Shown: positions 1 through 64,000 of the stretch, in pieces
How the letters are laid out: each line of letters opens with the position of its first letter
How positions within the stretch are numbered: position 1 is the first letter of the stretch
IMG/VR virus record: IMGVR_UViG_3300042386_000659
Location: 1-64,000 of that record
Reading direction: 5' to 3' (one strand)
Length of the DNA: 64,000 nt
Source: a virus
Notes under the pieces: model-generated
The model's input: only the letters and a program-made list of their open reading frames with translations
Database searches by the model: none
Told to the model about the DNA's origin: nothing
Made by a program: the position numbers and the translations under genes

Positions 1-120
1 CTTAATGTTGTTTGGCAAACTATTTCCCATGGGTGGGTTTCCCCAGTAATGTTTGTATTACGGTTCAGGGATTATAGACGTATCACATCAGGACCGTATA
101 AAAGTATTATAAGTATACTC

Positions 121-137
121 GGGGACCTTCGGTCCCC
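121..137. repeat. Perfect GC-rich hairpin, copy 1
   Basis: GGGGACC and GGTCCCC form a 7-bp stem around a TTC loop, followed by TTCA. The same hairpin recurs about 50 bp downstream. There is no long T-run on either side, so it is not a textbook intrinsic terminator. It could be a structured RNA or a processing site. Confidence 0.6.
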
Positions 138-168
138 TTCATCCCGTATTACGAATGTTTCATTATAC

Positions 169-187
169 GGGGGACCTTCGGTCCCCC
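169..187. repeat. Perfect GC-rich hairpin, copy 2
   Basis: GGGGGACC and GGTCCCCC form an 8-bp stem around a TTC loop. It is the same element as at 121-137 with one extra G-C pair, and it is also followed by TTCA. The repetition argues against chance. Confidence 0.6.
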
Positions 188-600
188 TTCAGGGTTCCAC
201 GTGGAACCTAATGTATGACAGATTAATATAATATATAAAGGGTTATACTAAGACGTTGTATGACATCCTGAAGGGAGGACTCGAAGAGTCCGACCGTAAT
301 AATATAATGATATTAGGGGTATATTCTGGTAGAAAAAATAAAATGGTCTGTGATTCGCTCACGGGTCAATCCCAGTGAACATTCCTAGTAAGTGGGAGAA
401 AGTGGGGAATTGTGGATAAATTATACTAGAACCCAAATATGGGATAGAAAAAGATAGTTTTAGATATATTAATTGATCACGATAAAACAGACAGGAAAAA
501 GTGGGGTTTTTAGGGGTATAAACAGGAAAAAATTCGGGGTAAAATAAAACCCCTATAGAGGGGTTCTGAGGGGTAATTTTATAGGGGGTAATTGTCGGTC

Positions 601-617
601 GGGAGACGATGTCTCCC
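601..617 (-). terminator. Hairpin after the first minus-strand gene
   Basis: GGGAGAC and GTCTCCC form an inverted repeat about 24 bp beyond the stop of the 641-1705 gene. There is no clear U-run on the minus-strand transcript, so the terminator role is tentative. A second hairpin with an AACCCC stem follows at about 548-566. Confidence 0.35.
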
Positions 618-640
618 TCCCTTCAGGGACAATAAAAATA

Positions 641-1705
641 TTACGCCACCTGTTTAACCAAATTACCATCCCCTGTTTCAATAAAATATATCTCTTTAAA
701 ATATTCAGTATCGTTAGACTTCATTCCTTTTAAATCTGTTATTCCACCAAGTCCATATACCCTATTCCATGAAGGAAATACCGTACCTTCTTTAACATCT
801 CCGTAACCTTTCAACACTAAGAATCCTTTTTTTGCATTAACCCTTTCGTTATATTCAATACATAACTTATTATATTCATCGTTGTTTTTAATAAAACTAC
901 CTTCCCAATTTCTATAGTCCATTTTTTTATTACACATATGAAATAGTTCCATACTTCTTTCATTAGTTAATTCCCAATTACTTAAAATTTTAGATAATGT
1001 ATCGGGTTTATTAAATTGGTCTCTTAATCCACATTTAATTTTATAAAAATATTCTATTAAGTGTTCAAAATCATTACCATTTAATTGATTAATACTCTTC
1101 AATAAATCATGTTTTTCGGAATTCTTTTTAATATTAATAGATTTATGAATAAATTCGTTTCCTTTATTGTTTTCAGTACTACCGTTAGTATCTGACATTT
1201 TAAAGTTACTATATAAATCCTCACATTTTACACAATAGAATTCTGGTTTAAAATCATTTTCACAATCAATAAAACAAATAAGATAGAAGTTAATATCCTG
1301 CCACGGTCTAATGTTCTTTATATTAAAACTCTTATTAGATGGACTAAGGTATGAGGATTTCACTTCACCATATTGGGTTAGTGTTTTAACTAAATCTAAA
1401 TTTTCTTTGTTATATCTAATTGTACTTTCATATCCGTTCCATGTGTAGTAGGTTAGTTGGTCGTCATTTATATGTGGATATGAGATTAGGAAATCACCCT
1501 GGTCTGATGTTGATTTCATTTCATCACATAATATTCCCAATTCTTGTATAATCTTCCTTTGTATATGTGTACCATATGACGCTGGATCACATTTATATAT
1601 CTTTAGGATAAAGTTATTAAACGATAATTGGTAATCTGAATTAGATACTACGTTCCTATTATTGAACTTATCTATTGCTTCTTTAAGTAATTCTTGGTTT
1701 ATCAT
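641..1705 (-). CDS. Possible PD-(D/E)XK nuclease, restriction-endonuclease-like
   Basis: This 354-residue protein is not confidently recognised. After an N-terminal helical region it shows DQGDFLI (about residue 68) and GEVKSS (about 113). That spacing fits the D...(E)xK signature of PD-(D/E)XK nucleases. The following IRPWQDINFYLICF resembles the helix-strand after the catalytic lysine in some type II restriction enzymes. A Cys pair (YCVKCE) lies near 180. No methyltransferase is adjacent. A host-type promoter lies upstream in the gap before the next gene. It could equally be an unrelated phage protein. Confidence 0.4.
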   Translation of the reverse strand: MINQELLKEAIDKFNNRNVVSNSDYQLSFNNFILKIYKCDPASYGTHIQRKIIQELGILCDEMKSTSDQGDFLISYPHINDDQLTYYTWNGYESTIRYNKENLDLVKTLTQYGEVKSSYLSPSNKSFNIKNIRPWQDINFYLICFIDCENDFKPEFYCVKCEDLYSNFKMSDTNGSTENNKGNEFIHKSINIKKNSEKHDLLKSINQLNGNDFEHLIEYFYKIKCGLRDQFNKPDTLSKILSNWELTNERSMELFHMCNKKMDYRNWEGSFIKNNDEYNKLCIEYNERVNAKKGFLVLKGYGDVKEGTVFPSWNRVYGLGGITDLKGMKSNDTEYFKEIYFIETGDGNLVKQVA

Positions 1706-1729
1706 GGTGTTATTTTATAAATGTTCCCC

Positions 1730-1760
1730 CAAAGGTATAGTATGTTTTGGTATATTCCAA
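1730..1760 (-). promoter_or_regulatory. Bacteroidota-type promoter for the 641-1705 gene
   Basis: On the minus strand a TTG (1758-1760, within TTTGGAATATACC) is followed after 20 bp by TACCTTTG (1730-1737). This matches the Bacteroidota -33/-7 pattern TTG...TANNTTTG. The leader to the ATG is about 24 nt. Confidence 0.65.
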
Positions 1761-1762
1761 AT

Positions 1763-2023
1763 TTATCTTAGTATTCTATCTATAAAGTTCTTAATTGGAT
1801 TCTTTTTCTTTGTTAACTCCCCAGCTAATTGAATAATATACTCCTGATAGAGTTGTTCATCAAAGACATTCACCACCATGGACCGATTTAACTCCATTAG
1901 GTCCCTGATTGTTAAATCATATACATCTCTCTTCATAATCACCGTGTCATTGTAGAACTTATAGGTGATGGTTACAGGTGTGGTCTTATGGATATCATCC
2001 ATGAATGGTTTCTTTCTTCTCAT
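1763..2023 (-). CDS. Hypothetical small protein
   Basis: The 86-residue product is not recognised. It starts with a basic stretch (MRRKKPF) and has no membrane segment or Cys cluster. A strong host-type promoter ends only 4 nt before the ATG, so the message is probably leaderless and this gene is the first of its transcript. It is followed by a short gap holding the promoter of the next gene. Confidence 0.6.
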   Translation of the reverse strand: MRRKKPFMDDIHKTTPVTITYKFYNDTVIMKRDVYDLTIRDLMELNRSMVVNVFDEQLYQEYIIQLAGELTKKKNPIKNFIDRILR

Positions 2024-2027
2024 ACCA

Positions 2028-2058
2028 CAAAGATATATTATATTCTAGTATATTCCAA
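2028..2058 (-). promoter_or_regulatory. Bacteroidota-type promoter, leaderless layout
   Basis: On the minus strand TTGGAATATAC (TTG at 2056-2058) lies 20 bp from TATCTTTG (2028-2035). The sequence continues TGGTATG straight into the start codon of the 1763-2023 gene. The predicted transcription start falls at or next to the ATG. Confidence 0.7.
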
Positions 2059-2116
2059 ATATATTTTTCTGTCCTCCGGAATCCCCGTTCGCAGTTATAT
2101 TTTAAATTGGACACTC

Positions 2117-2698
2117 TTAAATTAGGGTCTTTACTATTCTTACCTTCTTCTTGGGACTATAGAAATAATCCTTTAGTATTTGATTGGGTATCTCTGTTAT
2201 TCCCACGGAATTCATGATTTCCATTAACAAATCCAAGTTATGTTCCATAAACACATCCTCGTAATAGTAAATCTTACCCCTATGATATTGCATTAAATCC
2301 TCCGATTGGTCTGCTAATGCCTTAATATACTCCGTGGGTATGTTTGTTAAGTCGTATTCCCTTCTATTGTGCCAACTTTTAAAGTTATCCCCTTTATATG
2401 AATGTGCTGCGTGACTCTCCGCCTGTTCCCACTTATTCCTTCTATCCATCACAATAACCTTATCAAAGGTCTGATACACCCAATCATATGGGAAAACCTT
2501 ATGGTTAACCGTATTATTTAATAACTCCTTTACAAGAACATTGGGGGCGTTTTCAATAAGATTCATCTCATGCCCTCTTTGAAATCGACCGAATGGTTCA
2601 TTTAAACATGTATAGTATCTTGGTAGACACAAACTCATCATATCAAATAGTGAGGTTGTTCCAGATCTACCTATGGATGATATTATACATATCTTCAT
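2117..2698 (-). CDS. Sulfotransferase-like P-loop protein
   Basis: The N-terminus SSIGRSGTTSLFDMM (residues 6-20) matches the PAPS 5'-phosphosulfate-binding loop of the sulfotransferase superfamily, and NEPFGR follows as expected. The 193-residue length is short for the family but seen in phage members. The likely reaction is sulfate transfer from PAPS to a sugar or lipid, by family knowledge only. Its start overlaps the stop of the membrane protein upstream (ATGA). Another sulfotransferase-like gene lies beyond that, and a GT2 and an LpxH-like gene are nearby. This suggests surface or glycan modification. Confidence 0.6.
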   Translation of the reverse strand: MKICIISSIGRSGTTSLFDMMSLCLPRYYTCLNEPFGRFQRGHEMNLIENAPNVLVKELLNNTVNHKVFPYDWVYQTFDKVIVMDRRNKWEQAESHAAHSYKGDNFKSWHNRREYDLTNIPTEYIKALADQSEDLMQYHRGKIYYYEDVFMEHNLDLLMEIMNSVGITEIPNQILKDYFYSPKKKVRIVKTLI

Positions 2699-3018
2699 AT
2701 ACGTTGGGTTAACTCTTGTAGAATGTACGAGAACTTATATCCTGCGAATGCACCAAGTGCTGATGGGATGGGGAACACTATGAGTTTACCAAGGTCTGTT
2801 ACGTATTTGGGGCGATTTACTATCCTCCCCATAAAAAAATAGTATATCAGATATCCGAATAGAACCATAAGATCCGCTCGGGTGGCAATGAATACAACAA
2901 TCGTTGCACCAAGGAATCCAAATATAAAGTTATCCCTTACACCCTCCCATACTTCCATGGTGGATGCTTCATTCCATTCCTTTACAATCTTTGCAAAGGG
3001 TTTCTTTCTTTTAATCAT
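2695..3018 (-). CDS. Small membrane protein
   Basis: The 107-residue product has a basic N-terminus (IKRKKPF) and about three hydrophobic segments: near 30-46 (FIFGFLGATIVVFIA), 50-64 (LMVLFGYLIYYFF) and 80-95. It sits translationally coupled between two sulfotransferase-like genes, sharing ATGA or a single base with each. That suggests a joint role, perhaps as a membrane anchor or partner. The family is not recognised. Confidence 0.65.
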   Translation of the reverse strand: MIKRKKPFAKIVKEWNEASTMEVWEGVRDNFIFGFLGATIVVFIATRADLMVLFGYLIYYFFMGRIVNRPKYVTDLGKLIVFPIPSALGAFAGYKFSYILQELTQRI

Positions 3019-3704
3019 TATCTATTTTTTGATGATACCAAATCTACAATTGTTTCGTTTAAATTTTTAATCTTTTCGTTTAAATTATCGATAACTAAAT
3101 CTTTTTGTTTAACAATTTCTTCTAAGATAGTGGTTTTATTATATGCTAAATCATATGTAATATATACTGTTTTATCCATTATGTGAAATCTACTTTTCTT
3201 GAGGTCAGTATTTAATTTTGAAGTAGATTTAAAACCCATATACTTCTCTATCTTTTCCTGACCTGTCCCATATAAAAATAATTCTTCATATGTAACTAAT
3301 ATACCAACACCTATATTCCTTATTACATCGTTGGATTCATCATAACCTATTTTTTTATTCCATATTTCATTATGGTGTTTTCTCAAAAAGGCTTCATCTA
3401 TAATATATTTTTCCTTACCCCTCTGGTGATATTTTTGTTTTTCTTCTGCCCACACAGCACTCTCAGCGGTTAGTGTTGTATTTTCCCGAATTAACCTTAT
3501 TACGTAATCGTATCCATCGGTGATAAAATCTGATGATAAATCTCCTTTAATAGATGATGGATGTCTTTTAATAATATAGTTATCGACCACCGAAGTGTCC
3601 TTATCTTCATTTTCGTAGATGGTTTTTAAGTCAAATTCCTCACCTAACCAATCTATTAATGAATGTGAACCACATCTCCCCTTTGCAATTATTAGAATTT
3701 TCAT
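3018..3704 (-). CDS. Sulfotransferase-like P-loop protein, long form
   Basis: The N-terminal IIAKGRCGSHSLIDWL resembles the PAPS-binding loop of sulfotransferases with a GRCGSHSL core. The 228-residue protein ends in a helical, probably coiled-coil segment (about 195-225). It is a divergent relative of the gene at 2117-2698, with the small membrane gene between them in one operon. Substrate unknown. A generic P-loop role is the alternative. Confidence 0.55.
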   Translation of the reverse strand: MKILIIAKGRCGSHSLIDWLGEEFDLKTIYENEDKDTSVVDNYIIKRHPSSIKGDLSSDFITDGYDYVIRLIRENTTLTAESAVWAEEKQKYHQRGKEKYIIDEAFLRKHHNEIWNKKIGYDESNDVIRNIGVGILVTYEELFLYGTGQEKIEKYMGFKSTSKLNTDLKKSRFHIMDKTVYITYDLAYNKTTILEEIVKQKDLVIDNLNEKIKNLNETIVDLVSSKNR

Positions 3705-3713
3705 ATAATTTTT

Positions 3714-3809
3714 TTATCTCTTTTTTGTGATGTGGTCGATTATCATTACAATAATAGTCAATCCTATTACAATTGTAAATGATATCATGACAGGAAATAT
3801 TGTTCCCAT
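3714..3809 (-). CDS. Very small single-pass membrane protein
   Basis: A 31-residue frame between two clear genes. It has one strongly hydrophobic helix (ISFTIVIGLTIVMII) followed by a positive tail (HITKKR). The stop lies 9 bp before the next gene's start, and its start lies 2 bp after the upstream GT2 gene. This spacing is typical of the operon and supports translation. Function unknown. Confidence 0.5.
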   Translation of the reverse strand: MGTIFPVMISFTIVIGLTIIVMIIDHITKKR

Positions 3810-3810
3810 A

Positions 3811-4527
3811 TTAATTCCAGTAGTTATGATGATGTTTGAAGAACTCTGGGTTCTTTCTGTTTATGTAACTCTTAATCATTATCTTGAACATCCATAATAC
3901 TCCTTTGGATTTAAATCTTCTGGATGATGTATATGTTCCTTCTATGTTTACCACCTTAAAGTTATTTGATTTTACCTTCTGTGATATTGAATAATCCTCG
4001 GCGAATAGTTCCTGTGGGTTATATCCCCCAACTTCCCAATAGGATTCCGTCTTCCATAGTTGAAATCCCCCTATGGCAAATGGTGAACCGATTAAGGTAG
4101 ATAGTGATTGTAGGATATCGAATACCCTGAACACCCATCTGTATGGATAGTCTGTACTGAATGGAACTGTTACCAAATCCTTCTTATGAGATAAACACTC
4201 CTCAATAATCTTTGGATTGGTTAATAAAATGTCCGCATCCAAGAATAACATATACGGAGTTGTTACCAACATACTTCCATTTAATCTTCCTTCTGCTGGA
4301 TATCCCCCTTTGATTACCGTAATCTTTAATAAGTGTTTGAACTCTAATTGCGCTTTCTTAATCCATAGTATGGAATCATTATTATCTGATACATCAGCAA
4401 TGATTACTCTTACCCCATCGATATGGTTTTGTCTTGATATGTACTGAATGCAATTGTATAAGATTACTCCCTCGTTCTTTGACGGGATTACTATTGTTAA
4501 TCTCTTATTTAATGACCTTATATTCAT
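3811..4527 (-). CDS. Family 2 glycosyltransferase
   Basis: A GT-A fold transferase of 238 residues. It starts LTIVIPSKNEGVILYNCI, the usual GT2 nucleotide-sugar strand. The metal-binding DxD region is LFLDADILL (about 95-103), and the ED motif is LFAEDYSIS (about 176). It would move a sugar from a nucleotide sugar to a lipid- or glycan-type acceptor at the cytoplasmic face. The 5' end overlaps the phosphoesterase gene by 23 bp. The acceptor cannot be told from sequence. Confidence 0.8.
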   Translation of the reverse strand: MNIRSLNKRLTIVIPSKNEGVILYNCIQYISRQNHIDGVRVIIADVSDNNDSILWIKKAQLEFKHLLKITVIKGGYPAEGRLNGSMLVTTPYMLFLDADILLTNPKIIEECLSHKKDLVTVPFSTDYPYRWVFRVFDILQSLSTLIGSPFAIGGFQLWKTESYWEVGGYNPQELFAEDYSISQKVKSNNFKVVNIEGTYTSSRRFKSKGVLWMFKIMIKSYINRKNPEFFKHHHNYWN

Positions 4528-5194
4528 CGTTGTTGTATATTATATAACTATTGTTTTCAATCCAATCCCCGCAGTTCATGTATCTTATACCATCAATCAT
4601 TCTATCCTCAGGATGATGAATGTGTCCAGATATCACGGTTGTGCAGCGATGTTTCTTGGCTTGTCTGGTTAACTCCACCTCATATTGTGTTATAAACTTC
4701 ACCGCCTCTTTAACTTTATCCTTTAAAAACTTGGATAATGATCTCTTCATCCCCAATTTCTTAAGTCTTCTATCAATTGATATTGCCATATCATATCCAA
4801 TTGAACCAAGAACACCTAACCATTTTAATTTAACTACACCATCATAAAGATCACCATGAGTAATAAAAGTATTTTTCCATATATACTCATTATGAATTTC
4901 AATGTTTCCAAAAGAAAATTCACCATATTCCCTTAGAAATTCATCATGATTCCCCGGTATGTATATTACCTTTGTCCCATTCTTTGAATGTGATAATATC
5001 TTTCTTAATACGTTTGTGTGTGATTGTGGCCAACGGAACTTCCTTTTCAGTAACCATCCGTCAATTATATCCCCAACTAAGAATAGATATTCGGGTTGGT
5101 ATTGTTTGAGAATGTTTAGGACCTCATTTGCGTTGGAACCTTTTGAACCCAGATGAACATCTGAGATAAATAATGCTTGTATCTTCATTCTCAT
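4505..5194 (-). CDS. Calcineurin-like phosphoesterase, LpxH-like
   Basis: All metallophosphoesterase blocks are present: SDVHLGS (about 10), VGDIIDGW (about 40), GNHDEF (about 81), THGD (about 112) and SGHIHHPE (about 188). The order and the GDIIDGW block resemble UDP-2,3-diacylglucosamine hydrolase of lipid A synthesis. Substrate assignment remains inference, since phage homologues may hydrolyse other phosphoesters. Translation may begin at the second Met (5188), because a TATTTATG box overlaps the first ATG. Downstream it overlaps the GT2 gene, consistent with envelope or glycan chemistry. Confidence 0.8.
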   Translation of the reverse strand: MRMKIQALFISDVHLGSKGSNANEVLNILKQYQPEYLFLVGDIIDGWLLKRKFRWPQSHTNVLRKILSHSKNGTKVIYIPGNHDEFLREYGEFSFGNIEIHNEYIWKNTFITHGDLYDGVVKLKWLGVLGSIGYDMAISIDRRLKKLGMKRSLSKFLKDKVKEAVKFITQYEVELTRQAKKHRCTTVISGHIHHPEDRMIDGIRYMNCGDWIENNSYIIYNNDEYKVIK

Positions 5195-5275
5195 AAATAG
5201 TACACCCGAATAAGAACGGAGGTTAAAATATTATTGCCAACTTCCGAGATTGTCACGTTTTTACTTCCGACTTTG

Positions 5276-5764
5276 TCATTTATTAATACTTAAAAATATT
5301 GTGTAAACTAATCTTCCGTTGTTAATATTATCTCCGAACGATTCTTTAATTGAATGTCGTATGGTTGCAGGATATATGGTTAGTCTGTTATATACGTTCT
5401 CCACATAATCTATCTCCTCATTATTATCATTATAGAATATGGTTCCCGAATTTAATGGTGGGTTTGGTGTTAGGTATAGTACACCCGCGTAGTCAAATAT
5501 ACCATCCGTATGTATGGTATTCAACATATTCTCATTTAATGTGTAATGAAAAAAACATCTTAGATTTGAACCAATAAACTTAGGGTCAATCTCATTTAGT
5601 TTATTACGTATCAACTCATTTAATTCAATATCAACCATATTGGTACATAAGCACCTGAAACCTTTCCAACCAGGAGAGTCGGGTAATGCTTTGGTGTAAT
5701 CCAATTCCAAACCCTCTTCCCTAATTCTTTCTGGTTCCTCTAAAAAGTTATCTATTATTATCAT
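5276..5764 (-). CDS. 2-oxoglutarate/Fe(II)-dependent oxygenase (P4H-like)
   Basis: The 162-residue protein shows the double-stranded beta-helix iron triad: HTDG (about 84-87), then YPATIRHSI with the distal His (about 136), and an Arg in NNGRLVYT for 2-oxoglutarate. AGVLYLTPNPPLNSGT is typical of the prolyl-4-hydroxylase-like group. It probably hydroxylates a protein or small molecule. Similar small oxygenases are common in T4-like marine phages. It stands alone, with 10-80 bp gaps on either side. Confidence 0.75.
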   Translation of the reverse strand: MIIIDNFLEEPERIREEGLELDYTKALPDSPGWKGFRCLCTNMVDIELNELIRNKLNEIDPKFIGSNLRCFFHYTLNENMLNTIHTDGIFDYAGVLYLTPNPPLNSGTIFYNDNNEEIDYVENVYNRLTIYPATIRHSIKESFGDNINNGRLVYTIFLSINK

Positions 5765-5773
5765 AAATTATTT

Positions 5774-6253
5774 TTATATTATATCAGGGAAGTTCCACAT
5801 TGGGTGGTCGGGAAATATTCTATTACCTTCCACCGTATCTCCATCCTCAATATGTCTAAACATCATATGTTTGTATGGTTGAGAACTAATTGGGTCAAAC
5901 ATAATTGAGGACACATCAGAGAAGACAAAATCATCTGTGTTATAGTATTCCACATCCCTTTCAGTATACACTCTTCTTCTTCTATTACACTCCAAATATC
6001 CTCTATTCCACAAATTACGTCTTGTTCTATCACGATATGGATTAACCACACCGACAATACGACCATCTTCCCATCCTTGAATAAAAGAATCCATTTCTTG
6101 TAGTGTTGCGCCTCTTAAATCCTGTGGTAACATATTCCAATGACGATGTGATATTCCTTCTGGTGGTGCATGTGTTATCTGCAACGGAATATATGGTGCA
6201 TGCAACTCATTACTATATGTGTATCCGTTAAGTAGTTTAAATGGTTTTATCAT
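5774..6253 (-). CDS. Tagged small protein with RMF/CrpP-like motif
   Basis: The 159-residue protein begins MIKPFKLLNGYTYS, a variant of the FKFFxG N-terminal tag shared across this region. Residues about 54-90 read IQGWEDGR...VVNPY...LWNRGYLECNRRRR. That resembles ribosome modulation factor and CrpP (G..AG...NPY....W..G...). The rest is unrecognised. Its start overlaps the stop of the next gene (ATGA), which carries the same two features. If RMF-like it could bind ribosomes, but this is inference from a short motif. Confidence 0.5.
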   Translation of the reverse strand: MIKPFKLLNGYTYSNELHAPYIPLQITHAPPEGISHRHWNMLPQDLRGATLQEMDSFIQGWEDGRIVGVVNPYRDRTRRNLWNRGYLECNRRRRVYTERDVEYYNTDDFVFSDVSSIMFDPISSQPYKHMMFRHIEDGDTVEGNRIFPDHPMWNFPDII

Positions 6254-6552
6254 ACGTATCTTCTTGTTGATGTTCTTCTTGTGTTAAAACAATCCAAATA
6301 ACCCATTTCCCACGCAGTATGTAATGAATATATTAGTTCTTCTCTATTACCGTATGGGTTATTATATATTTCCTCACCTCTTTCACATGCTCTCCACCCC
6401 TGTAGGAATATACTACGAAGTTCTGGTGTGTCATATTCTTGACGAGTTGGTACTTGACTATTGGGTAATCTTCTTAATCTACCATTGGTAATAATAGTAT
6501 TAACCCTACTTTTCTTGGTCAGTCCGTGAAAAAATTTAAATAGGCTTACCAT
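6250..6552 (-). CDS. Tagged small protein with RMF/CrpP-like motif
   Basis: The 100-residue product begins MVSLFKFFHGLTKKS (FKFFxG tag). Residues about 50-90 contain FLQGWRACERGEE..NNPYGN.......AWEMGYLDCFNTRR, the same pattern as the neighbour at 5774-6253. This GW...G...NPY...W..GY core resembles the RMF/CrpP fold. A basic tail follows. It overlaps the upstream gene by 17 bp. Two adjacent paralogous domains suggest duplication. Confidence 0.5.
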   Translation of the reverse strand: MVSLFKFFHGLTKKSRVNTIITNGRLRRLPNSQVPTRQEYDTPELRSIFLQGWRACERGEEIYNNPYGNREELIYSLHTAWEMGYLDCFNTRRTSTRRYV

Positions 6553-6799
6553 CTTCTTCCCATTCTTTAATGTTTCTTAATATTGTTTCCGTTAATTCTT
6601 TTGTTTTATCATCCAATAGTTTCATCATTTCAATATCTTTTGGATTTGTTTCATCCCACGCAGCTTCTTCTCTTGCACCTGATTCATGAATAACATTGTT
6701 AATCATGAACCAACACGACATTTTAATTCTTGTTTCCAACGATGTTTCTTTTAACAACTCACTTATAGTGTTTGATAAAATCTTTCTTGCTTTTGCCAT
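6536..6799 (-). CDS. Hypothetical helical protein
   Basis: The 87-residue product is mostly charged helix (LLDDKTKELTETILRNIKEWEEDG) with no known motif and no FKFF tag. It overlaps the tagged gene downstream by 17 bp and follows the upstream tagged gene by 1 bp, so it belongs to the same operon. Function unknown. Confidence 0.6.
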   Translation of the reverse strand: MAKARKILSNTISELLKETSLETRIKMSCWFMINNVIHESGAREEAAWDETNPKDIEMMKLLDDKTKELTETILRNIKEWEEDGKPI

Positions 6800-6800
6800 A

Positions 6801-7205
6801 TTATCCTCTTCTTTGTAAATTAACTAATGGGACACTTACTCTATAATTTTCAGTATTCCCGTCTCTTGTAATTAAATAAACTATGTGAAACATTCCACCA
6901 ATATTAATTCCACTAACAATCTTTAGTAATGGATAACCATCAGGTTCAAATACGTGCATTTGGTATCCCCTCCAAGGTAAACGAAGGTTCATACGTCTCC
7001 TTACAATATTAATAACATGACCGTCGTGGTTGAGTTGTGGTATTGATATATAACTTGCAGGAACATAGTTCGGGTCTCTTACTGTTTGAGAAACTGTGTT
7101 TATTAAATCTTGTGCAATAGTTCTCCCCGACATTCTTCTTGAAATAGGAAGTGTGTATTCATCACTATATGTGTATCCTTTAAGTAGTTTAAATGGTTTT
7201 ATCAT
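6801..7205 (-). CDS. Tagged small protein
   Basis: The 134-residue protein starts MIKPFKLLKGYTYSDE, almost the same leader as the 5774-6253 product, although the bodies differ. Residues 20-134 are beta-rich (YLITRDGNTENYRVSVPLVNL) and unrecognised. The shared leader on unrelated bodies is the main clue and points to a common targeting or binding signal. Confidence 0.6.
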   Translation of the reverse strand: MIKPFKLLKGYTYSDEYTLPISRRMSGRTIAQDLINTVSQTVRDPNYVPASYISIPQLNHDGHVINIVRRRMNLRLPWRGYQMHVFEPDGYPLLKIVSGINIGGMFHIVYLITRDGNTENYRVSVPLVNLQRRG

Positions 7206-7206
7206 A

Positions 7207-7458
7207 TTATACGTTTGGGTATTTTAAAAACCATTGAGCAAATTTATATAACAACCGAATCGTTGCAACAATAATAAACATTGGTGCTGTCACAAACCAA
7301 CTCAATGAAAAGAATAGATAAGCCTCAGCATTATTTTTATAGTCATCATAGTCAGGTTCGTGTGGCGGATCATAATCAATCTCCATTTTCTTACCATATA
7401 ACTTTAAGAATGTTAGTGTTAGGATAAATCCTATTATGTAAATTAAAATGTAAATCAT
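7207..7458 (-). CDS. Small two-pass membrane protein
   Basis: The 83-residue product has a hydrophobic N-terminal helix (IYILIYIIGFILTLTF), an acidic-aromatic linker (DYDPPHEPDYDDY) and a second helix (about 50-70). It lies between tagged genes with 1-bp spacing. It lacks the tag and is not recognised. Confidence 0.65.
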   Translation of the reverse strand: MIYILIYIIGFILTLTFLKLYGKKMEIDYDPPHEPDYDDYKNNAEAYLFFSLSWFVTAPMFIIVATIRLLYKFAQWFLKYPNV

Positions 7459-7459
7459 A

Positions 7460-7684
7460 TTATCTTCTGTTTAATTGTCTACCCGCAGCAGATGGTGTGT
7501 TTAAATAACATTTATAAGTCATATAACAACTAAATCCAGTTTCCTGCTTGAGAAACTTAAACTCATTATTATACATGTTCATTACGATACAATAATACCC
7601 TTGGAATATAAAAGATGAACCAACCATAAGTCTACATTTATCTTTGTAAGGATTCTTCTGAAAGAACTTGAATTCATTTACCAT
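7460..7684 (-). CDS. Tagged Cys-rich small protein
   Basis: The start at 7684 is chosen because it places the tag MVNEFKFFQKN at the N-terminus and gives only a 7-bp overlap with the upstream gene. A longer frame from 7804 would run deep into that gene. The 74-residue product has a second tag-like segment inside (NNEFKFLKQ, about 40) and four Cys (about 17, 32, 53, 59). Function unknown. Confidence 0.55.
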   Translation of the reverse strand: MVNEFKFFQKNPYKDKCRLMVGSSFIFQGYYCIVMNMYNNEFKFLKQETGFSCYMTYKCYLNTPSAAGRQLNRR

Positions 7685-8070
7685 ATACTTAGTATTTTGG
7701 CGATTCCGATGATTGTGACCATTGTTAACAATATGCTCACAACAACAATACCAATAGGTTCTAACCTCCAACTTTCTTGAAGAACTATCTTTACCTTCGT
7801 CCAAAACTTTGGGTTAACGGTTGTTACCGTTGTTGCTTGAAATAATCTTATTGGGTTATCATTTAAATCTCTCGAATCGTTAGTCATTTGTAATCTTCTT
7901 AAGATATCTTGATGTCTCTCCGGTGTGCCCAACCTACCTCTTAGTATTTCCCTTCTAACATTAATATGACCTTCAGGTGTATCATTATTGAGTGATGCGG
8001 TTGCATAAGTTTCTCCATCCATCACATTCAATGTTCCAACATAACCCCTGAAAAAAACGAACTTAGTCAT
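7678..8070 (-). CDS. Tagged tail-anchored membrane protein
   Basis: The 130-residue product starts MTKFVFFRGYVGT, an FKFFRG variant. A soluble, Arg-rich middle follows. A C-terminal hydrophobic helix (IGIVVVSILLTMVTIIGIA, about 105-123) suggests tail anchoring in the inner membrane, with the tag cytoplasmic. It overlaps its neighbours by a few bases on both sides. Confidence 0.6.
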   Translation of the reverse strand: MTKFVFFRGYVGTLNVMDGETYATASLNNDTPEGHINVRREILRGRLGTPERHQDILRRLQMTNDSRDLNDNPIRLFQATTVTTVNPKFWTKVKIVLQESWRLEPIGIVVVSILLTMVTIIGIAKILSIW

Positions 8071-8432
8071 TACTTAATATTTGAAGTATAAAATGTATTT
8101 GTAGATATTGTTCCTGTAGTTGTAAAAGATCCACCAAAGTTTGCTGTAGTGTAAGTTGTTCCGTTTGGATTTGATGTTGTTAAACTAAATCCTGTTGATA
8201 AACCACTAATTGCTCCACTAAATGGAATCGTATATGTACCAGTACCAGGTGTTGTTGTTATAGTATATGGTTGTGGAGCAATATAACCCGGATTAGTAAT
8301 CCATGTTGGTTGGTAGTTAGTACCACTCCAAGTTGGTAATCTATTTATTTCATTTATTCTATTGATTTCATCCCAATTAATTCCTATCGATTGGTTATCA
8401 ACGTACCCTCTGAAAAATTTGAATTCTCTCAT
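8070..8432 (-). CDS. Tagged Thr/Gly/Asn-rich protein
   Basis: The start at 8432 (MREFKFFRGYVDNQS) is preferred over 8489. It places the tag first and follows the stop of a 34-codon gene at 8446 with 13-bp spacing. Residues 50-120 are low-complexity and rich in Thr, Ser, Gly and Asn (for example TTTPGTGTYTIPFSGA), as in extracellular or virion beta structures. Function unknown. Confidence 0.6.
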   Translation of the reverse strand: MREFKFFRGYVDNQSIGINWDEINRINEINRLPTWSGTNYQPTWITNPGYIAPQPYTITTTPGTGTYTIPFSGAISGLSTGFSLTTSNPNGTTYTTANFGGSFTTTGTISTNTFYTSNIK

Positions 8433-8445
8433 ACATTTTTTTAAT

Positions 8446-8550
8446 TTAAAACTTACCCCATTGGGATTTATGTTTATTCTCTTCAGCAATTTTAAACCCC
8501 AACAAGATTTCTTGTAGGATTTTTTTAAATTTAATTATTAACTTGTTCAT
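8446..8550 (-). CDS. Very small amphipathic protein
   Basis: A 34-residue frame with an amphipathic basic helix (LIIKFKKILQEILLGFKIA) and a polar tail. It lies between two small genes, 1 bp after the upstream stop and 13 bp before the downstream start. Spacing supports translation, and no family is recognised. Confidence 0.4.
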   Translation of the reverse strand: MNKLIIKFKKILQEILLGFKIAEENKHKSQWGKF

Positions 8551-8551
8551 A

Positions 8552-8677
8552 TTATTTACCTCTATTATTTTTTTTAATCTGAGTGGTCTTCACTGGTTTA
8601 GGTTGTGTGGTTGGAGTTTTTTTATCTCCTTTCTTAACTTGGTTTGGTTTTGGTGAACCAAAAAATTTTGATGTCAT
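8552..8677 (-). CDS. Small basic Pro/Thr/Lys-rich protein with KFFG start
   Basis: The 41-residue product begins MTSKFFGSPK, a shortened form of the regional FKFFxG tag. The rest is Lys, Pro and Thr rich (VKKGDKKTPTTQPKPVK) and probably disordered and nucleic-acid binding. It is too short for default gene callers but fits the operon spacing. Confidence 0.45.
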   Translation of the reverse strand: MTSKFFGSPKPNQVKKGDKKTPTTQPKPVKTTQIKKNNRGK

Positions 8678-8694
8678 ATTAATTGTTTTATATT

Positions 8695-9141
8695 TTACAT
8701 TTGAAATATTTCATGTTCTTTCATTCCATTTTCCTTTCTTTTATCTTGAATAACATCTTGAAAATCTTCTTCAAATTCCTCAACGTCATCGATACCATAG
8801 ATTACAAAGTAACTGGTAAATTGGTCAGAACTTCTAACCATGATACTACCAACACCAAGAATTCTCATCCAAAAAGGTCTTTCCATCATTACAGATTTAA
8901 TTCTATGGAAATACACTTCTCTTGTGGTAACAGAAAATACTCCACGACTTTCTACAATACGGTCGTCATAGATATCGTAGGTCCAACACGCGTAATCTAA
9001 AATCTTATAGATTGGTATTAACACAACAAGTGCAATCCAATAAAATTCTGTTGATACTGCGGCGGATACTGCAAATCCACCAATAAATACCCAAAGAATG
9101 TTTATTAATTGGGATGGTCTAACTGTGAAATCAGGAGTCAT
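8695..9141 (-). CDS. Bacterial PH-domain membrane protein (YdbS-like)
   Basis: Two hydrophobic helices (about 12-30 and 34-50) are followed by a bacterial PH domain: YDIYDDRIVESRGVFSV, then REVYFHRIKSVMM and a final strand with SSDQFTSYFVIYGI. This is the bPH2 layout of YdbS-like proteins. Its role in phages is unknown, but membrane placement is likely. It sits 1 bp from the DPBB gene and is probably co-transcribed with it. Confidence 0.75.
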   Translation of the reverse strand: MTPDFTVRPSQLINILWVFIGGFAVSAAVSTEFYWIALVVLIPIYKILDYACWTYDIYDDRIVESRGVFSVTTREVYFHRIKSVMMERPFWMRILGVGSIMVRSSDQFTSYFVIYGIDDVEEFEEDFQDVIQDKRKENGMKEHEIFQM

Positions 9142-9142
9142 A

Positions 9143-9568
9143 TTATTTAATTTTAGTGATTTTTACGTTGTTCATGGTGGTTTGTCTATCATCCTCACCA
9201 ATTAATATATCTATTCTATTCTTATATCTTTTGTTCATAACATCTTTAACAGTATAAACTCCGTTATATTTTCCCGCACTTTTAATTCTAACCTTAGTAC
9301 CAAACGGCCATTTCTTTTTTAAATCTCTTGAAACCGCAATGATTCTGTGTTTTTTTGGATTAGTGGTGTCAATCTTAAATCCTGATGCTGTTATGTGAGG
9401 AGTTGAATCAGTTTCTCCTACGCTTGCAGAATAGGTTGTAAGGGTAACTGTCTCATAACTAATTGATTTAGTTATCTTTATCGGATAATTAAATGTACTT
9501 GGAGCTTCCGCAGTTTTTATAATCAATGGAGACATTGACAATAAAAAGGTTAATATTGATGTATTCAT
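9143..9568 (-). CDS. Secreted 3D-domain (double-psi beta-barrel) protein
   Basis: A signal-like N-terminus (ILTFLLSMSPLIIKTAEA) precedes a 3D/DPBB domain. That domain contains LTTYSA (about 44), TASGFKID (about 60), RIIAVSRDL (about 74), WPFGTKVRI (about 87) and the signature VYTVKDVMN...NRIDILIG (about 104-124). Relatives include the MltA C-terminal domain and YuiC-type stationary-phase lytic proteins. A peptidoglycan-degrading role is likely. Three Asp residues of the 3D signature are partly kept. It is transcribed from a strong near-leaderless promoter. Confidence 0.7.
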   Translation of the reverse strand: MNTSILTFLLSMSPLIIKTAEAPSTFNYPIKITKSISYETVTLTTYSASVGETDSTPHITASGFKIDTTNPKKHRIIAVSRDLKKKWPFGTKVRIKSAGKYNGVYTVKDVMNKRYKNRIDILIGEDDRQTTMNNVKITKIK

Positions 9569-9572
9569 ACCA

Positions 9573-9603
9573 CAAATATACGAATACTATTTTGAATATC
9601 CAA
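9573..9603 (-). promoter_or_regulatory. Bacteroidota-type promoter, leaderless layout
   Basis: On the minus strand TTGGATATTC (TTG at 9601-9603) lies 20 bp from TATATTTG (9573-9580). TGGT and the ATG of the 9143-9568 gene follow. It has the same TTTGTGGTATG junction as the promoter at 2028-2058. Confidence 0.7.
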
Positions 9604-9627
9604 AAATAACCTTATTATTTTGGGAGG

Positions 9628-9635
9628 TATTTATA
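9628..9635 (+). promoter_or_regulatory. TATTTATA box, candidate late promoter
   Basis: TATTTATA sits 6 nt before the ATG of the plus-strand metalloprotease gene. The same box precedes most genes whose products carry the ITExQ leader. It is the reverse complement of the T4 late consensus TATAAATA. Confidence 0.4.
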
Positions 9636-9641
9636 TATGTT

Positions 9642-10787
9642 ATGAGGATATCAATCACAGAAGAACAATACAATAAGTTAATCCAAGCAAATGAGGTTGT
9701 CGGGGTTCCAGAAGGGATTTACGACACTGCAAAATCAATTTATAGAAAGTATATTGATGGTTTAATTGAAGAGATAAAGTCGAAATTTGGTAATATGAAG
9801 TTGGGTGGTTCTACCGAAGTTGAATTTTCAATAACAGGTGATTACCGTATTGGAGATTTGTCTTTTACAAATGTTGATTTTATGGTCACATTTGATTTTG
9901 ACAAATATAGAAGGGTTGAAATTGAACAAATGAGTCTTGCTATTGGTGATAAATTAACAAATGATTACAAATTAATATACAAAAAAATTAATGATGGAAT
10001 CTCAATGGGTTCGAAATATCAAGTACCTGATGATGTGTCTGAAGAAGATTTAATTAATGGTATTTTAAAATTTGAAACCAAAACGATATCATCAATAGCT
10101 CACGAATTAAAACATGCTTATGACTTCAACAAGAAACCAATAAGAAATGCTGGTGAAAAAGTTAAGTATCATTCTATTGAAGATGTTATGGTTAGTGTGC
10201 GTCCTTTAATGAAATTTAAAATTATGTTATATTATTCACATGTTGTTGAGGAAAGTGTTAGAAACAGTGAAATATACACATTAATGAAACTTAAAGGAAT
10301 TACTAAAAAAGAATTTAAAAACTTCTTATCGAAAACAACCACATATGATTTCCTAAAATACATGATGAATTATGATTACAATAAATTCATAGAGGAAATG
10401 TACAATAGTATTGAAGGAATTGAATCTTTTTTAAGTCATCTTAAAATCGATTATAAAGATATGACCGATGGTGAGAAAGTAACAATGGCTCTTAAAAAGT
10501 TTTATCAAATAGTTTCGAGAAGACGTGATGATTTTCTTGATAATGTTATGATGGATATGCAATCAGATTTAATGATGATGTTAGCTTCTGCACTTGGTAT
10601 TGCTGATAATATTGTTACAACAGGTGAAAACGAAGCAAAAGTTAAAGCAAAGAAAAAAATCAAAAAACATATTAATAGTTACACTGACTATATTGATTTC
10701 TATCAAAAAGAATTATCCGACATTAAAATTTCTGCAACTAATACACTTAAAAAATTAAGTAAATTATATAGTTTAGCAGAAGACTAA
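9642..10787 (+). CDS. Putative virion zinc metalloprotease with head-targeting-like leader
   Basis: The 381-residue product starts MRISITEEQYNKLIQANE, the leader shared with several genes here and resembling a T4 capsid-targeting sequence. The zinc motif HELKH (154-158) with AYD following fits a gluzincin-like HExxH. VEESVRNSE (about 206) may supply a third ligand. The C-terminal third is helical and Lys-rich. It is the only plus-strand gene in this part of the minus-strand block, and it converges on the next gene with a 4-bp overlap. Likely packaged with the capsid and injected or used in maturation, by inference. Confidence 0.6.
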   Translation: MRISITEEQYNKLIQANEVVGVPEGIYDTAKSIYRKYIDGLIEEIKSKFGNMKLGGSTEVEFSITGDYRIGDLSFTNVDFMVTFDFDKYRRVEIEQMSLAIGDKLTNDYKLIYKKINDGISMGSKYQVPDDVSEEDLINGILKFETKTISSIAHELKHAYDFNKKPIRNAGEKVKYHSIEDVMVSVRPLMKFKIMLYYSHVVEESVRNSEIYTLMKLKGITKKEFKNFLSKTTTYDFLKYMMNYDYNKFIEEMYNSIEGIESFLSHLKIDYKDMTDGEKVTMALKKFYQIVSRRRDDFLDNVMMDMQSDLMMMLASALGIADNIVTTGENEAKVKAKKKIKKHINSYTDYIDFYQKELSDIKISATNTLKKLSKLYSLAED

Positions 10788-11119
10788 GATTCAAATCTTA
10801 AAAATCTTATTGTAAGTAAATCGGATGTGATATCAAATCCCCAACCATCATCATATTGTGTGTTAGTATCATGAAATCTTCCGTTTGGTCCGGTTATCGA
10901 TAACACAGGAACACAAAATCTGTTTGGGAATCTACTTAAGAATTCATGTATCCCGTTGCTTTGGGTTTCGACAATATCGTATGTGTAACCATCTAATGGT
11001 AACATACACGTCCATGACCAAGAAGGACTATCATCATCTAAGGTTTCGATATCCATATCTTCGATTGGATAATCTTCGTCCTCTTCATTACCAGTAAAAA
11101 ATTTAAACGCTTTAATCAT
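10784..11119 (-). CDS. Tagged acidic small protein
   Basis: The 111-residue product begins MIKAFKFFTGNEEDED (FKFFxG tag) followed by a very acidic stretch up to about residue 30. The rest is beta-rich (VPVLSITGPNGRF, LLTIRFLRF). Its 3' end overlaps the converging metalloprotease gene by 4 bp. Function unknown; it belongs to the tag family by its leader. Confidence 0.6.
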   Translation of the reverse strand: MIKAFKFFTGNEEDEDYPIEDMDIETLDDDSPSWSWTCMLPLDGYTYDIVETQSNGIHEFLSRFPNRFCVPVLSITGPNGRFHDTNTQYDDGWGFDITSDLLTIRFLRFES

Positions 11120-11124
11120 ATGAG

Positions 11125-11307
11125 TTAGTTACCGATTAAATAGATTTCTTTAATTGATTTACCTTTTAATTCTGTGCGATAAAGATAAAATTCAGATTCA
11201 GAAGATCTTAAATTCTTCATCTTTTTTTCGGCCTGTTCTAAAGTTTCACACTCAATAATTTCTTCACCAACTTCGATATGATATTTAATTTTAATTTTAA
11301 TTTCCAT
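11125..11307 (-). CDS. Hypothetical small protein
   Basis: The start at 11307 (MEIKIKIKY) is chosen because it follows the upstream stop by 2 bp. A longer frame would overlap that gene. The 60-residue product has beta strands, then an acidic helix (CETLEQAEKKMKNL) and a short basic end. Not recognised. Confidence 0.55.
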   Translation of the reverse strand: MEIKIKIKYHIEVGEEIIECETLEQAEKKMKNLRSSESEFYLYRTELKGKSIKEIYLIGN

Positions 11308-11309
11308 GT

Positions 11310-11534
11310 TTATGATTCTTGTTTTAATAATTTTTCCCATTTAGAATAATCTATTTGGATGTCTATTGGTTCTTCATCATAATTGTCCCAAGATGTTAAA
11401 TGCCAATGGTTACAATCTGAACAATGGTAGTATCGTACTTCTTTTCTCCATCGTTTACTTTGTTTAAAACGAATGTAGTTTAAGACCGTCTTAACTTCCT
11501 TTTTTCCAAATTTTATTTTTTGACATTGTTCCAT
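11310..11534 (-). CDS. Zinc-ribbon-like small protein
   Basis: The 74-residue product contains YYHCSDCNHWHLTSW (about 35-49). This CxxCxxxH motif followed by LTS resembles the short zinc fingers of phage and bacterial restriction/RNA-polymerase-associated proteins. The N-terminus is basic (FGKKEVKTVLNYIRFKQSKR) and may bind nucleic acid. No partner is evident. Confidence 0.6.
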   Translation of the reverse strand: MEQCQKIKFGKKEVKTVLNYIRFKQSKRWRKEVRYYHCSDCNHWHLTSWDNYDEEPIDIQIDYSKWEKLLKQES

Positions 11535-11540
11535 TTTAAA

Positions 11541-12014
11541 TTACTTTGAAATGTACTCTGTGTATTGTTCCTTCAACCATTGGAGATAAACACATTTTTC
11601 GTATTGTTCATCCTCAACATAATATTCAAGAAGGTAATTAACGTTACTAATAAATGTTTCGTCAAATTCTAACTGCTCAACATTAACGTAATGTTCATAA
11701 ACGGCGTCAATGTGTTCGTCATAAGTTTTACCTGGTCTTCTTGGAATAGAAAAGAAACTCTCGATTCCGTTTGTTATCATGAACTCAGTAATATTCATAA
11801 CCTCTTCAAATAAACCAAACGACCTCGCACCTCTAACATTACGAACTTCAAACATATCAGTTTTAACTCTACTTTTCTTCATAAAATCATCCAATTCTTT
11901 TCTTCTATCATCACTTAACCCCTCCCTCATATCTTTTAACATAGCCCTAAATTTTTTCATAAACTTTTTAGGGTCATTAAAATCCTCTTCACTAAATTCA
12001 AAATGTTTGTTCAT
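11541..12014 (-). CDS. Hypothetical charged protein with UVR-like C-terminus
   Basis: The 157-residue protein is helical and charged. Its C-terminus (LEYYVEDEQYEKCVYLQWLKE, split at about 130-150) resembles the UvrB/UvrC interaction motif, though weakly. The N-terminus resembles a phage regulator (HFEFSEEDFNDPKKFMKKFR). The promoter upstream is of host type. Function unknown. Confidence 0.55.
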   Translation of the reverse strand: MNKHFEFSEEDFNDPKKFMKKFRAMLKDMREGLSDDRRKELDDFMKKSRVKTDMFEVRNVRGARSFGLFEEVMNITEFMITNGIESFFSIPRRPGKTYDEHIDAVYEHYVNVEQLEFDETFISNVNYLLEYYVEDEQYEKCVYLQWLKEQYTEYISK

Positions 12015-12035
12015 CTTTTATATTTTGTTTACATG

Positions 12036-12065
12036 CAAATATACAATAATATTTTGTATATTCAA
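12036..12065 (-). promoter_or_regulatory. Bacteroidota-type promoter
   Basis: On the minus strand TTG (12063-12065, within TTTTTTGAATATAC) lies 19 bp from TATATTTG (12036-12043). It drives the 11541-12014 gene with a leader of about 21 nt. Confidence 0.6.
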
Positions 12066-12072
12066 AAAAAAA

Positions 12073-12094
12073 ACCCTGAAATTTATTCAGGGTT
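12073..12094 (-). terminator. Intrinsic terminator of the 12083-12601 gene
   Basis: ACCCTGAA, a short AT loop and TTCAGGGT form a stem-loop that overlaps the stop codon. On the minus strand it is followed by a run of more than eight T. This fits a rho-independent terminator immediately before the next promoter. Confidence 0.7.
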
Positions 12095-12601
12095 GTTATC
12101 TATTGGTTTAATGTTAATTGTTTCAGGTGGATATTCTTTTTCAAAATATGACATTCTTTCAGACACTTTACCATATTCAACAAATGGTTCAATAATATCA
12201 TTATACATGTCATGTAAGTTATCTAAATCTGTTTGTAAATTATCTATATCATTTACTAAGTGGTCAAATTTGTAAAATTCGTCACTATAACGTCCACCAT
12301 TCTCATATTCCTGTTCGTCGAACGAATCTCTAATATCCCAATATTTGTTATTTTTTGCTCTATAAACTTCATGTAGTTTAGAACAATCTTGAACGATTTT
12401 AGAATACTTTGCAGGTTCTTCAAGAATATTACCAATATTGATTGTTTTTAAAAAACCAATTAGTTTACTCATAGATTTCTTACCCTCGATAACATCTTTC
12501 GTTATAGACTCAATATGAGATGGTAGTTCACTCAAATCATAAAATACGGTTTGTTCAACCAATTTACTAAACTGTGCTTCTGTTAAAATAACCTTTTTCA
12601 T
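12083..12601 (-). CDS. Hypothetical protein with head-targeting-like leader
   Basis: The 172-residue product starts MKKVILTEAQFSKLVEQ, the ITExQ(F/Y) leader, with LVE|Q matching a T4-type prohead protease site ((L/I)xE). The rest is helical and acidic with Asn and Tyr (RAKNNKYWDIRDSFDEQEYENG). A TATTTATT box precedes the ATG. Probably an internal virion protein, by inference from the leader. Confidence 0.55.
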   Translation of the reverse strand: MKKVILTEAQFSKLVEQTVFYDLSELPSHIESITKDVIEGKKSMSKLIGFLKTINIGNILEEPAKYSKIVQDCSKLHEVYRAKNNKYWDIRDSFDEQEYENGGRYSDEFYKFDHLVNDIDNLQTDLDNLHDMYNDIIEPFVEYGKVSERMSYFEKEYPPETINIKPIDNNPE

Positions 12602-12603
12602 AT

Positions 12604-12612
12604 TAATAAATA
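12604..12612 (-). promoter_or_regulatory. TATTTATTA box
   Basis: On the minus strand AGTATTTATTA lies 2 nt before the ATG of the 12083-12601 gene. It is a close variant of the TATTTATA box found at other ITExQ-leader genes. Confidence 0.3.
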
Positions 12613-12834
12613 CTACTCAATGGTTAAATCTTCAATCGATTCTATAACCAATCTATCAGATGGGTACTGAGCCACAAGTTCAAAATGAGTTTCTCGTGAT
12701 CCATACTCCCCAATTACATTTACTTTCTTATGAAATCTAGTTGCACATGTAGAATCAGGGTGTACCGTATCAGCAAGAACCGTTACTTCTCTTAATTCAC
12801 TACCGATAATTAAAAAACAATTATATCTTTTCAT
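12613..12834 (-). CDS. Hypothetical small protein
   Basis: The 73-residue product is beta-rich (YNCFLIIGSELREVTVLAD ... VNVIGEYGSRETHFELVAQ) with a helical end. No motif is recognised. It is spaced 1-2 bp from its upstream neighbour, as elsewhere in this operon. Confidence 0.55.
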   Translation of the reverse strand: MKRYNCFLIIGSELREVTVLADTVHPDSTCATRFHKKVNVIGEYGSRETHFELVAQYPSDRLVIESIEDLTIE

Positions 12835-12835
12835 A

Positions 12836-13009
12836 TTAATCTTTTGAATTTCCGTGAATATAGAACATCAAACCAAACATAAAGGTTAAAAAATATCTAT
12901 AAAATTCAACAGGTTGATTAAATTTAAACTGTTGGGTAATGTAAGATCCTAAAATAAGAGCTGACATTAAACTTAAAAATCTTGCAAATCCTTTGGGAAA
13001 TCTATCCAT
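12836..13009 (-). CDS. Small two-pass membrane protein
   Basis: A 57-residue frame fills the gap between two called genes. It has two hydrophobic segments (FLSLMSALILGSYI and FLTFMFGLMFYI) with a short loop, a basic start and a polar end. Stops and starts fit the 1-3-bp spacing of the operon. Function unknown. Confidence 0.5.
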   Translation of the reverse strand: MDRFPKGFARFLSLMSALILGSYITQQFKFNQPVEFYRYFLTFMFGLMFYIHGNSKD

Positions 13010-13010
13010 A

Positions 13011-13496
13011 TTATTCTGTTATTTCGGTTGCGTAATCACCAACTCTTATTTCTAATTTATCGATACCTCCATCGAATTCGTACCAAGCATCGTTTATGTC
13101 TCCGTCATTGTACATATCCCATTCACTTGGTGCCACTTCTTCCTCTTCTTCAGTTAAAGGTTCACTCCATTCCAAATCATAAAAACTTGTATCTCCGTCT
13201 CTTGTTTCAATTAATTCCAAACCATTAAAATCTTTATGATTCATCTCCGAAATGTTCTTGGTTTTCAATAGTTTAACCAATTGAAAAACGTCCATTTCGG
13301 TTGTTTTAAGTTCCCCACTTCTCCAATTGATGTCTGCGGTAAGTGAATAATCTTTACCCTCCCATTCACCACTTACATAAAGTGTTTCACTTAAGCATTT
13401 TCTACCAAATGATAATGTAATAATCAAATCTTCGGCGTTCATATAATCTCTTAATTCTCTAATCACCAATGGGTATTGTGTTGGTTTTTTAGACAT
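13011..13496 (-). CDS. Hypothetical acidic protein
   Basis: The 161-residue product is strongly acidic at its C-terminus (EPLTEEEEEVAPSEWD, about 113-128). It has beta-rich middle sections (YVSGEWEGKDYSLTADI). Acidic phage proteins of this size can mimic DNA, but no family is recognised and this is only a thought. Confidence 0.55.
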   Translation of the reverse strand: MSKKPTQYPLVIRELRDYMNAEDLIITLSFGRKCLSETLYVSGEWEGKDYSLTADINWRSGELKTTEMDVFQLVKLLKTKNISEMNHKDFNGLELIETRDGDTSFYDLEWSEPLTEEEEEVAPSEWDMYNDGDINDAWYEFDGGIDKLEIRVGDYATEITE

Positions 13497-13499
13497 GAT

Positions 13500-14012
13500 T
13501 TAAATTTTGATGTAACTAATTCCTCCTTGAGTTCCCTTCAAAGAGTTGCTATATTTTTGTTCTGCGTTGTCCCTTCTAATTAACTTACCATTCTTGTGAT
13601 AGATAGCCCATTTCCATTCTTTGGTGGGTTTATAACCCGGTCCTTTCCAATGTGGATGTGCACCTTTCTCATATTTTTCTAACTTATCGATTACCGCCTC
13701 CAAAACATATTCATCCGATACCTCCAAGTATTTCATACCGGGATATATCTTATCTCTTTTAGGACAATTATACATTACCGCATAACTACAATCTAAAGAT
13801 ATGTCTAAATCTTCGTTACTTCTTGCACTAATTAATATTGCAAGTTGGTCACCAGATGTGTCGACTGTCTTTTTAATTTCTCTTGGGAGATACTCGATTA
13901 ATTTACTAATGTTACCACGGTATTCTCTAACCGCCTCTTGTCTTGTTTCGAATATCTTATCGGGTATTCTACCATCTAAGAGTTCTACTTTGTATTGTTT
14001 GTTTGTTATCAT
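13500..14012 (-). CDS. Hypothetical protein
   Basis: The 170-residue product is of mixed composition. It starts with a beta strand (YKVELLDGR) and a basic helix, and ends with KWAIYHKNGKLIRRDNA, a common C-terminal pattern in small phage proteins. It overlaps the caspase-like gene upstream by 4 bp (ATGA), suggesting coupled translation. Function unknown. Confidence 0.55.
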   Translation of the reverse strand: MITNKQYKVELLDGRIPDKIFETRQEAVREYRGNISKLIEYLPREIKKTVDTSGDQLAILISARSNEDLDISLDCSYAVMYNCPKRDKIYPGMKYLEVSDEYVLEAVIDKLEKYEKGAHPHWKGPGYKPTKEWKWAIYHKNGKLIRRDNAEQKYSNSLKGTQGGISYIKI

Positions 14013-14566
14013 GATTTATAAAGTCTATTGTGATTGTATAATGCAACAGGGTTTTCCTCCGCAATAATTCCATATTCTTTCATCACATTTTCATATATGA
14101 CGTTCTTATCTTCATTAATGTACTTACCAATGATGTTTACAAAACCATAGTTTGATTCATCAACTTCATCTTGTTGTGTACCGGGTAATCCACAATATAA
14201 CGCTTCACCAACTTCGCTGATGAACATTCCAGAATAGAATCCCTTCAATCCGAACACATTAACAAACTTATCGGCATTACACCAAATAAAGACACTGTTG
14301 TCCTTTTCTTTTAAAAGTGATACCGTTGATTGGTCAATAATATAACCACCGTATTTCGCACCGCAATTATCAAATTGACCTATTGAGAATAACCCTCCCG
14401 GACTGCCGTGTCCCATCATCATTACTCTGTCATGTTCTTTTATAAGATTCATAACGTCCATCTTACTACAACCACCTTGAACAACAGTTTTATTTGGGAT
14501 GTCCTTATAAACTATGTCAAGAAACGTAGTGGACTCATCGGCCGGATGTACTATTAAAGTTTTCAT
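14009..14566 (-). CDS. Caspase/CHAT-like protease-fold protein
   Basis: The 185-residue product has RVMMMGHGSPGGLFS with His53, followed about 43 residues later by SVFIWCNADKF with Cys96. This H-G then C order after hydrophobic strands is the catalytic dyad arrangement of clan CD (caspase, CHAT, gingipain). An earlier strand (KTLIVHPADES) and GEALYCG follow the fold. Its length is near that of a bare caspase-like domain. It overlaps the DnaA-like gene and the unknown gene downstream. Activity is not proven, and it may act as an anti-defence or processing enzyme. Confidence 0.45.
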   Translation of the reverse strand: MKTLIVHPADESTTFLDIVYKDIPNKTVVQGGCSKMDVMNLIKEHDRVMMMGHGSPGGLFSIGQFDNCGAKYGGYIIDQSTVSLLKEKDNSVFIWCNADKFVNVFGLKGFYSGMFISEVGEALYCGLPGTQQDEVDESNYGFVNIIGKYINEDKNVIYENVMKEYGIIAEENPVALYNHNRLYKS

Positions 14567-14943
14567 TACTCTATTTTTGATTTGATTTCTTCGAATACCC
14601 CATCTGCAACTTCTCTATATTCATCATACTGTTTGTATCTATCGGCAAATGTTTCCAATGAATGAATGATAGTTGTGTGGTCTCTGTTTAAAATTTTACC
14701 GATGTGTTTTAAGGTGTGACCAAACTCTCTTTTCATAACCGCAACAAAAATAAATCTGGCGTCGATTACTTCTCTATCTCTAACTCTTGATAGTATTTGG
14801 GAAGCAGTGACGCAGCAATTCTTAGCAACTATATCAAGTATTTCCTCTTTTGTAATTCTATCCCTTTTAAACCTTCTTAATTTTTTATACTCCTCGTTAT
14901 TTTTAATACCGGGATAAACGTAGGGACTGATGTTCTCTAACAT
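14566..14943 (-). CDS. Stand-alone DnaA domain IV protein
   Basis: Residues about 58-110 match the DnaA C-terminal DNA-binding domain: VIDARFIFVAVMKREFG, then LKHIGKIL and RDHTTIIHS (88-96), the DnaA-box-reading helix signature. The ATPase domains are absent, and the N-terminal 30 residues are basic. It probably binds DnaA-box-like sites, either to recruit host replication or to sequester origin DnaA (inference). A host-type promoter lies upstream. Confidence 0.8.
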   Translation of the reverse strand: MLENISPYVYPGIKNNEEYKKLRRFKRDRITKEEILDIVAKNCCVTASQILSRVRDREVIDARFIFVAVMKREFGHTLKHIGKILNRDHTTIIHSLETFADRYKQYDEYREVADGVFEEIKSKIE

Positions 14944-14962
14944 GTTTTATTGTTTTAGATTA

Positions 14963-14993
14963 CAAATATATTCTAATTTTTAGAATATTCCAA
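14963..14993 (-). promoter_or_regulatory. Bacteroidota-type promoter
   Basis: On the minus strand TTGGAATATTC (TTG at 14991-14993) lies 20 bp from TATATTTG (14963-14970). It reads into the DnaA domain IV gene with a leader of about 19 nt. Confidence 0.7.
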
Positions 14994-15000
14994 AAATATT

Positions 15001-15237
15001 TTAGAAATTTCCAAATAAAAATTGGTAAACCACTTCGGGGATTTTGGTACAAGTAGATTGCACACCTTGATTATCAGTGCATTCAATATGAGGTAAATTT
15101 TTAATATATTCTCTCATATATTTTGGAGCTCTGTTTAATCTACCAACGATATAGTCTCTTGGGTATAGTTTTTCAGATTCATAAAACCCTTCTGAAACAA
15201 CTCTTTGATATTGGGATTCTGTTACAATTACTTTCAT
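15001..15237 (-). CDS. Hypothetical protein with head-targeting-like leader
   Basis: The 78-residue product begins MKVIVTESQYQRVVSEGFYES. The leader VTESQY matches the regional ITExQY pattern, and VSE|G could be a prohead-protease site. The mature part has two Cys (about 54 and 63). A TATTTATA box lies 3 nt upstream of the ATG. Probably a small internal virion protein (inference). Confidence 0.55.
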   Translation of the reverse strand: MKVIVTESQYQRVVSEGFYESEKLYPRDYIVGRLNRAPKYMREYIKNLPHIECTDNQGVQSTCTKIPEVVYQFLFGNF

Positions 15238-15240
15238 ACC

Positions 15241-15248
15241 TATAAATA
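15241..15248 (-). promoter_or_regulatory. TATTTATA box, candidate late promoter
   Basis: TATTTATA on the minus strand with GGT between it and the ATG of the 15001-15237 gene. Same arrangement as at 9628-9635. Confidence 0.4.
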
Positions 15249-16373
15249 TTACCCTCTTGGTGTTTCTGTACTTGGTCCGCCATTTCTAATATAATAACTT
15301 TCTCTATTATGTTCGATGGTTTCGGGGATTGAATTGGTTTCGGTAGAATTCCACATCATTCTAGTCAATATCGAATCTTCTTGTGGTTCCTGAGCATTTT
15401 CACTATCCTCATATTCCGCTTCTTCAGATCTTTCTTCTAACATTTCTTCTGTTGGTTCGTTTTCTCTTCTAATAGCGGCACCAATCCTATCACTCAATCG
15501 TCTTTCGGGTTGTTCCGTTGGTGTTGGCTCATAAAGTCCTCCACTATTAAATAACCCACTATGTTTTAAAAGAATATCTTCTTTAGTTCTTTGGTCATCA
15601 TCTAATAGGTATCTATTTGTTTTGGCGTTTTTAGCCATAGATGTTTCACTAATTATTTTTCTTAACTCATCGTTTAATTCAGTTTGTAATGAATCAACAC
15701 GAGTATCTTTTTGATTCCAAAATGAAAACTCTTGGTCATTTTTATCCAATGAATAAAAACTGGCAACTTTGTACCCTGTCTTTTTATTAATACAATAAAT
15801 TAAAACACCTTTAGAACTATACTTAATAAAATATTCGGAATTGTTTGATTGGGTTGTGCACCATTTTGTGTTAGAACCATATTTTTTGGATGCTAAGTAT
15901 GTTAATGGTCTAAGTAATAACCACTCATCGTCTTCGTAAACTTTAATGATTTGGTTTTCCATATCCTTAGTCTCTACCTTCATGTCGGCTATACTAACCG
16001 CATTAACAATGTCCTCAAACTTTTTGTATCTACTTAAATCGTTTTGGTCAATAAGACATCTCTCATTGTAATCACAGAATTTTTTAAAATTTACCAAATC
16101 TTGAACGTTAAAAAAACTATCAACAAATTTATACAACAACATTAATTGAATCTCACTAAATTCATTCAACTTTTCTATACTAATAAATGTAAATTCCTTA
16201 GTTAGTGTCTCTTTAATTTCTTTAGTGTGTTCTTTTAAGTTTGGTGTACCCTTCATTAACTTAAGTAACAAATCAGTATACTTAGATTTTCCTTCAGGAC
16301 TAAACAATTCAAGTACAGTAACCAAATTTAAACTGTTGTCAGGATTGGTTTTTAATTCTTTAATTTTTGACAT
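15249..16373 (-). CDS. Hypothetical protein with WCT-containing domain
   Basis: The 374-residue product has a helical N-terminal half. A central domain contains YGSNTKWCTTQ (about 165-175), YSSKGVLIYCINKKTG and EFSFWNQKD. The pattern TKWCT...F..Y...G.L.Y is familiar from large-phage proteins and weakly recalls the PcfJ-type HC...Y motif at 32302-34203. The C-terminal 100 residues are acidic and low-complexity (about 285-360). Function unknown. Confidence 0.55.
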   Translation of the reverse strand: MSKIKELKTNPDNSLNLVTVLELFSPEGKSKYTDLLLKLMKGTPNLKEHTKEIKETLTKEFTFISIEKLNEFSEIQLMLLYKFVDSFFNVQDLVNFKKFCDYNERCLIDQNDLSRYKKFEDIVNAVSIADMKVETKDMENQIIKVYEDDEWLLLRPLTYLASKKYGSNTKWCTTQSNNSEYFIKYSSKGVLIYCINKKTGYKVASFYSLDKNDQEFSFWNQKDTRVDSLQTELNDELRKIISETSMAKNAKTNRYLLDDDQRTKEDILLKHSGLFNSGGLYEPTPTEQPERRLSDRIGAAIRRENEPTEEMLEERSEEAEYEDSENAQEPQEDSILTRMMWNSTETNSIPETIEHNRESYYIRNGGPSTETPRG

Positions 16374-16384
16374 TCTTTTGTTTT

Positions 16385-16669
16385 TTATTTTATATAGATA
16401 AATTCCGAGTTTTTATTTTTTCTCTTATCGATTTCATTCTGTTGCCAATTTTTAATAATCTCTTCCGCCTGTGATTTATGATGAAATGGATAAGATCCTG
16501 ATACCCACACTTTATAAGGTAAGGGAAAATAATTAGTTGTTGCCCAAACTCTTTTTTGTGCAAGATATTGGTTTTGTCCATCCGAAACCCAAATTTGAAT
16601 TCGATACTTTGGTTTTGCCTCTAACGTTAACACTCCCGATAACATTAAAAATATAATTAACTTTTTCAT
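16385..16669 (-). CDS. Small exported protein, SPOR-like
   Basis: The start at 16669 (MKKLIIFLMLSGVLTLEA) gives a clean signal peptide and lies 1 bp after the upstream stop. A longer frame would overlap that gene. The mature region YRIQIWVSDGQ...VWVSGSYPFHHKSQAEEI resembles a short SPOR-like repeat, which binds denuded peptidoglycan. The assignment is tentative, and a periplasmic location is likely. Confidence 0.5.
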   Translation of the reverse strand: MKKLIIFLMLSGVLTLEAKPKYRIQIWVSDGQNQYLAQKRVWATTNYFPLPYKVWVSGSYPFHHKSQAEEIIKNWQQNEIDKRKNKNSEFIYIK

Positions 16670-16670
16670 A

Positions 16671-16970
16671 CTAATTAAACATTTCGTTTTTACCAACTTC
16701 ACTATCTTCTTTGACCAACTTATTTATTTCACCTTCAATCTTATATTGTAATTCCGCTTCCAAACCTTTATTTTTCCAATTGGTTTCAAAATAAAATCTT
16801 GCCGTATTAAATTTTAGTTTAACTTGGTGGAGTTCAAAACCTGGAATCATAACTAAATCTTCCATTACTTTGTCTAAGTAATTGGTTACTTCTGAAATGT
16901 CAAAACCTAAACCATACCAACCTTCGGGTATGTATGGTTTATACTTTTCGTTAAATTCGTTTGCTGTCAT
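16671..16970 (-). CDS. Hypothetical protein
   Basis: The 99-residue product contains an aromatic-rich motif (YIPEGWYGLGFDI, about 13-25) and a helical C-terminus. It overlaps the upstream stop by 1 bp and precedes the exported protein. Similar short proteins occur in phages of this type, but no function is recognised. Confidence 0.55.
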   Translation of the reverse strand: MTANEFNEKYKPYIPEGWYGLGFDISEVTNYLDKVMEDLVMIPGFELHQVKLKFNTARFYFETNWKNKGLEAELQYKIEGEINKLVKEDSEVGKNEMFN

Positions 16971-17212
16971 TAGTATTTGTTTTTTAGTGATTTACCTAAA
17001 TGTGCTCGACCTTTAATTGTTCCATTAAAGTTGTCCTCTTCAATATTTCTATCAACAATTAACGAAGTACTATTAAGACTTACCATTTCTTGAAGTGTCT
17101 TCTTTGCGATTGACCCCGCATATTTTCTTTTTTGTTTGGTATTATCTGCACCTAACAATGGTGCCTCAAATTCAACCTCAACTTCCAAACTAATAGTATA
17201 TTTGAATAACAT
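16970..17212 (-). CDS. Hypothetical small protein
   Basis: The 80-residue product starts with alternating hydrophobic strands (FKYTISLEVEVEFEAP) and ends in a basic stretch. It resembles a small beta-rich domain. No motif is recognised. It is 10 bp after the HAD gene and overlaps the next gene by 1 bp. Confidence 0.55.
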   Translation of the reverse strand: MLFKYTISLEVEVEFEAPLLGADNTKQKRKYAGSIAKKTLQEMVSLNSTSLIVDRNIEEDNFNGTIKGRAHLGKSLKNKY

Positions 17213-17222
17213 AAATTATATT

Positions 17223-17699
17223 TTATAATCCTAAAACTTTTAATTGGTCGATGGTGTGTTTTGTATTAACATGATGAATACCAATACCACCCGAATCTCT
17301 CCAACCTTGGATATTATCTAACCTATCATCAATTAGAATTGATGTTGGTGTTGCAAAATCTTTCTTATGTTTTGCACTTCTAAGAATTAAATGTGTGTCA
17401 GGTAGTTCTCTTTCAACCCAATCATGTTTTGCAACTCTTGAATCGTTTTGTCTAGATGGTGCAGATAATATTTCTGGTTTATATTTTTCAATATAATTCC
17501 ATAATCTTTTACCATCTTTCATCCAACCCAATTTAATCCAGAAATCATAACCGGCTTTATTAATCGGGTCCCAAAAGTCTGTATCATTTCTATGCACACC
17601 AGGGGTTAAATCCTCACCGGTTAATTCTTTGTAACCTTTATCAAAGTCAACCAAGACTCCGTCCATGTCACAATATATCTTGTACTCTGTGTTTTTCAT
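17223..17699 (-). CDS. HAD-type 5'(3')-deoxyribonucleotidase-like
   Basis: The start at 17699 (MKNTEYKIYCDMDGVL) is chosen because a leaderless promoter ends just upstream. The 158-residue protein has HAD motif I DMDGVLVDF (about 10), motif II ILSAPS (about 81), a Lys, and the final acidic pair ILIDDRLDN (about 123). The layout matches NT5C-like nucleotidases of phages that hydrolyse (d)NMPs, probably for nucleotide pool adjustment. Substrate unproven. Confidence 0.75.
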   Translation of the reverse strand: MKNTEYKIYCDMDGVLVDFDKGYKELTGEDLTPGVHRNDTDFWDPINKAGYDFWIKLGWMKDGKRLWNYIEKYKPEILSAPSRQNDSRVAKHDWVERELPDTHLILRSAKHKKDFATPTSILIDDRLDNIQGWRDSGGIGIHHVNTKHTIDQLKVLGL

Positions 17700-17703
17700 A
17701 TAA

Positions 17704-17734
17704 CAAAGATAAATAAAATTTTTGAATATTCCAA
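17704..17734 (-). promoter_or_regulatory. Bacteroidota-type promoter, leaderless layout
   Basis: On the minus strand TTGGAATATTC (TTG at 17732-17734) lies 20 bp from TATCTTTG (17704-17711). TTAT and the ATG follow. This decides the start of the HAD nucleotidase at 17699. Confidence 0.7.
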
Positions 17735-17748
17735 AAAATAGCATAAAA

Positions 17749-17773
17749 AACCCTCACATTTTTTGTGAGGGTT
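17749..17773 (-). terminator. Intrinsic terminator
   Basis: AACCCTCAC and GTGAGGGTT enclose a T-rich loop. On the minus strand the stem is followed by TTTTTT. It ends the transcript of the 17782-18006 gene just before the next promoter. Confidence 0.75.
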
Positions 17774-17781
17774 AGAATATA

Positions 17782-18006
17782 TTAGTCCTTAGCCACAATT
17801 TGGCCAGTCCTTGCGTTGACTAAAAACAAGTTACCTTTTGCATCTTTAGCGGGATAAACGTCGATGTCACCACCACCCATTTCCTCATCTATTTCTTCTT
17901 CGTGAGCAATACTATCAGGATTTACATCCCCCATTTCTTGCTCGTTAACTATATTTGAAACAATTCTTTCAATATCAGATTGTTTTAATTTAATAATTTT
18001 TGACAT
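17782..18006 (-). CDS. Small acidic protein with head-targeting-like leader
   Basis: The 74-residue product begins MSKIIKLKQSDIERIVSNIV and continues NEQEMGD, a basic amphipathic leader with VNE|Q as a possible protease site. An acidic middle (HEEEIDEEMGGGD) and a C-terminal LFLVNARTGQIVAKD follow. A TATTTATA box lies upstream and a strong terminator downstream, so it is a single-gene transcript. It is probably a small internal head protein (inference). Confidence 0.5.
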   Translation of the reverse strand: MSKIIKLKQSDIERIVSNIVNEQEMGDVNPDSIAHEEEIDEEMGGGDIDVYPAKDAKGNLFLVNARTGQIVAKD

Positions 18007-18020
18007 AATTCTATTTTATA

Positions 18021-18028
18021 TATAAATA
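18021..18028 (-). promoter_or_regulatory. TATTTATA box, candidate late promoter
   Basis: AGTATTTATATA on the minus strand, 14 nt before the ATG of the 17782-18006 gene. Confidence 0.4.
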
Positions 18029-18059
18029 CTTGTTATTAGGTTTTATTTTTATAAATACA

Positions 18060-18599
18060 CTATAAAGACAAGAAAGTTGGAAGTTCTAAGTCCTTTTCTG
18101 AGACTCTTACAAAAAAATCACTCACCCCCCAATCAATATTCAAAGTTGGGTCATTGTATATAATTCCACCCTCACTTTCCTTATTATATGGGTTATCAAC
18201 CTTATATTGAAATATTGTGTTATCACTTAACGCAGAGAATCCGTGTGCACATCCTTTCGGTACGAACACCTGTTTGTTTAATGTTGCACCGAGCTCCACC
18301 TTAACAACTTTACCATAACTTGGGGAATCCTTTCTAATATCAACGATAACATCCAATACACGTCCATTAGTACACGTAACAAGTTTAGCTTGTTCGTACT
18401 CACCTGTTTGGAAATGAAGTCCTCTAATGGTCCCTAAATGAGAATATGACATATTATCCTGAACGAACTCAACATCGTAACCCACGTTACTATTGAAAAC
18501 CTCTTTGTTATATGGTACCGCAAAGTATCCCCTACTATCTACAAACGTATTGTAATTTATTATATAACAACCTTCTATTTCTGTTTCAGTAAATTTCAT
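18060..18599 (-). CDS. rmlC: dTDP-4-dehydrorhamnose 3,5-epimerase
   Basis: The 179-residue protein is a full-length RmlC cupin. It shows the DSRGYF start, QDNMSYSHLGTIRGLHFQ (about 47-64, with the catalytic His), LVTCTNGRVLDVIVDIRK, FVPKGCAHGFSAL (about 113) and FQYKVDNPYN. It converts dTDP-4-keto-6-deoxyglucose to the rhamnose precursor. No RmlA, B or D is seen in the window, so it may use host nucleotide sugars or serve the glycan cluster at 38-52 kb. Confidence 0.9.
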   Translation of the reverse strand: MKFTETEIEGCYIINYNTFVDSRGYFAVPYNKEVFNSNVGYDVEFVQDNMSYSHLGTIRGLHFQTGEYEQAKLVTCTNGRVLDVIVDIRKDSPSYGKVVKVELGATLNKQVFVPKGCAHGFSALSDNTIFQYKVDNPYNKESEGGIIYNDPTLNIDWGVSDFFVRVSEKDLELPTFLSL

Positions 18600-18608
18600 A
18601 AATAATTT

Positions 18609-19262
18609 TTATCCTACAACATTTTTTAATTCATCAATGTGATGATCATCAACCCCAAGTTCAGAACCAACTGGTCTATTCTTCATTGAGTTAACTATGT
18701 CTCTTAAATTATATGGTGCAAAGTCAAGATTCCCATCCATACCAACGTCCATTCTACGTCCATTACCGAACTTTTTATTGTTAGGTAGGTGACAATGTCC
18801 ATGAAGATGAATACGTCCCTTATTCAGTCCATTCCACGAAGCAATTGGATAGTGCATCAACTCAAGTGTTTCACCCAAATAATTTAATTGTAGGAACCAT
18901 TGTGATGATGCAAAATGTCTTTGACAATCCTCACGGTTCCTTTCAATATGGTGGTCATGATTACCAAAAGTTAAATGAATCTCTTTACAGATAATTCTAT
19001 TACGAAACTCTTCTATTTGTTCAAATCCACCAAACGACCAGTCACCTAAATGAATCAATACATCATCTTGACCAACACACTCGTTAATGTTATTTACAAT
19101 TGTTGCATTCATTTTATCTAGATTTGTAAAATCTCTAGTTTGTGCTTCAGGTACGGAACCATCTAACATCCTCCATTTAGTTACACCACGACATATGTTG
19201 GTGTGATTATAATGTGTGTCGGATGTTATCCAAACTTTCCTATCGTTTTCAATCTTTATCAT
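18609..19262 (-). CDS. Calcineurin-like phosphoesterase
   Basis: The 217-residue protein carries TSDTHYNHTNI (about 13), HLGDWSFGG (about 72), FGNHDHH (about 98), MHYPIAS and HLHGHCH (about 148-154), the metal ligands of the family. It resembles the phage phosphoesterases encoded in many T4-like genomes, of unknown substrate. It overlaps the tagged gene upstream by 4 bp. Distinct from the LpxH-like gene at 4505-5194. Confidence 0.8.
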   Translation of the reverse strand: MIKIENDRKVWITSDTHYNHTNICRGVTKWRMLDGSVPEAQTRDFTNLDKMNATIVNNINECVGQDDVLIHLGDWSFGGFEQIEEFRNRIICKEIHLTFGNHDHHIERNREDCQRHFASSQWFLQLNYLGETLELMHYPIASWNGLNKGRIHLHGHCHLPNNKKFGNGRRMDVGMDGNLDFAPYNLRDIVNSMKNRPVGSELGVDDHHIDELKNVVG

Positions 19263-19690
19263 CCTCTGAAAAATTTAAAATCTTTATTATTGTACCTTCT
19301 ATTTGGTGGTTCTATTCTTTCCCTTGCGGACCTAATTGCATCATCTCTTTCTCTCAAAGCTCGTTCTACTCTTGATATCGGTGGTGGAGGTGGAATAGTT
19401 CTACCCCAGTTTGGTATCCTTTGTCCATTAATTAATCCCAATGTTTGAAACCATCTTCTATGTCTCTCGTTACTTTCTCTTTCGTTTTTCGTTCTCTTAT
19501 TCTCTCTTTCTATTTTTTTCATTTCTATATTATTATCCATAAGAATAAAAAACAAAAATGGACCTAAAAATACGGAAAGAAATATGGTTGGTGTTTTGAG
19601 ATTACCTTCTTTGTAATGCCACCTTAAACAATATAATGCAGACAATGTCCAAAAAAACCCAAAGAAAAAAACAATTGGTTGAAATTTCAC
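19259..19690 (-). CDS. Membrane protein ending in an FKFFRG tag
   Basis: The 143-residue product has two N-terminal hydrophobic helices (about 5-25 and 35-53). A long Arg/Glu-rich cytoplasmic tail follows. The last residues are DFKFFRG, the same motif that begins other proteins, here at the very C-terminus. A Pro-rich patch (IPPPPPIS) lies near 100. The tail may be a coiled coil. The C-terminal tag is the notable feature. Confidence 0.6.
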   Translation of the reverse strand: MKFQPIVFFFGFFWTLSALYCLRWHYKEGNLKTPTIFLSVFLGPFLFFILMDNNIEMKKIERENKRTKNERESNERHRRWFQTLGLINGQRIPNWGRTIPPPPPISRVERALRERDDAIRSARERIEPPNRRYNNKDFKFFRG

Positions 19691-19706
19691 AAAATATATT
19701 TTATAA

Positions 19707-20207
19707 TTAACAAAAATCTGTCGCTGATGAAACTCTTAATCCGTCTACAATCTTATCATCATATTCTGATTTATCAAAGAAAGAACCCACACCTTTCTGA
19801 CGTTGTTCTTTTCGATACTCCGCATTTACAACCCAACCGTCAGGTTCACCCCATTCGAGTACCATTATGATGAACTCCTCAATATCTTGTTCTTCACCAT
19901 ATTCATTAACAACTCTACCCGAACGAATAAAATCTAATAGACTTTCTTTACTGTCGTAGTATTTGTCCTTATGGAAATTCCAACAGAATTTCCAACCCAC
20001 ACTTCGTTTACCTAAATGAATGTTTGTTCCATCGATAAACATTTCCCAAGGTGAAAACCATTCCCAATCTTTTGTTGGTGAGATATACTTCATTCCCCTT
20101 TCGAGGTTTTCTATTGACATGTCCATTGTTGTAACTTGTTGAATTAGAGTTTGTTGTCTTTTCAACATCTCTTCGTGTGTTGGTATTCTGTAGTAGTTTG
20201 TGCTCAT
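19707..20207 (-). CDS. Hypothetical protein
   Basis: The 166-residue protein has an aromatic, Trp-rich core (DWEWFSPWEMFI and GWKFCWNFHKDKYYDSKES) and an acidic helix (EYGEEQDIEEFIIMVLEWGEPDGW). Similar proteins appear in flavobacterial phages, but the function is not known to me. A host-type promoter lies upstream, with a leader of about 19 nt. Confidence 0.6.
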   Translation of the reverse strand: MSTNYYRIPTHEEMLKRQQTLIQQVTTMDMSIENLERGMKYISPTKDWEWFSPWEMFIDGTNIHLGKRSVGWKFCWNFHKDKYYDSKESLLDFIRSGRVVNEYGEEQDIEEFIIMVLEWGEPDGWVVNAEYRKEQRQKGVGSFFDKSEYDDKIVDGLRVSSATDFC

Positions 20208-20226
20208 TGTGAGTTAGTTTATAACA

Positions 20227-20256
20227 CAAAAATAAATATTATTATTGATATTCCAA
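20227..20256 (-). promoter_or_regulatory. Bacteroidota-type promoter
   Basis: On the minus strand TTGGAATATC (TTG at 20254-20256) lies 19 bp from TATTTTTG (20227-20234), reading into the 19707-20207 gene. Confidence 0.65.
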
Positions 20257-20272
20257 AATATTGCAAAAAAAA

Positions 20273-20294
20273 TCCCCCAAATTTCTTTGGGGGA
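20273..20294 (-). terminator. Intrinsic terminator
   Basis: TCCCCCAAA and TTTGGGGGA form a strong stem. On the minus strand it is followed by eight T. It ends the transcript of the 20344-21678 gene. A weaker stem (CCTTGG, 20321-20338) precedes it. Confidence 0.75.
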
Positions 20295-20320
20295 CTAACT
20301 GAAACCCTACGTAGGTCAGT

Positions 20321-20338
20321 CCTTGGAAATTACCAAGG
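20321..20338. repeat. Inverted repeat before the terminator
   Basis: CCTTGG and CCAAGG stem around GAAATTA, 6 bp beyond the stop of the 20344-21678 gene. It has no T-run of its own and may help 3' end formation. Confidence 0.4.
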
Positions 20339-20343
20339 AGAGG

Positions 20344-21678
20344 TTAATTTCTTTTTATTTGTTTCATAATGTTCGATACTAACTTAGATATGGTATCTTC
20401 ATTCATTCTTTGTGTGATATCACTTCTATCAACAACACTTCTTGATTCTAATTCCGCAGTAACATCCATTGATAAGATGTCACCCTTAACTTTATTTAAA
20501 CATTTAACTAAAGCCTCAACACATTCACTATATTGTAATGGATTACCCGCACATAAAAATGGTACAGATGATTCCGTACATGTAAAGTTTTTATCTTTTT
20601 GTCTATTATTACCAGCAATTCTCATTTGGTCTTTTAATTTCTTACCAATTAAGGTACTAAAATCAATAGTCCATTCAAATATTGAGTTACCATCAGCCTG
20701 TATTATTTCTTTACCTCTAATTGAGATACTACTTGAAACTGCAACATCTCTATCTTCAGGACGATATCCTCTCTTTGCTAATTTTAACAATGGAGTTAAT
20801 GGATTTTCTTTATAATTTAAATCCATATTTTCGGTTGGTCTTAACGCATCCCAGTTAGCACCTGGATTGTATTGACGAGGCATGTGAGTGGTTAAAATAT
20901 CAACACTTGGTGCGTCACCATATAATCTATCTTCATTCGCTTGTGCAAAATCCGCAATGCTTAAGTAGAAATCATAGTTATGTCCACCAAAATTAATTTC
21001 ACTATTACCAACTGTACTATGTGTGTCAGTTCCTGCCTTTTGTCCTTTAAACATTTGGTCAGGCATTTTTAATGGGGGGAATCCAGATTCAACTAACTTA
21101 TCGTTTACTTCTTGATTAATTAATACTTTGCTAACAATTGGATTAAACCTTCTTAATATCTTTTCTCTATCTGTCGATGGTCCAGAATCTTTAGTTTCAA
21201 AACTTAAATTGGCTTTTTGTCTAAGACCAAGTGCTTTAGGTGAGGGTTTAGCTTTACCTGGCTCAAGAGGGTCATGATGAACTTTTTTCATTTGGATGAT
21301 ATGAATTCTATCTCCCATTTCCTTTTGTGCCCATTCAAAAAACTTAGGGTTTGCTGCCTTTAATTGTTCTTCAGTAATTGGTTCTAAACCTGTTGGTATA
21401 ACTGCGGTTTTCTCACCCTGTGGGTCTTTTGTTGGGTTATAAATCCAAATATCAACCGGTGGCATATCTTCTGGTCTTGTACCAATCGGAGGTTTCTGAA
21501 AACGATAAGACTTTGTTACAGATCTTTTCTCAAATCTTTGTCTTTCTTCTCTTTCTTCAGGAGTTTCATCCCATGGATTCTTTTCTTCTCTACCTGGGTT
21601 ATATTTTGACATTTCGTCCATTTCAAGGGACGATTCGTTCAATTTAGCTAGTAAATCTTTTTTTAATATTTCTTTCAT
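20344..21678 (-). CDS. Large hypothetical virion-type protein with leader
   Basis: The 444-residue product begins MKEILKKDLLAKLNESS, with LNE|S matching the prohead-protease pattern, so it may be cleaved early. The middle is Pro- and Lys-rich, with a charged segment (EEREERQRFEKR). Its C-terminus (TISKLVSNIMKQIK) echoes the leader of the 17782-18006 gene. Cys-rich FTCTESSVPFLCAGNP lies near 365. No enzyme motif is recognised. A TATTTATA box and a terminator bracket it as a single-gene unit. Confidence 0.55.
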   Translation of the reverse strand: MKEILKKDLLAKLNESSLEMDEMSKYNPGREEKNPWDETPEEREERQRFEKRSVTKSYRFQKPPIGTRPEDMPPVDIWIYNPTKDPQGEKTAVIPTGLEPITEEQLKAANPKFFEWAQKEMGDRIHIIQMKKVHHDPLEPGKAKPSPKALGLRQKANLSFETKDSGPSTDREKILRRFNPIVSKVLINQEVNDKLVESGFPPLKMPDQMFKGQKAGTDTHSTVGNSEINFGGHNYDFYLSIADFAQANEDRLYGDAPSVDILTTHMPRQYNPGANWDALRPTENMDLNYKENPLTPLLKLAKRGYRPEDRDVAVSSSISIRGKEIIQADGNSIFEWTIDFSTLIGKKLKDQMRIAGNNRQKDKNFTCTESSVPFLCAGNPLQYSECVEALVKCLNKVKGDILSMDVTAELESRSVVDRSDITQRMNEDTISKLVSNIMKQIKRN

Positions 21679-21702
21679 TTGGTTGTAGATTTCTTATATC
21701 TA

Positions 21703-21710
21703 TATAAATA
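21703..21710 (-). promoter_or_regulatory. TATTTATA box, candidate late promoter
   Basis: AGTATTTATATAG on the minus strand, 24 nt before the ATG of the 20344-21678 gene. Confidence 0.4.
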
Positions 21711-21719
21711 CTCGGATTA

Positions 21720-22187
21720 TTACAATTGGAACCATTCTGGAGTTTCTCTACCTTTCCATTTACAAAATTCCTTTTTATCTCCAAGATAATAATTTCTATA
21801 AGATTGAATGGTGTCATCGTACACTTTATAATTATCGGGCATTGCAAGTGCTGGTGGCGTGAATTCTAAATCCTTAATTTTTGGTCTGTGATAAGCACAC
21901 CACTCAATAATATCCTGTGTTTTATGACGTTTTCCGTATCGATATGTATATTCTTGACATAGGTTGAACCCTAAGTCAACTAACCAAATATAATTCTGTA
22001 AATCCTCTCTAACCCACACAGAACAAGGATGATTCTTGTGGGATAACTTATAAGGAGCCTCTCCACCGGTTGCCCAATGTGCACCACAAAGTAATTGGGC
22101 AGTTTCTAATATCATTTTGACGACGTGTTTATCGTTATGGTATTCTGCACATTTTTTTGGGTTCCAATCTAAAAAGAAAATGTTCAT
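21720..22187 (-). CDS. Pyrimidine-dimer DNA glycosylase-like protein
   Basis: The 155-residue protein starts MNIFFLDWNPKKCAEYHND and then KHVVKMILETAQLLCGA. This is the conserved N-terminal pattern of a phage family related to T4 endonuclease V-type dimer glycosylases (annotated as pyrimidine-dimer DNA glycosylase). HPCSVWV (about 53) and QEYTYRYGKRHKTQ follow. A repair role is likely, though the catalytic step is unproven here. Confidence 0.6.
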   Translation of the reverse strand: MNIFFLDWNPKKCAEYHNDKHVVKMILETAQLLCGAHWATGGEAPYKLSHKNHPCSVWVREDLQNYIWLVDLGFNLCQEYTYRYGKRHKTQDIIEWCAYHRPKIKDLEFTPPALAMPDNYKVYDDTIQSYRNYYLGDKKEFCKWKGRETPEWFQL

Positions 22188-22188
22188 G

Positions 22189-22428
22189 TTACTTATATGA
22201 GTTGTGATAAAATTCTCTAACTTTTGAACCTAACTCCATATCGTTAGGGTAATCGCTTATATAATCCTCTGGTATCATTATGTGATTTCTACTTGATGAG
22301 TTACCTTTTCGATAACATTCAATACATAATTGTCCCGCTCCATCGACATAACCAGTTCTGAAATCCACGTGTGTTGTTATTTCTTCGTGTGTTTCTTTAC
22401 CACACAAGATACATGTTTCTTTTGGCAT
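22189..22428 (-). CDS. Zinc-binding small protein
   Basis: The 79-residue product has two Cys pairs, CILCGK (about 6) and LCIECYR (about 34), that could bind one zinc. An invariant-looking GYVDGAGQL lies between them. The C-terminus is helical. It sits 1 bp from the next gene. Probably a zinc-ribbon adaptor, function unknown. Confidence 0.6.
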   Translation of the reverse strand: MPKETCILCGKETHEEITTHVDFRTGYVDGAGQLCIECYRKGNSSSRNHIMIPEDYISDYPNDMELGSKVREFYHNSYK

Positions 22429-22503
22429 ATAATAGGTTTTAGAATACTAAAATACCGATTATATTTGATAAATCCAAGAAAATACTAATAAAATTATATA
22501 AAT

Positions 22504-23859
22504 TTACGCTAAACCGGATATTTTGGGATTTGCTCCGTTGTTATAACTATTAACAACTTTGGCAACTAAATCACCCGTACCCCAAGTTTTAAGGGATTCA
22601 CAACTTGCAATGTTAGATGCTCCAATATCATTTTTAAGTCCGTTAACGATACAATCGTATCTACCATTTTTTAAGGTTTTAATGGTTGCAACCATTCCAT
22701 CTTCTAACGATGTGTAATTTCTAACACCTGCACTATTCATTGTGGTTGAATTCGGTAGATTCCACGTTGTGTTGAATGGGTTGTATGTACCTCCTCTACC
22801 CTCAGCTTGTCTCCAAGCGTACATGAATTTCATATTTTCATCACTAATTGGAGCGCCTAAGTTTTCCAATAATTTAGCGTAGAAATTCTTATCTGCCAAA
22901 TCATCAACATTTATTGTGTCAATATTCTTTTTTAAATCTTCAGATTTTACACCCTTTTCTTTTAATAACTCAATTAATTTTTTAAGCATTTCAGGTGTGG
23001 CTTTAACCATTGTTTCGGATGGTGCGGAACCTGAAACTCCTTCTTTATTAGATACGTGTAAATGATTATAGTGATTACCTCCGGTGTCTGTTTGCCATAA
23101 TACCGCTTTTTGATTACTACCCTCAGCATTTAATGAATAACCCATTTTAACTAACTCGTTCTTCACTCTTTCACCTAACTCCCTAAATTTTGGGTTACCA
23201 TTGGATTTGTTTGATGCTCCACCCGCACCAATACCATCTAATATTGCAATATCAACGGCAGTATTTGTGGCGTGCCTACTCGGTTTTCCATTTATGGTTA
23301 GATTTCCATGTCCGGATTTTGCGGTTGTTATTGTAACAGTCACACCCGCATTAGATGCTGCCGTCTGTAAATCATCCAATAGTGGTTGATTTATTTGGTC
23401 ATTTTGAGTCCCATCACCGTCAAATTTTACGTTAGAATAACTCGTATCACCCAATCGAACAAACGCCTCATTAATTGCGGTTTTAGTATCACCACTTACT
23501 TTTTCACTTGTAAACTTACCAACCGCGGATGCAGTTTCAGGTCCAAAAAGACCATCAACACCATATCTTGGTAATTCATAACCCAATAGTTTTAAACCAA
23601 TTTGCATCGATTCAACATTCTTTTGGAAATTCATCGAACCCTTTTGTTGTTGTGACAAACCACCAGAATTAGCGGCATCTTCTAACGTACTATAAAATGA
23701 CTCAACGTCGTCAGAGACTAAATCAGCTTTCTTAGGATTGTCAGTCTTTTTAACACCGACAGCCTTAAGGATATTATCTAAAAACCCTTCTTTAATAGCT
23801 TCTTTACCATAGTTAAGTCTGTGGATTCTTTCCAGCTGTTCGATTAAATTCTTCTTCAT
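22504..23859 (-). CDS. Multi-domain virion lysin (PG-binding, M15-like, lysozyme-like)
   Basis: The 451-residue protein has a leader MKKNLIEQLERIHRLNYG followed by AIKE|GF, which fits capsid targeting with a prohead-protease site. Residues about 85-130 (LKLLGYELPRYGVDGLFGPE) are a PG_binding_1 domain. About 165-275 contain SRHATNTAVDIAI and NHYNHLHVS, the metal ligands of an M15/VanY-type peptidase. About 345-451 (YAWRQAEGRGGTYNPFNTT) match phage lysozyme-like domains. Likely packaged and used for cell-wall entry, or for lysis. Confidence 0.7.
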   Translation of the reverse strand: MKKNLIEQLERIHRLNYGKEAIKEGFLDNILKAVGVKKTDNPKKADLVSDDVESFYSTLEDAANSGGLSQQQKGSMNFQKNVESMQIGLKLLGYELPRYGVDGLFGPETASAVGKFTSEKVSGDTKTAINEAFVRLGDTSYSNVKFDGDGTQNDQINQPLLDDLQTAASNAGVTVTITTAKSGHGNLTINGKPSRHATNTAVDIAILDGIGAGGASNKSNGNPKFRELGERVKNELVKMGYSLNAEGSNQKAVLWQTDTGGNHYNHLHVSNKEGVSGSAPSETMVKATPEMLKKLIELLKEKGVKSEDLKKNIDTINVDDLADKNFYAKLLENLGAPISDENMKFMYAWRQAEGRGGTYNPFNTTWNLPNSTTMNSAGVRNYTSLEDGMVATIKTLKNGRYDCIVNGLKNDIGASNIASCESLKTWGTGDLVAKVVNSYNNGANPKISGLA

Positions 23860-23864
23860 ATCAA

Positions 23865-23872
23865 TATAAATA
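23865..23872 (-). promoter_or_regulatory. TATTTATA box, candidate late promoter
   Basis: TATTTATATTGAT on the minus strand, 5 nt before the ATG of the lysin gene. Confidence 0.4.
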
Positions 23873-23880
23873 TAACAAAC

Positions 23881-24276
23881 CTATACTTTTATCCATTTTT
23901 GTGTTGAGTCTAGTTTGAAGGACCCAACATATTTTTTATTCCATTGTGTGGGGTGAATTAAGGATAGAAATGTTGATTCATCCTCCCTAACATATAAGTG
24001 ATAGGTTTCGGACATAACCGGTATAAATGAGTAAGATGATTGGTAAACCAATTCGTTCCAATTAACTTCATCAATTAACTTTTGAAACTCTTCCTTTAAC
24101 TCGTCGTATCTTGATTTAAATTGTTTATTAGCAATTCCTGCTTGCATTTGTTTCCAACCACCAACATCCTCCAATTTAATTGCAGGAGCACCTTGATTAC
24201 TACCATAAGTTAATTCCCTTTGGTAATATCCTTTTTCTTCATCCCATACAACTAAATCAGGTTTCTTTTTTGCCAT
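23881..24276 (-). CDS. DUF2452-family protein
   Basis: The 131-residue protein shows GYYQRELTYGSNQGAPAI, then WNELVYQSSYSFIPV, YHLYVREDESTFLSLIHP and YVGSFKLDSTQKWIKV. These match a DUF2452-type domain in order and spacing. Homologues are common in Bacteroidota genomes and their phages. Function unknown. Translation overlaps the upstream membrane gene by 1 bp. Confidence 0.65.
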   Translation of the reverse strand: MAKKKPDLVVWDEEKGYYQRELTYGSNQGAPAIKLEDVGGWKQMQAGIANKQFKSRYDELKEEFQKLIDEVNWNELVYQSSYSFIPVMSETYHLYVREDESTFLSLIHPTQWNKKYVGSFKLDSTQKWIKV

Positions 24277-24446
24277 TACATGATTTGATTTTTATCATCT
24301 TGGTTGTCTTCATCACCCCAATTAAGAAAATCGTCACCTTTGTAATCGGGATGATTTTTTTGCATGTAATCAATACCAACAACCCATCTCCATGAGATAA
24401 AACCAATGATGATGAACATTATTCCAAAAATTAGAAAGTATTCCAT
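24276..24446 (-). CDS. Small single-pass membrane protein
   Basis: The start at 24446 (MEYFLIFGIMFIIIGFISW) lies 1 bp after the upstream stop and gives a clean transmembrane helix. Upstream Met codons lie inside the thioesterase gene. The tail is acidic (DDFLNWGDEDNQDDK). Function unknown, 56 residues. Confidence 0.6.
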   Translation of the reverse strand: MEYFLIFGIMFIIIGFISWRWVVGIDYMQKNHPDYKGDDFLNWGDEDNQDDKNQIM

Positions 24447-24447
24447 A

Positions 24448-24810
24448 TTATTTATTCTTTTTATTATGTGCTTTAGGTTTACCATTTTCATCCAATAGAA
24501 CGAAAATGATTTTATCTATTTTAATTATTGATTGTTTAGTGTTTTTGTTTCTAACATCGCAACATAATGTAACCGATGTCGTTCCAAATCTAACTAAATC
24601 CATACCAAATTCAATTACATCACCAACCTTTGCGGTGGTAACAAAATCAATTTCAGACATTGCTTTAGTAACAATATTAGGACTACCTAATTGGCAAATC
24701 GCGAATATTGCGGCTTCTTCATCAATCCACTTTAATAATTGACCTCCGAATAATGTACCTCTCGGGTTTAAATCACCTGGTTTAATTAACTTCCTTGTTC
24801 TATATATCAT
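24448..24810 (-). CDS. Hotdog acyl-CoA thioesterase
   Basis: The 120-residue protein matches the YciA/BFIT-type hotdog family: NPRGTLFGGQLLKWIDEEAA (about 15-34) with the catalytic Asp, MSEIDFVTTAKVGDVIEFG and the FGTTSVTLCCDVRN strand. It hydrolyses acyl-CoAs in the cytoplasm. It is unusual in a phage and may supply or remove acyl groups for the fatty-acyl/glycan genes at 46-49 kb (inference). It overlaps the HAD gene upstream by 4 bp. Confidence 0.85.
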   Translation of the reverse strand: MIYRTRKLIKPGDLNPRGTLFGGQLLKWIDEEAAIFAICQLGSPNIVTKAMSEIDFVTTAKVGDVIEFGMDLVRFGTTSVTLCCDVRNKNTKQSIIKIDKIIFVLLDENGKPKAHNKKNK

Positions 24811-25331
24811 CTTTCTAATTTCTTAATACATTCATCAACTTTATCTCTCAATCTACCACCAACTCCGTGGTCACCATCCACTTGAACGTGTCTCCACATT
24901 GGAACTTTAGGTGATAACCATTTGAATTGCTCACCTAAACGAAGGTCATCAATTGCTATCCAATTTGATATCTTATTATCTTTAGCCCACTTCACAACTT
25001 CTAATGCTCTTTCGTGGTCTATGGATGGTCTACTCATTTTGTTCCATAGATCCTGATGTGTAGTTATATCAATCAATCGGGCAGTTATACCATAATGCCT
25101 AAAGATTCGTTTAAGCTGATTGAATGTGAAATGTTTTTTCCAATCTGAACTAACTACTAGCTCAGCGTTTGTTTCATCACATATCTTTTGCAATGCCTCA
25201 CAATCTTCTTTAACCCAAGGGTATGGTATTTGGAAATCCTCCACCCCCATATCGATAGTAACCTTACCATCGTACCATGTTGCCCAAGCCAATGGGCCAT
25301 CAACATCAATAAAAATTATCTTTCGTCTCAT
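24807..25331 (-). CDS. HAD-like phosphatase
   Basis: Motif I is IFIDVDGPL (about 6), motif II VVSSDWKKH (about 58) and motif IV WIAIDDLRLG (about 122). Residues near NQLKRIFRHYGI fit the HAD cap-less group seen in nucleic-acid end-repair families. Length 174 aa. The neighbour on each side overlaps by 4 bp. Substrate unknown. It differs from the 17223-17699 nucleotidase. Confidence 0.7.
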   Translation of the reverse strand: MRRKIIFIDVDGPLAWATWYDGKVTIDMGVEDFQIPYPWVKEDCEALQKICDETNAELVVSSDWKKHFTFNQLKRIFRHYGITARLIDITTHQDLWNKMSRPSIDHERALEVVKWAKDNKISNWIAIDDLRLGEQFKWLSPKVPMWRHVQVDGDHGVGGRLRDKVDECIKKLER

Positions 25332-26011
25332 TTTGTAAATTTACGGAAATTACTTTTAAAATCTTTTTCGTATACCTTTAATTCTTTTGTGTTTAATCCA
25401 TTATATAAACCTGTTGACATAAATGCCTGAATTTCATCATCGATAATTTTCTTATCATCAACGTAACCCATCTTTATAAGTTTCTTTTTTAACTTATTAT
25501 AATGGGTTGGTTTAATATTATTAATTAAACTATTAACCGTTTTTTTATACATTTTATTGGTGAAATATAAACCATGAGCAATTTCATGATCCATAGTTTT
25601 TAAATCTTTACTACTTGCACCAATCAAATACCAATCACATCTTGTTCCATCATTTTTATTTTGTGAATCAATCGCACAATAAAAATAAATGTCGTTCATA
25701 ATCTCATCATACTCTGTGTCTTTACAGAATATATGGTTGGCTCTTTGCATAACATTACATGGAATGTTATAACCAGACCAATCGTCAGGATATGTGAATG
25801 TTCTTTTCTTCCAAGCTAATTTATAATGTCTCATATATTCCATCCAAGTAAATCGTTTACCTCTGAATTTTTTATATGGGGATTCGTAGAACTCTTGGTA
25901 TCGACAGAACAACATTGCCCTATCGTAATCATCATCAATAGTTACACAATATATTCGAGGTTTCACCTCTTTAACCACACCTTTAACTAACGGGTGCTTA
26001 ATTTTTTTCAT
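25328..26011 (-). CDS. Putative zinc metallopeptidase-like protein
   Basis: The 227-residue protein contains TMDHEIAHGLYFTN (about 140-153), an HExxH zinc motif. The acidic IIDDEIQAFMST (about 189) could supply the third ligand. The rest is basic. Similar HExxH proteins occur in T4-like phages with unknown targets. It lacks the ITExQ leader of the other metalloprotease, so it is probably cytoplasmic. It overlaps the DNA methyltransferase gene by 4 bp. Confidence 0.6.
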   Translation of the reverse strand: MKKIKHPLVKGVVKEVKPRIYCVTIDDDYDRAMLFCRYQEFYESPYKKFRGKRFTWMEYMRHYKLAWKKRTFTYPDDWSGYNIPCNVMQRANHIFCKDTEYDEIMNDIYFYCAIDSQNKNDGTRCDWYLIGASSKDLKTMDHEIAHGLYFTNKMYKKTVNSLINNIKPTHYNKLKKKLIKMGYVDDKKIIDDEIQAFMSTGLYNGLNTKELKVYEKDFKSNFRKFTK

Positions 26012-26622
26012 TTACAACTTTTTAATATTTCTAAACATAAATCTGCCGGTATCTTACTTCTTTCATAAGCGTTGGCTCGACCTTGTGTTCCTGTTCTACT
26101 ACCTCTTGGTGCCGCAACGTGACATGGGTCACCATTCTTACACATTGGTTTTGGAATCCAAACATCACTGTTGGTCCATATGTCAGTTGGTTTCATTCGC
26201 TCGTCACCATATTGGCAATAAGTTACAGAGTTCTTTTTCAATCCTTTAACAACATCTAACTTACGAAGAACACCTCGTGGGTTTTCCATAAACCAATATG
26301 TTGGTTGGAAGTGATTAATAATTTCTAATGTCTTTCTAACTAATTCAATACCCAACTTTGCGGTTTCTGTTTTAGGTATATAAGCACCTTTACCTCCTGA
26401 CCAGTGGTGACCGATTGCTGCAACACTGAAACCAGTACATGGTGGAGATGCCCAAATTACATCGGGTTGAAACGGAACTTTAGATACATCAAAATCTAAT
26501 ATACTAATTGGGTAATGAATACCTTCAAATTCAATTAAATCAGATGAAAACACTTCCATTCCTAATTCTTCCGCAATCTTTCCTACTGAACGACTACCCG
26601 CAAATAATTCTAATACTTTCAT
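26008..26622 (-). CDS. DNA C5-cytosine methyltransferase-like, short form
   Basis: The 204-residue protein shows motif I LELFAGSRSVG (about 4), WASPPCTGFSVA with the SPPC catalytic motif (about 58), and the ENPRG motif (about 112). The usual target-recognition domain and motifs IX-X are missing or short. This resembles short phage C5 methyltransferases. It could modify DNA to evade restriction, or act on other targets. It overlaps both neighbours by 1-4 bp. Confidence 0.7.
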   Translation of the reverse strand: MKVLELFAGSRSVGKIAEELGMEVFSSDLIEFEGIHYPISILDFDVSKVPFQPDVIWASPPCTGFSVAAIGHHWSGGKGAYIPKTETAKLGIELVRKTLEIINHFQPTYWFMENPRGVLRKLDVVKGLKKNSVTYCQYGDERMKPTDIWTNSDVWIPKPMCKNGDPCHVAAPRGSRTGTQGRANAYERSKIPADLCLEILKSCK

Positions 26623-26909
26623 TAACGTATATATTTGAACTTATTAGTTAAGTTATTAATAAGGTTTTCTTCTTCGGTTGATAATAAATCCCTACACTTT
26701 GCAAGACGTTCTAAACTTTCCCAAAATGTTTGGTCATTAACATTCGGTCTACGGACACCGTAATTAGGTTTTTTAATATCTTTTTGGTCTTCACTAATGA
26801 ATCCACACTCAATTAAGTAATCAATTAGTTCTTGTCTTTCTGTAGATGAACAAGCATCAACAAATTCACTTGGGTCGATGTTAATATCGTCTGGTGTAAA
26901 ATCTGGCAT
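26622..26909 (-). CDS. Hypothetical small protein
   Basis: The 95-residue product is helical and acidic, with LIDYLIECGFISEDQ (about 28) and a C-terminal charged helix (LSTEEENLINNLTNKFKYI). It is translationally coupled to the short C5 methyltransferase (1-bp overlap). Function unknown. Confidence 0.55.
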   Translation of the reverse strand: MPDFTPDDINIDPSEFVDACSSTERQELIDYLIECGFISEDQKDIKKPNYGVRRPNVNDQTFWESLERLAKCRDLLSTEEENLINNLTNKFKYIR

Positions 26910-26919
26910 AAATTTAGTT

Positions 26920-27456
26920 TTAAATGTGTTTTAATATAATATCGTCACTTTTATATAAAATTTTATATGATAAATTATATTTTAAAATGACTTTGAAATT
27001 AATTGTAACTCCGTCATATTTGTTCTTAGCGTTTTCCATCTTCTTTTGTTTAATTTCTCTTTCCATTTTAAAAAGATTATCTAGATTCTCATCACTATGA
27101 ACTAATACAACGAATTTTATTTCCCCCTCCTCACTAAATAAACCAAATATGGTATCTGAATTGTCATGTGTACTTACCTTATCAATCCTACCCAATATAC
27201 CTAAAGTTTTTCCTTTAGTAATATTATATGTTTTATTTTTGGTTGGGGTTATTGAAACGGATTTAAGGGATTTAGTTTCTGAATCAGGACCATAATACCC
27301 TTTTGTTTCTGGAATATCAAACATCTCTCTCATAATCTTATCCCTATACTTTTGATTATTGAAATCTTTTAGTGGGGTAATTTTATTGATTAATTTTATT
27401 TTATCTTGGTAAGATAAACTTTTTACATGTTCAATAATTTCTTCTTCTGTAACCAT
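26920..27456 (-). CDS. Hypothetical protein
   Basis: The 178-residue product has a helical N-terminus (HVKSLSYQDKIKLINKI) and a beta-rich middle (TLGILGRIDKVSTHDNSDTIFGL). The C-terminus has hydrophobic strands (NFKVILKYNLSYKILY). No family is recognised. A short gap with AT-rich DNA separates it from the IscA gene. Confidence 0.5.
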   Translation of the reverse strand: MVTEEEIIEHVKSLSYQDKIKLINKITPLKDFNNQKYRDKIMREMFDIPETKGYYGPDSETKSLKSVSITPTKNKTYNITKGKTLGILGRIDKVSTHDNSDTIFGLFSEEGEIKFVVLVHSDENLDNLFKMEREIKQKKMENAKNKYDGVTINFKVILKYNLSYKILYKSDDIILKHI

Positions 27457-27505
27457 GAATAAAATTTATATATAAAATATACAAAAAATTATTCACATAA
27501 AAAAA

Positions 27506-27829
27506 TTAAAGGGCGAAACTTTCCCCACATCCACAAGTACGAGATGCATTTGGGTTAATAAACTGAAAACCCTTACCATTTAATCCGTCTGAAAAATCTA
27601 ATTCGGTACCATAAAGATATAATAAAGATTTCATATCTATTAATATTTGTACTCCCTTATCTTCTGCAAGAGTATCACCTGTTTGTTGCTCGGTATCAAA
27701 TGAAAGGTCATATGACAACCCACTACATCCACCACCTTTAACCGCCACTCTAACAAAGGGAGTTTGAAACCCACTTTCTTCAATAAGTGAATTTAATTTA
27801 ATTGCCGCTTTTTCTGATACTGTTACCAT
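27506..27829 (-). CDS. A-type iron-sulfur carrier (IscA/ErpA/SufA-like)
   Basis: The 107-residue protein has the HesB/IscA hallmarks: VAVKGGGCSGLSYDL with the first Cys (about 35) and the C-terminal SRTCGCGESF with the CxC pair (about 99-101). The length is exactly that of bacterial IscA. It carries Fe or Fe-S clusters to client apo-proteins in the cytoplasm. It lies directly downstream of IscU (1-bp overlap), so the two form a small operon. The phage origin is unusual. Confidence 0.9.
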   Translation of the reverse strand: MVTVSEKAAIKLNSLIEESGFQTPFVRVAVKGGGCSGLSYDLSFDTEQQTGDTLAEDKGVQILIDMKSLLYLYGTELDFSDGLNGKGFQFINPNASRTCGCGESFAL

Positions 27830-28239
27830 TAAATGTGAGTTTCCTCAAAGATTATTTCCTCTAATCCTTGTTTTTTTCTATAATCGTTTATTGCTGATTT
27901 GATAGCATCTTCCGCCAATACTGAACAATGTATTTTAACTGGAGGAAGATTTAACTCCTCTACCAAATCCATATTATCAATTGTCACCGCCTCATCTAAA
28001 CTCTTACCTTTCAACCATTCGGTTGCAACTGAAGAAGATGCGATAGCTGAACCACATCCAAAAGTTTTAAATTTAGCGTCAACAATGATATCATCGACCA
28101 CCTCTATTTGTAATCTCATTACATCACCACATTCAGGAGCACCGACTAATCCAGTACCAACATTTGATTTAGATTTGTCCAATGTTCCTACATTTTTAGG
28201 GTTTGAGTAGTGATCTAAGACCTTATCTGAGTATGCCAT
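27829..28239 (-). CDS. iscU: Iron-sulfur scaffold IscU
   Basis: The 136-residue protein has all ligand motifs of IscU: GAPECGDVMRLQI (Cys about 37, Asp about 39), FGCGSAIASSS (Cys about 62) and LPPVKIHCSVLAEDAI with the His-Cys pair (about 105-106). The LPPVK chaperone (HscA)-binding motif is intact. It is a full-length, probably functional scaffold that assembles 2Fe-2S clusters. No IscS or ferredoxin is seen nearby, so host desulfurase would be needed. Confidence 0.92.
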   Translation of the reverse strand: MAYSDKVLDHYSNPKNVGTLDKSKSNVGTGLVGAPECGDVMRLQIEVVDDIIVDAKFKTFGCGSAIASSSVATEWLKGKSLDEAVTIDNMDLVEELNLPPVKIHCSVLAEDAIKSAINDYRKKQGLEEIIFEETHI

Positions 28240-28262
28240 AGTATTTGTTTATATGATAAATA

Positions 28263-28508
28263 TCACACGATTAGATCATCTAAATCGATATTATGTTCGG
28301 ATATGATTTCATGTATCTTTTCAAACACTAACTCAAGAGCATCGTATTTGTCAATTTCCTTACCTTCCATAGACCATTCCAACCCTTTCTTAGTGTTGTG
28401 TGTTATAGACCATAGTGCTAATGCCATATCTAAAGATTTAACGGCTCTTTTATGTGCGTATACATCATCCGGTTCGTTTAAATCGTACACTAGTTTCGCT
28501 TTCGCCAT
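28263..28508 (-). CDS. Conserved small phage protein
   Basis: The 81-residue product (MAKAKLVYDLNEPDDVYAHK, then KSLDMALALWSITHNTKK) resembles a small helical family widespread in T4-like phages, with no known function. It overlaps the next gene by 19 bp. Confidence 0.55.
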   Translation of the reverse strand: MAKAKLVYDLNEPDDVYAHKRAVKSLDMALALWSITHNTKKGLEWSMEGKEIDKYDALELVFEKIHEIISEHNIDLDDLIV

Positions 28509-28642
28509 AAGTCACTTAGTTTTTTAGTTGGTCTCTTAGTTTTATAATTACCATTTTCAGTTTCTTCAAGTAATGGTGCTCTCCAAATCTCATAAGCAAT
28601 CCATAAACCCGTAACAAACATCAATAATGCTGCGTACTTCAT
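28490..28642 (-). CDS. Small single-pass membrane protein
   Basis: The start at 28642 (MKYAALLMFVTGLWIAYEIW) gives a clean N-terminal membrane helix and a soluble, basic tail (KTKRPTKKLSDLWRKRN). The longer frame begins inside the upstream gene and is less likely. 50 residues. Confidence 0.5.
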   Translation of the reverse strand: MKYAALLMFVTGLWIAYEIWRAPLLEETENGNYKTKRPTKKLSDLWRKRN

Positions 28643-28652
28643 GTGTATATTT

Positions 28653-28976
28653 TTAAATTGTGAAATATTCTGTTTTCCAAAACTGCCACCACTTCTTTTT
28701 TTGAACTGGTTTACATTCTGAAAATGGATTATTTCCAAATGAAACTGAGTTTGAGTATTTTGAGGTCAATACATTTAAAAATACCTCATGATATTTTTTT
28801 GGTATTTCATCAAAATCTGCACTTATATTAACATTTAAATACTTTGGTCCATCTTCTGTATAAACTGTAAATTGTTCGTTCATACTAATAATAGTACTGG
28901 CCTTTATGTTTAAGTATTTTGTTCCACCTAAATTTAGGTCACCACTAATATGTTTTCTAAATTCTTCATCTGACAT
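28653..28976 (-). CDS. Hypothetical protein with Trp-rich end
   Basis: The 107-residue product has beta-rich segments (TKYLNIKASTIISM and KYLNVNISADF) and a C-terminal KKKWWQFWKTEYF tail, which may bind membrane or protein. No motif is recognised. The next gene lies 3 bp upstream. Confidence 0.5.
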   Translation of the reverse strand: MSDEEFRKHISGDLNLGGTKYLNIKASTIISMNEQFTVYTEDGPKYLNVNISADFDEIPKKYHEVFLNVLTSKYSNSVSFGNNPFSECKPVQKKKWWQFWKTEYFTI

Positions 28977-28979
28977 GTT

Positions 28980-29273
28980 TTATTCCGTTTCGTGATGTAA
29001 ATAATTTTCGTATTCTAATTGTAGTTTTGGGTGTTTACCAAAGAAGTATTCTCTGGTAAACTCGTGTCTACCATTTTCAACCTTTGAAATGAATAATTCA
29101 TCGTGTAAACTATCTGACAATGTTTTTTGAGTAGATAAACTATCCCGTGTATGGGTTAATTTATCATAGGTTTCATTGTACTTCCTATCTTTTTCAAGAT
29201 AGGCAAATGTCATCATCACCAACCCTAATAAAGAAGTTGCAATTCCTGCTCTAAATTTAGTTTCAGTTGTCAT
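28980..29273 (-). CDS. Membrane-anchored coiled-coil protein, spanin-like layout
   Basis: The 97-residue product has a hydrophobic helix (AGIATSLLGLVMMTFAYL, about 9-26). A charged coiled-coil-like stretch (DKLTHTRDSLSTQKTLSD) follows. This N-in layout resembles an inner-membrane i-spanin (Rz-like), but no o-spanin partner is seen. A similar layout occurs in the 35577-35951 product. Role tentative. Confidence 0.5.
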   Translation of the reverse strand: MTTETKFRAGIATSLLGLVMMTFAYLEKDRKYNETYDKLTHTRDSLSTQKTLSDSLHDELFISKVENGRHEFTREYFFGKHPKLQLEYENYLHHETE

Positions 29274-29572
29274 TAATCTAAATTTTTAATATCAGTTAAT
29301 GTTTTTTCTACCTCTTCTTCCGATAGATAACCAAGTACATCGTCCGTAATTGGAGTGGAGTAGGATATTTCACCATCTTTACCAAAGACGGCAATTTCAT
29401 ATAAACCATCTTTACCTCCGTAGGTGTGTGGTCCTTGAACTATACTAGCCCCGTATCCGTTTGAGAATTGAACTATGCACTGTTGTCCCATTCCCGCCGG
29501 ATGTGGTTGAAAGTTCAATTCTTCGAACACTATCGTGTCTAAGTTGTTGGTTGGTCTTCTTGTTTCGTTCAT
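29273..29572 (-). CDS. Hypothetical small protein
   Basis: The 99-residue protein has FNFQPHPAGMGQQCIVQF-like and YGASIVQGPHTYGGKDGLYE segments. These are Gly-rich beta hairpins, as in small phage enzymes or inhibitors, but I do not recognise a family. The C-terminus is acidic. It overlaps its downstream neighbour by 1 bp. Confidence 0.5.
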   Translation of the reverse strand: MNETRRPTNNLDTIVFEELNFQPHPAGMGQQCIVQFSNGYGASIVQGPHTYGGKDGLYEIAVFGKDGEISYSTPITDDVLGYLSEEEVEKTLTDIKNLD

Positions 29573-29617
29573 CTTTTAGTTTTTTTACGAATGATTGTAT
29601 TAAATAAAAATTCATAG

Positions 29618-29782
29618 TTAAAATATTTCTTCGGCAATACCCAAACCTTCAGCTAATGCAAATAACAAAGCCGAACTTCTAAGATCACCATTAAATAAGA
29701 AATAACAAGCCACAAATCTGATAACGGATTTAATAAAACTTATCCAGAAGTGACTGTTTGTTTTTGATTCTTTTTCTTGCAT
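29618..29782 (-). CDS. Small membrane protein
   Basis: A 54-residue frame in the gap between the C5 methyltransferase and the 29273-29572 gene. One hydrophobic segment (FIKSVIRFVACYFLF) is followed by a second, shorter one (ALLFALAEGLGIA). It is too short for usual callers, and operon spacing supports it. Function unknown. Confidence 0.4.
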   Translation of the reverse strand: MQEKESKTNSHFWISFIKSVIRFVACYFLFNGDLRSSALLFALAEGLGIAEEIF

Positions 29783-29794
29783 ATTCTAATATAG

Positions 29795-30769
29795 TTAAAT
29801 TTTCTCGGATTTCAAAATATTTTTAGATTGAATATAATTGTCAATAAAATTAATTCGTTGACCAATCCAATACATTACATTGACAGTCATAGAGTTACCT
29901 ATTGCACCTTTAACATTTGAATAACTTGGTTTTTTACCACCAATTTCAAAATCAAGATAACCATCGGGAAACCCTTGGAGTCTCTCTAATTCTCTTTCTG
30001 TGAAGATTCTAATACTATTGTTATCAATCCAATAGTTAGACGTAGATACTTTACCAAACCCATCAACCAATGTAGATGCGTGTGATTTTGTTACTGTACC
30101 TGCGAGTTTAATTTCTCCAAGAACATTTCTGGCGTACTCATCCCTCTTGATTCGATTCTTCTCTTTAACGCTTTCAAAACATCCTTCTTCAAATAATACG
30201 GAGAATGGGACTTTCCAATTGTTTCCACGATATCCAACAATGAAGATTCTTTTGCGTCGTTGGGGAACTCCGAAGTATTGGCTGTCGAAAACCCTATAAG
30301 CGATGGAGTATTCTTCTCCTTGGACAACACCTTGTTTGTCGAGGTCTTCTGCTTTGAAGTTAGTACCTGTGAAAGAGGAGATGATTTCACATAACGCTTT
30401 TCTGTGTTTGCTTTTAAAAACGCCTTCGACATTTTCCCAAATGAACCATCTTGGTCGTTTTTCTTTAAGAATTCTTCCATACTCAAGGGAGAGTTGACCA
30501 CGGACATCATCCATTCCTTTGTTGAGTCCTGCATCGGAAAAAGATTGACAAGGCGTTCCTCCGACCAATAGGTCGAAGCTGATGTTTCTGTAACTTTCAT
30601 GTTCGTTTAATTTTGTTAAGTCTGAAAATAATGGGGTTGTTGGATAGTGATGTGATAATACTTTTTGTGGGAAAGATGCGAAGTCACATAACCCTTCACA
30701 TTTCCAATTCAATGGTGACCAAGCTACCGTAGCCGCTTCGATTCCACTACATACTGAGAAATATTTCAT
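29795..30769 (-). CDS. DNA C5-cytosine methyltransferase (Dcm-like)
   Basis: The 324-residue protein has the ordered C5-methyltransferase motifs: SVCSGIEAATVAW (I), LVGGTPCQSFSDAG with catalytic Cys (about 74), FIWENVEGVF (VI), QRRKRIFIVG (VIII), then RELERLQGFPDGY (IX) and GAIGNSMTV (X). A target-recognition segment of usual size lies between VIII and IX. It methylates cytosine in DNA, probably for protection from restriction. No cognate nuclease is nearby, so it is an orphan enzyme. Confidence 0.92.
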   Translation of the reverse strand: MKYFSVCSGIEAATVAWSPLNWKCEGLCDFASFPQKVLSHHYPTTPLFSDLTKLNEHESYRNISFDLLVGGTPCQSFSDAGLNKGMDDVRGQLSLEYGRILKEKRPRWFIWENVEGVFKSKHRKALCEIISSFTGTNFKAEDLDKQGVVQGEEYSIAYRVFDSQYFGVPQRRKRIFIVGYRGNNWKVPFSVLFEEGCFESVKEKNRIKRDEYARNVLGEIKLAGTVTKSHASTLVDGFGKVSTSNYWIDNNSIRIFTERELERLQGFPDGYLDFEIGGKKPSYSNVKGAIGNSMTVNVMYWIGQRINFIDNYIQSKNILKSEKI

Positions 30770-30792
30770 ACCTGTTTTGTTTAATGATGAAA

Positions 30793-30821
30793 CAAAGTTA
30801 TGTATATTTTATGAAATACAA
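30793..30821 (-). promoter_or_regulatory. Possible host-type promoter of the C5 methyltransferase
   Basis: On the minus strand TTG (30819-30821) lies 18 bp from TAACTTTG (30793-30800), with a leader of about 23 nt. Spacing is slightly short, so confidence is moderate. Confidence 0.4.
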
Positions 30822-30852
30822 AAAAAATTTTAGAATATTTTTTAAATTATTC

Positions 30853-32271
30853 TTAAAGTATTGATAATGAGTTAGTTAGGAAGTCGTATTTTTCCTTTTT
30901 CCATTCAAGATATGTGTATTTTTTAAACCTTTGGGTTAATATGGTTATCGCATCGTTGAACAACTCTAATGTTGGTGTGTTAGCTTTACCATATGATTGT
31001 ACCAAACCTCCCTTACGATATTGTAGGTTTATCCTTTTTCGTTTACATTGTAGTCCAACATAAATGTATATTGATCCGTGTGGAAATTGTTTAGACATAC
31101 AGTTTTTCATATTAAACCCTTCGATTCTAAAATCCTCTTCTGTCACCAAAACTTTGGGTTTAAATAATTCCCCACCAACTATAATATCTTCCTCAATCTC
31201 ATCCATAAATTCTTTTGGTAAATCATATCTAACTTTATAACCTCGAGCGAAATGAAATTTAATTCCTGACCACATCTCCAATAAATTATCAAATTCATTA
31301 TCGTTCTTAGCTTTAAATTTTAATTCAACTCCTCTAGCTTCAAGTAACTCTCTAATTGATAATAACTTATTGACCAAATAAACTAATGAATCTGTTTTTA
31401 AAGAATCACTCTCCCACTTATTAATAACACTAACCATACAGTTTTTTTCCGTATCATTTTTTAACATGTGTAATTTTTTGTTTGGTGCATAATCAAAACA
31501 ATGTTTATCCCATTTTATTTTCTTTAAATAATCTATGTAATTGTCACCAAATAATTTACAGATATAGTTTAAAGAATCTAACTTAATACTCTTATGGGAA
31601 TTCTGTTTATTCAATTCACTAATAAGATACTTTGATTTTATTCCATAATGGTCTAATACCGATGGTAGAAATTTATAATCGTTTTTCTCTAACCATTTCT
31701 TTTTGGGGTAATCATGTTGTATATCATAATAAACACTGTCGTGTCCTTTAATACCCTTCATTTCTAAATGAAAATCAACAACCATATCATAAAGAAAGTT
31801 TATTTCACACTCACCCTTATTAATTTTTTGAATGATAAATTCTGATTTGAAATTATCTTTGATTAAATTATAAATTAATTCTATTATTTTATTAGTTGCT
31901 CTTGAATACTTCACTCCCCAAAACCCAATTCTCTTTTCTCCCCTCTCAAAACCATTCTCAGTTAAATCTAATAATAAACTAAAGTTATTCTTTTTTTGTT
32001 TGGTGGTGGTTCTAAACATTTTCATGTCTGTTAAACCATCATTAACAATTTTATACGTTATAAAGATGTCTCCGGTTTTTTTATTTAAAACCAGTTCATG
32101 TTCAAAAAGAACTTTTTTATTTTTACCATATCTTTGGTAATCAAAATCAAATGTAGATTTGTAAACAATATCATCATCGTCATTATATAACTTTAAATCA
32201 CACGTTGATAATGATTTACTTTTCTTGTCTTTCTTCTCTTGGTTGTGTATAAATAATAAATCCATATACAA
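30853..32271 (-). CDS. PcfJ-like paralogue with degenerate HC motif
   Basis: The 472-residue protein shares the middle region (WLEKNDYKFLPSVLDHYGIK and CKLFGDNYIDYL) with the 633-residue neighbour upstream. In place of that protein's MHHCVASY it has NMKNCMSKQ, keeping the Cys but losing the adjacent His. The C-terminus (GLVQSYGKANTPTLELFNDAI) otherwise follows the PcfJ-like layout. It probably arose by duplication and lost or changed activity. Function of the family is unknown. Confidence 0.55.
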   Translation of the reverse strand: MYMDLLFIHNQEKKDKKSKSLSTCDLKLYNDDDDIVYKSTFDFDYQRYGKNKKVLFEHELVLNKKTGDIFITYKIVNDGLTDMKMFRTTTKQKKNNFSLLLDLTENGFERGEKRIGFWGVKYSRATNKIIELIYNLIKDNFKSEFIIQKINKGECEINFLYDMVVDFHLEMKGIKGHDSVYYDIQHDYPKKKWLEKNDYKFLPSVLDHYGIKSKYLISELNKQNSHKSIKLDSLNYICKLFGDNYIDYLKKIKWDKHCFDYAPNKKLHMLKNDTEKNCMVSVINKWESDSLKTDSLVYLVNKLLSIRELLEARGVELKFKAKNDNEFDNLLEMWSGIKFHFARGYKVRYDLPKEFMDEIEEDIIVGGELFKPKVLVTEEDFRIEGFNMKNCMSKQFPHGSIYIYVGLQCKRKRINLQYRKGGLVQSYGKANTPTLELFNDAITILTQRFKKYTYLEWKKEKYDFLTNSLSIL

Positions 32272-32301
32272 AATATATATGGATTTATTTGAATTGTGTA
32301 G

Positions 32302-34203
32302 TTAAAATGCAGGTTCACGCCTCATATCAAATAACACATCAGATATTCGTGTTGGTTCTTTAATTTCAGGTATAATTTCTATTCCATTAATTTTAACCGG
32401 TACCTTTTTTTTATCTAAAGAATGTAATAAACCCATTCTAGCATAGTGCTTAGTTTTTTCTTTTAGGATATTGACAGCTAACTCAATGTCGGCAGGAGGT
32501 TGTTTATTACAAAAGTGTCTCGCTTGAATTAGAGTACCTGTTTGACAATCAAATTCACAAGTAACCCTATCTTTTTTATCTTCAGTTCTTACCGAAACAA
32601 CAATCGATTTTTCTTTATCCGAATATGATGCCACACAATGGTGCATGAAATTACCTTCCTCATCATAATCCTCTTCTCGTTTTAAGATATAAGGATAGAA
32701 TTCGGGATTGACCCATTCGGGATTTGACTCATCATCACTTAAATTAATCTTAACTTTAATTGGTGATTCTACATCGTTAACCATCTTATCAACAAATTGA
32801 TATTCAATAACATATCCCTTTTTAATGAATTTCATCATTTTAGATAATTCCAAATGTTCTTTATCAAAATCATCTATGTTTTTAGATTTTAAATATAAAT
32901 CAGGTATGAATTTACGTAATTTATCAATCATCTTAAAATGATCATTTAAATCACCAATAAATCTATGGTTAATCAATGTCTCTTTCTTATTGGTTAATCT
33001 TTGATATCCTCGTATTTCGTTGTTTAAATTATTAATGATTTTAACGATATTTTCCTTTTCGATATTTGTTATTAGGAACTTTTCTTTTTTTAATTCTTCT
33101 GCAAATTTAAATTTAGGGTAACCAATATCAACGGTGTCTTCGTATGTTGAATTCATAAAATGTACCAAATCAATACTACCAATATATTTTGAAAAATTAT
33201 CACCAAAAAAATAACATAAACGAGATAATGCATGTATATCTATTTTAGTATTTTCGTGCATTATTTTAATTGTAATTTTAGATTTTATTTGAAACATATC
33301 CAAAATCGAAGCGATTAATTTTCTGTCGTTTTTCTTTAAAAACTTTTCAGTGGGATAATACTTTTTAATCCATATACCGTAATCGTTAGATACTTTAATC
33401 TTTTTCAATTCAACAAATCGTTCTAACATTAATTGACAGAACCATATACCATTAAAACTAAAATTTTGATTAAGGTTAAATACCTTATTGATTTCAAAAA
33501 TAAAATCGGTATTATTGAATGTTTCATTATACTCTTTCAACAGAACAGAGTTATCATCCAAACATTTTCTCATGTTTAAAATTCCACCATCTTTGAATTG
33601 CATCTCCAAAAAGTTGAAGTTGTTGGTTCTAAATGTCTTAGTTGTTTTCCTACCACTTTTATTCATACTAAGTGTGGTAAAATTACCATTATTAACATTA
33701 AACGTTACTGACTCAACACCAGTTGATTTCTTAAAGTAAATGTTGTTAAATGCCCTATGTCTATGGTGTCGATATAGTTTAATTGTTATTTTATCTCCGT
33801 GTCTCCTAATAGAACGTTCAATTGTGGTAACGGTCATTTCACTAAACGGGCTACCGTAATATTTCTTAATGTGTCTATCGTCCCTGGTCTCAAAATTTCT
33901 AATTGCGTAATTTATTATGGAACGTTCATTTATGCCAGGTTCACCATAGAAAAATTTTGTTTTTCTTTTTCCTACCTTTTCGGGAAATTCCGTTGTTCGA
34001 CCAAAGGTCGGTCTTCTCATATCGCCAATTGTAAATTTTATAAGACTCTTAGCACTTTCAAATATTTCATCATCCCCATCATCAAGTGAGTCTAAATCAA
34101 CCCCCATTGAACTTAATGATTCTTTCTTATCAATTATTTTACAATAATCCTTGAAAACCGTAATGGTCGCATAGGTGAATTTTTGATTTATAATTTCCTC
34201 CAT
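32302..34203 (-). CDS. PcfJ-like protein
   Basis: The C-terminal region of this 633-residue protein contains EEGNFMHHCVASYSD, IVVSVR and CEFDCQTGTLIQARHFCN. It resembles the PcfJ-like domain (HHC..Y...basic strand...N) known from conjugative plasmids and large phages. The middle shares KKNDRKLIASILD with the paralogue downstream. The N-terminal 300 residues are unrecognised and Lys-rich. A possible nucleic-acid enzyme, activity unproven. A TATATTTG box (34223-34230) lies upstream, with no clear -33. Confidence 0.6.
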   Translation of the reverse strand: MEEIINQKFTYATITVFKDYCKIIDKKESLSSMGVDLDSLDDGDDEIFESAKSLIKFTIGDMRRPTFGRTTEFPEKVGKRKTKFFYGEPGINERSIINYAIRNFETRDDRHIKKYYGSPFSEMTVTTIERSIRRHGDKITIKLYRHHRHRAFNNIYFKKSTGVESVTFNVNNGNFTTLSMNKSGRKTTKTFRTNNFNFLEMQFKDGGILNMRKCLDDNSVLLKEYNETFNNTDFIFEINKVFNLNQNFSFNGIWFCQLMLERFVELKKIKVSNDYGIWIKKYYPTEKFLKKNDRKLIASILDMFQIKSKITIKIMHENTKIDIHALSRLCYFFGDNFSKYIGSIDLVHFMNSTYEDTVDIGYPKFKFAEELKKEKFLITNIEKENIVKIINNLNNEIRGYQRLTNKKETLINHRFIGDLNDHFKMIDKLRKFIPDLYLKSKNIDDFDKEHLELSKMMKFIKKGYVIEYQFVDKMVNDVESPIKVKINLSDDESNPEWVNPEFYPYILKREEDYDEEGNFMHHCVASYSDKEKSIVVSVRTEDKKDRVTCEFDCQTGTLIQARHFCNKQPPADIELAVNILKEKTKHYARMGLLHSLDKKKVPVKINGIEIIPEIKEPTRISDVLFDMRREPAF

Positions 34204-34273
34204 TGTCTAATAGTTTATAGGACAAATATACAAAAAATATTTAGAAAATACTTATTAATATAAAATATATATT

Positions 34274-34402
34274 ATGGCGAAAGCAAAAGGTACGTCGTCT
34301 TCAATAAAGAAGACTTTCGGAAAAAGAAAAAAAGGTGTTTATAAGAAAAGTTACGGTCCTAAGGCCCAAAAACCCAAAAAATACCAAGGACAAGGTCGTT
34401 AA
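34274..34402 (+). CDS. Small very basic protein
   Basis: The 42-residue product (MAKAKGTSSSIKKTFGKRKK and GVYKKSYGPKAQKPKKYQGQ) is about one third Lys/Arg and would bind nucleic acid or be packaged with DNA. It is the only plus-strand gene between the metalloprotease and 36.8 kb. It ends overlapping the thyA stop by 4 bp, so the two genes converge. Likely histone-like, by composition only. Confidence 0.5.
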   Translation: MAKAKGTSSSIKKTFGKRKKGVYKKSYGPKAQKPKKYQGQGR

Positions 34403-35574
34403 TTACTTAACGGAGCTTTTATGGTTGGATGACATTCGTACCCTTCAATAATGAATTGGTGTGGATAACTATTTCTTATAAATTTATCGAAAGTTTCCAT
34501 GTGGTGTTCGAAATGTGTCAGGGGTATTGGACTGAACTTTAATACGGGTAAGTTTTTAAATGGTTCTCTATTAATTTGTTCTTTGGCATGTTCTAAATGA
34601 TTAGAATACAAATGAACATCTCCTAAGTTACCAATTAAATCTTCTGGTACCATATTAACTTCCATTCCTAATATTTCCAATAATAACCCATAAGAGGCAA
34701 TATTGAAGGGTAAACCTAAGAATGTGTCAACAGATCTTTGATTCCACATTAATGATATTGCTCGTTTAGGTATCTTATAAGATTCTAATTCTTCACTTAA
34801 TCCGCCACCAAAAGGAACGATGTCATCAACCATTGATTGGAACTTTTCTTCTCCTACTTTTTTCTTTAATAAAACCCACATCTCTTCACCTGTTAACTTC
34901 CTTGTGTAAACTTGAAATCCGTAATGACAAGGAGGAAGTACCATATGGTCTAACTCACTTACATTCCAAGCACTAACCATTAATCTTCTACTATCAGGAT
35001 TCGTTTTAAGTTCATTGATTAGGTTTGTGATTTGGTCTACATCTCGATAAGGTGAACCATCATCATTGTTATATATTTCCCAATCTCTCCATTGTTTACC
35101 ATAGATTGGTCCTAACTCACCCCATATTTTTGCAAACTCTACATCCGATTTTATCCTTCCAATAAATTCTTCTTTTGTTGGTATTCTAGCAAACCATTTA
35201 CCATTCTCATCTGTGCCATCAATTAGGAGACCATCATAAATCATATCATCTAAATCACCCACTGCACTTTTTTGCCAAATAGAATCTACTTTATTTACAA
35301 AGTTTTTATAAGCATCACCATCCCAAATATGACAATCATAATCCAATAAGAATTTGATATTGGTCTCACCTCTTAAGAACCATAATAGTTCGGCAACCAT
35401 AACATTCCACGCCATCTTTTTTGTTGTAAGTAGTGGGAATCCCTGTGCCATTCTATGACGTATTTGTCTACCAAATACTGAAATGGTTCCAGTACCTGTT
35501 CTGTCCGTTTTTACGACTCCATTATCTAAAATATCTTGTAATAAATCCTGATATCTTTTATCTAATCTATTCAT
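34399..35574 (-). CDS. thyA: Thymidylate synthase with large insertions
   Basis: The catalytic PPCHYGFQVY (Cys about 216), KTDRTGTGT start, YGKQWRDW, DSRRLMVSAWN, RSVDTFLGLPFNIASY and DVHLYSNH are all present. The protein is about 391 residues against about 264 for E. coli ThyA. Extra blocks lie between HIWDGDAY and GPIYGKQW (about 70 residues) and after the catalytic Cys (about 50). It makes dTMP from dUMP using methylene-THF for phage DNA. The start at 35574 is 2 bp after the upstream stop. Confidence 0.95.
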   Translation of the reverse strand: MNRLDKRYQDLLQDILDNGVVKTDRTGTGTISVFGRQIRHRMAQGFPLLTTKKMAWNVMVAELLWFLRGETNIKFLLDYDCHIWDGDAYKNFVNKVDSIWQKSAVGDLDDMIYDGLLIDGTDENGKWFARIPTKEEFIGRIKSDVEFAKIWGELGPIYGKQWRDWEIYNNDDGSPYRDVDQITNLINELKTNPDSRRLMVSAWNVSELDHMVLPPCHYGFQVYTRKLTGEEMWVLLKKKVGEEKFQSMVDDIVPFGGGLSEELESYKIPKRAISLMWNQRSVDTFLGLPFNIASYGLLLEILGMEVNMVPEDLIGNLGDVHLYSNHLEHAKEQINREPFKNLPVLKFSPIPLTHFEHHMETFDKFIRNSYPHQFIIEGYECHPTIKAPLSN

Positions 35575-35576
35575 GT

Positions 35577-35951
35577 TTACCATTTTGGTGTCTCCAACCT
35601 TTTTATATTTTCTTGTTCGTCTTGTCTGGTGAAATTTTCTTTATGAGATAGAATTCGGTGAAACTCTCTATATGCGTGTGGTTGATAATTTTTTAAATAA
35701 TCAAGACCATATTCATATTCAAATAAAATATCTTCATATCTTCTTTCTTTAGAATCAAATCCATCTGATTGCATTTTCAAATCCATTTGTAATTCGTTAA
35801 TTACGTTTTGTAACGAATCTTCCTTACATATGTTTGTTGTCACAACGGGCGTTGGTTTATCATTAAAATACATTAATGAAACAAATACCCCAAGTAGGGA
35901 AACGATTGCCCCAAATGTTAATACACTTGTATCTTTATTTTCCATGTTCAT
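35577..35951 (-). CDS. Membrane-anchored protein with helical tail
   Basis: The 124-residue product has one hydrophobic helix (LTFGAIVSLLGVFVSLMYF, about 11-29). A helical charged domain with YEYGLDYLKNYQPHAYREFHR follows. The layout parallels the 28980-29273 product, and both resemble spanin-like inner-membrane proteins. An internal start (35945) is possible. Function unproven. Confidence 0.5.
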   Translation of the reverse strand: MNMENKDTSVLTFGAIVSLLGVFVSLMYFNDKPTPVVTTNICKEDSLQNVINELQMDLKMQSDGFDSKERRYEDILFEYEYGLDYLKNYQPHAYREFHRILSHKENFTRQDEQENIKRLETPKW

Positions 35952-36135
35952 ATGTTTCTTGTATTTGAATCCCTATCATATATGTTAACCATCTAACCGT
36001 CAATCCCCAAGATGGTGATGTTACACCTGTCTCAAGAAACTCTGTTTTATTATAAAAGAAAACAATTGTTGGAATTAAAAACCAATGATGTTTCTTCTTA
36101 TAGATAAAAAAATCTTTATAATATTTCTTTTTCAT
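35935..36135 (-). CDS. Small basic aromatic membrane-associated protein
   Basis: The start at 36135 (MKKKYYKDFFIYKKKHHWFL) is preferred because a longer frame overlaps the upstream gene more. A hydrophobic LIPTIVFFY and a second segment (LTVRWLTYMIGI) suggest membrane association. 66 residues, not recognised. Confidence 0.45.
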   Translation of the reverse strand: MKKKYYKDFFIYKKKHHWFLIPTIVFFYNKTEFLETGVTSPSWGLTVRWLTYMIGIQIQETYEHGK

Positions 36136-36424
36136 CTTCCTTTTTATTAAACAATGAATAAATTTTAGAACGATAATTTTCATACTGAGTCATTGCAATC
36201 CATTTACCAATGACACTACCTAAAATGTAAAAAATGATTCCGTAAAAATCACCTTTAAACATACCATCTAATGAATAATACGCCGAACCTAAAGCCATTA
36301 AATTTATGAAAACACTATTGAATAACAACGATTTAAGTTTATTTTCATATGTATATTTTATCTCCAACACTTTGAAGATATTGAACATAATTTGAAAGAA
36401 TAAAATTAGTAAGTAATTTTTCAT
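36116..36424 (-). CDS. Small multi-pass membrane protein
   Basis: The 102-residue product has hydrophobic segments near 1-22, 33-52 and 60-78 and a charged C-terminus (NKKEDEKEIL). It resembles small phage inner-membrane proteins with no known role. It overlaps neighbours by 1-20 bp. Confidence 0.5.
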   Translation of the reverse strand: MKNYLLILFFQIMFNIFKVLEIKYTYENKLKSLLFNSVFINLMALGSAYYSLDGMFKGDFYGIIFYILGSVIGKWIAMTQYENYRSKIYSLFNKKEDEKEIL

Positions 36425-36600
36425 TATTTTTTGGGCTTTCTAAAATAATCCAGTACGATGTTGAGGGACCCTAAACTAATTATTCCCCATCCAAAATACT
36501 TCACTAACTCGGGGTCCGCACCTTTAAGTCCATACTTCTGAACTAGTATACCCGTTAATATCATCATTATATAGATGATTTCTTTAATCTTTATTTTCAT
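36424..36600 (-). CDS. Small two-pass membrane protein
   Basis: A 58-residue frame in the gap, with two hydrophobic segments (IIYIMMILTGILVQ and YFGWGIISLGSLNIVL). Its stop overlaps the next start (TAATG) and its own start overlaps the upstream gene by 17 bp. Operon layout supports it. Function unknown. Confidence 0.5.
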   Translation of the reverse strand: MKIKIKEIIYIMMILTGILVQKYGLKGADPELVKYFGWGIISLGSLNIVLDYFRKPKK

Positions 36601-36790
36601 TTTCTTTTAATTTATTTAAACATTTATATAACGTATTGGCTTCCATTAAGTTAAACATTCTATTTTGATTACAGAAATCTAATGCCTTTCCTATTATTGT
36701 CAATGCAGATTCTTTATCAATATCGTATACGAATTGGTCGAACTCATCTATGTTGTCAAATTCAATTAAACCTCCGAATATTCTTTCCAT
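36584..36790 (-). CDS. Hypothetical small protein
   Basis: The 68-residue product is acidic and helical (FDNIDEFDQFVYDIDKES, then AIDFCNQNRMFNLMEANTLY-like). No motif is recognised. A near-leaderless host-type promoter lies directly upstream, so it is the first gene of its transcript. Confidence 0.5.
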   Translation of the reverse strand: MERIFGGLIEFDNIDEFDQFVYDIDKESALTIIGKALDFCNQNRMFNLMEANTLYKCLNKLKENENKD

Positions 36791-36794
36791 GTGT

Positions 36795-36825
36795 CAAATA
36801 TATAAAATTCTTTTGGTAATTCCAA
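36795..36825 (-). promoter_or_regulatory. Bacteroidota-type promoter, leaderless layout
   Basis: On the minus strand TTGGAATTACC (TTG at 36823-36825) lies 20 bp from TATATTTG (36795-36802). ACAC and the ATG of the 36584-36790 gene follow. It lies back to back with the plus-strand DUF192 gene. Confidence 0.7.
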
Positions 36826-36837
36826 ATAATTATAGGT

Positions 36838-37203
36838 ATGTCAGTTCACATTAACAACAAAACTTTCAATGCCGAATATCTATCCCAACCAGAGGACATA
36901 AGTCGTGGTATGATGGGTAGAAAGTCGTTAGACGGTTGTATGGTTTTTAAAATGGGAAAAGGTCATCATTCATTTTGGATGAAGAATTGTCTAATCCCAC
37001 TTGATATTGTCTTTGTACTTAACAACCGTATCAATCGTATTCATTCCAATTGTCCTGTTGAAGATTCACATAGGATGACTCTACCTCGTTACACCGGTAT
37101 TGGTGACCACGTAATAGAATTTCCTGCAGGAACTACTGATGGTTGGAAAGTGGGTGATCGTGTTGCAATGTATCTTGGTTCTCCTCAGAATCCTGTTCGA
37201 TAG
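36838..37203 (+). CDS. DUF192-family protein
   Basis: The 121-residue protein shows the DUF192 core: GMMGRKSLDGCMVFKM, HSFWMKNCLIPLDIVFV and a C-terminal EFPAGTTDGWKVGDRV. The family is a small exported or cytosolic beta domain of unknown function. Without a signal peptide it is probably cytoplasmic here. It converges on the methyltransferase gene with a 71-bp overlap at the 3' end. Confidence 0.8.
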   Translation: MSVHINNKTFNAEYLSQPEDISRGMMGRKSLDGCMVFKMGKGHHSFWMKNCLIPLDIVFVLNNRINRIHSNCPVEDSHRMTLPRYTGIGDHVIEFPAGTTDGWKVGDRVAMYLGSPQNPVR

Positions 37204-37846
37204 GACTATCGTATTTCACTCTTGGTTTAACCTTTTCAAACACCCAAAAATAACTGTGATATTTTCGAGCGTGTTCTTGTTTAGTCCACTTGGTACCAAA
37301 GCTATTAATACGGACGTTTGATGTGAGGATGAATAAGTCTCTCGGATAGAATCCTAATTCCTGTGCCATATTCATAACCATAACGTGAGAAAAATGATTC
37401 TTACCTCCAGATACCGTGTCTTGACATTTAAAGACTACGTAACCACCTTTCTCACAAACTCGGTACAATTCCTTCAATGTGTTAAAATAGTGGTTTTTTA
37501 GGTGGTTATATGACTCATAACCCTCAAATCTCTTTGCTATAATCGAACTACCCTCTTTATTATCACGATAAGACTTACCAGCAATAACAAAAGGTGGGTC
37601 AAACATAATACTTTTCATCGTTCCGTCTGCAAACGACAAATTCTCTGAACTACATTCCACAACCGTATCATTAACAGGATAAATGTCGGATTTATTAATC
37701 GGTGATGGTAAATCTTTCCAAAAATTACCTTTTGAATATGTACAATCTAAATCGAATCTTTCGATATTATAGAGAAACATAATGTTTTTAATTGCGTCGT
37801 AGTTACTGTTGTAAACACTTTTTACGGGTTTAAAGTCTTTTTCCAT
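37133..37846 (-). CDS. DNA N-methyltransferase-like (DPPF) protein
   Basis: The 237-residue protein contains IMFDPPFVIAG (about 81), a DPP(F/Y) motif IV. KEGGYVVFKCQDT-like motifs follow (GGYVVFKCQDTVSGGKN), and QEHARKYHSYFWVFEK (about 200). This is the pattern of phage N6-adenine or N4-cytosine methyltransferases that modify phage DNA. Target-recognition content is small. The 3' end overlaps DUF192 on the other strand. Confidence 0.7.
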   Translation of the reverse strand: MEKDFKPVKSVYNSNYDAIKNIMFLYNIERFDLDCTYSKGNFWKDLPSPINKSDIYPVNDTVVECSSENLSFADGTMKSIMFDPPFVIAGKSYRDNKEGSSIIAKRFEGYESYNHLKNHYFNTLKELYRVCEKGGYVVFKCQDTVSGGKNHFSHVMVMNMAQELGFYPRDLFILTSNVRINSFGTKWTKQEHARKYHSYFWVFEKVKPRVKYDSPIEQDSEENQDTLQHDHPLSNHQ

Positions 37847-37912
37847 TTGTTTTTTAATATTTTTTTTGTATACTTTAGTAAAATATAGGAAATAAAAAAC
37901 AATAAACCAAAA

Positions 37913-37920
37913 TATTTATA
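37913..37920 (+). promoter_or_regulatory. TATTTATA box, candidate late promoter
   Basis: AATATTTATAAAA, 14 nt before the ATG of the small plus-strand gene at 37935. Same box as at the leader-bearing genes. Confidence 0.35.
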
Positions 37921-37934
37921 AAAAAACAATCACT

Positions 37935-38099
37935 ATGGCCTGCGGATGTAAAAAAAACAACTCTAACCCACAACCTGTTCAACCAACGAACATAACTTTA
38001 AGTGAAACAGGAACACCTGTCGTTACACAACCGGCACCCGCACCGACAACAAATCAAACGGGGGTTGATGTAATTATTGACCGTTTAAATAATCAATAA
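37935..38099 (+). CDS. Small Cys-start, Pro/Thr-rich protein
   Basis: The 54-residue product starts MACGCKKNNSNPQP and is rich in Pro, Thr and Asn (VVTQPAPAPTTNQ), so probably disordered. The two early Cys could chelate metal or bond covalently, and there is no lipobox signal peptide. It lies between a candidate late promoter and a terminator, so it may be a single-gene late transcript. Function unknown. Confidence 0.5.
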   Translation: MACGCKKNNSNPQPVQPTNITLSETGTPVVTQPAPAPTTNQTGVDVIIDRLNNQ

Positions 38100-38127
38100 T
38101 ATCGTTTATACTAACGATTAAATGAAG

Positions 38128-38153
38128 TATCGTCTTAATTGACGATATTTTTT
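38128..38153 (+). terminator. Intrinsic terminator
   Basis: TATCGTC and GACGATA form a stem around TTAATT, followed by six T. It ends the 37935-38099 transcript, before the glycan cluster starts. Confidence 0.7.
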
Positions 38154-38189
38154 AATCATTTCAGTATATAAGAATATATATAAAACAAT

Positions 38190-38387
38190 ATGAAAGTAGA
38201 AACAAAATTAACAAGTGTTAACATTTTAGATGATGTTTACAGGAAGTTTAAAATTAAATCAATTGAGGGTTCAATGAACCTACAAAAATTAGTAAATCGT
38301 TCTTTAGATTTATATTCTAAAGATGAAAACTTTAGAAACTCAATAAACAACCATAATGGTTTAGCAACAACAGGATCCAAATTTTAA
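38190..38387 (+). CDS. Ribbon-helix-helix-like small protein
   Basis: The 65-residue product begins with a beta strand (TKLTSVNILDDVYRKFKIK) and a helix-turn-helix-like region (SMNLQKLVNRSLDLYSKD). This fits a short RHH DNA-binding domain of the Arc/CopG type. It sits 1 bp before the first glycosyltransferase and may regulate the cluster. No toxin partner is visible. Confidence 0.5.
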   Translation: MKVETKLTSVNILDDVYRKFKIKSIEGSMNLQKLVNRSLDLYSKDENFRNSINNHNGLATTGSKF

Positions 38388-38388
38388 T

Positions 38389-39747
38389 ATGAAGAAAAAA
38401 ATATTATTACTATCTGATGATTTAAGAATGACAAGTGGTATTGCCACAATGTCGAAAGAAATTGTGATGGGTACCATTCACAAATATGATTGGGTACAAT
38501 TAGGTGCGGCAATTAAACATCCAGAGTTTGGTAAAGTTGTTGATGTTAACGACGATATTAGAACAAGGACTGGTGTTAAAGATGCTAATTTGAAAATTAT
38601 TCCATATAATGGTTATGGTGACGTTGGTATTCTTCGTAAATTAATAGATGAAGAAAAACCTGACGCCATTTTACACTTTACTGACCCACATTATTGGCAG
38701 TGGTTGTACGATGTGGAACACGAAATAAGGCAACAAACTCCAATATTATTTTATCATATATGGGATGATTTACCAGACCCACAATATAATAGAGATGTTT
38801 TTGAATCTTGCGATTGGTTGGGTTGTATATCTAAACAAACGTATGGTATTGTACATCGTGTTGGTAAGAGAACTGATAAAGTAACATTTAATCCATTGAA
38901 GAATTGGCAAATTAGTTATGTTCCTCATGGTATTAATCCTGATTTATTTAAACCATTGGATAGAATATCAGATGATATTAATAATTTAATTCATGGTGAT
39001 AAGAAATATGATTTTGTTTTATTCTTTAACAGTAGAAACATTAGAAGAAAGCAACCAAGTGATGTAATTTATTCATTTAGATTGTTCTGTGATATGTTAT
39101 CAAAAGAAAAGGCAGATAAATGTTTATTACTAATGCACACAAATCCTGTTGATGAAAATGGTACTGATTTACCTGCGGTAATTGATGCCGTTTGTAAAGA
39201 TTACGATGTTAAGTTCACCAATTTAAAATTGGAACAAGATAAGTTAAATGAGATTTACAATGGTGTTGATTGTACAATTAACATTGCAAACAATGAGGGA
39301 TTTGGTTTAACAACCGCAGAGAGTTTAATGGCGGGTGTACCAATCATTGTTAATGTTACTGGCGGATTACAAGACCAATGTGGATTTGATTATACTGAAG
39401 ATGATTACATTAATGTAGGTACACTTCACAATAAAGAAGTACATGGCAACATAAATCATGGTGATTGGGTTGAACCTGTTTGGTCATCGGCAATTAATCT
39501 AAATGGTTCGGTACCAACACCATATATCTTCGATGATAGAGTTAATGACAATGATGTTGCAAATGCCATCATGGAAATGTATAAAATTGGTAAGAAGAAA
39601 AGAAAAGAAAAAGGATTAAAGGGTAGAAAGTTTATGATTAACAATCTATCAAATAAAATAATGTGTGATAAAATGATTGAGGGTATCGAACAAACCTTAG
39701 AGAATTTTAAGCCGAGAAGTAAATTTAATTTATACAAGATTATATAA
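38389..39747 (+). CDS. GT-B glycosyltransferase (GT4-like), long
   Basis: The 452-residue protein shows a GT-B layout: N-terminal KKILLLSDDLRMTSGIATMS, a mid-strand YVPHGINPDLFKP, then VLFFNSRNIRRKQPSDVIYS and the donor-binding GFGLTTAESLMAGVPI (about 303-318) with the Glu of EX7E. This is a retaining GT4-like arrangement. It would add a sugar to a growing glycan. It heads the plus-strand cluster, and the next gene starts 1 bp later. Confidence 0.85.
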   Translation: MKKKILLLSDDLRMTSGIATMSKEIVMGTIHKYDWVQLGAAIKHPEFGKVVDVNDDIRTRTGVKDANLKIIPYNGYGDVGILRKLIDEEKPDAILHFTDPHYWQWLYDVEHEIRQQTPILFYHIWDDLPDPQYNRDVFESCDWLGCISKQTYGIVHRVGKRTDKVTFNPLKNWQISYVPHGINPDLFKPLDRISDDINNLIHGDKKYDFVLFFNSRNIRRKQPSDVIYSFRLFCDMLSKEKADKCLLLMHTNPVDENGTDLPAVIDAVCKDYDVKFTNLKLEQDKLNEIYNGVDCTINIANNEGFGLTTAESLMAGVPIIVNVTGGLQDQCGFDYTEDDYINVGTLHNKEVHGNINHGDWVEPVWSSAINLNGSVPTPYIFDDRVNDNDVANAIMEMYKIGKKKRKEKGLKGRKFMINNLSNKIMCDKMIEGIEQTLENFKPRSKFNLYKII

Positions 39748-39748
39748 T

Positions 39749-40996
39749 ATGAACAAACCATTTTTATTATTTAGGGGACCAGTTAAAACAAGAAGTGGAT
39801 ACGGTGCACACTCAAGAGATTTGTTACAAGCACTTTATGAAATGGATTTGTTTGAAATTAAGATTGATAGTTGTATGTGGGGTTCAACCCCGATGACAGC
39901 ATTGGAAGATAATTTATTTCATAAATGGATTGAGTCTAATATTGTTAGTCAGTTAGAAAAGACACCAGACATTTACGTTCAAGTAACCGTTCCAAATGAA
40001 TTCCAAAGAGTTGGTAAATTTAATATCGGAATTACTGCTGGTATTGAAACAACTATTGCACCTAAGGATTGGATTGATGGTTGTAATAGAATGGATTTAA
40101 TCATTACAACGTCCACGTTTTCAAAAGATGTTTTGTTACAAACAGTTTATAATGAGAATGAACAAAACACGGGTAAGTTAATCAAACAACACAAAATCGA
40201 AAGACAGATAGAAGTACTATTCGAAGGTGTTGATACCAAAATATACAACAACGTTTATAACAACATTGACATTGACATCAAAGAAGATTTTGCTTACTTG
40301 TTTGTTGGTCATTGGTTAAAGGGTGACACAGGTCAAGATAGAAAAGATGTTGGTATGTTGATTAGATGTTTCGCTGAAGCATTTAAGGATGTTGAAGATA
40401 GACCCGCACTTATACTTAAAACATCATCCGCATCGTTTTCAATTAAAGAAAGAGAAAGTTTTAGAAAGAAGATAGAAGGGTTAGTGAGTGATTATAAAAA
40501 TCCACCATCAATCTATTTGTTGTTTGGTGATTTAACTAATGATGAAATGAATAATTTATATAATCATCCTAAAGTTAAATCAATGGTGACGATTACAAAA
40601 GGTGAAGGGTTTGGTAGACCTTTATTAGAATTTACAATGACAGGTAAACCCGTAATCGCATCTAATTGGTCAGGACATAAGGATTTCTTACCTATGGATA
40701 AAGCAATTATGATTGGTGGTAAATTAACTGAGGTTCATGAAAGTGCAGTTGATACTTTTATATTAAAGGATTCTAAATGGTTTACCGCAAACTACAACGA
40801 AGTATCCGAAGTTTTTAAATTGGTTTACAAAGACTATGATAAGTTTTTAGAAAAGTCTATGATGTTGGGTGATGAGAATAAAGAAAAATTCTCAATGGAA
40901 AAAATGAAAGAGAAGTTTAAAGACATCATCAATCCATTCTCAATACAACCAAAAGAACAAAAACTAATTTTACCTAAATTAACAAAAATTAAATAA
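39749..40996 (+). CDS. GT-B glycosyltransferase (GT4-like)
   Basis: The 415-residue protein begins MNKPFLLFRGPVKTRSGYG and shows ITKGEGFGRPLLEFTMTGKP (about 285-304), the GT4 donor-binding EX7E region. Its N-terminal PFLLFRG echoes the regional FKFFxG tag, perhaps by chance. It pairs with the preceding GT4 gene, 1 bp apart. Acceptor unknown. Confidence 0.85.
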   Translation: MNKPFLLFRGPVKTRSGYGAHSRDLLQALYEMDLFEIKIDSCMWGSTPMTALEDNLFHKWIESNIVSQLEKTPDIYVQVTVPNEFQRVGKFNIGITAGIETTIAPKDWIDGCNRMDLIITTSTFSKDVLLQTVYNENEQNTGKLIKQHKIERQIEVLFEGVDTKIYNNVYNNIDIDIKEDFAYLFVGHWLKGDTGQDRKDVGMLIRCFAEAFKDVEDRPALILKTSSASFSIKERESFRKKIEGLVSDYKNPPSIYLLFGDLTNDEMNNLYNHPKVKSMVTITKGEGFGRPLLEFTMTGKPVIASNWSGHKDFLPMDKAIMIGGKLTEVHESAVDTFILKDSKWFTANYNEVSEVFKLVYKDYDKFLEKSMMLGDENKEKFSMEKMKEKFKDIINPFSIQPKEQKLILPKLTKIK

Positions 40997-40997
40997 T

Positions 40998-41273
40998 ATG
41001 GCAAGAGGTAGAAAAAAAATAAAGGAGGAATTATTACAATCGGTTATTGATAAATTAACGGTTGACGATAAACCAAAAATTGAAACGTATATGCCCTGTG
41101 AATGGATGATTCAATTTGATAATGACGAACCTCAATTATTCACAACTGCAGATGAAACCGTAGAATCACCTGAGGTTATTATTAGGATACAAAATACTAA
41201 CGAGGGTTATATTAAGTTTACCGACCCGACATCAGGTAAAACATTTAAATTATTTGCTAGACCAAAAAAATAG
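40998..41273 (+). CDS. Small beta-rich protein with FKLFARP end
   Basis: The 91-residue product starts with a basic helix (ARGRKKIKEELLQSVIDKL). A beta domain follows that is homologous to the next gene: CEWMIQFDNDEPQLFTT against CFQFGNNEPIVFAT. It ends TFKLFARPKK, matching EFKLFARE in the paralogue. It lies within the glycan operon. Function unknown, possibly a small virion decoration domain. Confidence 0.55.
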   Translation: MARGRKKIKEELLQSVIDKLTVDDKPKIETYMPCEWMIQFDNDEPQLFTTADETVESPEVIIRIQNTNEGYIKFTDPTSGKTFKLFARPKK

Positions 41274-41275
41274 TA

Positions 41276-41512
41276 ATGAACTTCAAATTTTTCAAAGGTG
41301 ATGAAACACCAACACTTCTTTTTCAACCACATACATTTACACCAGAGAATGTTGAGTTTTGTTTTCAGTTCGGAAACAATGAACCTATTGTATTTGCAAC
41401 AGGACCAAATGAATGTTCAATTCGATTAAGTCCAACTTCAGATACCAGTATGTTGTTCACCGACAATGATAAAGAGTTTAAATTATTTGCAAGGGAGATA
41501 CAAAATGGTTAA
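41276..41512 (+). CDS. Tagged paralogue of the upstream small protein
   Basis: The 78-residue product begins MNFKFFKGDETPT (FKFFxG tag). A body related to the 40998-41273 product follows (FCFQFGNNEPIVFATG, DNDKEFKLFARE). The tag is absent from the upstream paralogue, which has a basic helix instead, so the leader was gained or lost after duplication. The next tagged gene overlaps its end by 8 bp. Confidence 0.55.
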   Translation: MNFKFFKGDETPTLLFQPHTFTPENVEFCFQFGNNEPIVFATGPNECSIRLSPTSDTSMLFTDNDKEFKLFAREIQNG

Positions 41513-41753
41513 GAATTTTAAATTTTTTCACGGGGTAATTAGAAGTACGTTAACCGCAACGTGGTCAGCACAAGAACATGAGCATTATGGTATAGATGCT
41601 GAGGCGGAATTAACTAGAATGATGTCGGAAGAAATTGCCAGAGGTATTGATGAAGAAATTATTAATGTAATAACAAGAAGTATAAACGGCGGTGGTAATC
41701 ATGGTTTTGATTATTTAAACCATTGGTTAAGAATGGGGGAAAATAGAGCATGA
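41505..41753 (+). CDS. Tagged small protein
   Basis: The start at 41505 (MVKNFKFFHGVIRS) places the tag at the N-terminus and overlaps the upstream gene by 8 bp. An alternative start at 41466 would give a longer, less tag-like leader. The 82-residue body is helical (GIDAEAELTRMMSEEIARG) and unrecognised. Confidence 0.55.
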   Translation: MVKNFKFFHGVIRSTLTATWSAQEHEHYGIDAEAELTRMMSEEIARGIDEEIINVITRSINGGGNHGFDYLNHWLRMGENRA

Positions 41754-41935
41754 AATGTGAAAGACATAGTTGGGACACGGATGATAGAGAGTGGTGTTGG
41801 AAATGTGAGGAATTAACAATAAATGAAAATAAAAAGAAATATGAAGATAAGTTTTGCAATAACAGTTTGCAAGGAATTGGAGGAGATAAAGAGATTAGTA
41901 CCTTTCTTACTGAAACACAAAAGAGTTCAGGATGA
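41750..41935 (+). CDS. Possible small zinc-ribbon protein
   Basis: The frame starts MKCERHSWDTDDREWCWKCEE, with a CxxxH and a CxxC pair typical of short phage zinc ribbons. It begins in ATGA with the upstream stop. It overlaps the following glycosyltransferase by over 90 bp, so the C-terminal half is suspect. A frameshift or early end is possible. Confidence 0.4.
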   Translation: MKCERHSWDTDDREWCWKCEELTINENKKKYEDKFCNNSLQGIGGDKEISTFLTETQKSSG

Positions 41936-42464
41936 GATAGTGGTTCTCTATGATGAAAAGAATGGTGATAAAGAAGTTTTAGAATTCTTATTACCATATA
42001 ATAAATTACCAAATGTACAAACATGGAGGTGTTTTGATTGGAACAATAACTTTGCAGATTGGAAAAATATTCTTAATGGTTATTGTGAAGGTGATTACAT
42101 TTATCAAATCGATGCTGACGAAATGATTAGTGAGTATATGGTTAAGAATTTATCAGACATATTAGAAATGAATCCAGATGTGGACTTAATATTTGTTCCA
42201 AGAATTAATACAGTTCAAGGTTTAACTGATGAACATATTAAAAAGTGGGGATGGAAAATTAACGAAAATGGATGGGTTAACTATCCTGACGCACAAGGAA
42301 GAATCTATAAGAAAGGAATGAGTTGGTATGGTAAAGTACATGAGAGGATTCTCGGTGGTCAGAAATTTTCATCGTTACCAACCGACGATGATGATTATTG
42401 TATACAACACCATAAGACAATAAATCGACAAGAAAAACAAAATCAATTTTATAATTCAATATGA
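41823..42464 (+). CDS. Family 2 glycosyltransferase (LPS-core type)
   Basis: The 213-residue GT-A transferase has ISFAITVCKELEEIKRLVPF at the start, YIYQIDADEMISEYM with the DxD (about 98), and VHERILGG with an acidic residue near 175. It resembles short WaaE-type GT2 enzymes of surface-glycan clusters. The start may be the Met at 41841. It overlaps the methyltransferase gene by 4 bp. Confidence 0.75.
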   Translation: MKIKRNMKISFAITVCKELEEIKRLVPFLLKHKRVQDEIVVLYDEKNGDKEVLEFLLPYNKLPNVQTWRCFDWNNNFADWKNILNGYCEGDYIYQIDADEMISEYMVKNLSDILEMNPDVDLIFVPRINTVQGLTDEHIKKWGWKINENGWVNYPDAQGRIYKKGMSWYGKVHERILGGQKFSSLPTDDDDYCIQHHKTINRQEKQNQFYNSI

Positions 42465-43075
42465 AATATCAATATCCAGAACACTTCAAGTATCCAAACG
42501 AAAGGATATTCTTTACTGACCATATAGATTTATGGGAAGAATTTTTAGGTCAGTTAAAAAACAAACCAAATATCACTTTAGAGATTGGTGCATTATATGG
42601 CGGTTCCTCTGTTTATATATTAGAAGAATATTGTAAGTTAGAAGGTTCTCATCATTACATCATGGACATCAACACCAATGAGTTTATAGAAAATAATATT
42701 GAACCATATACTGGTAAGGTAAGTTACTTACTTGGTGAATCAGCAGATGCATTTAAAGTTTTGGAACACGATGGTTTAAATAAAGAATTCTTAGACTTAA
42801 TATACATAGATGGTAACCACATGTCTAAGTATGTTTTAGAAGATGCGGTTAACGCTTTCTATTGTTTAAAAGACGGTGGGTATCTTGTATTTGATGATTA
42901 CGGTGGGGGTTGGGAACAACCTAGACATATGCAAGTTAGGACCGCAGCAGATGCGTTTATGGATGCATATGTAAATCACTTTAAAATATTACACAAAGGA
43001 TACCAATTAATTTTACAAAAAACAAACTACGTTAACATAATTGAATTTAAAGAAAATTATTATAAAACATTATAA
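42461..43075 (+). CDS. Class I SAM-dependent methyltransferase
   Basis: The 204-residue protein shows a Rossmann SAM site: ITLEIGALYGGSSVYIL (about 38), then HHYIMDIN (about 65) and LIYIDGNHMSKYVLEDA (about 110) with a metal-binding-like Asp, followed by GGYLVFDDYG. This is the pattern of Methyltransf_24-like enzymes of sugar clusters. It could methylate a sugar or a lipid. Confidence 0.75.
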   Translation: MKYQYPEHFKYPNERIFFTDHIDLWEEFLGQLKNKPNITLEIGALYGGSSVYILEEYCKLEGSHHYIMDINTNEFIENNIEPYTGKVSYLLGESADAFKVLEHDGLNKEFLDLIYIDGNHMSKYVLEDAVNAFYCLKDGGYLVFDDYGGGWEQPRHMQVRTAADAFMDAYVNHFKILHKGYQLILQKTNYVNIIEFKENYYKTL

Positions 43076-43113
43076 AATATCAAAAAAATTAACTATATTA
43101 TAAAAAAAACACA

Positions 43114-44295
43114 ATGAAAAAAGAGATACCATTATTTAAGGTTTTTATGGCAGACACCGCCGCAGATAAAGTCGCCAAAGTATTAAACAGCGGATTTATT
43201 GGTCAGGGACCTGTCGTGGATGAGTTTGAAAATACACTTAGTCAATATTTTCAACACCCTTACATTTCGACATTAAACGCAGCAACATCTGCAGAACATT
43301 TAGCGTTACATCTAATTAAGAAACCATTCAGATTTACAAAGGCAGATGGTTATGGTGTTAGAGAAAACGTATGGGACGGTATGAAAGATGGTGATGAGGT
43401 TTTAACAACCGCATTAACCTGTACCGCAACTAACTGGCCAATACTTGCTAACAATTTCAAAATCAAATGGGTGGATATTGACCCTAAGACTTTGAATATG
43501 GACATGGATGATTTAGAAAGAAAAATTGGTCCTAAAACAAGAGCAATTATGGTTGTCCATTGGGGTGGTTATCCTGTTGATTTGGATAGACTTAGACAAA
43601 TCCAAGAAAAGTCTTTACGTATGTACGGATTCAAACCAGCTGTCATTGAAGATTGTGCACATGCTATGGGTAGTAAGTATAAGGGTAAATTGATTGGTAC
43701 ACATGGTAACATCTGTACATTCTCTTTACAAGCAATTAAACATATCACATCAGTTGATGGTGGATTGTTATTCTTACCACACGAGGAATTAAATAGAAGA
43801 GCTCGTTTATTAAGATGGTATGGTATTGATAGAGACTCACCAAGAAAAGACTTTAGATGTGAAGCAGATATCGAAGAGTGGGGTTTCAAATTCCATATGA
43901 ATGATGTCAATGCAGCAATTGGAATGGAGAACTTTAAACACGTTGATGAGATTGTTGGCAAACATAAGTCAAACGCAAAATACTATGACGATAATTTAAA
44001 GTATGTACCAGGTTTAACTTTATTAGAAAGAAATCCTGATATGGAAAGTGCGTTTTGGATTTACTCATTGTTAGTTGAAAGAAAGGGTGACTTCATGAAA
44101 TATATGAAAGAGTGTGGAATTGCAGTTTCTCAAGTTCACGAGAGAAATGATATTCATACTTGTGTTAAAGATTATCGTGCAATGTTGCCTAACTTAGATA
44201 GAACTATCGGTAGTGTTATATCAATCCCAATTGGTTGGTGGTTAACAGAAGAAGATAGAAAGTATATTGTGGATTGTATTAAAAAGGGTTGGTAA
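43114..44295 (+). CDS. DegT/DnrJ/EryC1-family sugar aminotransferase
   Basis: The 393-residue PLP enzyme has GFIGQGPVVDEFE (about 28), DCAHAMGSKYKGK (about 181-193) and FSLQAIKHITSVDGG with the catalytic Lys (about 209). These are conserved motifs of nucleotide-sugar aminotransferases. It would turn a keto-sugar into an amino-sugar (dTDP- or UDP-linked). It points to the cluster product being an amino-deoxysugar glycan. Confidence 0.9.
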   Translation: MKKEIPLFKVFMADTAADKVAKVLNSGFIGQGPVVDEFENTLSQYFQHPYISTLNAATSAEHLALHLIKKPFRFTKADGYGVRENVWDGMKDGDEVLTTALTCTATNWPILANNFKIKWVDIDPKTLNMDMDDLERKIGPKTRAIMVVHWGGYPVDLDRLRQIQEKSLRMYGFKPAVIEDCAHAMGSKYKGKLIGTHGNICTFSLQAIKHITSVDGGLLFLPHEELNRRARLLRWYGIDRDSPRKDFRCEADIEEWGFKFHMNDVNAAIGMENFKHVDEIVGKHKSNAKYYDDNLKYVPGLTLLERNPDMESAFWIYSLLVERKGDFMKYMKECGIAVSQVHERNDIHTCVKDYRAMLPNLDRTIGSVISIPIGWWLTEEDRKYIVDCIKKGW

Positions 44296-45260
44296 TGGAA
44301 AGAGTGGTTTACGATTCATTTTTGAAATCTGATGTAACGGAGTTTGCGTTAGGTTATGATAAAGTTAAAAACCATACTTGGTATGATAACTTAAATTACA
44401 TGGTTGATTTATCTAAAAAATATTTCAATGAAGATGATTTCATTATGGACTACTCTTGTGGTACTGGAATTTTTTGTGAGAGATTATTGAAATCAATGAT
44501 TGATTGTCCAAGAATTTTAATGATGGACTCCTCACCAAAATATCTAAAACTATCACATGATAAATTTGGTAGAAATTATAAATTTCATTTTAGAGTTATC
44601 AATTACCTTAAAGATGAAGGTAGACTACAAACAATATCGGAGGTCTTAGGTAAAGAATATGAACAATTATTAGATGGTATTGTTTGTACAAATGCAATTC
44701 ACCTTTATCCAACAATAGATGAGACAATTAAATCTTGGAATAAAATTTTAGTTAGGGGCGGTAAGTTATTAATTAATTCAGGTAACATCTATAACCCACT
44801 AATGGGTGAAGAAACCAAATTGATTGACCAAACGGTAAATGAGATATCCCACTTATCATATGACATTGTGAGGGAGAATCCAAAATATTCCAAATATGTT
44901 GATTTAATCAATGATTTTGACTATATTAATAAACATAACACATTAAGAGATAAATATTTTTTACCCATTAGACCCATCGATTTTTACACAGATGAGTTAA
45001 TTAAAAATGGATTTAAAATTGTAGAAGTTAAAACCATTAATGTTGACGCAAAGGTAGACGAATGGTTTGACTTCTTAAAAGTTTATCACGAAGGTATTAT
45101 CGGTTGGATTGGTGGTTCTAAAAAAATCACGGGTATTGAACCAAGTGAAGATGAAATCAACGACAGAGTTGATATTATCAAATTGGCATTAACAAAAATG
45201 TTTAATAACCAAAACGACTTTAAGGCGTGTTGGAACTATATAATTTGTGAAAAAATATGA
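44289..45260 (+). CDS. Class I SAM-dependent methyltransferase
   Basis: The 323-residue protein has IMDYSCGTGIFCERL (about 53), ILMMDSSPKYLKL (about 77), GIVCTNAIHLYP (about 136) and GGKLLINSGNIY (about 158), an ordinary class I layout with motif I DYSCGTG. It may N-methylate the amino-sugar. The C-terminal 120 residues are an extra helical domain. It overlaps its neighbours by 4-7 bp. Confidence 0.8.
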   Translation: MVMERVVYDSFLKSDVTEFALGYDKVKNHTWYDNLNYMVDLSKKYFNEDDFIMDYSCGTGIFCERLLKSMIDCPRILMMDSSPKYLKLSHDKFGRNYKFHFRVINYLKDEGRLQTISEVLGKEYEQLLDGIVCTNAIHLYPTIDETIKSWNKILVRGGKLLINSGNIYNPLMGEETKLIDQTVNEISHLSYDIVRENPKYSKYVDLINDFDYINKHNTLRDKYFLPIRPIDFYTDELIKNGFKIVEVKTINVDAKVDEWFDFLKVYHEGIIGWIGGSKKITGIEPSEDEINDRVDIIKLALTKMFNNQNDFKACWNYIICEKI

Positions 45261-45826
45261 AAGTAGGTTGGAACGAGGAGATTAAAAAAGAATTAGGATA
45301 TTGTGGTAACAACGTTGTGATTGGTCATAACGTTGTTTTTACTAACCCTAAAAATGTGTTCTTAGGTGATAACGTTAGGATTGATCCATTTTGTTTAATT
45401 ACAACCGCATTGGAGGTTGGTAGTTACGCTCAAATATGTTCTCATGCGGTACTAGGTGGTGGCAACCAACATAAGATTACTTTAGGTAAATGGAATTTCA
45501 TTGGGTATGGTTCCAAACTGTTCTGCGCATCGGAAGATTATAGTGGTGAGTTTGGTCCTGTAAATGAATACTGGGGTAACAATAAAATTTTTAGAGGTGA
45601 TATCACATTTAAAGATTATTCAGGAATAGCGTCTGACGTTATGGTTTTACCAGGAGTTACCTTCCCTGAAGGTTGTACCATTGGTGCTAAAAGTTTTGTC
45701 TACTCAAAATCAGAATTAAAAGAGTGGTCGGTTTATTTAGGTAACCCATTATCTTTCCATAAAGAAAGAAATAAAGAAAATGTTATCAACTTTTCAAACG
45801 ACCCAAATTTTTTAAAGAGTAGATGA
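45257..45826 (+). CDS. Hexapeptide-repeat acyltransferase (LbH)
   Basis: The 189-residue protein has repeated left-handed beta-helix hexads: VVIGHNVVFTNPKNVFLGDN, YAQICSHAVLGGGNQHKITL and VLPGVTFPEGCTIGAKSF. These match dTDP/UDP-sugar acetyltransferases and related N-acyltransferases. It would acylate the amino group made by the DegT enzyme. Overlaps flank it. Confidence 0.8.
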   Translation: MKVGWNEEIKKELGYCGNNVVIGHNVVFTNPKNVFLGDNVRIDPFCLITTALEVGSYAQICSHAVLGGGNQHKITLGKWNFIGYGSKLFCASEDYSGEFGPVNEYWGNNKIFRGDITFKDYSGIASDVMVLPGVTFPEGCTIGAKSFVYSKSELKEWSVYLGNPLSFHKERNKENVINFSNDPNFLKSR

Positions 45827-46566
45827 GTAAATGTTTAAAAATAATTTGTTGTTACTTCGGTAGAAGAGGTAGTCATCATAACACACCGTCAAATATTTTT
45901 GATTTTGTTAAATTGATGATTGACAATGAATTAACAATAGATAACGGTATCAACACCGATGTGGTTTTTGTTATTAATGAATCAAATGACCAAGAGAATA
46001 GAGACTATATGTTATCTCTTAATGGTAAAGAAACAAAAAATGGTAAATTAATAATAGAAACCAGACATAATCAAAAAGGTTCTTTTGGTGCATATTACGA
46101 TATGTTTTTAAAATACAAAGATGACTATAGTCATTTCTTTTTTTGTGAGGACGATGTTTTAATTGACAGAGAACATTACATGAAAGAATTTGTAGAATTT
46201 TGTGATAGTGGTGACGATATTGGGTTTGTTAGTTTAGCTCCTATCTATGTTGGTAGAACATATCCAAAACATTCGGGAGGAGGTTGTGGATTAACAAGTA
46301 GAGAAAAGTTTTTAAATGCAAATCCAATTGATTTTATTACGTCGTTTTTAAATGATCCAAGAAAAGATTCTATAAACGCCACGTATGAAAAATTAACAAG
46401 ATTGGAAATTGAGTTCACGAATAGGTTTGTCTTAAAGAACATGAACATATTCAATCACCCAAAATTTAGTCCATTATGTTCAAATTATTCCACACATTTT
46501 GGTCATAGAAATAACTTTAAAGAGGAATATTTGAAATTAGAATTTATATATAAAGTTGGGTTTTAA
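45823..46566 (+). CDS. Glycosyltransferase (GT-A like)
   Basis: The 247-residue protein shows a GT-A start (KIICCYFGRRGSHHN) and FFFCEDDVLIDREHYM (about 108) with an EDD metal site in place of DxD. A C-terminal LTSREKF...FLKNMNIFNH region is unrecognised. It probably transfers a sugar. The family assignment is weaker than for the other GTs. Confidence 0.55.
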   Translation: MSKCLKIICCYFGRRGSHHNTPSNIFDFVKLMIDNELTIDNGINTDVVFVINESNDQENRDYMLSLNGKETKNGKLIIETRHNQKGSFGAYYDMFLKYKDDYSHFFFCEDDVLIDREHYMKEFVEFCDSGDDIGFVSLAPIYVGRTYPKHSGGGCGLTSREKFLNANPIDFITSFLNDPRKDSINATYEKLTRLEIEFTNRFVLKNMNIFNHPKFSPLCSNYSTHFGHRNNFKEEYLKLEFIYKVGF

Positions 46567-46569
46567 AAA

Positions 46570-46577
46570 TATTTATT
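46570..46577 (+). promoter_or_regulatory. TATTTATT box inside the cluster
   Basis: AAATATTTATTAATATG, 3 nt before the ATG of the PhyH-like gene. This is the TATTTATT variant of the late-type box. Confidence 0.3.
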
Positions 46578-46580
46578 AAT

Positions 46581-47462
46581 ATGAGAAATTTTAAACAAAA
46601 TCATGAAGAAATGAACTGGCCGTGGGTGGAATCCCCTTTCTTCAATGAATTAATTAAACATCAGGAATTAACTGATGAACAAAAAGAATTGGCCATAAAA
46701 CTCAACAAAGATGGTTATATCATTTTGGATTTAGGATTGACCGATGAACAAATCGAATCATTTAAAACTGAGATTGACACTTTAAATGATAGAGATACTG
46801 TCGTTACTCAAGCGGATGGATATCACTATTCAAAAGGTAAGAGAATATTTGAGGGTTGGAAAGATAGTGAGATGTTACAATCTCTTTCTTTGAATCCTGT
46901 GGTTATGGATACGTTAAGATTACTTTACAAGAGAGAACCTTACCCATTCCAAACAATCACATTCAATTATGGTTCTAATCAACCATTACATAGTGATTTA
47001 ATTCACTTCGATTCAATGCCGCATAGATGGTTAACAGCGGTGTGGGTAGCCTTAGAAGATATGACCGACCAGAATGGTTCATTGTTGTATGTTCCAGGTT
47101 CCCATAAACTACCCATATTTGACTTCTACGACCTTAAAGTTAAAGTTCCTGAGTATGGTAAGCAATTCGATAGTTACGCCGAATATGAGGAGTTTATTAG
47201 ACAACTGGTGGAGGTACAAGAATTAGAAGTAAAACCATTAATCTGTAAGAAGGGTCAGGCTCTTGTTTGGTCGGCTAACTTAATACATGGTGGTGACATT
47301 ATCAGAGACCCAAATAGTACACGTTATTCACAAGTGACTCACTACTATTACGATGATTGTGATGTTTATTATTCTCCTATGTTCTCAGAAGCATGGAAAG
47401 GTGATTTTAAAACAAAGGATTTATCGGGTAAAAATATAAGAGAATTTAAACATACAAAATAA
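46581..47462 (+). CDS. PhyH-type 2-oxoglutarate oxygenase
   Basis: The 293-residue protein has QPLHSDLIHFDSMPH with HxD (about 134), VALEDMTDQNGSLLYVPGSH (about 156) and ALVWSANLIHGG (about 227) with the distal His. These are the iron triad and structure of phytanoyl-CoA-dioxygenase-like enzymes. It probably hydroxylates an acyl or sugar intermediate. It starts a group with the ketosynthase and SDR. Confidence 0.8.
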   Translation: MRNFKQNHEEMNWPWVESPFFNELIKHQELTDEQKELAIKLNKDGYIILDLGLTDEQIESFKTEIDTLNDRDTVVTQADGYHYSKGKRIFEGWKDSEMLQSLSLNPVVMDTLRLLYKREPYPFQTITFNYGSNQPLHSDLIHFDSMPHRWLTAVWVALEDMTDQNGSLLYVPGSHKLPIFDFYDLKVKVPEYGKQFDSYAEYEEFIRQLVEVQELEVKPLICKKGQALVWSANLIHGGDIIRDPNSTRYSQVTHYYYDDCDVYYSPMFSEAWKGDFKTKDLSGKNIREFKHTK

Positions 47463-48391
47463 TGAGCATAAAAATAGTAGGTATCGGTGCATATGTACCC
47501 GAAAAAGTTTTAACAAATAAGGAGATTGAAAAAATGGTCGATACTGAAGACCAGTGGATTCAAGATAATTTAGGAATTAGAGAAAGAAGAATTAGTTCCG
47601 ATGACCAACTAAGTTCAGACTTGGCAGTTAAGTCAAGTATATCTGCAATTCATGATGCAAACTTAACAGTTAATGATATTGATTTCATTATTATGGCAAC
47701 ATCATCACCTGACAGAATTAGTCCATCAACCGCTTGTTTATTACAAGAGAAGATTGGTGCGTTTAATGCTGCTTGTGTTGATATTAATGCTGTTTGTCCA
47801 GGATTTCTATATGGATTACAAATTGCAAAAGGATTGTTATCTATCGGTCAATACAAAAACATATTATTGGTTGCGTCAGAAACTTATTCTAAGTTAACTG
47901 ATTGGTCAAGACGTGATTGCGTATTCTTTGGTGATGGTTCAGGTGCGGTTGTTCTACAAAGAGATGAATCAAACTATTGTGAAATTGATTTATACGCTGA
48001 TGGTACAGGTAGAGAGGCTTTTACCGTTCATCATAATGAATATTTCTCAATGATAGGTAAAGAAATCTTTAAGGGTGGAACCACTAAGTTACCGTCATCT
48101 ATACAATCTTTATTAGAAAGAACTGGTGTTGATAAAAATGATATTACACATGTAGTTCCTCACCAACCAAGTATTAATATTTTAAAGAAGACCGCGGAAA
48201 TATTAGATGTGGATTTTTCTAAATTTGCAACATCGATGGGTGAATATGCAAACACCGCGGGTGCATCTATTCCCATTACACTTAACAAACTTTACGAACA
48301 AAATAAATTAAAGAAAAATGATTTATTACTCCTAACAACAATTGGGTCTGGATGGGTATGGGGTAGTGGATTAATTAAATGGACAAAATAA
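47462..48391 (+). CDS. Ketoacyl-ACP synthase III (FabH-like)
   Basis: The 309-residue protein has the KAS III catalytic triad: INAVCPGFLYGLQIA (Cys112), VVPHQPSINIL (His about 238) and GEYANTAGASIP (Asn about 268). The start KIVGIGAYVPEKVLTN is typical. It would condense acyl-CoA with malonyl-ACP. In a sugar cluster it may make a short 3-oxoacyl chain for N-acylation (inference). It overlaps the PhyH gene by 1 bp and the SDR by 1 bp. Confidence 0.9.
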   Translation: MSIKIVGIGAYVPEKVLTNKEIEKMVDTEDQWIQDNLGIRERRISSDDQLSSDLAVKSSISAIHDANLTVNDIDFIIMATSSPDRISPSTACLLQEKIGAFNAACVDINAVCPGFLYGLQIAKGLLSIGQYKNILLVASETYSKLTDWSRRDCVFFGDGSGAVVLQRDESNYCEIDLYADGTGREAFTVHHNEYFSMIGKEIFKGGTTKLPSSIQSLLERTGVDKNDITHVVPHQPSINILKKTAEILDVDFSKFATSMGEYANTAGASIPITLNKLYEQNKLKKNDLLLLTTIGSGWVWGSGLIKWTK

Positions 48392-49035
48392 TGAAAAAAA
48401 TATTATTAATTGGAGGAACGGGGGGATTAGGGAATCAACTAACTAAACATTTAAGTTTAAACTATACATGTCTTTCAGTTGGTTCTAAATTATTAGACGT
48501 AACTAACGAAGAACAAGTAAAAGAATTTCTTAATGATGTGGATTATGACATTATAATTTATCTTTCGGTTAAAAATATCGACGGATTAATTCATAAACAA
48601 ACTAAGGAAACAACTGAATCTCAATTAAATGTAAATTTATTTGGGTTTTTGAATGTTCTTCGTCATTCAACTAATAAACTTAGAGAAAAATGTTTCGGTA
48701 GAATCATTTATATATCTTCAGTATTATCTAAGAAACCTATTAGAGGTACTGGTATATATTCGGCAAGTAAAGCGTTCTGTGATAACTTAATTAAAACATA
48801 TTCATTAGAGAATTCAAAATACGGAATTACATCTAACTCCATTCAATTAGGATATTTTGAGGGTGGATTAACAGATAAAGTTCCTGTAGACATTTTACAA
48901 AATGTAAAAAATAGTATATCTTTAAAAAGATTGGGTAAGGTTGCAGAAATGTCAACTTTAATCAAAACAATAATCGATACCGAATATATAAACGGTACAA
49001 ACATATCAATTACTGGTGGTTATGAAAATGAATAA
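48391..49035 (+). CDS. Short-chain dehydrogenase/reductase
   Basis: The start at 48391 (MKKILLIGGTGGLGNQLTKH) overlaps the ketosynthase stop (TAATG). The 214-residue Rossmann protein has GGTGGLGN (about 8), the NVNLFGFLN-type motif, YISSVLSKK (Ser about 114) and YSASKAFCDN with the YxxxK pair. FabG-like. It could reduce the 3-oxoacyl product of the FabH-like gene or a keto-sugar. Confidence 0.85.
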   Translation: MKKILLIGGTGGLGNQLTKHLSLNYTCLSVGSKLLDVTNEEQVKEFLNDVDYDIIIYLSVKNIDGLIHKQTKETTESQLNVNLFGFLNVLRHSTNKLREKCFGRIIYISSVLSKKPIRGTGIYSASKAFCDNLIKTYSLENSKYGITSNSIQLGYFEGGLTDKVPVDILQNVKNSISLKRLGKVAEMSTLIKTIIDTEYINGTNISITGGYENE

Positions 49036-49759
49036 ATTTTTAATTATTTTGGCATATTATGAAAGGCCAAAAATCGTACTAAACTCATTAAAATCAATTT
49101 TAGATATTTCATATCCAGAATTTGAAGTTCACTTTATCGACGATGGTTCAACAAATAGAGGAGAACCAATTGTTAGAGAGGTTTGTTCTTCAATAATTGA
49201 TAAGTTTACATTTCATTATATAGATAATACTATTGAACAAAAAAAGGTACAGGGTGGTAGTATACATGGGAAGTATCTCAATTTAGCCATTGAACAAAGC
49301 GACGCGGACCATGTTATTATTCTATGTGATGATGATGCCATTTTTCCACACTTTCTAACTAAATTGAATGTGTTTTTAAATAAGGAAGAAAATTTAGATA
49401 AAAAATATTTCTATCATAACATGGTATTATACAATAGTTTAACGGAACCTTACACTGTTGGTGCCGAAAGAAAAGATTTAAGTTATTTTACCAATCAATG
49501 GAAAACACCAATACATTGTTCAAGTAGAGTTGACTCTTCACAAGTAACCTACTCAAGAGAGGCATTTTTTAATGATGGTTTATCTTATCCGGCACCTCAA
49601 ACATCAGGTTTAGATGCTGCAATTTATGAACAAATGTTTCAAAAATGGGGACCTTGTTATTATAGCAGTTTAATATCACAAGTAAAATCAAATAACGAAG
49701 ACAATTTAATTTGGAAGGATAAAACAGATAATATGTTTATAACTAAAGACATGAAATAA
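49028..49759 (+). CDS. Family 2 glycosyltransferase
   Basis: The GT2 start is MNKFLIILAYYERPKIVLNS (49028, chosen because it overlaps the SDR stop). It has VHFIDDGSTNRGE (about 32), VIILCDDDAIFPHF (about 90) with DDD metal site, and a C-terminal region with YEQMFQKWGP. About 243 residues. It adds a sugar to an unknown acceptor. The next gene overlaps by 1 bp. Confidence 0.8.
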   Translation: MNKFLIILAYYERPKIVLNSLKSILDISYPEFEVHFIDDGSTNRGEPIVREVCSSIIDKFTFHYIDNTIEQKKVQGGSIHGKYLNLAIEQSDADHVIILCDDDAIFPHFLTKLNVFLNKEENLDKKYFYHNMVLYNSLTEPYTVGAERKDLSYFTNQWKTPIHCSSRVDSSQVTYSREAFFNDGLSYPAPQTSGLDAAIYEQMFQKWGPCYYSSLISQVKSNNEDNLIWKDKTDNMFITKDMK

Positions 49760-50868
49760 TGAATATAACATTCGTACTTGCAGTATATAATAAATTAGAT
49801 TTAACACAGGAATGTTACAATCGTTTACGTAACATATACCCAACAGCACCTTTGGTGATTAGTAGTGGTGGTTCATATGATGGAACCAAAGAATGGTTGG
49901 AATCATTGGAAGATAAGAACCTTTCTTTTATTCATGATGATGATAGGTTGACATTTTCTGAAACATATAATGCGGCAATCAAACTTGTTGATACTGAAAA
50001 ACTTGTGTTGATTCACAACGATATGGTAATTGGTGAACAGTTTTTAGAGAACTTAGATAGATTATTAGATGAGAATCCAAATACATTATTATCCTATACA
50101 ACAATTGAACCCCCAATTTTTAGAGGTCATCAAAGAGCAGGTAAAGTATTATTAGATTTGGGTTCGGGGTTTGATAACTTTGACCAATATAATTTTAATG
50201 CTTATGTGGACCAATGGAAAGATAGTAAGAACCTATACAATGGTGCGGTGTTCTTTATGTCAGGATTTAAAAAGATGTTTGATGATATTGGTGGGTTTGA
50301 TGGTTTCAGTTTTGTACCCGCATTTTGTGAGGATGATGATTTCTTAATCCGTGCGAAACTAAAAGGTTATAATTTAAAAACGTGTGATTCTGCAATCACC
50401 TATCATTTTGTTTCGCAGACATCAAGATTTAGTGATGATTACAAAAAAGATAGAATGTTATATGAGGTTTCATCTAACAGAAACTTTGTTAGAAAGTGGG
50501 GAGTACCAATCTCAGCATTCAATGAACTTAGGTATTGGGAAGAAGATAACTTTACTTATAAGACTTTTAATATGGGTTTAACTACTCGTAATAGAAATAG
50601 ATTAATGGAAGTAGAACCATTCTTCGATAAAATCGATTTAGGGGAGATTCCTGAGACTTATATTGAAAATGAACAAAAGAATACACGATACGATTTAAGG
50701 TCGAAATTTACCCTTACAGATACGGTTGATGTGATGATTACGGAGGTTGATCAATTCACAGATGACGACATTAGAACTTTACATAAAATAAGGTTATCGA
50801 TACCTTACTATGAGCCTGGTGAATACCAAATAGGAAATATGATGATAGTTATTAAGAAAACTATTTAA
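49759..50868 (+). CDS. Family 2 glycosyltransferase, large
   Basis: The 369-residue protein has MNITFVLAVYNKLDLTQECY, ISSGGSYDGTKEWLES, LVLIHNDMVIGEQF (about 90), CEDDDFLIRAKLKGYNLKT (about 193) with the ED motif. A C-terminal extension of about 120 residues (after FVRKWG) is unrecognised. It would elongate a glycan. Confidence 0.8.
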   Translation: MNITFVLAVYNKLDLTQECYNRLRNIYPTAPLVISSGGSYDGTKEWLESLEDKNLSFIHDDDRLTFSETYNAAIKLVDTEKLVLIHNDMVIGEQFLENLDRLLDENPNTLLSYTTIEPPIFRGHQRAGKVLLDLGSGFDNFDQYNFNAYVDQWKDSKNLYNGAVFFMSGFKKMFDDIGGFDGFSFVPAFCEDDDFLIRAKLKGYNLKTCDSAITYHFVSQTSRFSDDYKKDRMLYEVSSNRNFVRKWGVPISAFNELRYWEEDNFTYKTFNMGLTTRNRNRLMEVEPFFDKIDLGEIPETYIENEQKNTRYDLRSKFTLTDTVDVMITEVDQFTDDDIRTLHKIRLSIPYYEPGEYQIGNMMIVIKKTI

Positions 50869-51716
50869 TGAATATACTTGTAACCGGAGGAGCTGGATTC
50901 ATAGGTACCAATTTAGTTAAAAGACTTTTAAAAGATGGTCACGATGTAACATCGTTAGATAACTACTTAAGTGGTTTTAGTTCTAATCATCAAGATGGTG
51001 CAAATTATATATGTGGTGATGTTAGAAACTTATCGATATTAGATGATGTGAAATATGATGTTATATTTCATTTAGCGGCCATCGCAAGAATACAACCATC
51101 ATTCAAACATCCTGTTGAATATTTTCAAACAAATACTAATGGTACATTGAACGTGGTACAATATTGTATTAAGAATGATATACCACTAATTTATGGTGGG
51201 AGTAGTTCACATCATAGTGGTAAGTTTAAAAATCCATACACTTTTAGTAAAGATATTGGTGAGGAAATAGTTAAACTTTATCAGGAACATTTTGGTTTAA
51301 AATCATCAATAACTCGTTTTTATAATGTATATGGTCCTTACCATTTAAAAGATGGTGGTTATAGTACAGTTATTGGTAGATGGGAGAAACAATATGATGA
51401 TGGTGACCCTTTAACCATATATGGTGATGGTTCTAAGAGGAGGGACTTCACACACGTTGATGATATTGTTAATGCGTTAATTAAGATATGTGATAAACAA
51501 GTGTGGGGGCACACATTTGAATTGGGTAGAGGTCAAAATTTCTCGCTGAATGAGGTTGCTGATATGTTTAAAAAAGATAGAGTTTATATGGAAGATAAAC
51601 CAGGAGAAGCTCAAGAAACTTTATGTGAAAGTACATTAGCTAGATTAATTTTAGATTGGATACCAATCGTAAATTTATATGATTATATAGATGAGTATAA
51701 AAAAAAGGGACTATAA
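50868..51716 (+). CDS. NAD-dependent sugar epimerase/dehydratase
   Basis: The 282-residue extended SDR has MNILVTGGAGFIGTNLVKRL, HLAAIARIQPS (about 63), YGGSSSHHS and NPYTFSKDIGEE with the YxxxK pair (about 122-126), plus GDGSKRRDFTHVDD. It belongs to the UDP-glucose 4-epimerase-like group. It would supply a sugar nucleotide for the cluster. It ends in a bidirectional terminator. Confidence 0.9.
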   Translation: MNILVTGGAGFIGTNLVKRLLKDGHDVTSLDNYLSGFSSNHQDGANYICGDVRNLSILDDVKYDVIFHLAAIARIQPSFKHPVEYFQTNTNGTLNVVQYCIKNDIPLIYGGSSSHHSGKFKNPYTFSKDIGEEIVKLYQEHFGLKSSITRFYNVYGPYHLKDGGYSTVIGRWEKQYDDGDPLTIYGDGSKRRDFTHVDDIVNALIKICDKQVWGHTFELGRGQNFSLNEVADMFKKDRVYMEDKPGEAQETLCESTLARLILDWIPIVNLYDYIDEYKKKGL

Positions 51717-51725
51717 AGTCCCTTT
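51704..51725. terminator. Bidirectional terminator between convergent operons
   Basis: AAAGGGACT and AGTCCCTTT form a perfect 9-bp stem with an ATAA loop. A-runs on the left and T-runs on the right allow termination on both strands. It closes the plus-strand glycan cluster and the minus-strand block from the right. Confidence 0.85.
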
Positions 51726-52181
51726 TTCTTTTTTGATTAATTTAAATAAGACCTGATATTTGTCTTTCGTTTTACCCGCATCCTTTAAATCTTCTTTGGT
51801 AATTTCAGGGTATTCGATTTCAATTTCTTGATTTAAAAGTACACCATATTCATTATCAAATTCGATGTATTGTGGGTTAATAACTTTACCAGTTACATTA
51901 CCCTCCTCATCTTTCAATTCATTATACATTTTAACTAAGACTCCACCCTTACCATCTTCTTCACCATATTTTTTGATTAACTCATCTCTTAATGCTTCAA
52001 CCTTAGTTCTCTCACCTTTAAGTTCTGTTGAGAAGTCACTCAATTCATATTTCAAAATGATTGAAAGGTTTTGTTTACTGAATCCCTCAAACACTTGTTC
52101 TCCGGTTTGTGGTTCAATATATCCGTTTATTTCACTTTCTAATTGTAGAACATCTCCTAATTTTAATGTAATTTTTTCCAT
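51711..52181 (-). CDS. Hypothetical protein
   Basis: The 156-residue product is highly charged and helical/beta mixed (LKGERTKVEALRDELIKKYG; KINPQYIEFDNEYGVLLNQE-like). No family is recognised. It ends inside the bidirectional terminator. It lies downstream of the permease and receptor genes with a 53-bp gap, so it may belong to another transcript. Confidence 0.55.
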   Translation of the reverse strand: MEKITLKLGDVLQLESEINGYIEPQTGEQVFEGFSKQNLSIILKYELSDFSTELKGERTKVEALRDELIKKYGEEDGKGGVLVKMYNELKDEEGNVTGKVINPQYIEFDNEYGVLLNQEIEIEYPEITKEDLKDAGKTKDKYQVLFKLIKKEKGTL

Positions 52182-52234
52182 ATTTTTTTAATTCTATTTT
52201 TATAATATATATCTTAATTTTAAAAATGTAAAGA

Positions 52235-53242
52235 TTAAATTATCGTCAATAATGCATAAGTAATCATAATAGATATCCACACAATTAAAGCCTTCAAGTA
52301 GGTCATAAATCCAGTGTGGAAATACTTCTGACCGATTGGTAGACATTTATGTGATGGGGATATCAAATATGCTGAATATTCCAATGTAAAGAATAATACG
52401 AAATATTGCATACCAAATACACTCGTTAATAAACTAACAATACTCGCATATTTTGCGGAAGATCCCAACATAAATGATGATAGAAATGATATCATTGCAA
52501 CAACTAGAATGTGTTCAGGTTTACTATATTGTTTAATATACCCTTCAATTACATTATAATATGAACCAACCAAGTTACCAAGAATAATAACCAACGCCAC
52601 TATCCATATTAATTCCCAATCAATATACCCTAATATTTTATTCCAACTCTTAGAGTAATATACTAACCATACTGTAAATCCAGTAAAGAAACCAAAATAG
52701 TATTGGGTAAAGAATACACACATTAATATGGTTACTAAAAATGGTATAACCACCATAGTTATATTTTGCATATTAATTGGTCCATCCTTAACTTCGATAT
52801 CAATCTCATCATCTTCTAATGATAAAATGTAATAGGTTACATACAAGACTGAAATTAAAAGTAATGGCCAAATATATGACATGAATTGCATATAGGTTAA
52901 ACCTAATACCGCCATTGGAATGATAACTGTTTTCTCCAATGGTGACCACAGATAATAGTGATGTGTTGCAAGATAGTCAATGATGCCAAACTTCTTACGT
53001 TTCTTATTATCTATAGGTGCAATACTATTCAACATAGATGCTGATAACGCAACACGTCCAGGAATAGGTAAGATACCACCAAAGAGTGACACTAAAAATA
53101 CCACCATTCTTTTAGACTTAACTTTTTGTTCAAGTAGTCTGAAGATGTCCATAAGGTATCCTCTTTCTTTGAGGATACCTGTTACGAACATAATGAATAT
53201 TAAATAGACAAGAAACTCTTGTCCTTTGATTAGAATTGACAT
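52235..53242 (-). CDS. DUF401-like membrane permease
   Basis: The 335-residue product has about ten hydrophobic helices. A conserved GGILPIPGRVALSASMLN (about 55-72) matches DUF401-type integral membrane proteins, which are related to ion/organic-anion transporters. An acidic loop (SLEDDEIDIEVKD) lies near 145. It probably moves a small anion or metabolite across the inner membrane. It starts 2 bp after the TonB receptor stop, so the two are co-transcribed. Unusual in a phage. Confidence 0.65.
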   Translation of the reverse strand: MSILIKGQEFLVYLIFIMFVTGILKERGYLMDIFRLLEQKVKSKRMVVFLVSLFGGILPIPGRVALSASMLNSIAPIDNKKRKKFGIIDYLATHHYYLWSPLEKTVIIPMAVLGLTYMQFMSYIWPLLLISVLYVTYYILSLEDDEIDIEVKDGPINMQNITMVVIPFLVTILMCVFFTQYYFGFFTGFTVWLVYYSKSWNKILGYIDWELIWIVALVIILGNLVGSYYNVIEGYIKQYSKPEHILVVAMISFLSSFMLGSSAKYASIVSLLTSVFGMQYFVLFFTLEYSAYLISPSHKCLPIGQKYFHTGFMTYLKALIVWISIMITYALLTII

Positions 53243-53244
53243 AA

Positions 53245-55017
53245 TTAAAAATTATATTTAAGGTTTAAATTAATACTTCTTGTTGGTAAATCAACTGACG
53301 ATCCCCAGACTCTACTAGCATCATTAAATAAGTTATAAAACAACATTGTGTATTCTAAATTTTTATACTTTGTGGTGTATCCAACGTTCACCAATCTCAC
53401 ACCTTTATTGTGTAAAAATTGTCGAACATCATTTCTATCTGCAAATGATAAAGATTGATCAATTGGTTGATATCTACCTTCCACCCATAGCTTATTATAA
53501 TTTAGTTTGATGTAGCCAAAATATGGTACTGTTTTATCAACTGGTTCTGTTGTTCCTGTTAATCTTTTAACACCATAAACATATTCTGCTCTAGCATTCA
53601 CACCTAGTTTAGTTCCAAACAAACTATCATTAAAATAACCTAACGTTGCGCCATTTACTGAGACACCACCAATGTTATCGGTCCTAAATACGTTTGTCGA
53701 TAGTACGGTTACATTAAATGCATCATCTAATTCTTTGAAGTAAACATCAAAATATAAATTACTTCTTTTATAACCAAATCGATATGTTTGACCTCTCTCT
53801 TGTATTAAATCCGGGTTTGGTAATTGTGTACCTCTACCATTTGTCATTGCTTGTTTAATCATCAAATAACTTGGTGCGTTTAAGCTATTGTCATAACTTG
53901 CAAATAGACCTTTGTATCCAACAATTGCTGAATATTCAAAACCATTAAATGGATCAATATCAGTTATTTGAACATTCTTTAATCCTAAACTTGTGTAAAC
54001 TTTTACTTTATAAATTTCATTAATCCAACGAATACCATGCTTTGTTGTTTTATAATCATCGTTTGATACCCCGCCAACTAAACCATTTTCATATCTTATT
54101 TTTTCGATTGTGTTTGTTGAATATATACTAAATGAATGTGGTAATTGATATTCAAGATTTGCGGTATATGCGTCTAGGTGACTAGCAACTTTTTTTGTCC
54201 CATCTAAAATATCTTCCGCACTATTTTGATATGCAAGATTTACACGTAGTCTGTTTAAATTCATCTCATGATTAACAAACAAATATCTTTGTAGTTCCCA
54301 CGTATAAACCGCCGGTCTTTGATAACCAGAACTTCTGAAACCACCGTTCCATCTATCTGTTCTTTCTAAATCATTTGATTGTGAAAAAATTAAAGTTGTT
54401 TTTTGTGTTGAAGACCAGTTGGCTTCAGACACCAATGCTTTTTGGTTGTAAGCACTGTGTTGAAATGTACTATCTGGAGATATAACATTACCATAATCGA
54501 TGTTGTTAAAACCAATACCAAATTTCTTACCTTTATAAGATGCTGATTGGCTAAATCCATCCGTACCACCCACATAATTTAATCCAACATGTGATGATTG
54601 TACACCAACCTTTCTTTCGATTGTTCCACCAATATTACCACCATCTGTAATAGAAATTAACTTTGTAAATTCTAGTGGAACCCATCCAAAATATTGATTT
54701 GGTCCAGTTCTAAATAAACCGTTATTAACCCTAATACCATTAATTGATTGGTCAACTTGATTACCAGTAAACGCACCAACATATGGACTTAATTGTCCCG
54801 GACTTGTTTCTTGAATGCGTGCAGAGTTCAAATATACTTTCGGATTTTTTATTACTTGTTGCACCTGATAGTTGGTGCCACCAACAACAACAACTTCTTT
54901 TAATTCTATTGAAGCTGTGTCTTTTTGAGTTGTACTGTTACCTTTTTGTCCAAATGACATAGTGGTAGTAAACAATAGTGCTAACATTAGCGATAGCATT
55001 GTGATTGTTTTTCTCAT
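53245..55017 (-). CDS. TonB-dependent outer-membrane receptor
   Basis: The start at 55017 gives a signal peptide (MRKTITMLSLMLALLFTTTM, then SFGQ). Longer frames run through the tRNA. After a TonB-box-like IELKEVVVVGG comes a plug domain (about 45-150: PGQLSPYVGAFTGNQVDQSI, NGIRVNNGLFRTGP). A beta-barrel follows and ends NLNLKYNF with the C-terminal Phe for BAM insertion. At 590 residues it is small for the family. It binds and imports a ligand or serves as a surface receptor. Carriage by a phage is very unusual. Confidence 0.85.
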   Translation of the reverse strand: MRKTITMLSLMLALLFTTTMSFGQKGNSTTQKDTASIELKEVVVVGGTNYQVQQVIKNPKVYLNSARIQETSPGQLSPYVGAFTGNQVDQSINGIRVNNGLFRTGPNQYFGWVPLEFTKLISITDGGNIGGTIERKVGVQSSHVGLNYVGGTDGFSQSASYKGKKFGIGFNNIDYGNVISPDSTFQHSAYNQKALVSEANWSSTQKTTLIFSQSNDLERTDRWNGGFRSSGYQRPAVYTWELQRYLFVNHEMNLNRLRVNLAYQNSAEDILDGTKKVASHLDAYTANLEYQLPHSFSIYSTNTIEKIRYENGLVGGVSNDDYKTTKHGIRWINEIYKVKVYTSLGLKNVQITDIDPFNGFEYSAIVGYKGLFASYDNSLNAPSYLMIKQAMTNGRGTQLPNPDLIQERGQTYRFGYKRSNLYFDVYFKELDDAFNVTVLSTNVFRTDNIGGVSVNGATLGYFNDSLFGTKLGVNARAEYVYGVKRLTGTTEPVDKTVPYFGYIKLNYNKLWVEGRYQPIDQSLSFADRNDVRQFLHNKGVRLVNVGYTTKYKNLEYTMLFYNLFNDASRVWGSSVDLPTRSINLNLKYNF

Positions 55018-55050
55018 TTTGTTTTTGTTTAAGAAAAGTTTATAAAATTG

Positions 55051-55140
55051 CGGGGAGGAAGAGATTCGGACTCTCGATTGAATGTTAAGTCCAATAGCAG
55101 CTTCGGAGGCTGTCGGTTTAAACCACTCACCCACCTCCCC
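55051..55140 (-). tRNA. Class II tRNA, Ser-type body, apparent anticodon CCG
   Basis: On the minus strand GGGGAGG pairs with CCTCCCC and the discriminator is G. The D-arm (GGT...ACC), a long variable arm (ATTG...CAAT) and a T-arm with TCCGAAT loop are present. The anticodon loop reads CTCCGAA, giving CCG at 34-36 with T33 and A37. The long arm and G73 fit tRNA-Ser, but CCG would read CGG (Arg). The 27-43 pair is mismatched (A-C). No CCA is encoded. It may be a variant, a damaged copy, or I may have misplaced the loop. Confidence 0.7.
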
Positions 55141-55183
55141 TTACAATATATTATAATATAAACAAAAAATATCAGATAATCAA

Positions 55184-55849
55184 CTACCTCTCAATTAAAA
55201 ATATTCCAAGACCATTCCAAAAATCATTACTATCTTCGCCGGATGTGTATAATTGTATTGAGTGTTTTATAAATAAGTTATTATCCTCAACAAATTTTTC
55301 AAACGACCCATTATCCCAATTCCAGTCATCCATAATAAGAATTGTTTCATTGGAAAATATCGGTAACATATTTGTTAACGCAACGTACTGGTCATGAAAT
55401 TTTGTTTCTCCATCATAAAAAATGATATCAACATTTGGTAATGTTTTGAAATCGAAAGTTTGATAGTCTGTTTTATAAACCGATGTCTTATCCACATTAC
55501 CAAACCTTTTAACATTGCTTATAAATTCTTCTTGTGGTAATATATCAATATTATGTTTATAATAGTTGCCAATTTTTTGACTAACTCCCTTAGGTGTTAG
55601 ATTTGGTGACATAAAGTTATCAACACCTATTGAGTGGATGTCATTACCATAGATAGCAGAACAAAAAGTAGCTCCTCGAAAAACACCAATCTCAAGATAT
55701 GTTGCACCATCAATATTACAAATGTTATTTAAAAAACATCTAACTTTATTACTGGTTATCCCATGAATATCTAAAATATCTTGAGTTAGTTTTGATACCT
55801 CAAGTTTACCCCATTCAATCGAGTCATCAATATGTTTAATTAAGTCCAT
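55184..55849 (-). CDS. SAM-dependent methyltransferase (Methyltransf_24-like)
   Basis: The start at 55849 (MDLIKHIDDSIEWGKLEVSK) is preferred over 55873. The 221-residue protein has TYLEIGVFRGATFCSAI (about 46), IHSIGVDNFM (about 66), NVDIIFYDGETKFHDQYVAL (about 126) and ILIMDDWNWDNG. This is a class I SAM enzyme. It overlaps the U32-like gene by 14 bp, and it completes the radical SAM cassette. Confidence 0.75.
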   Translation of the reverse strand: MDLIKHIDDSIEWGKLEVSKLTQDILDIHGITSNKVRCFLNNICNIDGATYLEIGVFRGATFCSAIYGNDIHSIGVDNFMSPNLTPKGVSQKIGNYYKHNIDILPQEEFISNVKRFGNVDKTSVYKTDYQTFDFKTLPNVDIIFYDGETKFHDQYVALTNMLPIFSNETILIMDDWNWDNGSFEKFVEDNNLFIKHSIQLYTSGEDSNDFWNGLGIFLIER

Positions 55850-56876
55850 GCGATTTCTTTTTATGGTCAGCAACGATGTCGCAATAATTACAATCCCAAC
55901 ATTGGAATTTACATTTCTTTATTTTATTTCTCCATCCCTTCAATTCATCATATGGTATACCGTCCAAATATGTTTCAGAGGTCTTGGAGAGTACTTCACT
56001 ATTTGCAACATAGGAGTCAACAATTTCAATTGTTTCATCTAATCTATTAAAACTATCTCTACCGTGCATTTTGAATACGTCAATGTACTCCAATAATTCA
56101 TCAAACTCTTCTTTAAATGGTGGTATTGTGGCCGCTTTAAAAAAGAATGCATTGATTTCTTTTTCCCATTTGTATTCACATGTTACTTTGGATATCTCAT
56201 GATGAAAATATGGTAGTTCATTAGGTTGTCTAAGGTTGTTATATGAATAGTGTTCATCCATAACTGGACATCTACCTAAACAACCTTCATTAACAAGTAA
56301 TGATAGTTTTACATATCTACCTTTCTCTTCTTGATATTTTAATTGTGCTTTCTTAATGTTTTTTAATTCTTCAACATCTCTCATTAAAATTCTATCGAGA
56401 TTAATATAATCAAATCCTTGATCTGCATTATACCAAAAGTCTTGTCCTGTTGCAACTTTTCTTAATATGGTATTTTTAATTTCCATCTCAGGAAAATGTT
56501 TCTTCAATCCCATTGCAACCCAATGACCATGTGGAATAGTTATACACCTTAAACCCTTTTCATATAATGGTTTTAAATTGTCAACAAACAATTTGTAATT
56601 TTCGTACTTGGGTGAAACATTAATATTATTGAATGTGGCGCTTATTTTAATACCTAACGCCTTTTGTATTATCATTGCGTTTTCAAATATAACATCTCTG
56701 TCTTCTTCTCTAAACACCGCACCCATCGCATCCTGAGTGAATGGTGGTATTCTACACGTAAAATAAATGTCATAAATCCAATCTTTATTTCTTTCTAAGA
56801 ATGGGTAAAATTTATTTACGAACATATCCTCCGTTAACATCGGATTAAACGGTATTGAAAATATTTTATTTGTCAT
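55836..56876 (-). CDS. Peptidase U32-like / Cys-cluster TIM-barrel protein
   Basis: The start at 56876 (MTNKIFSIPFNPMLTEDMFV) is preferred because it overlaps the radical SAM stop (ATGA). The 346-residue protein has a TIM-barrel-like repeat (INLDRILMRDVEELKNI) and LLVNEGCLGRCPVMDEHYS (about 200). A C-terminal KFQCWDCNYCDIV Cys cluster follows, and the whole resembles the U32/UbiU-type Fe-S proteins. Its function is unproven, but it probably binds an Fe-S cluster and works with the radical SAM enzyme. Confidence 0.5.
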   Translation of the reverse strand: MTNKIFSIPFNPMLTEDMFVNKFYPFLERNKDWIYDIYFTCRIPPFTQDAMGAVFREEDRDVIFENAMIIQKALGIKISATFNNINVSPKYENYKLFVDNLKPLYEKGLRCITIPHGHWVAMGLKKHFPEMEIKNTILRKVATGQDFWYNADQGFDYINLDRILMRDVEELKNIKKAQLKYQEEKGRYVKLSLLVNEGCLGRCPVMDEHYSYNNLRQPNELPYFHHEISKVTCEYKWEKEINAFFFKAATIPPFKEEFDELLEYIDVFKMHGRDSFNRLDETIEIVDSYVANSEVLSKTSETYLDGIPYDELKGWRNKIKKCKFQCWDCNYCDIVADHKKKSHGLN

Positions 56877-57874
56877 TTGGTTCCTTCTAAACAACCGCCA
56901 CAAATTCCATTACATTCTGTCTTGTAAAAAACACAATCTAAACATCCTTGCGGTATTGAATAATTTTTATGGTTTTCTATATAAAGTTTATCGAATTCTT
57001 CTCTAAGACCTAATATACCATTTTCTCCTGATATTTCCAAAACATTATTAATCTTTACTTTATCTTCTAATGGATAACAATGAATAGAACTACCATCTGG
57101 AAATATGTCTAATGGCATAAACCCACAAATTGTTTCATACTCGGGGATTTTAAATGTAGCAAAATTTAATGAGTTTTCCATTACCGCACCTTTTGTTTTA
57201 CCCTCCCAAAGACATGGTGGAACTTGACAATCTGATGTTATTTTAATCTCATTATAACGTCCAAATTTAAGTATTTTGGTCATCTCAACACCCATCTCTT
57301 TATTGTTGATAAGATACGTTCCAGTAAGATCTAAACCTAGTCTTATGGCGTTTATGTTACCATCTAACTCGTGGTATAACCATTTGATGTAATCATAAAA
57401 ATTTCTATCTTTCCAATCACTTGACATTGTTAATGCCAAATATAATCTTGGGTGGTTATCGAATCCCCATGTGTTAGCATAAGCCTTATAGATTTCCAAA
57501 TAGTTCTTTTTAAAAACAACCATTCGGTTTTTCTCATTAAGTTCTGCGGCGTTAGGGAAAGTCCATCTAATGTTTTTAATATTATCTACAATATAATCTC
57601 TAGTTGTTTTACCAAAAAGAAAATTACTAACAAGATTTACTTTATAACCCCTGGAAAAGATATAATCCATTATTCCAATAAAATTAGAATGTTGTGTTGG
57701 TTCACCTCCAAGTATCGTGATTTCTTCGTTGTTATTATTTAGACGATAATGGTCGATAATTTTATCAACCATTTCTATATCCATTTCTCCGAGTGTGTGT
57801 TTTAGTCTTGCGTCTTCTTTTGTGAAACAAAATGAACAACCTTTTGCGCACGTCCCGTTAATAGCTAAATTCAT
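56873..57874 (-). CDS. Radical SAM enzyme with SPASM-like C-terminus
   Basis: The 333-residue protein begins MNLAINGTCAKGCSFCFTKE with the CX3CX2C cluster motif (residues 9, 13, 16). It has TILGGEPTQHSNF (about 54). A C-terminal Cys set (CGFMPLDIFPDGSSIHCYPL, then CLDCVFYKTECNGICGGC) resembles a SPASM/twitch auxiliary cluster. Such enzymes modify peptides or proteins. It is coupled to the U32-like gene and overlaps the next gene by 1 bp. The substrate is unknown and may be a virion protein (inference). Confidence 0.85.
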   Translation of the reverse strand: MNLAINGTCAKGCSFCFTKEDARLKHTLGEMDIEMVDKIIDHYRLNNNNEEITILGGEPTQHSNFIGIMDYIFSRGYKVNLVSNFLFGKTTRDYIVDNIKNIRWTFPNAAELNEKNRMVVFKKNYLEIYKAYANTWGFDNHPRLYLALTMSSDWKDRNFYDYIKWLYHELDGNINAIRLGLDLTGTYLINNKEMGVEMTKILKFGRYNEIKITSDCQVPPCLWEGKTKGAVMENSLNFATFKIPEYETICGFMPLDIFPDGSSIHCYPLEDKVKINNVLEISGENGILGLREEFDKLYIENHKNYSIPQGCLDCVFYKTECNGICGGCLEGTK

Positions 57875-58614
57875 TAAAAATCCATTTTCAATGTGAGAGG
57901 TGTTGTTGGAATGTTTTCATCTTCCCTTTGTTGTTTGCTCAATGCAACACCAAATTTTTCGTGCTTAAGTCTGTGGCAATCTGCGATGTTTACACACGCC
58001 TTAATTCTTTCTTCTAATAGTTGTTGCTCTAATAATAGATTAGCCAGTTTAGTATTATACGCTGTTACATTATTAATGATTTTTTGTACAAATACTGATT
58101 TTTCAATATTTCTACCAGCACATAAAATATCAATGATTGGTGTTTGATAATCTTCATCAGCAGTCCAACCAAACGCTTCTCTTTTTTGCTCTTCCCAAGT
58201 GTCTTTCTCCAATATAGAAGCATCAACCATAAGCTCTTTGTATCTTTCAGAAAATCTATCTGCAACTACTTTTCTCATCGCGGCTTTATTAAATGCGACG
58301 CCGGCCGCTTTGTCTTCGTCAGTAAGAAAATGTTTTACTTTTTCCGCTTCTGTTTCACTGGATTCTGCCAACTGTGGAATTTCATCCATGATATTTGAAT
58401 TTGTTCTAACACTAATATAATCTTTATATATGTCAGCAAAAACAAATCCTTTAGCAACCTCTTCTGGTATAACTATTGCACCAAGTTTATTCAATTCAAC
58501 TCTCATGTCGTTATACTCATCAGCTATTCTACCATAATTGTAATTTAAATACATTCCAACTACATGTATATAACCTGGAACATTACCTTGTACTTTAAAA
58601 AGAATATGTGTCAT
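57874..58614 (-). CDS. Conserved phage protein, possible structural
   Basis: The 246-residue product is helical in its second half (LANLLLEQQLLEERIKACVN) and starts with a beta-rich region. Cys residues lie near 165, 210 and 217. It is translationally coupled to the radical SAM gene and overlaps the next gene by 1 bp, suggesting a shared pathway. I do not recognise a function. It could be the substrate or partner of the radical SAM enzyme. Confidence 0.5.
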   Translation of the reverse strand: MTHILFKVQGNVPGYIHVVGMYLNYNYGRIADEYNDMRVELNKLGAIVIPEEVAKGFVFADIYKDYISVRTNSNIMDEIPQLAESSETEAEKVKHFLTDEDKAAGVAFNKAAMRKVVADRFSERYKELMVDASILEKDTWEEQKREAFGWTADEDYQTPIIDILCAGRNIEKSVFVQKIINNVTAYNTKLANLLLEQQLLEERIKACVNIADCHRLKHEKFGVALSKQQREDENIPTTPLTLKMDF

Positions 58615-59378
58615 TATAATAATTTTTCTGTTTCTATTTTATTTGGTTCTGTTAATTTCAATTGATTCTTTAACGACTCTTCAATTGAGAAATTATCTGT
58701 TGTAGCTTGTGACATTAATTGATTTATATTTTTATCAATAGAAATCGTGTATGCTGAAGCCAAAGTTAAAACTTGTTTTTGTTGTTCAGGGTCCATCATA
58801 AGAATTGAATCTAAGTTACCTGTACCAATTCTACCATATGAAATCATATCCAACATTGCTTGTTTAGCCATACGAACAGTCCAATATTCGTGCTCATATT
58901 TTTCTTCCAATTCTGGATTACCAAAAACATCAATTAATTTGGTACCATCGGGTAAGGTGGCATCATCTGATTCCAAATATTCCTTAATTAAATCAATAAA
59001 CCCCTGTCTTTCTCTATACGCATCTTTAAGATTTCTATTAAATTTTCTTAAATCAATACGTTTATCTGCAATGGTTAAATCAACCATTTCTTTTCTTTTG
59101 GTGTCGGTAATAAATTCTTTACTTTCTTCGTCCATTTGAATTTCAAGTTCGGCCTTTCTTACTGTATATTCCAAATGTTCAACAGCATCTTCTCTACCTC
59201 TTAATTCCAATAACCATTGTTTTAATCTCGCATATGGAGTTATTTGTGCACCCCCAACGAAATTATATGCCTTATATTTCGGTAATGCAAATGACATGCT
59301 TTCAGATATTTGCATTAGTTTTTCATCAAATGGGTTATTGATAAAATTAGACCTGTCGTATTTGTAACCTTGTTCCAT
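58614..59378 (-). CDS. Conserved phage protein with helical domain
   Basis: The 254-residue product has YKYDRSNFINNPFDEKLMQI and a coiled-coil middle (RGREDAVEHLEYTVRKAELE). It resembles a conserved family of T4-like marine phages that I cannot name. Position beside tail fibres suggests a virion or fibre-assembly role. It is 50 bp from the fibre gene. Confidence 0.5.
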   Translation of the reverse strand: MEQGYKYDRSNFINNPFDEKLMQISESMSFALPKYKAYNFVGGAQITPYARLKQWLLELRGREDAVEHLEYTVRKAELEIQMDEESKEFITDTKRKEMVDLTIADKRIDLRKFNRNLKDAYRERQGFIDLIKEYLESDDATLPDGTKLIDVFGNPELEEKYEHEYWTVRMAKQAMLDMISYGRIGTGNLDSILMMDPEQQKQVLTLASAYTISIDKNINQLMSQATTDNFSIEESLKNQLKLTEPNKIETEKLL

Positions 59379-59428
59379 AATTAATTGTTTTTATACAATA
59401 TAGTGAAAAATATTCATAAAGTCAAATG

Positions 59429-60538
59429 TTATCTCCAACCACAATGTCCGGATGATGTTCCGGCATTTACCACTGGAGCTAATCCGGTAACCGCATTTGA
59501 TCCAGTGTCGGTTGCATATATTAATTGCCAACTAGTGTTATTTTGACCCGTTCCATCGTAATTACCTAACATATACTGCCAATCTTGTCCTAATGCTAAG
59601 TTTTCTTCTCCACAGTTTTGGTGTGGTTTAGCTACGTTACCAAGATTCGTATCTGTGGAGTTACTCCACCTTCTTAGGTTATAACCACCATTATATGATC
59701 CCTCGTTACCGCAATATCCCTTACCGACTTTAGATGGTACACCTTTTTGTTGTGCGTGTGCGCCCCATTGTGTTGAGGAACTTGGTGTTTCATTTGAAAA
59801 ATTAAATTTTATACCCGCAGATGTTGTCCACGCATATCCAAAACTTTCATCATAAAATGCACCGGCACCATCGTTACCGCTTATTGACGTTACACCAAAT
59901 CCACTTACATAACTTTCGTTAGATAGGTTAAATTTTTCAATTGTTGTTGATCCACCCGAAATTAAATAGGCAAACTCCGTTTCTTTTTGCATAGTTGCAA
60001 CGTCACTTCTAGCAATACCTGTGTTAAATTTAGCTTGATGAGCATAGTTTGTATCATTAAACATATTGATTGCCGATGTCCGAGTTCCATGAATACTATC
60101 CGGCCCTTTCCATGCTCCATCGTCATTTACTGACCAAATAAACAATATTGTTTTATTACATGCTCCCGATGTATAAGATACTGGATAATCTAATAATTCA
60201 CCAACGTGAGTTGTTTGACTTGTTGAGTTGGTTGTTTTATGAACGTTTCTCCAAGGTGATGAATCTTTATATCCACCAGCCAAATAGGTATATGATAAAA
60301 CTTGTCTATATTTAAATGCTATTGGAATGGTTTCTTGTGCCGCAATTCTCTCCCATCCGTTATCAATATTTGATACTCCAGTATATAACATTAAGAAACT
60401 ACCACTAGTGGATTCTTCCAAATATAAAGAACCAGATAATGGTGAACCAGGTCTGCTTGCTCTAACACCTCTAGGTGGTCTATTAACCACCCTATCTGAT
60501 GTTAAACTACCACTAACTTCTAAATTTTCGTATATCAT
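59429..60538 (-). CDS. Tail fibre/adhesin, copy 1
   Basis: The 369-residue protein starts MIYENLEVSGSLTSDRVVNR, then SPLSGSLYLEESTSGSFLML. It contains a repeated core, GKGYCGNEGSYNGGYNLRRW, and the end GTSSGHCGWR. Two paralogues follow with the same layout. The first about 50 residues look like an attachment domain, and the rest probably binds the host surface. Thr/Ser/Asn-rich beta composition fits. Highest divergence lies in the middle. Confidence 0.75.
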   Translation of the reverse strand: MIYENLEVSGSLTSDRVVNRPPRGVRASRPGSPLSGSLYLEESTSGSFLMLYTGVSNIDNGWERIAAQETIPIAFKYRQVLSYTYLAGGYKDSSPWRNVHKTTNSTSQTTHVGELLDYPVSYTSGACNKTILFIWSVNDDGAWKGPDSIHGTRTSAINMFNDTNYAHQAKFNTGIARSDVATMQKETEFAYLISGGSTTIEKFNLSNESYVSGFGVTSISGNDGAGAFYDESFGYAWTTSAGIKFNFSNETPSSSTQWGAHAQQKGVPSKVGKGYCGNEGSYNGGYNLRRWSNSTDTNLGNVAKPHQNCGEENLALGQDWQYMLGNYDGTGQNNTSWQLIYATDTGSNAVTGLAPVVNAGTSSGHCGWR

Positions 60539-60551
60539 AATTTAATTATTT

Positions 60552-61658
60552 TTATGCTCTCCATCCACAATGTCCAGATGATGTTCCAGCGTTTACACCG
60601 GGGTTTAATCCACTTACACTAGTTGTTCCTGTGTCTGTTGTGTAGCTAAATTTCCAACTTGTATTATTTTGTGCTCCATCATAATTACCTAACATATATT
60701 GATGGTCTTGACCCAATGTGAAATTTTCTTCTCCGCAGTTAGGGTGCGGTTTTGAAACGTTACCAATGTTAGTATCATTGGCGTTGCTCCATCGTCTAAG
60801 GTTGTATCCACCATTATAAGAACCTTCATTTCCAGCGTAACCTTTTCCAACTTTTGAACTAATTCCTTTTTGTTGTGAGTGTGCACCCCATTGTGTAGAA
60901 GATGCAATTGTTTCTGTTGCAAAACTCATTTTAATACCTGCCGAAGATGTCCAACCATATCCAAAGTTTTCATCAGAAAATGCAGAACCTCCATCGCCAC
61001 CATCGATTGTTGATAAATGAAAACCAGTTGATATTGTTTCCGTGCTTAAATCAAATCTTTCGACGGTAGCACTACCACCAGTAAACATATATGCCACTTC
61101 TGTCTCTTTATGCATGGTTCCTAAATCACTTCTAGCAGTGGTAATATTAAACTTGGTTTGATGTGTATATTTTGTATCATTAGCCATGTTAATTGCTGAA
61201 GTTCTAACACTATCTACACTACTAGGCCCTTTAAATGCGTTATCTGTATTAACAGACCAAACAAAAAAGATATATCTGCTACAAGCCCCTGATGTATATG
61301 ATGCTGGGTAATCTAATAATTCTCCAATGTGAGTTGTCTGATCAGTAGAGTTAATTGTTTTGTGAACATTTTTCCAAGGGGAGGAATCTTTGTATCCACC
61401 CGCAAGAAAAGATGTGCTTATTATCTGTCTGAATTTAAATCCAACATTAGCATTTACTTGTGACGATACTCTAACCCAACCACTATCATTGTTACTAACA
61501 CCAACATAAACCATTAAAAAACTACCACTAGTGGCTTGTTCTAAATATAAAGAACCTGTTTGTGGACTACCTGGTCTATTTGCCCGTGACCCAACTGGTG
61601 ATTTTATTACACCTTGTGCTTTTAAGGACCCACTAATTTCAATATTTTCGTGTAGCAT
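60552..61658 (-). CDS. Tail fibre/adhesin, copy 2
   Basis: The 368-residue protein repeats the attachment region (ENIEISGSLKAQGVIKSP) and the GKGYAGNEGSYNGGYNLRRW core. It shares longer identical DNA stretches with copy 3 than with copy 1 (for example a 43-bp block at about 60721). It probably presents an alternate receptor-binding surface. The TATTTATA box upstream (61663-61670) suggests a late transcript. Confidence 0.75.
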   Translation of the reverse strand: MLHENIEISGSLKAQGVIKSPVGSRANRPGSPQTGSLYLEQATSGSFLMVYVGVSNNDSGWVRVSSQVNANVGFKFRQIISTSFLAGGYKDSSPWKNVHKTINSTDQTTHIGELLDYPASYTSGACSRYIFFVWSVNTDNAFKGPSSVDSVRTSAINMANDTKYTHQTKFNITTARSDLGTMHKETEVAYMFTGGSATVERFDLSTETISTGFHLSTIDGGDGGSAFSDENFGYGWTSSAGIKMSFATETIASSTQWGAHSQQKGISSKVGKGYAGNEGSYNGGYNLRRWSNANDTNIGNVSKPHPNCGEENFTLGQDHQYMLGNYDGAQNNTSWKFSYTTDTGTTSVSGLNPGVNAGTSSGHCGWRA

Positions 61659-61662
61659 ATCT

Positions 61663-61670
61663 TATAAATA
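61663..61670 (-). promoter_or_regulatory. TATTTATA box before tail fibre 2
   Basis: ATTATATTTATAAG on the minus strand, 4 nt before the ATG of the fibre gene at 60552-61658. Confidence 0.35.
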
Positions 61671-61676
61671 TAATTT

Positions 61677-62816
61677 TTATGTTCTCCATCCACAATGTCC
61701 AGATGATGTTCCATCATTTACTCCTGGTGGTAGACCAGACGGATTAACAGTCCCACTATCGGTAGCATAAACAAATTTCCAACTAGTATTTACCTGTGCA
61801 CCGTCATAACAACCTAACATATATTGATGATCTTGTCCCAATGTAAAATTTTCTTCTCCGCAGTTAGGGTGCGGTTTTGAAACGTTACCTAAATTAGTTT
61901 CAGTAAAAACATTCCATCTTCTTAAATTATAACCTCCGTTATATGTTCCTTCATTTCCCGCATAACCTTTACCCACCTTTGAACTAATACCTTTTTGTTG
62001 ACCGCTCGCACCCCACTGTTGATTATTTGTGAATGTATCATTTGCGAAGAATAGTTTTGTGCCACTTTGTTGTGTCCATCCATAACCATAATTCTCATCT
62101 GAAAATCCTGATGCACCAGAAGGACCACTACCTGTAATTGATGTTTCCATTGCAGTTAAAGTGTACGGTCCACCATAGTACACACTATACATCGTTTCAT
62201 TTGTTAAATTAAATTTCTCAACAGCAGCCACACCAGCACCGAATATCCACGCAAACTCTGTTTCTTGATGTAAAGTACCGCAGTCATCTCTTGCATTTGC
62301 TAAATCCCATTTTGATTGGTGAGCATATGCGGTTTCATTAACCATGTGTACACCACTAGTCCATGTTGAATGAATAGTACTATCTCCTTTAAATGTACCA
62401 TCTGTGTTTGTTGACCATAGAAATAAAATACTTTTACTGCAAGCACCAGATGTATATGATGCTGGGTAATCTAATAGTTCACCTAGGTGAACCGTTTGGT
62501 CTGTTGAATTTGTTGTTCTATGAACATTCTTCCATGGTGATGCGGATTTATAACCACCAGCTAAGTATGAGTAATTAATAACCTGTCTATACTTGAATCC
62601 TGTTCTATCTGTATTTTGTGAACCAACTGGTTCCCAACCACCATCATAATTCGACGATGCCGTATATGTAACCACAAAACTACCACTAGTAGATTCTTCC
62701 AAATATAATGACCCAATATCAGGACTAGATGGTCTATTCGCCCTCGGTCCTCTAGGTATGATATATTGTCCACTTACATTTAATGAACCACTTACTTCAA
62801 CATTCTCTCTTAACAT
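61677..62816 (-). CDS. Tail fibre/adhesin, copy 3
   Basis: The 379-residue protein has MLRENVEVSGSLNVSGQYII, the GSLYLEESTSGSFVVTYT segment, a variable middle (YYGGPYTLTAMETSITGSG) and the GKGYAGNEGTYNGGYNLRRW core. It ends GTSSGHCGWRT. It is the longest of the three and has an insert around residues 215-235. Function as for the other copies. Confidence 0.75.
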   Translation of the reverse strand: MLRENVEVSGSLNVSGQYIIPRGPRANRPSSPDIGSLYLEESTSGSFVVTYTASSNYDGGWEPVGSQNTDRTGFKYRQVINYSYLAGGYKSASPWKNVHRTTNSTDQTVHLGELLDYPASYTSGACSKSILFLWSTNTDGTFKGDSTIHSTWTSGVHMVNETAYAHQSKWDLANARDDCGTLHQETEFAWIFGAGVAAVEKFNLTNETMYSVYYGGPYTLTAMETSITGSGPSGASGFSDENYGYGWTQQSGTKLFFANDTFTNNQQWGASGQQKGISSKVGKGYAGNEGTYNGGYNLRRWNVFTETNLGNVSKPHPNCGEENFTLGQDHQYMLGCYDGAQVNTSWKFVYATDSGTVNPSGLPPGVNDGTSSGHCGWRT

Positions 62817-62835
62817 ATTCTATAATATACGTATT

Positions 62836-64000
62836 TTATCTTACAACTACAACCCTACCTGACCTAGAAGATGCAAAAGTTATTGTAACAACACTTGTAC
62901 TTGTTGTAACGATTGATGATGGCCAGAACATATTATCTGAACTGTCATAAACAAATACTGCCACGTCTTTTGTTCCTAAACTATGTGTAACTGTTACTGA
63001 TGATACACTACTGAATGTTGTTGAATATGATGAGTTAGCTGAAGTTTTTACTAAACTACCTGCAGAGTATATTGCACCAGCGGTACTAAATAAACCATCT
63101 GATGAACGTAATTCCGCCACAACGGTTGGTGATGTACTTGTGGTACCTCCTTTTTCGAATATCCAACCATACGTATTTGCATCTTCAACAAAGAAACGAC
63201 GAGCCCATGATGTTACATATGTTCCCGTTGATGCTGTTATATTACCTGTTGGTCCCGTACTTGTTGCTCCACCATTAGCCATATAGTCACACCAAGCCGT
63301 GTATGTACCAAAACTATACCAACTTAGACCATGTGCGGTATTTGCATTCCGTTCAAATGCAATTCTGGGTGTTGTTACTCTAGCAAATGTTACATTTGAT
63401 GATGTTGCCACGGCTTGCCCAATTGAAACTGTTACCGAACCTGTTGTGGTATCAACACTTACACCCGTTCCCTGATTAACTGCCGTTACTTTTGCTGCGG
63501 TGTATGTTGTTGAAATTGAACTACCGTTCCATGTACCTGTTGAGATGGTACCTAATGTTGTTACAGAAGTGCTACCAGCCGCAGGTGCAAAATCACCCGT
63601 TGCACTATTTGCCGCTGTACCAAATGTTCTATATGCTAAAACATCAGTACCAATTGCCAACCCTAAATTTGTTCTTGCTGTTGCTGCGGTTGTTGCTCCC
63701 GTTCCGCCATTAGCAATTGCAATTGTGGTACCGTTCCATGTACCACTTGTGATTGTACCGACTGTGGTTATCGCTAACGCATTTACTCTCGCTAAAGTTT
63801 CATCACCAGTATTTGTTCCTGAAGATGTACCACTATGTGTTCCGCTAAAGTTCGCGGCGGTCATATTATAAGCAAATGTTGCAACACCTGTCGTTTGGTT
63901 TAGTGTCAACACATCAGCACCAAGTGATTCACTATAACATATATAATTGTTTGATGTTAAATTTTCTCTTAATCCAATAAACCATCTGGAAGATGCGCCT
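62836..64000 (-). CDS. Tail fibre protein, 5' end cut by the window edge
   Basis: The frame stays open to the right edge (a GTG at 63912 is only an internal codon). Visible residues carry Gly/Thr/Ala repeats typical of phage fibre shafts (GTITSGTWNGTTIAIANGGT, TAARTNLGLAIGTD). The C-terminal 120 residues (VTVTHSLGTKDVAVFVYDSS) resemble a small fibre tip domain. It is partial, and only its C-terminal 387 or so residues are seen. Confidence 0.75.
   Translation of the reverse strand, partial: GASSRWFIGLRENLTSNNYICYSESLGADVLTLNQTTGVATFAYNMTAANFSGTHSGTSSGTNTGDETLARVNALAITTVGTITSGTWNGTTIAIANGGTGATTAATARTNLGLAIGTDVLAYRTFGTAANSATGDFAPAAGSTSVTTLGTISTGTWNGSSISTTYTAAKVTAVNQGTGVSVDTTTGSVTVSIGQAVATSSNVTFARVTTPRIAFERNANTAHGLSWYSFGTYTAWCDYMANGGATSTGPTGNITASTGTYVTSWARRFFVEDANTYGWIFEKGGTTSTSPTVVAELRSSDGLFSTAGAIYSAGSLVKTSANSSYSTTFSSVSSVTVTHSLGTKDVAVFVYDSSDNMFWPSSIVTTSTSVVTITFASSRSGRVVVVR

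Follow-up and report, generated by a model that had tools for sequence, protein, structure and literature searches.

A terminal FKFF-type tag on small phage proteins and an RMF/CrpP-like helical hairpin as its recurrent body

Two adjacent ORFs (P0001 and P0002) of an uncultured large phage encode small proteins that begin with a short FKFFxG-type tag and continue with a domain whose best reading is a two-helix fold like that of ribosome modulation factor (RMF) and CrpP. Dozens of different small proteins bear the tag, either at the extreme N-terminus or exactly at the C-terminus. Both ORFs would be members of an extensive, shuffled repertoire of small phage proteins with a common disordered terminal tag, and those members that could be given a promoter class seem to be mostly early-type. 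We consider it about evenly balanced whether the tag is a clade-specific terminal docking motif of early phage proteins, among which the RMF-fold hairpin recurs as a body. Of the two features, the FKFF tag is more interesting than the resemblance to RMF.

Results

Two neighbouring ORFs combine a tag with an RMF-type motif

The window, i.e. the whole stretch of 64,000 nucleotides analysed, contains P0001 and P0002 along with further tagged proteins (Table 1). Both ORFs are encoded on the minus strand and overlap by four bases (6250-6253), as in an operon. P0002 starts with MVSLFKFFHG and P0001 with MIKPFKLLNGY; the FKLL of the latter is replaced by FNFF or FKFF in some of its homologues. The RMF-type motif reads GWEDGRIVGVVNPYRDRTRRNLWNRGYLEC in P0001 and GWRACERGEEIYNNPYGNREELIYSLHTAWEMGYLDC in P0002. 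An earlier note on this DNA had described both neighbours as a tag fused to GW..NPY..W..GY(L)(E/D)C, and this arrangement was found in both ORFs. In hhalign, the P0001 and P0002 families proved to be related (probability 94, E 1.3e-7), with the tag included in the alignment. P0002 homologues from L005, L019, L027 and L006 carry a second hairpin, which is missing from P0002.

An untagged protein of 87 aa sits inside the tagged operon (window 6536-6799; L100 9426-9689). By eye, the window and G001, a relative of 335,630 bases, have almost the same version of it, while the tagged neighbours diverge. Pfam and PHROG searches with this protein were without match. It is a candidate partner of the tag.

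Table 1. Tagged proteins of the window and their parts. Hydrophobic stretches were judged by eye; the window rows of P0001 and P0002 are part of the pooled profile whose E-values are given.
Feature	Position	Strand	Remarks
P0001, 159 aa: tag, conserved RHWNMLPQDLRG stretch, RMF-like core, variable tail	5774..6253	-	homologues in L001-L008
Tag of P0001, FKLLNG, residues 5-10	6224..6241	-	
Putative RMF/CrpP-like two-helix core of P0001	5957..6115	-	pooled profile E 5.6e-18, AlphaFold2 helices, RMF match
P0002, 100 aa: tag and RMF-like core	6250..6552	-	
Tag of P0002, FKFFHG, residues 5-10	6523..6540	-	
Putative RMF/CrpP-like two-helix core of P0002	6271..6429	-	pooled profile E 4.8e-19, AlphaFold2 helices, RMF match
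Tagged protein (MIKPFKLLKGYTYSDE), other body	6801..7205	-	first 42 bases as in P0001, bar one
Tagged protein MVNEFKFFQKN	7460..7684	-	
Tagged protein MTKFVFFRGY, hydrophobic C-terminal stretch	7678..8070	-	
Tagged protein MREFKFFRGY	8070..8432	-	
Tagged protein MIKAFKFFTG	10784..11119	-	
Protein ending NNKDFKFFRG, tag at exact C-terminus, hydrophobic N-terminal stretches	19259..19690	-	
Tagged protein MNFKFFKG	41276..41512	+	
Tagged mini-MCP: MVKNFKFFHG and short major-head-protein segment	41505..41753	+	phrog_138 E 4.5e-5

Sequence profiles and predicted structures point to an RMF/CrpP-like fold

On their own, the window proteins remained below threshold. P0001 scored E 0.43 and 11.1 bits against the RMF family PF04957 (curated cut-off 27.9 bits) and E 0.0079 against phrog_1757; P0002 scored E 0.036 and 14 bits against the CrpP-related model NF041856 (curated cut-off 35 bits). 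No match was obtained for P0002 with PF04957, for P0001 with NF041856 or for PF04957 in a search of the window's own genome. Among relatives from IMG/VR, a two-hairpin P0002 homologue (L005:6306-6752) matched PF04957 with E 4.5e-5 and L030:1766-1996 with E 7.1e-4, the best relative attaining 23.9 bits, and L006:12037-12723 matched NF041886 with E 9.5e-4. The curated cut-off for RMF (PF04957) or CrpP was reached by no protein tested, from the window or among the relatives. PF04957 was listed for seven of ten proteins (four of these at E<=0.02) and an NCBIfam RMF/CrpP model for three of the ten. With six further hairpin proteins, PF04957 was listed for three in the Pfam search (best E 0.0046), and the same kind of search in NCBIfam gave an RMF/CrpP match for none. 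In named phages, tblastn gave no match for P0001 and only matches at E 4 to 9 for P0002 (nine), E 1 to 7 for the two-hairpin homologue (seven) and E 4 to 10 for the protein at 10784 (eight).

The likeness became clearer with a profile of 14 phage domains that includes no RMF row (A5). Against 177,635 distinct PDB sequences, it gave three matches at E<=10, and all three were RMF (E 0.009, 0.049 and 0.063). Aligned with ten enterobacterial RMFs in hhalign, A5 had a score of 22.1 (probability 43, P 2.4e-4); 200 column shuffles gave 8.0 on average and 15.4 at most, and the reversed profile scored 6.7. The single-family alignments A1 and A7 were not significant against RMF in hhalign, and A7 was out of register.

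AlphaFold2 predicted helices at residues 43-57 and 75-98 of P0002 (mean pLDDT 72) and at residues 50-62 and 75-91 of P0001, of which the model is poor overall (mean pLDDT 58); the core blocks reached about 80-90 in both. The tag stretch was disordered in both models (pLDDT <50). Alignment and models agree in that the core motif and the two-helix fold with the linker of RMF are present in the window proteins. In Foldseek, RMF had the highest probability among the 50 matches listed for P0001 (9iot_y, probability 0.93, E 1.0, TMt 0.70, 2.9 Å, 24% identity) and among the 26 listed for P0002 (probability 0.41, E 3.2). VIA-align placed RMF first for P0001 (Z 6.1, and four of the six top rows) as well as for P0002 (Z 6.6, tied with complement C5a). 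These Z values are modest and by themselves prove no fold; since the structural matches combine with the sequence profile, an RMF/CrpP-like fold is the best reading for the domains of the two ORFs. The C-terminal beta region of P0001 matched uL2 and EF-P barrels (Z 3 to 3.8), but was set aside as model confidence is too low there.

Convergence of a simple helical hairpin, with no relatedness to RMF, would be compatible with the sub-threshold scores of the window proteins, with the non-significant or out-of-register single families, with VIA Z values of 6 to 7 and the tie with C5a, and with the Foldseek E-values of 1.0 and 3.2. It is nevertheless unlikely, given that the sequence-only search of the PDB returned RMF alone, that the shuffles never attained the hhalign score and that relatives reached E 4.5e-5. 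The placement of the domains close to RMF in the earlier note is thus upheld by profile (A5, hhalign against shuffles, relatives) and fold together. In the RMF-profile search itself, the likeness is carried by the relatives and the 14-domain profile and not by the window proteins alone; profile matches as well as structural matches to RMF were obtained.

The tag occurs at the ends of many different proteins

The window contains six copies of TTYAARTTYTTYNNNGG, where 0.07 are expected and none of 100 shuffles had more than two. All six copies are located at ORF ends, five of them N-terminal and one exactly C-terminal (19259-19690). The consensus of the tag is F-K-F-(F/L)-x-(G/K/N). A mechanical count in the fetched phage DNA, which fixed F[KNRV][FM][FL] and includes near-copies and chance ORFs, gave 140 distinct N-terminal forms, with K at position 2 in 126, F at position 3 in 138, F or L at position 4 in 99 and 41, and G, K or N at position 6 in 62, 37 and 15, respectively. 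Among 16 C-terminal strings, 12 were DFKFFRG-like and four look like chance.

With occurrences treated as independent, F[KNRV]F[FL] was terminal in 7 of 12 cases in the window's record (p 1e-5) and in 21 of 31 cases in G001 (19 N- and 2 C-terminal; p 8e-17), which was fetched in 17 pieces with ORFs cut where they cross piece borders. The control words F[DEST]F[FL] and [KNRV]FF[FL] were terminal in 1/10 and 0/2 cases in G001. FF[KNRV][FL] was also somewhat terminal there (4/9, p 0.003), and F[KNRV][FL]F was terminally enriched as well, though this word has FKFF in common with the tag. In G001, most of the tagged genes stand together in a single run of small genes (3.3-17.5 kb).

Over 18 records, the tag DNA pattern occurred 67 times and its mirror control four times, a count that is no survey because tag patterns or P0001 had served to select 17 of the 18 records. 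A scan of 2.9 million contigs, of which the output was inspected in part, yielded C-terminal DFKFFRG in 10 stretches and N-terminal MxKxFKFFxG in 33. The tag was not found at ORF ends of a named relative, Flavobacterium phage immuto (NC_055915, covered in four pieces), where the tag word matched twice, both times antisense and away from the ends. A weak core-profile match in immuto (E 0.0099), in a protein annotated DUF3310, was judged to be chance. In a search of open-licence full text, the matches listed included no paper on the FKFF tag and none on phage proteins that join a tag to an RMF fold.

Codons and upstream DNA differ between tag copies. For this reason, and because C-terminal copies exist, a DNA-level element such as a duplicated leader or a ribosome-binding site was rejected as the general cause of the tag. 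The genes starting at 6253 and 7205 have their first 42 bases in common with one difference. A second terminal signature was observed as well: many proteins end with K(S/T)LI, NKTLI or similar (window 2117-2698; several genes in L011 4994-12011).

As one short peptide stands at either end of otherwise different proteins, the tag is most likely a docking motif, which would direct the proteins bearing it to a single partner or site within the infected cell.

The hairpin goes along with the tag

In complete ORFs with a hairpin at E<1e-4, a tag-type motif preceded the hairpin in 23/23 cases (one with a GTG-type start) compared with a background of 203/4827 ORFs in which such a motif follows an M; tagged proteins had served to train the hairpin profile, and the 23 include many homologues. 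The automatic count of 21/26 contained ORFs cut at locus ends and a search window shifted by weak extra domains. An independent PF04957 search of 21 records at E<=1 gave six matches in four records, and all six lie in tagged ORFs by coordinates, one of them without an ATG before the tag. With the pooled profile, 28 hairpin matches were found in 12 of the 21 records, six of them in five genes of G001. The hairpins fall into at least six families, some of which have two hairpins. Among the bodies recognised, the RMF/CrpP-fold hairpin appears to be the most re-used one. Judging from its predicted fold, it would most likely be a small protein- or RNA-binding unit, which is a guess.

This constant pairing also bears on the idea that the tag is a terminal degron, pulled by an AAA+ unfoldase for the timely removal of early proteins. 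Degrons of AAA+ proteases are unstructured and aromatic and can stand at either chain end, as holds for the tag. A gene for a Clp-type double AAA+ ATPase lies behind an early-type motif in G001 (109705-111717, L105). Such a gene was found in only 1/20 records searched, most of them fragments, and a degron leaves the pairing of hairpin and tag unexplained. A degron, drawn by analogy, is distinctly unlikely.

The ribosome-binding features of RMF are missing

In RMF, residues R3, K5 and R11 are important for ribosome binding, R3 and K5 touch 16S helix 28, and dimers need G23 and R45 (PMC8778775). The stretch of 15 residues that precedes the first core glycine had a charge of +5 in 10/10 RMFs and of -3 to +1 in 17 phage domains, 15 of which were at or below zero. 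The basic N-terminal arm with R3, K5 and R11 is missing from the phage domains. In the alignment, the R45 position is a leucine in P0001 and P0002, and the glycine aligned with G23 is present in P0002 and gapped in P0001. Judged by sequence, the known ribosome grip of RMF is missing although the fold is alike. Because the rRNA-binding and dimer residues of RMF are missing, ribosome hibernation in the way of RMF is unlikely.

The best named capsid-protein matches are Flavobacterium phages, and a host among the Bacteroidota is therefore presumed. The rmf gene is described as mainly gammaproteobacterial (PMC8778775), which speaks against a role of RMF-like domains in controlling translation on the ribosomes of such a host, with the tag serving that role. 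The fold, the core motif and the retained G23-aligned glycine of P0002 would suit such a role; the arm charges, the leucine at R45 in both proteins, the gap at G23 in P0001 and the many other bodies that carry the tag make it quite improbable. The proposal that ribosome binding ties the tag to host translation thus found no support: the basic arm and R45 are missing, no RMF/CrpP cut-off was passed, and many bodies of unrelated kinds, one of them a capsid-protein fragment, carry the tag too. A link to membranes, suggested as well, may hold for some carriers with hydrophobic stretches recognised by eye (7678-8070 and 19259-19690) and not for the whole set.

Tagged capsid-protein fragments and other genes of the window

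The mini-MCP of L041 matched phrog_138 (major head protein) with E 1.4e-11 at profile positions 189-247 of 444. In 21 records partly chosen by the mini-MCP gene, phrog_138 was matched in 18, of which 17 have a small ORF with one common segment; the match in G017 falls elsewhere in the profile. The tag was present in all nine small mini-MCP loci read (L085-L093). G001 has a separate full MCP beside its mini-MCP (302940-303137). One idea is that the mini-MCP acts as decoy or competitor of capsid assembly.

Further away in the window, three tandem paralogues of ~370 aa with a GSLYLE stretch look tail-fibre-like by eye (59429-62816), and a long ORF at 53245-55134, likewise by eye, looks outer-membrane-receptor-like. 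The first codons of the latter overlap a predicted tRNA-Arg (55050-55140), and its start may be wrong.

Promoter motifs suggest early expression of tagged genes

Enriched leader words gave a late-type motif, (G/A)TATTTATA. Of eight genes behind it, five are of head protease, terminase, tail tube, tail fibre or baseplate types, and the other three were without match. The early-type motif TA(T/C)NTTTG(T/C) is taken here as a host-type Bacteroidota promoter. Matches inside genes amounted to 17/86 for the late and 111/159 for the early motif, which is weak for this reason. The window showed no enrichment of the T4 late promoter TATAAATA (10 copies, 15.8 expected), and Rfam at gathering scores gave no match there.

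Genes were assigned to a class by chaining them to the nearest upstream motif, and P0001 with its FKLL lies outside the FKFF expression used. FKFF genes were early in 8, late in 2 and unassigned in 18 cases (8/10 of those assigned early-type), four of the eight early ones belonging to one operon. Genes with capsid-tag-like N-termini (ITEEQ, LTESQ and KLLDII types) were early in 2, late in 19 and unassigned in 3 cases (19/21 late-type), which differs from the FKFF genes with a Fisher p of 2e-4. For other genes, the numbers were 120, 171 and 250, respectively (FKFF against other, p 0.02). That tagged genes are mostly early-type has promoter motifs as its sole basis, which is suggestive, not proof.

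The third signature, with N-termini such as ITEEQYNKLI, LTESQ and KLLDII, was seen in the window at 9642-10787, 12083-12601 and 15001-15237 and many times in G001. Mostly behind the late-type motif, it would fit capsid-targeted internal proteins.

Internal proteins of T4 have a short common N-terminal capsid-targeting sequence. A tag by which its carriers are packaged in the head, to be ejected into the next host, would resemble this sequence and would go along with the tagged MCP fragment common in the records. The early-type leaders of the FKFF genes argue against such cargo, as late-type leaders go with the ITEEQ, LTESQ and KLLDII signal and mostly not with FKFF; C-terminal tag copies exist, and some carriers look membrane-bound by eye. 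Packaging into the head is thus very improbable for FKFF proteins.

Discussion

Starting from the docking motif, a wider reading can be put forward tentatively, as one that is possible rather than probable: a sorting code of the clade's own, in which F-K-F-(F/L)-x-(G/K/N) at either end would send dozens of shuffled early mini-proteins to one hub, with a separate late N-terminal code for head proteins. The cargo would then comprise RMF-fold hairpins, capsid-protein mimics and membrane proteins. This idea of early/late sorting is testable thanks to the tagged capsid fragment and the separate N-terminal signal of late type.

Small phage proteins are hard to read as most of them resemble nothing known. 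A terminal tag that dozens of them have in common, together with a body of RMF fold that recurs among these, is a handle on the putative docking target. At the same time, the hairpin proteins are a warning that resemblance to RMF in a phage protein does not equal ribosome hibernation when the basic arm is missing.

Compared with known systems, the hairpin proteins are most like RMF (PF04957; PDB 6h4n, 4v8g, 2jrm, 9iot) in having two helices joined by an (N/C)PY linker, the motif G(Y/W)..(A)...G....PY......W..G(W/Y), and matches by profile and fold. Unlike RMF, they have no basic N-terminal arm, have lost R45 and stay below the Pfam cut-off; they are also larger, bear a terminal tag and have two hairpins in some cases. 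CrpP is associated with ciprofloxacin-modifying activity. With the CrpP-related and phage Rmf/CrpP-fold proteins (NF041856, NF041886, NF041887), the core motif is common (best relative E 9.5e-4), but the phage scores are below the cut-offs, and the models contain no tag as far as the matched ranges show.

The tag resembles the T4 capsid-targeting sequence in being a short peptide common to many different phage proteins at their N-terminus. The T4 type is N-terminal only and typical of late head proteins, with carriers present in virions and cut by the prohead protease, whereas FKFF is also C-terminal and goes mostly with early-type leaders (8/10 of the FKFF genes assigned, by a class read from promoter motifs); the ITEEQ, LTESQ and KLLDII types of these phages fit the T4 kind better. 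The mini-MCP is similar to the T4 gp23-type major capsid protein (phrog_138) in profile segment 189-247, but consists of this short segment only, behind a tag. Degrons of the ssrA kind are, like the tag, short, unstructured and read from the chain end, and differ from FKFF in sequence.
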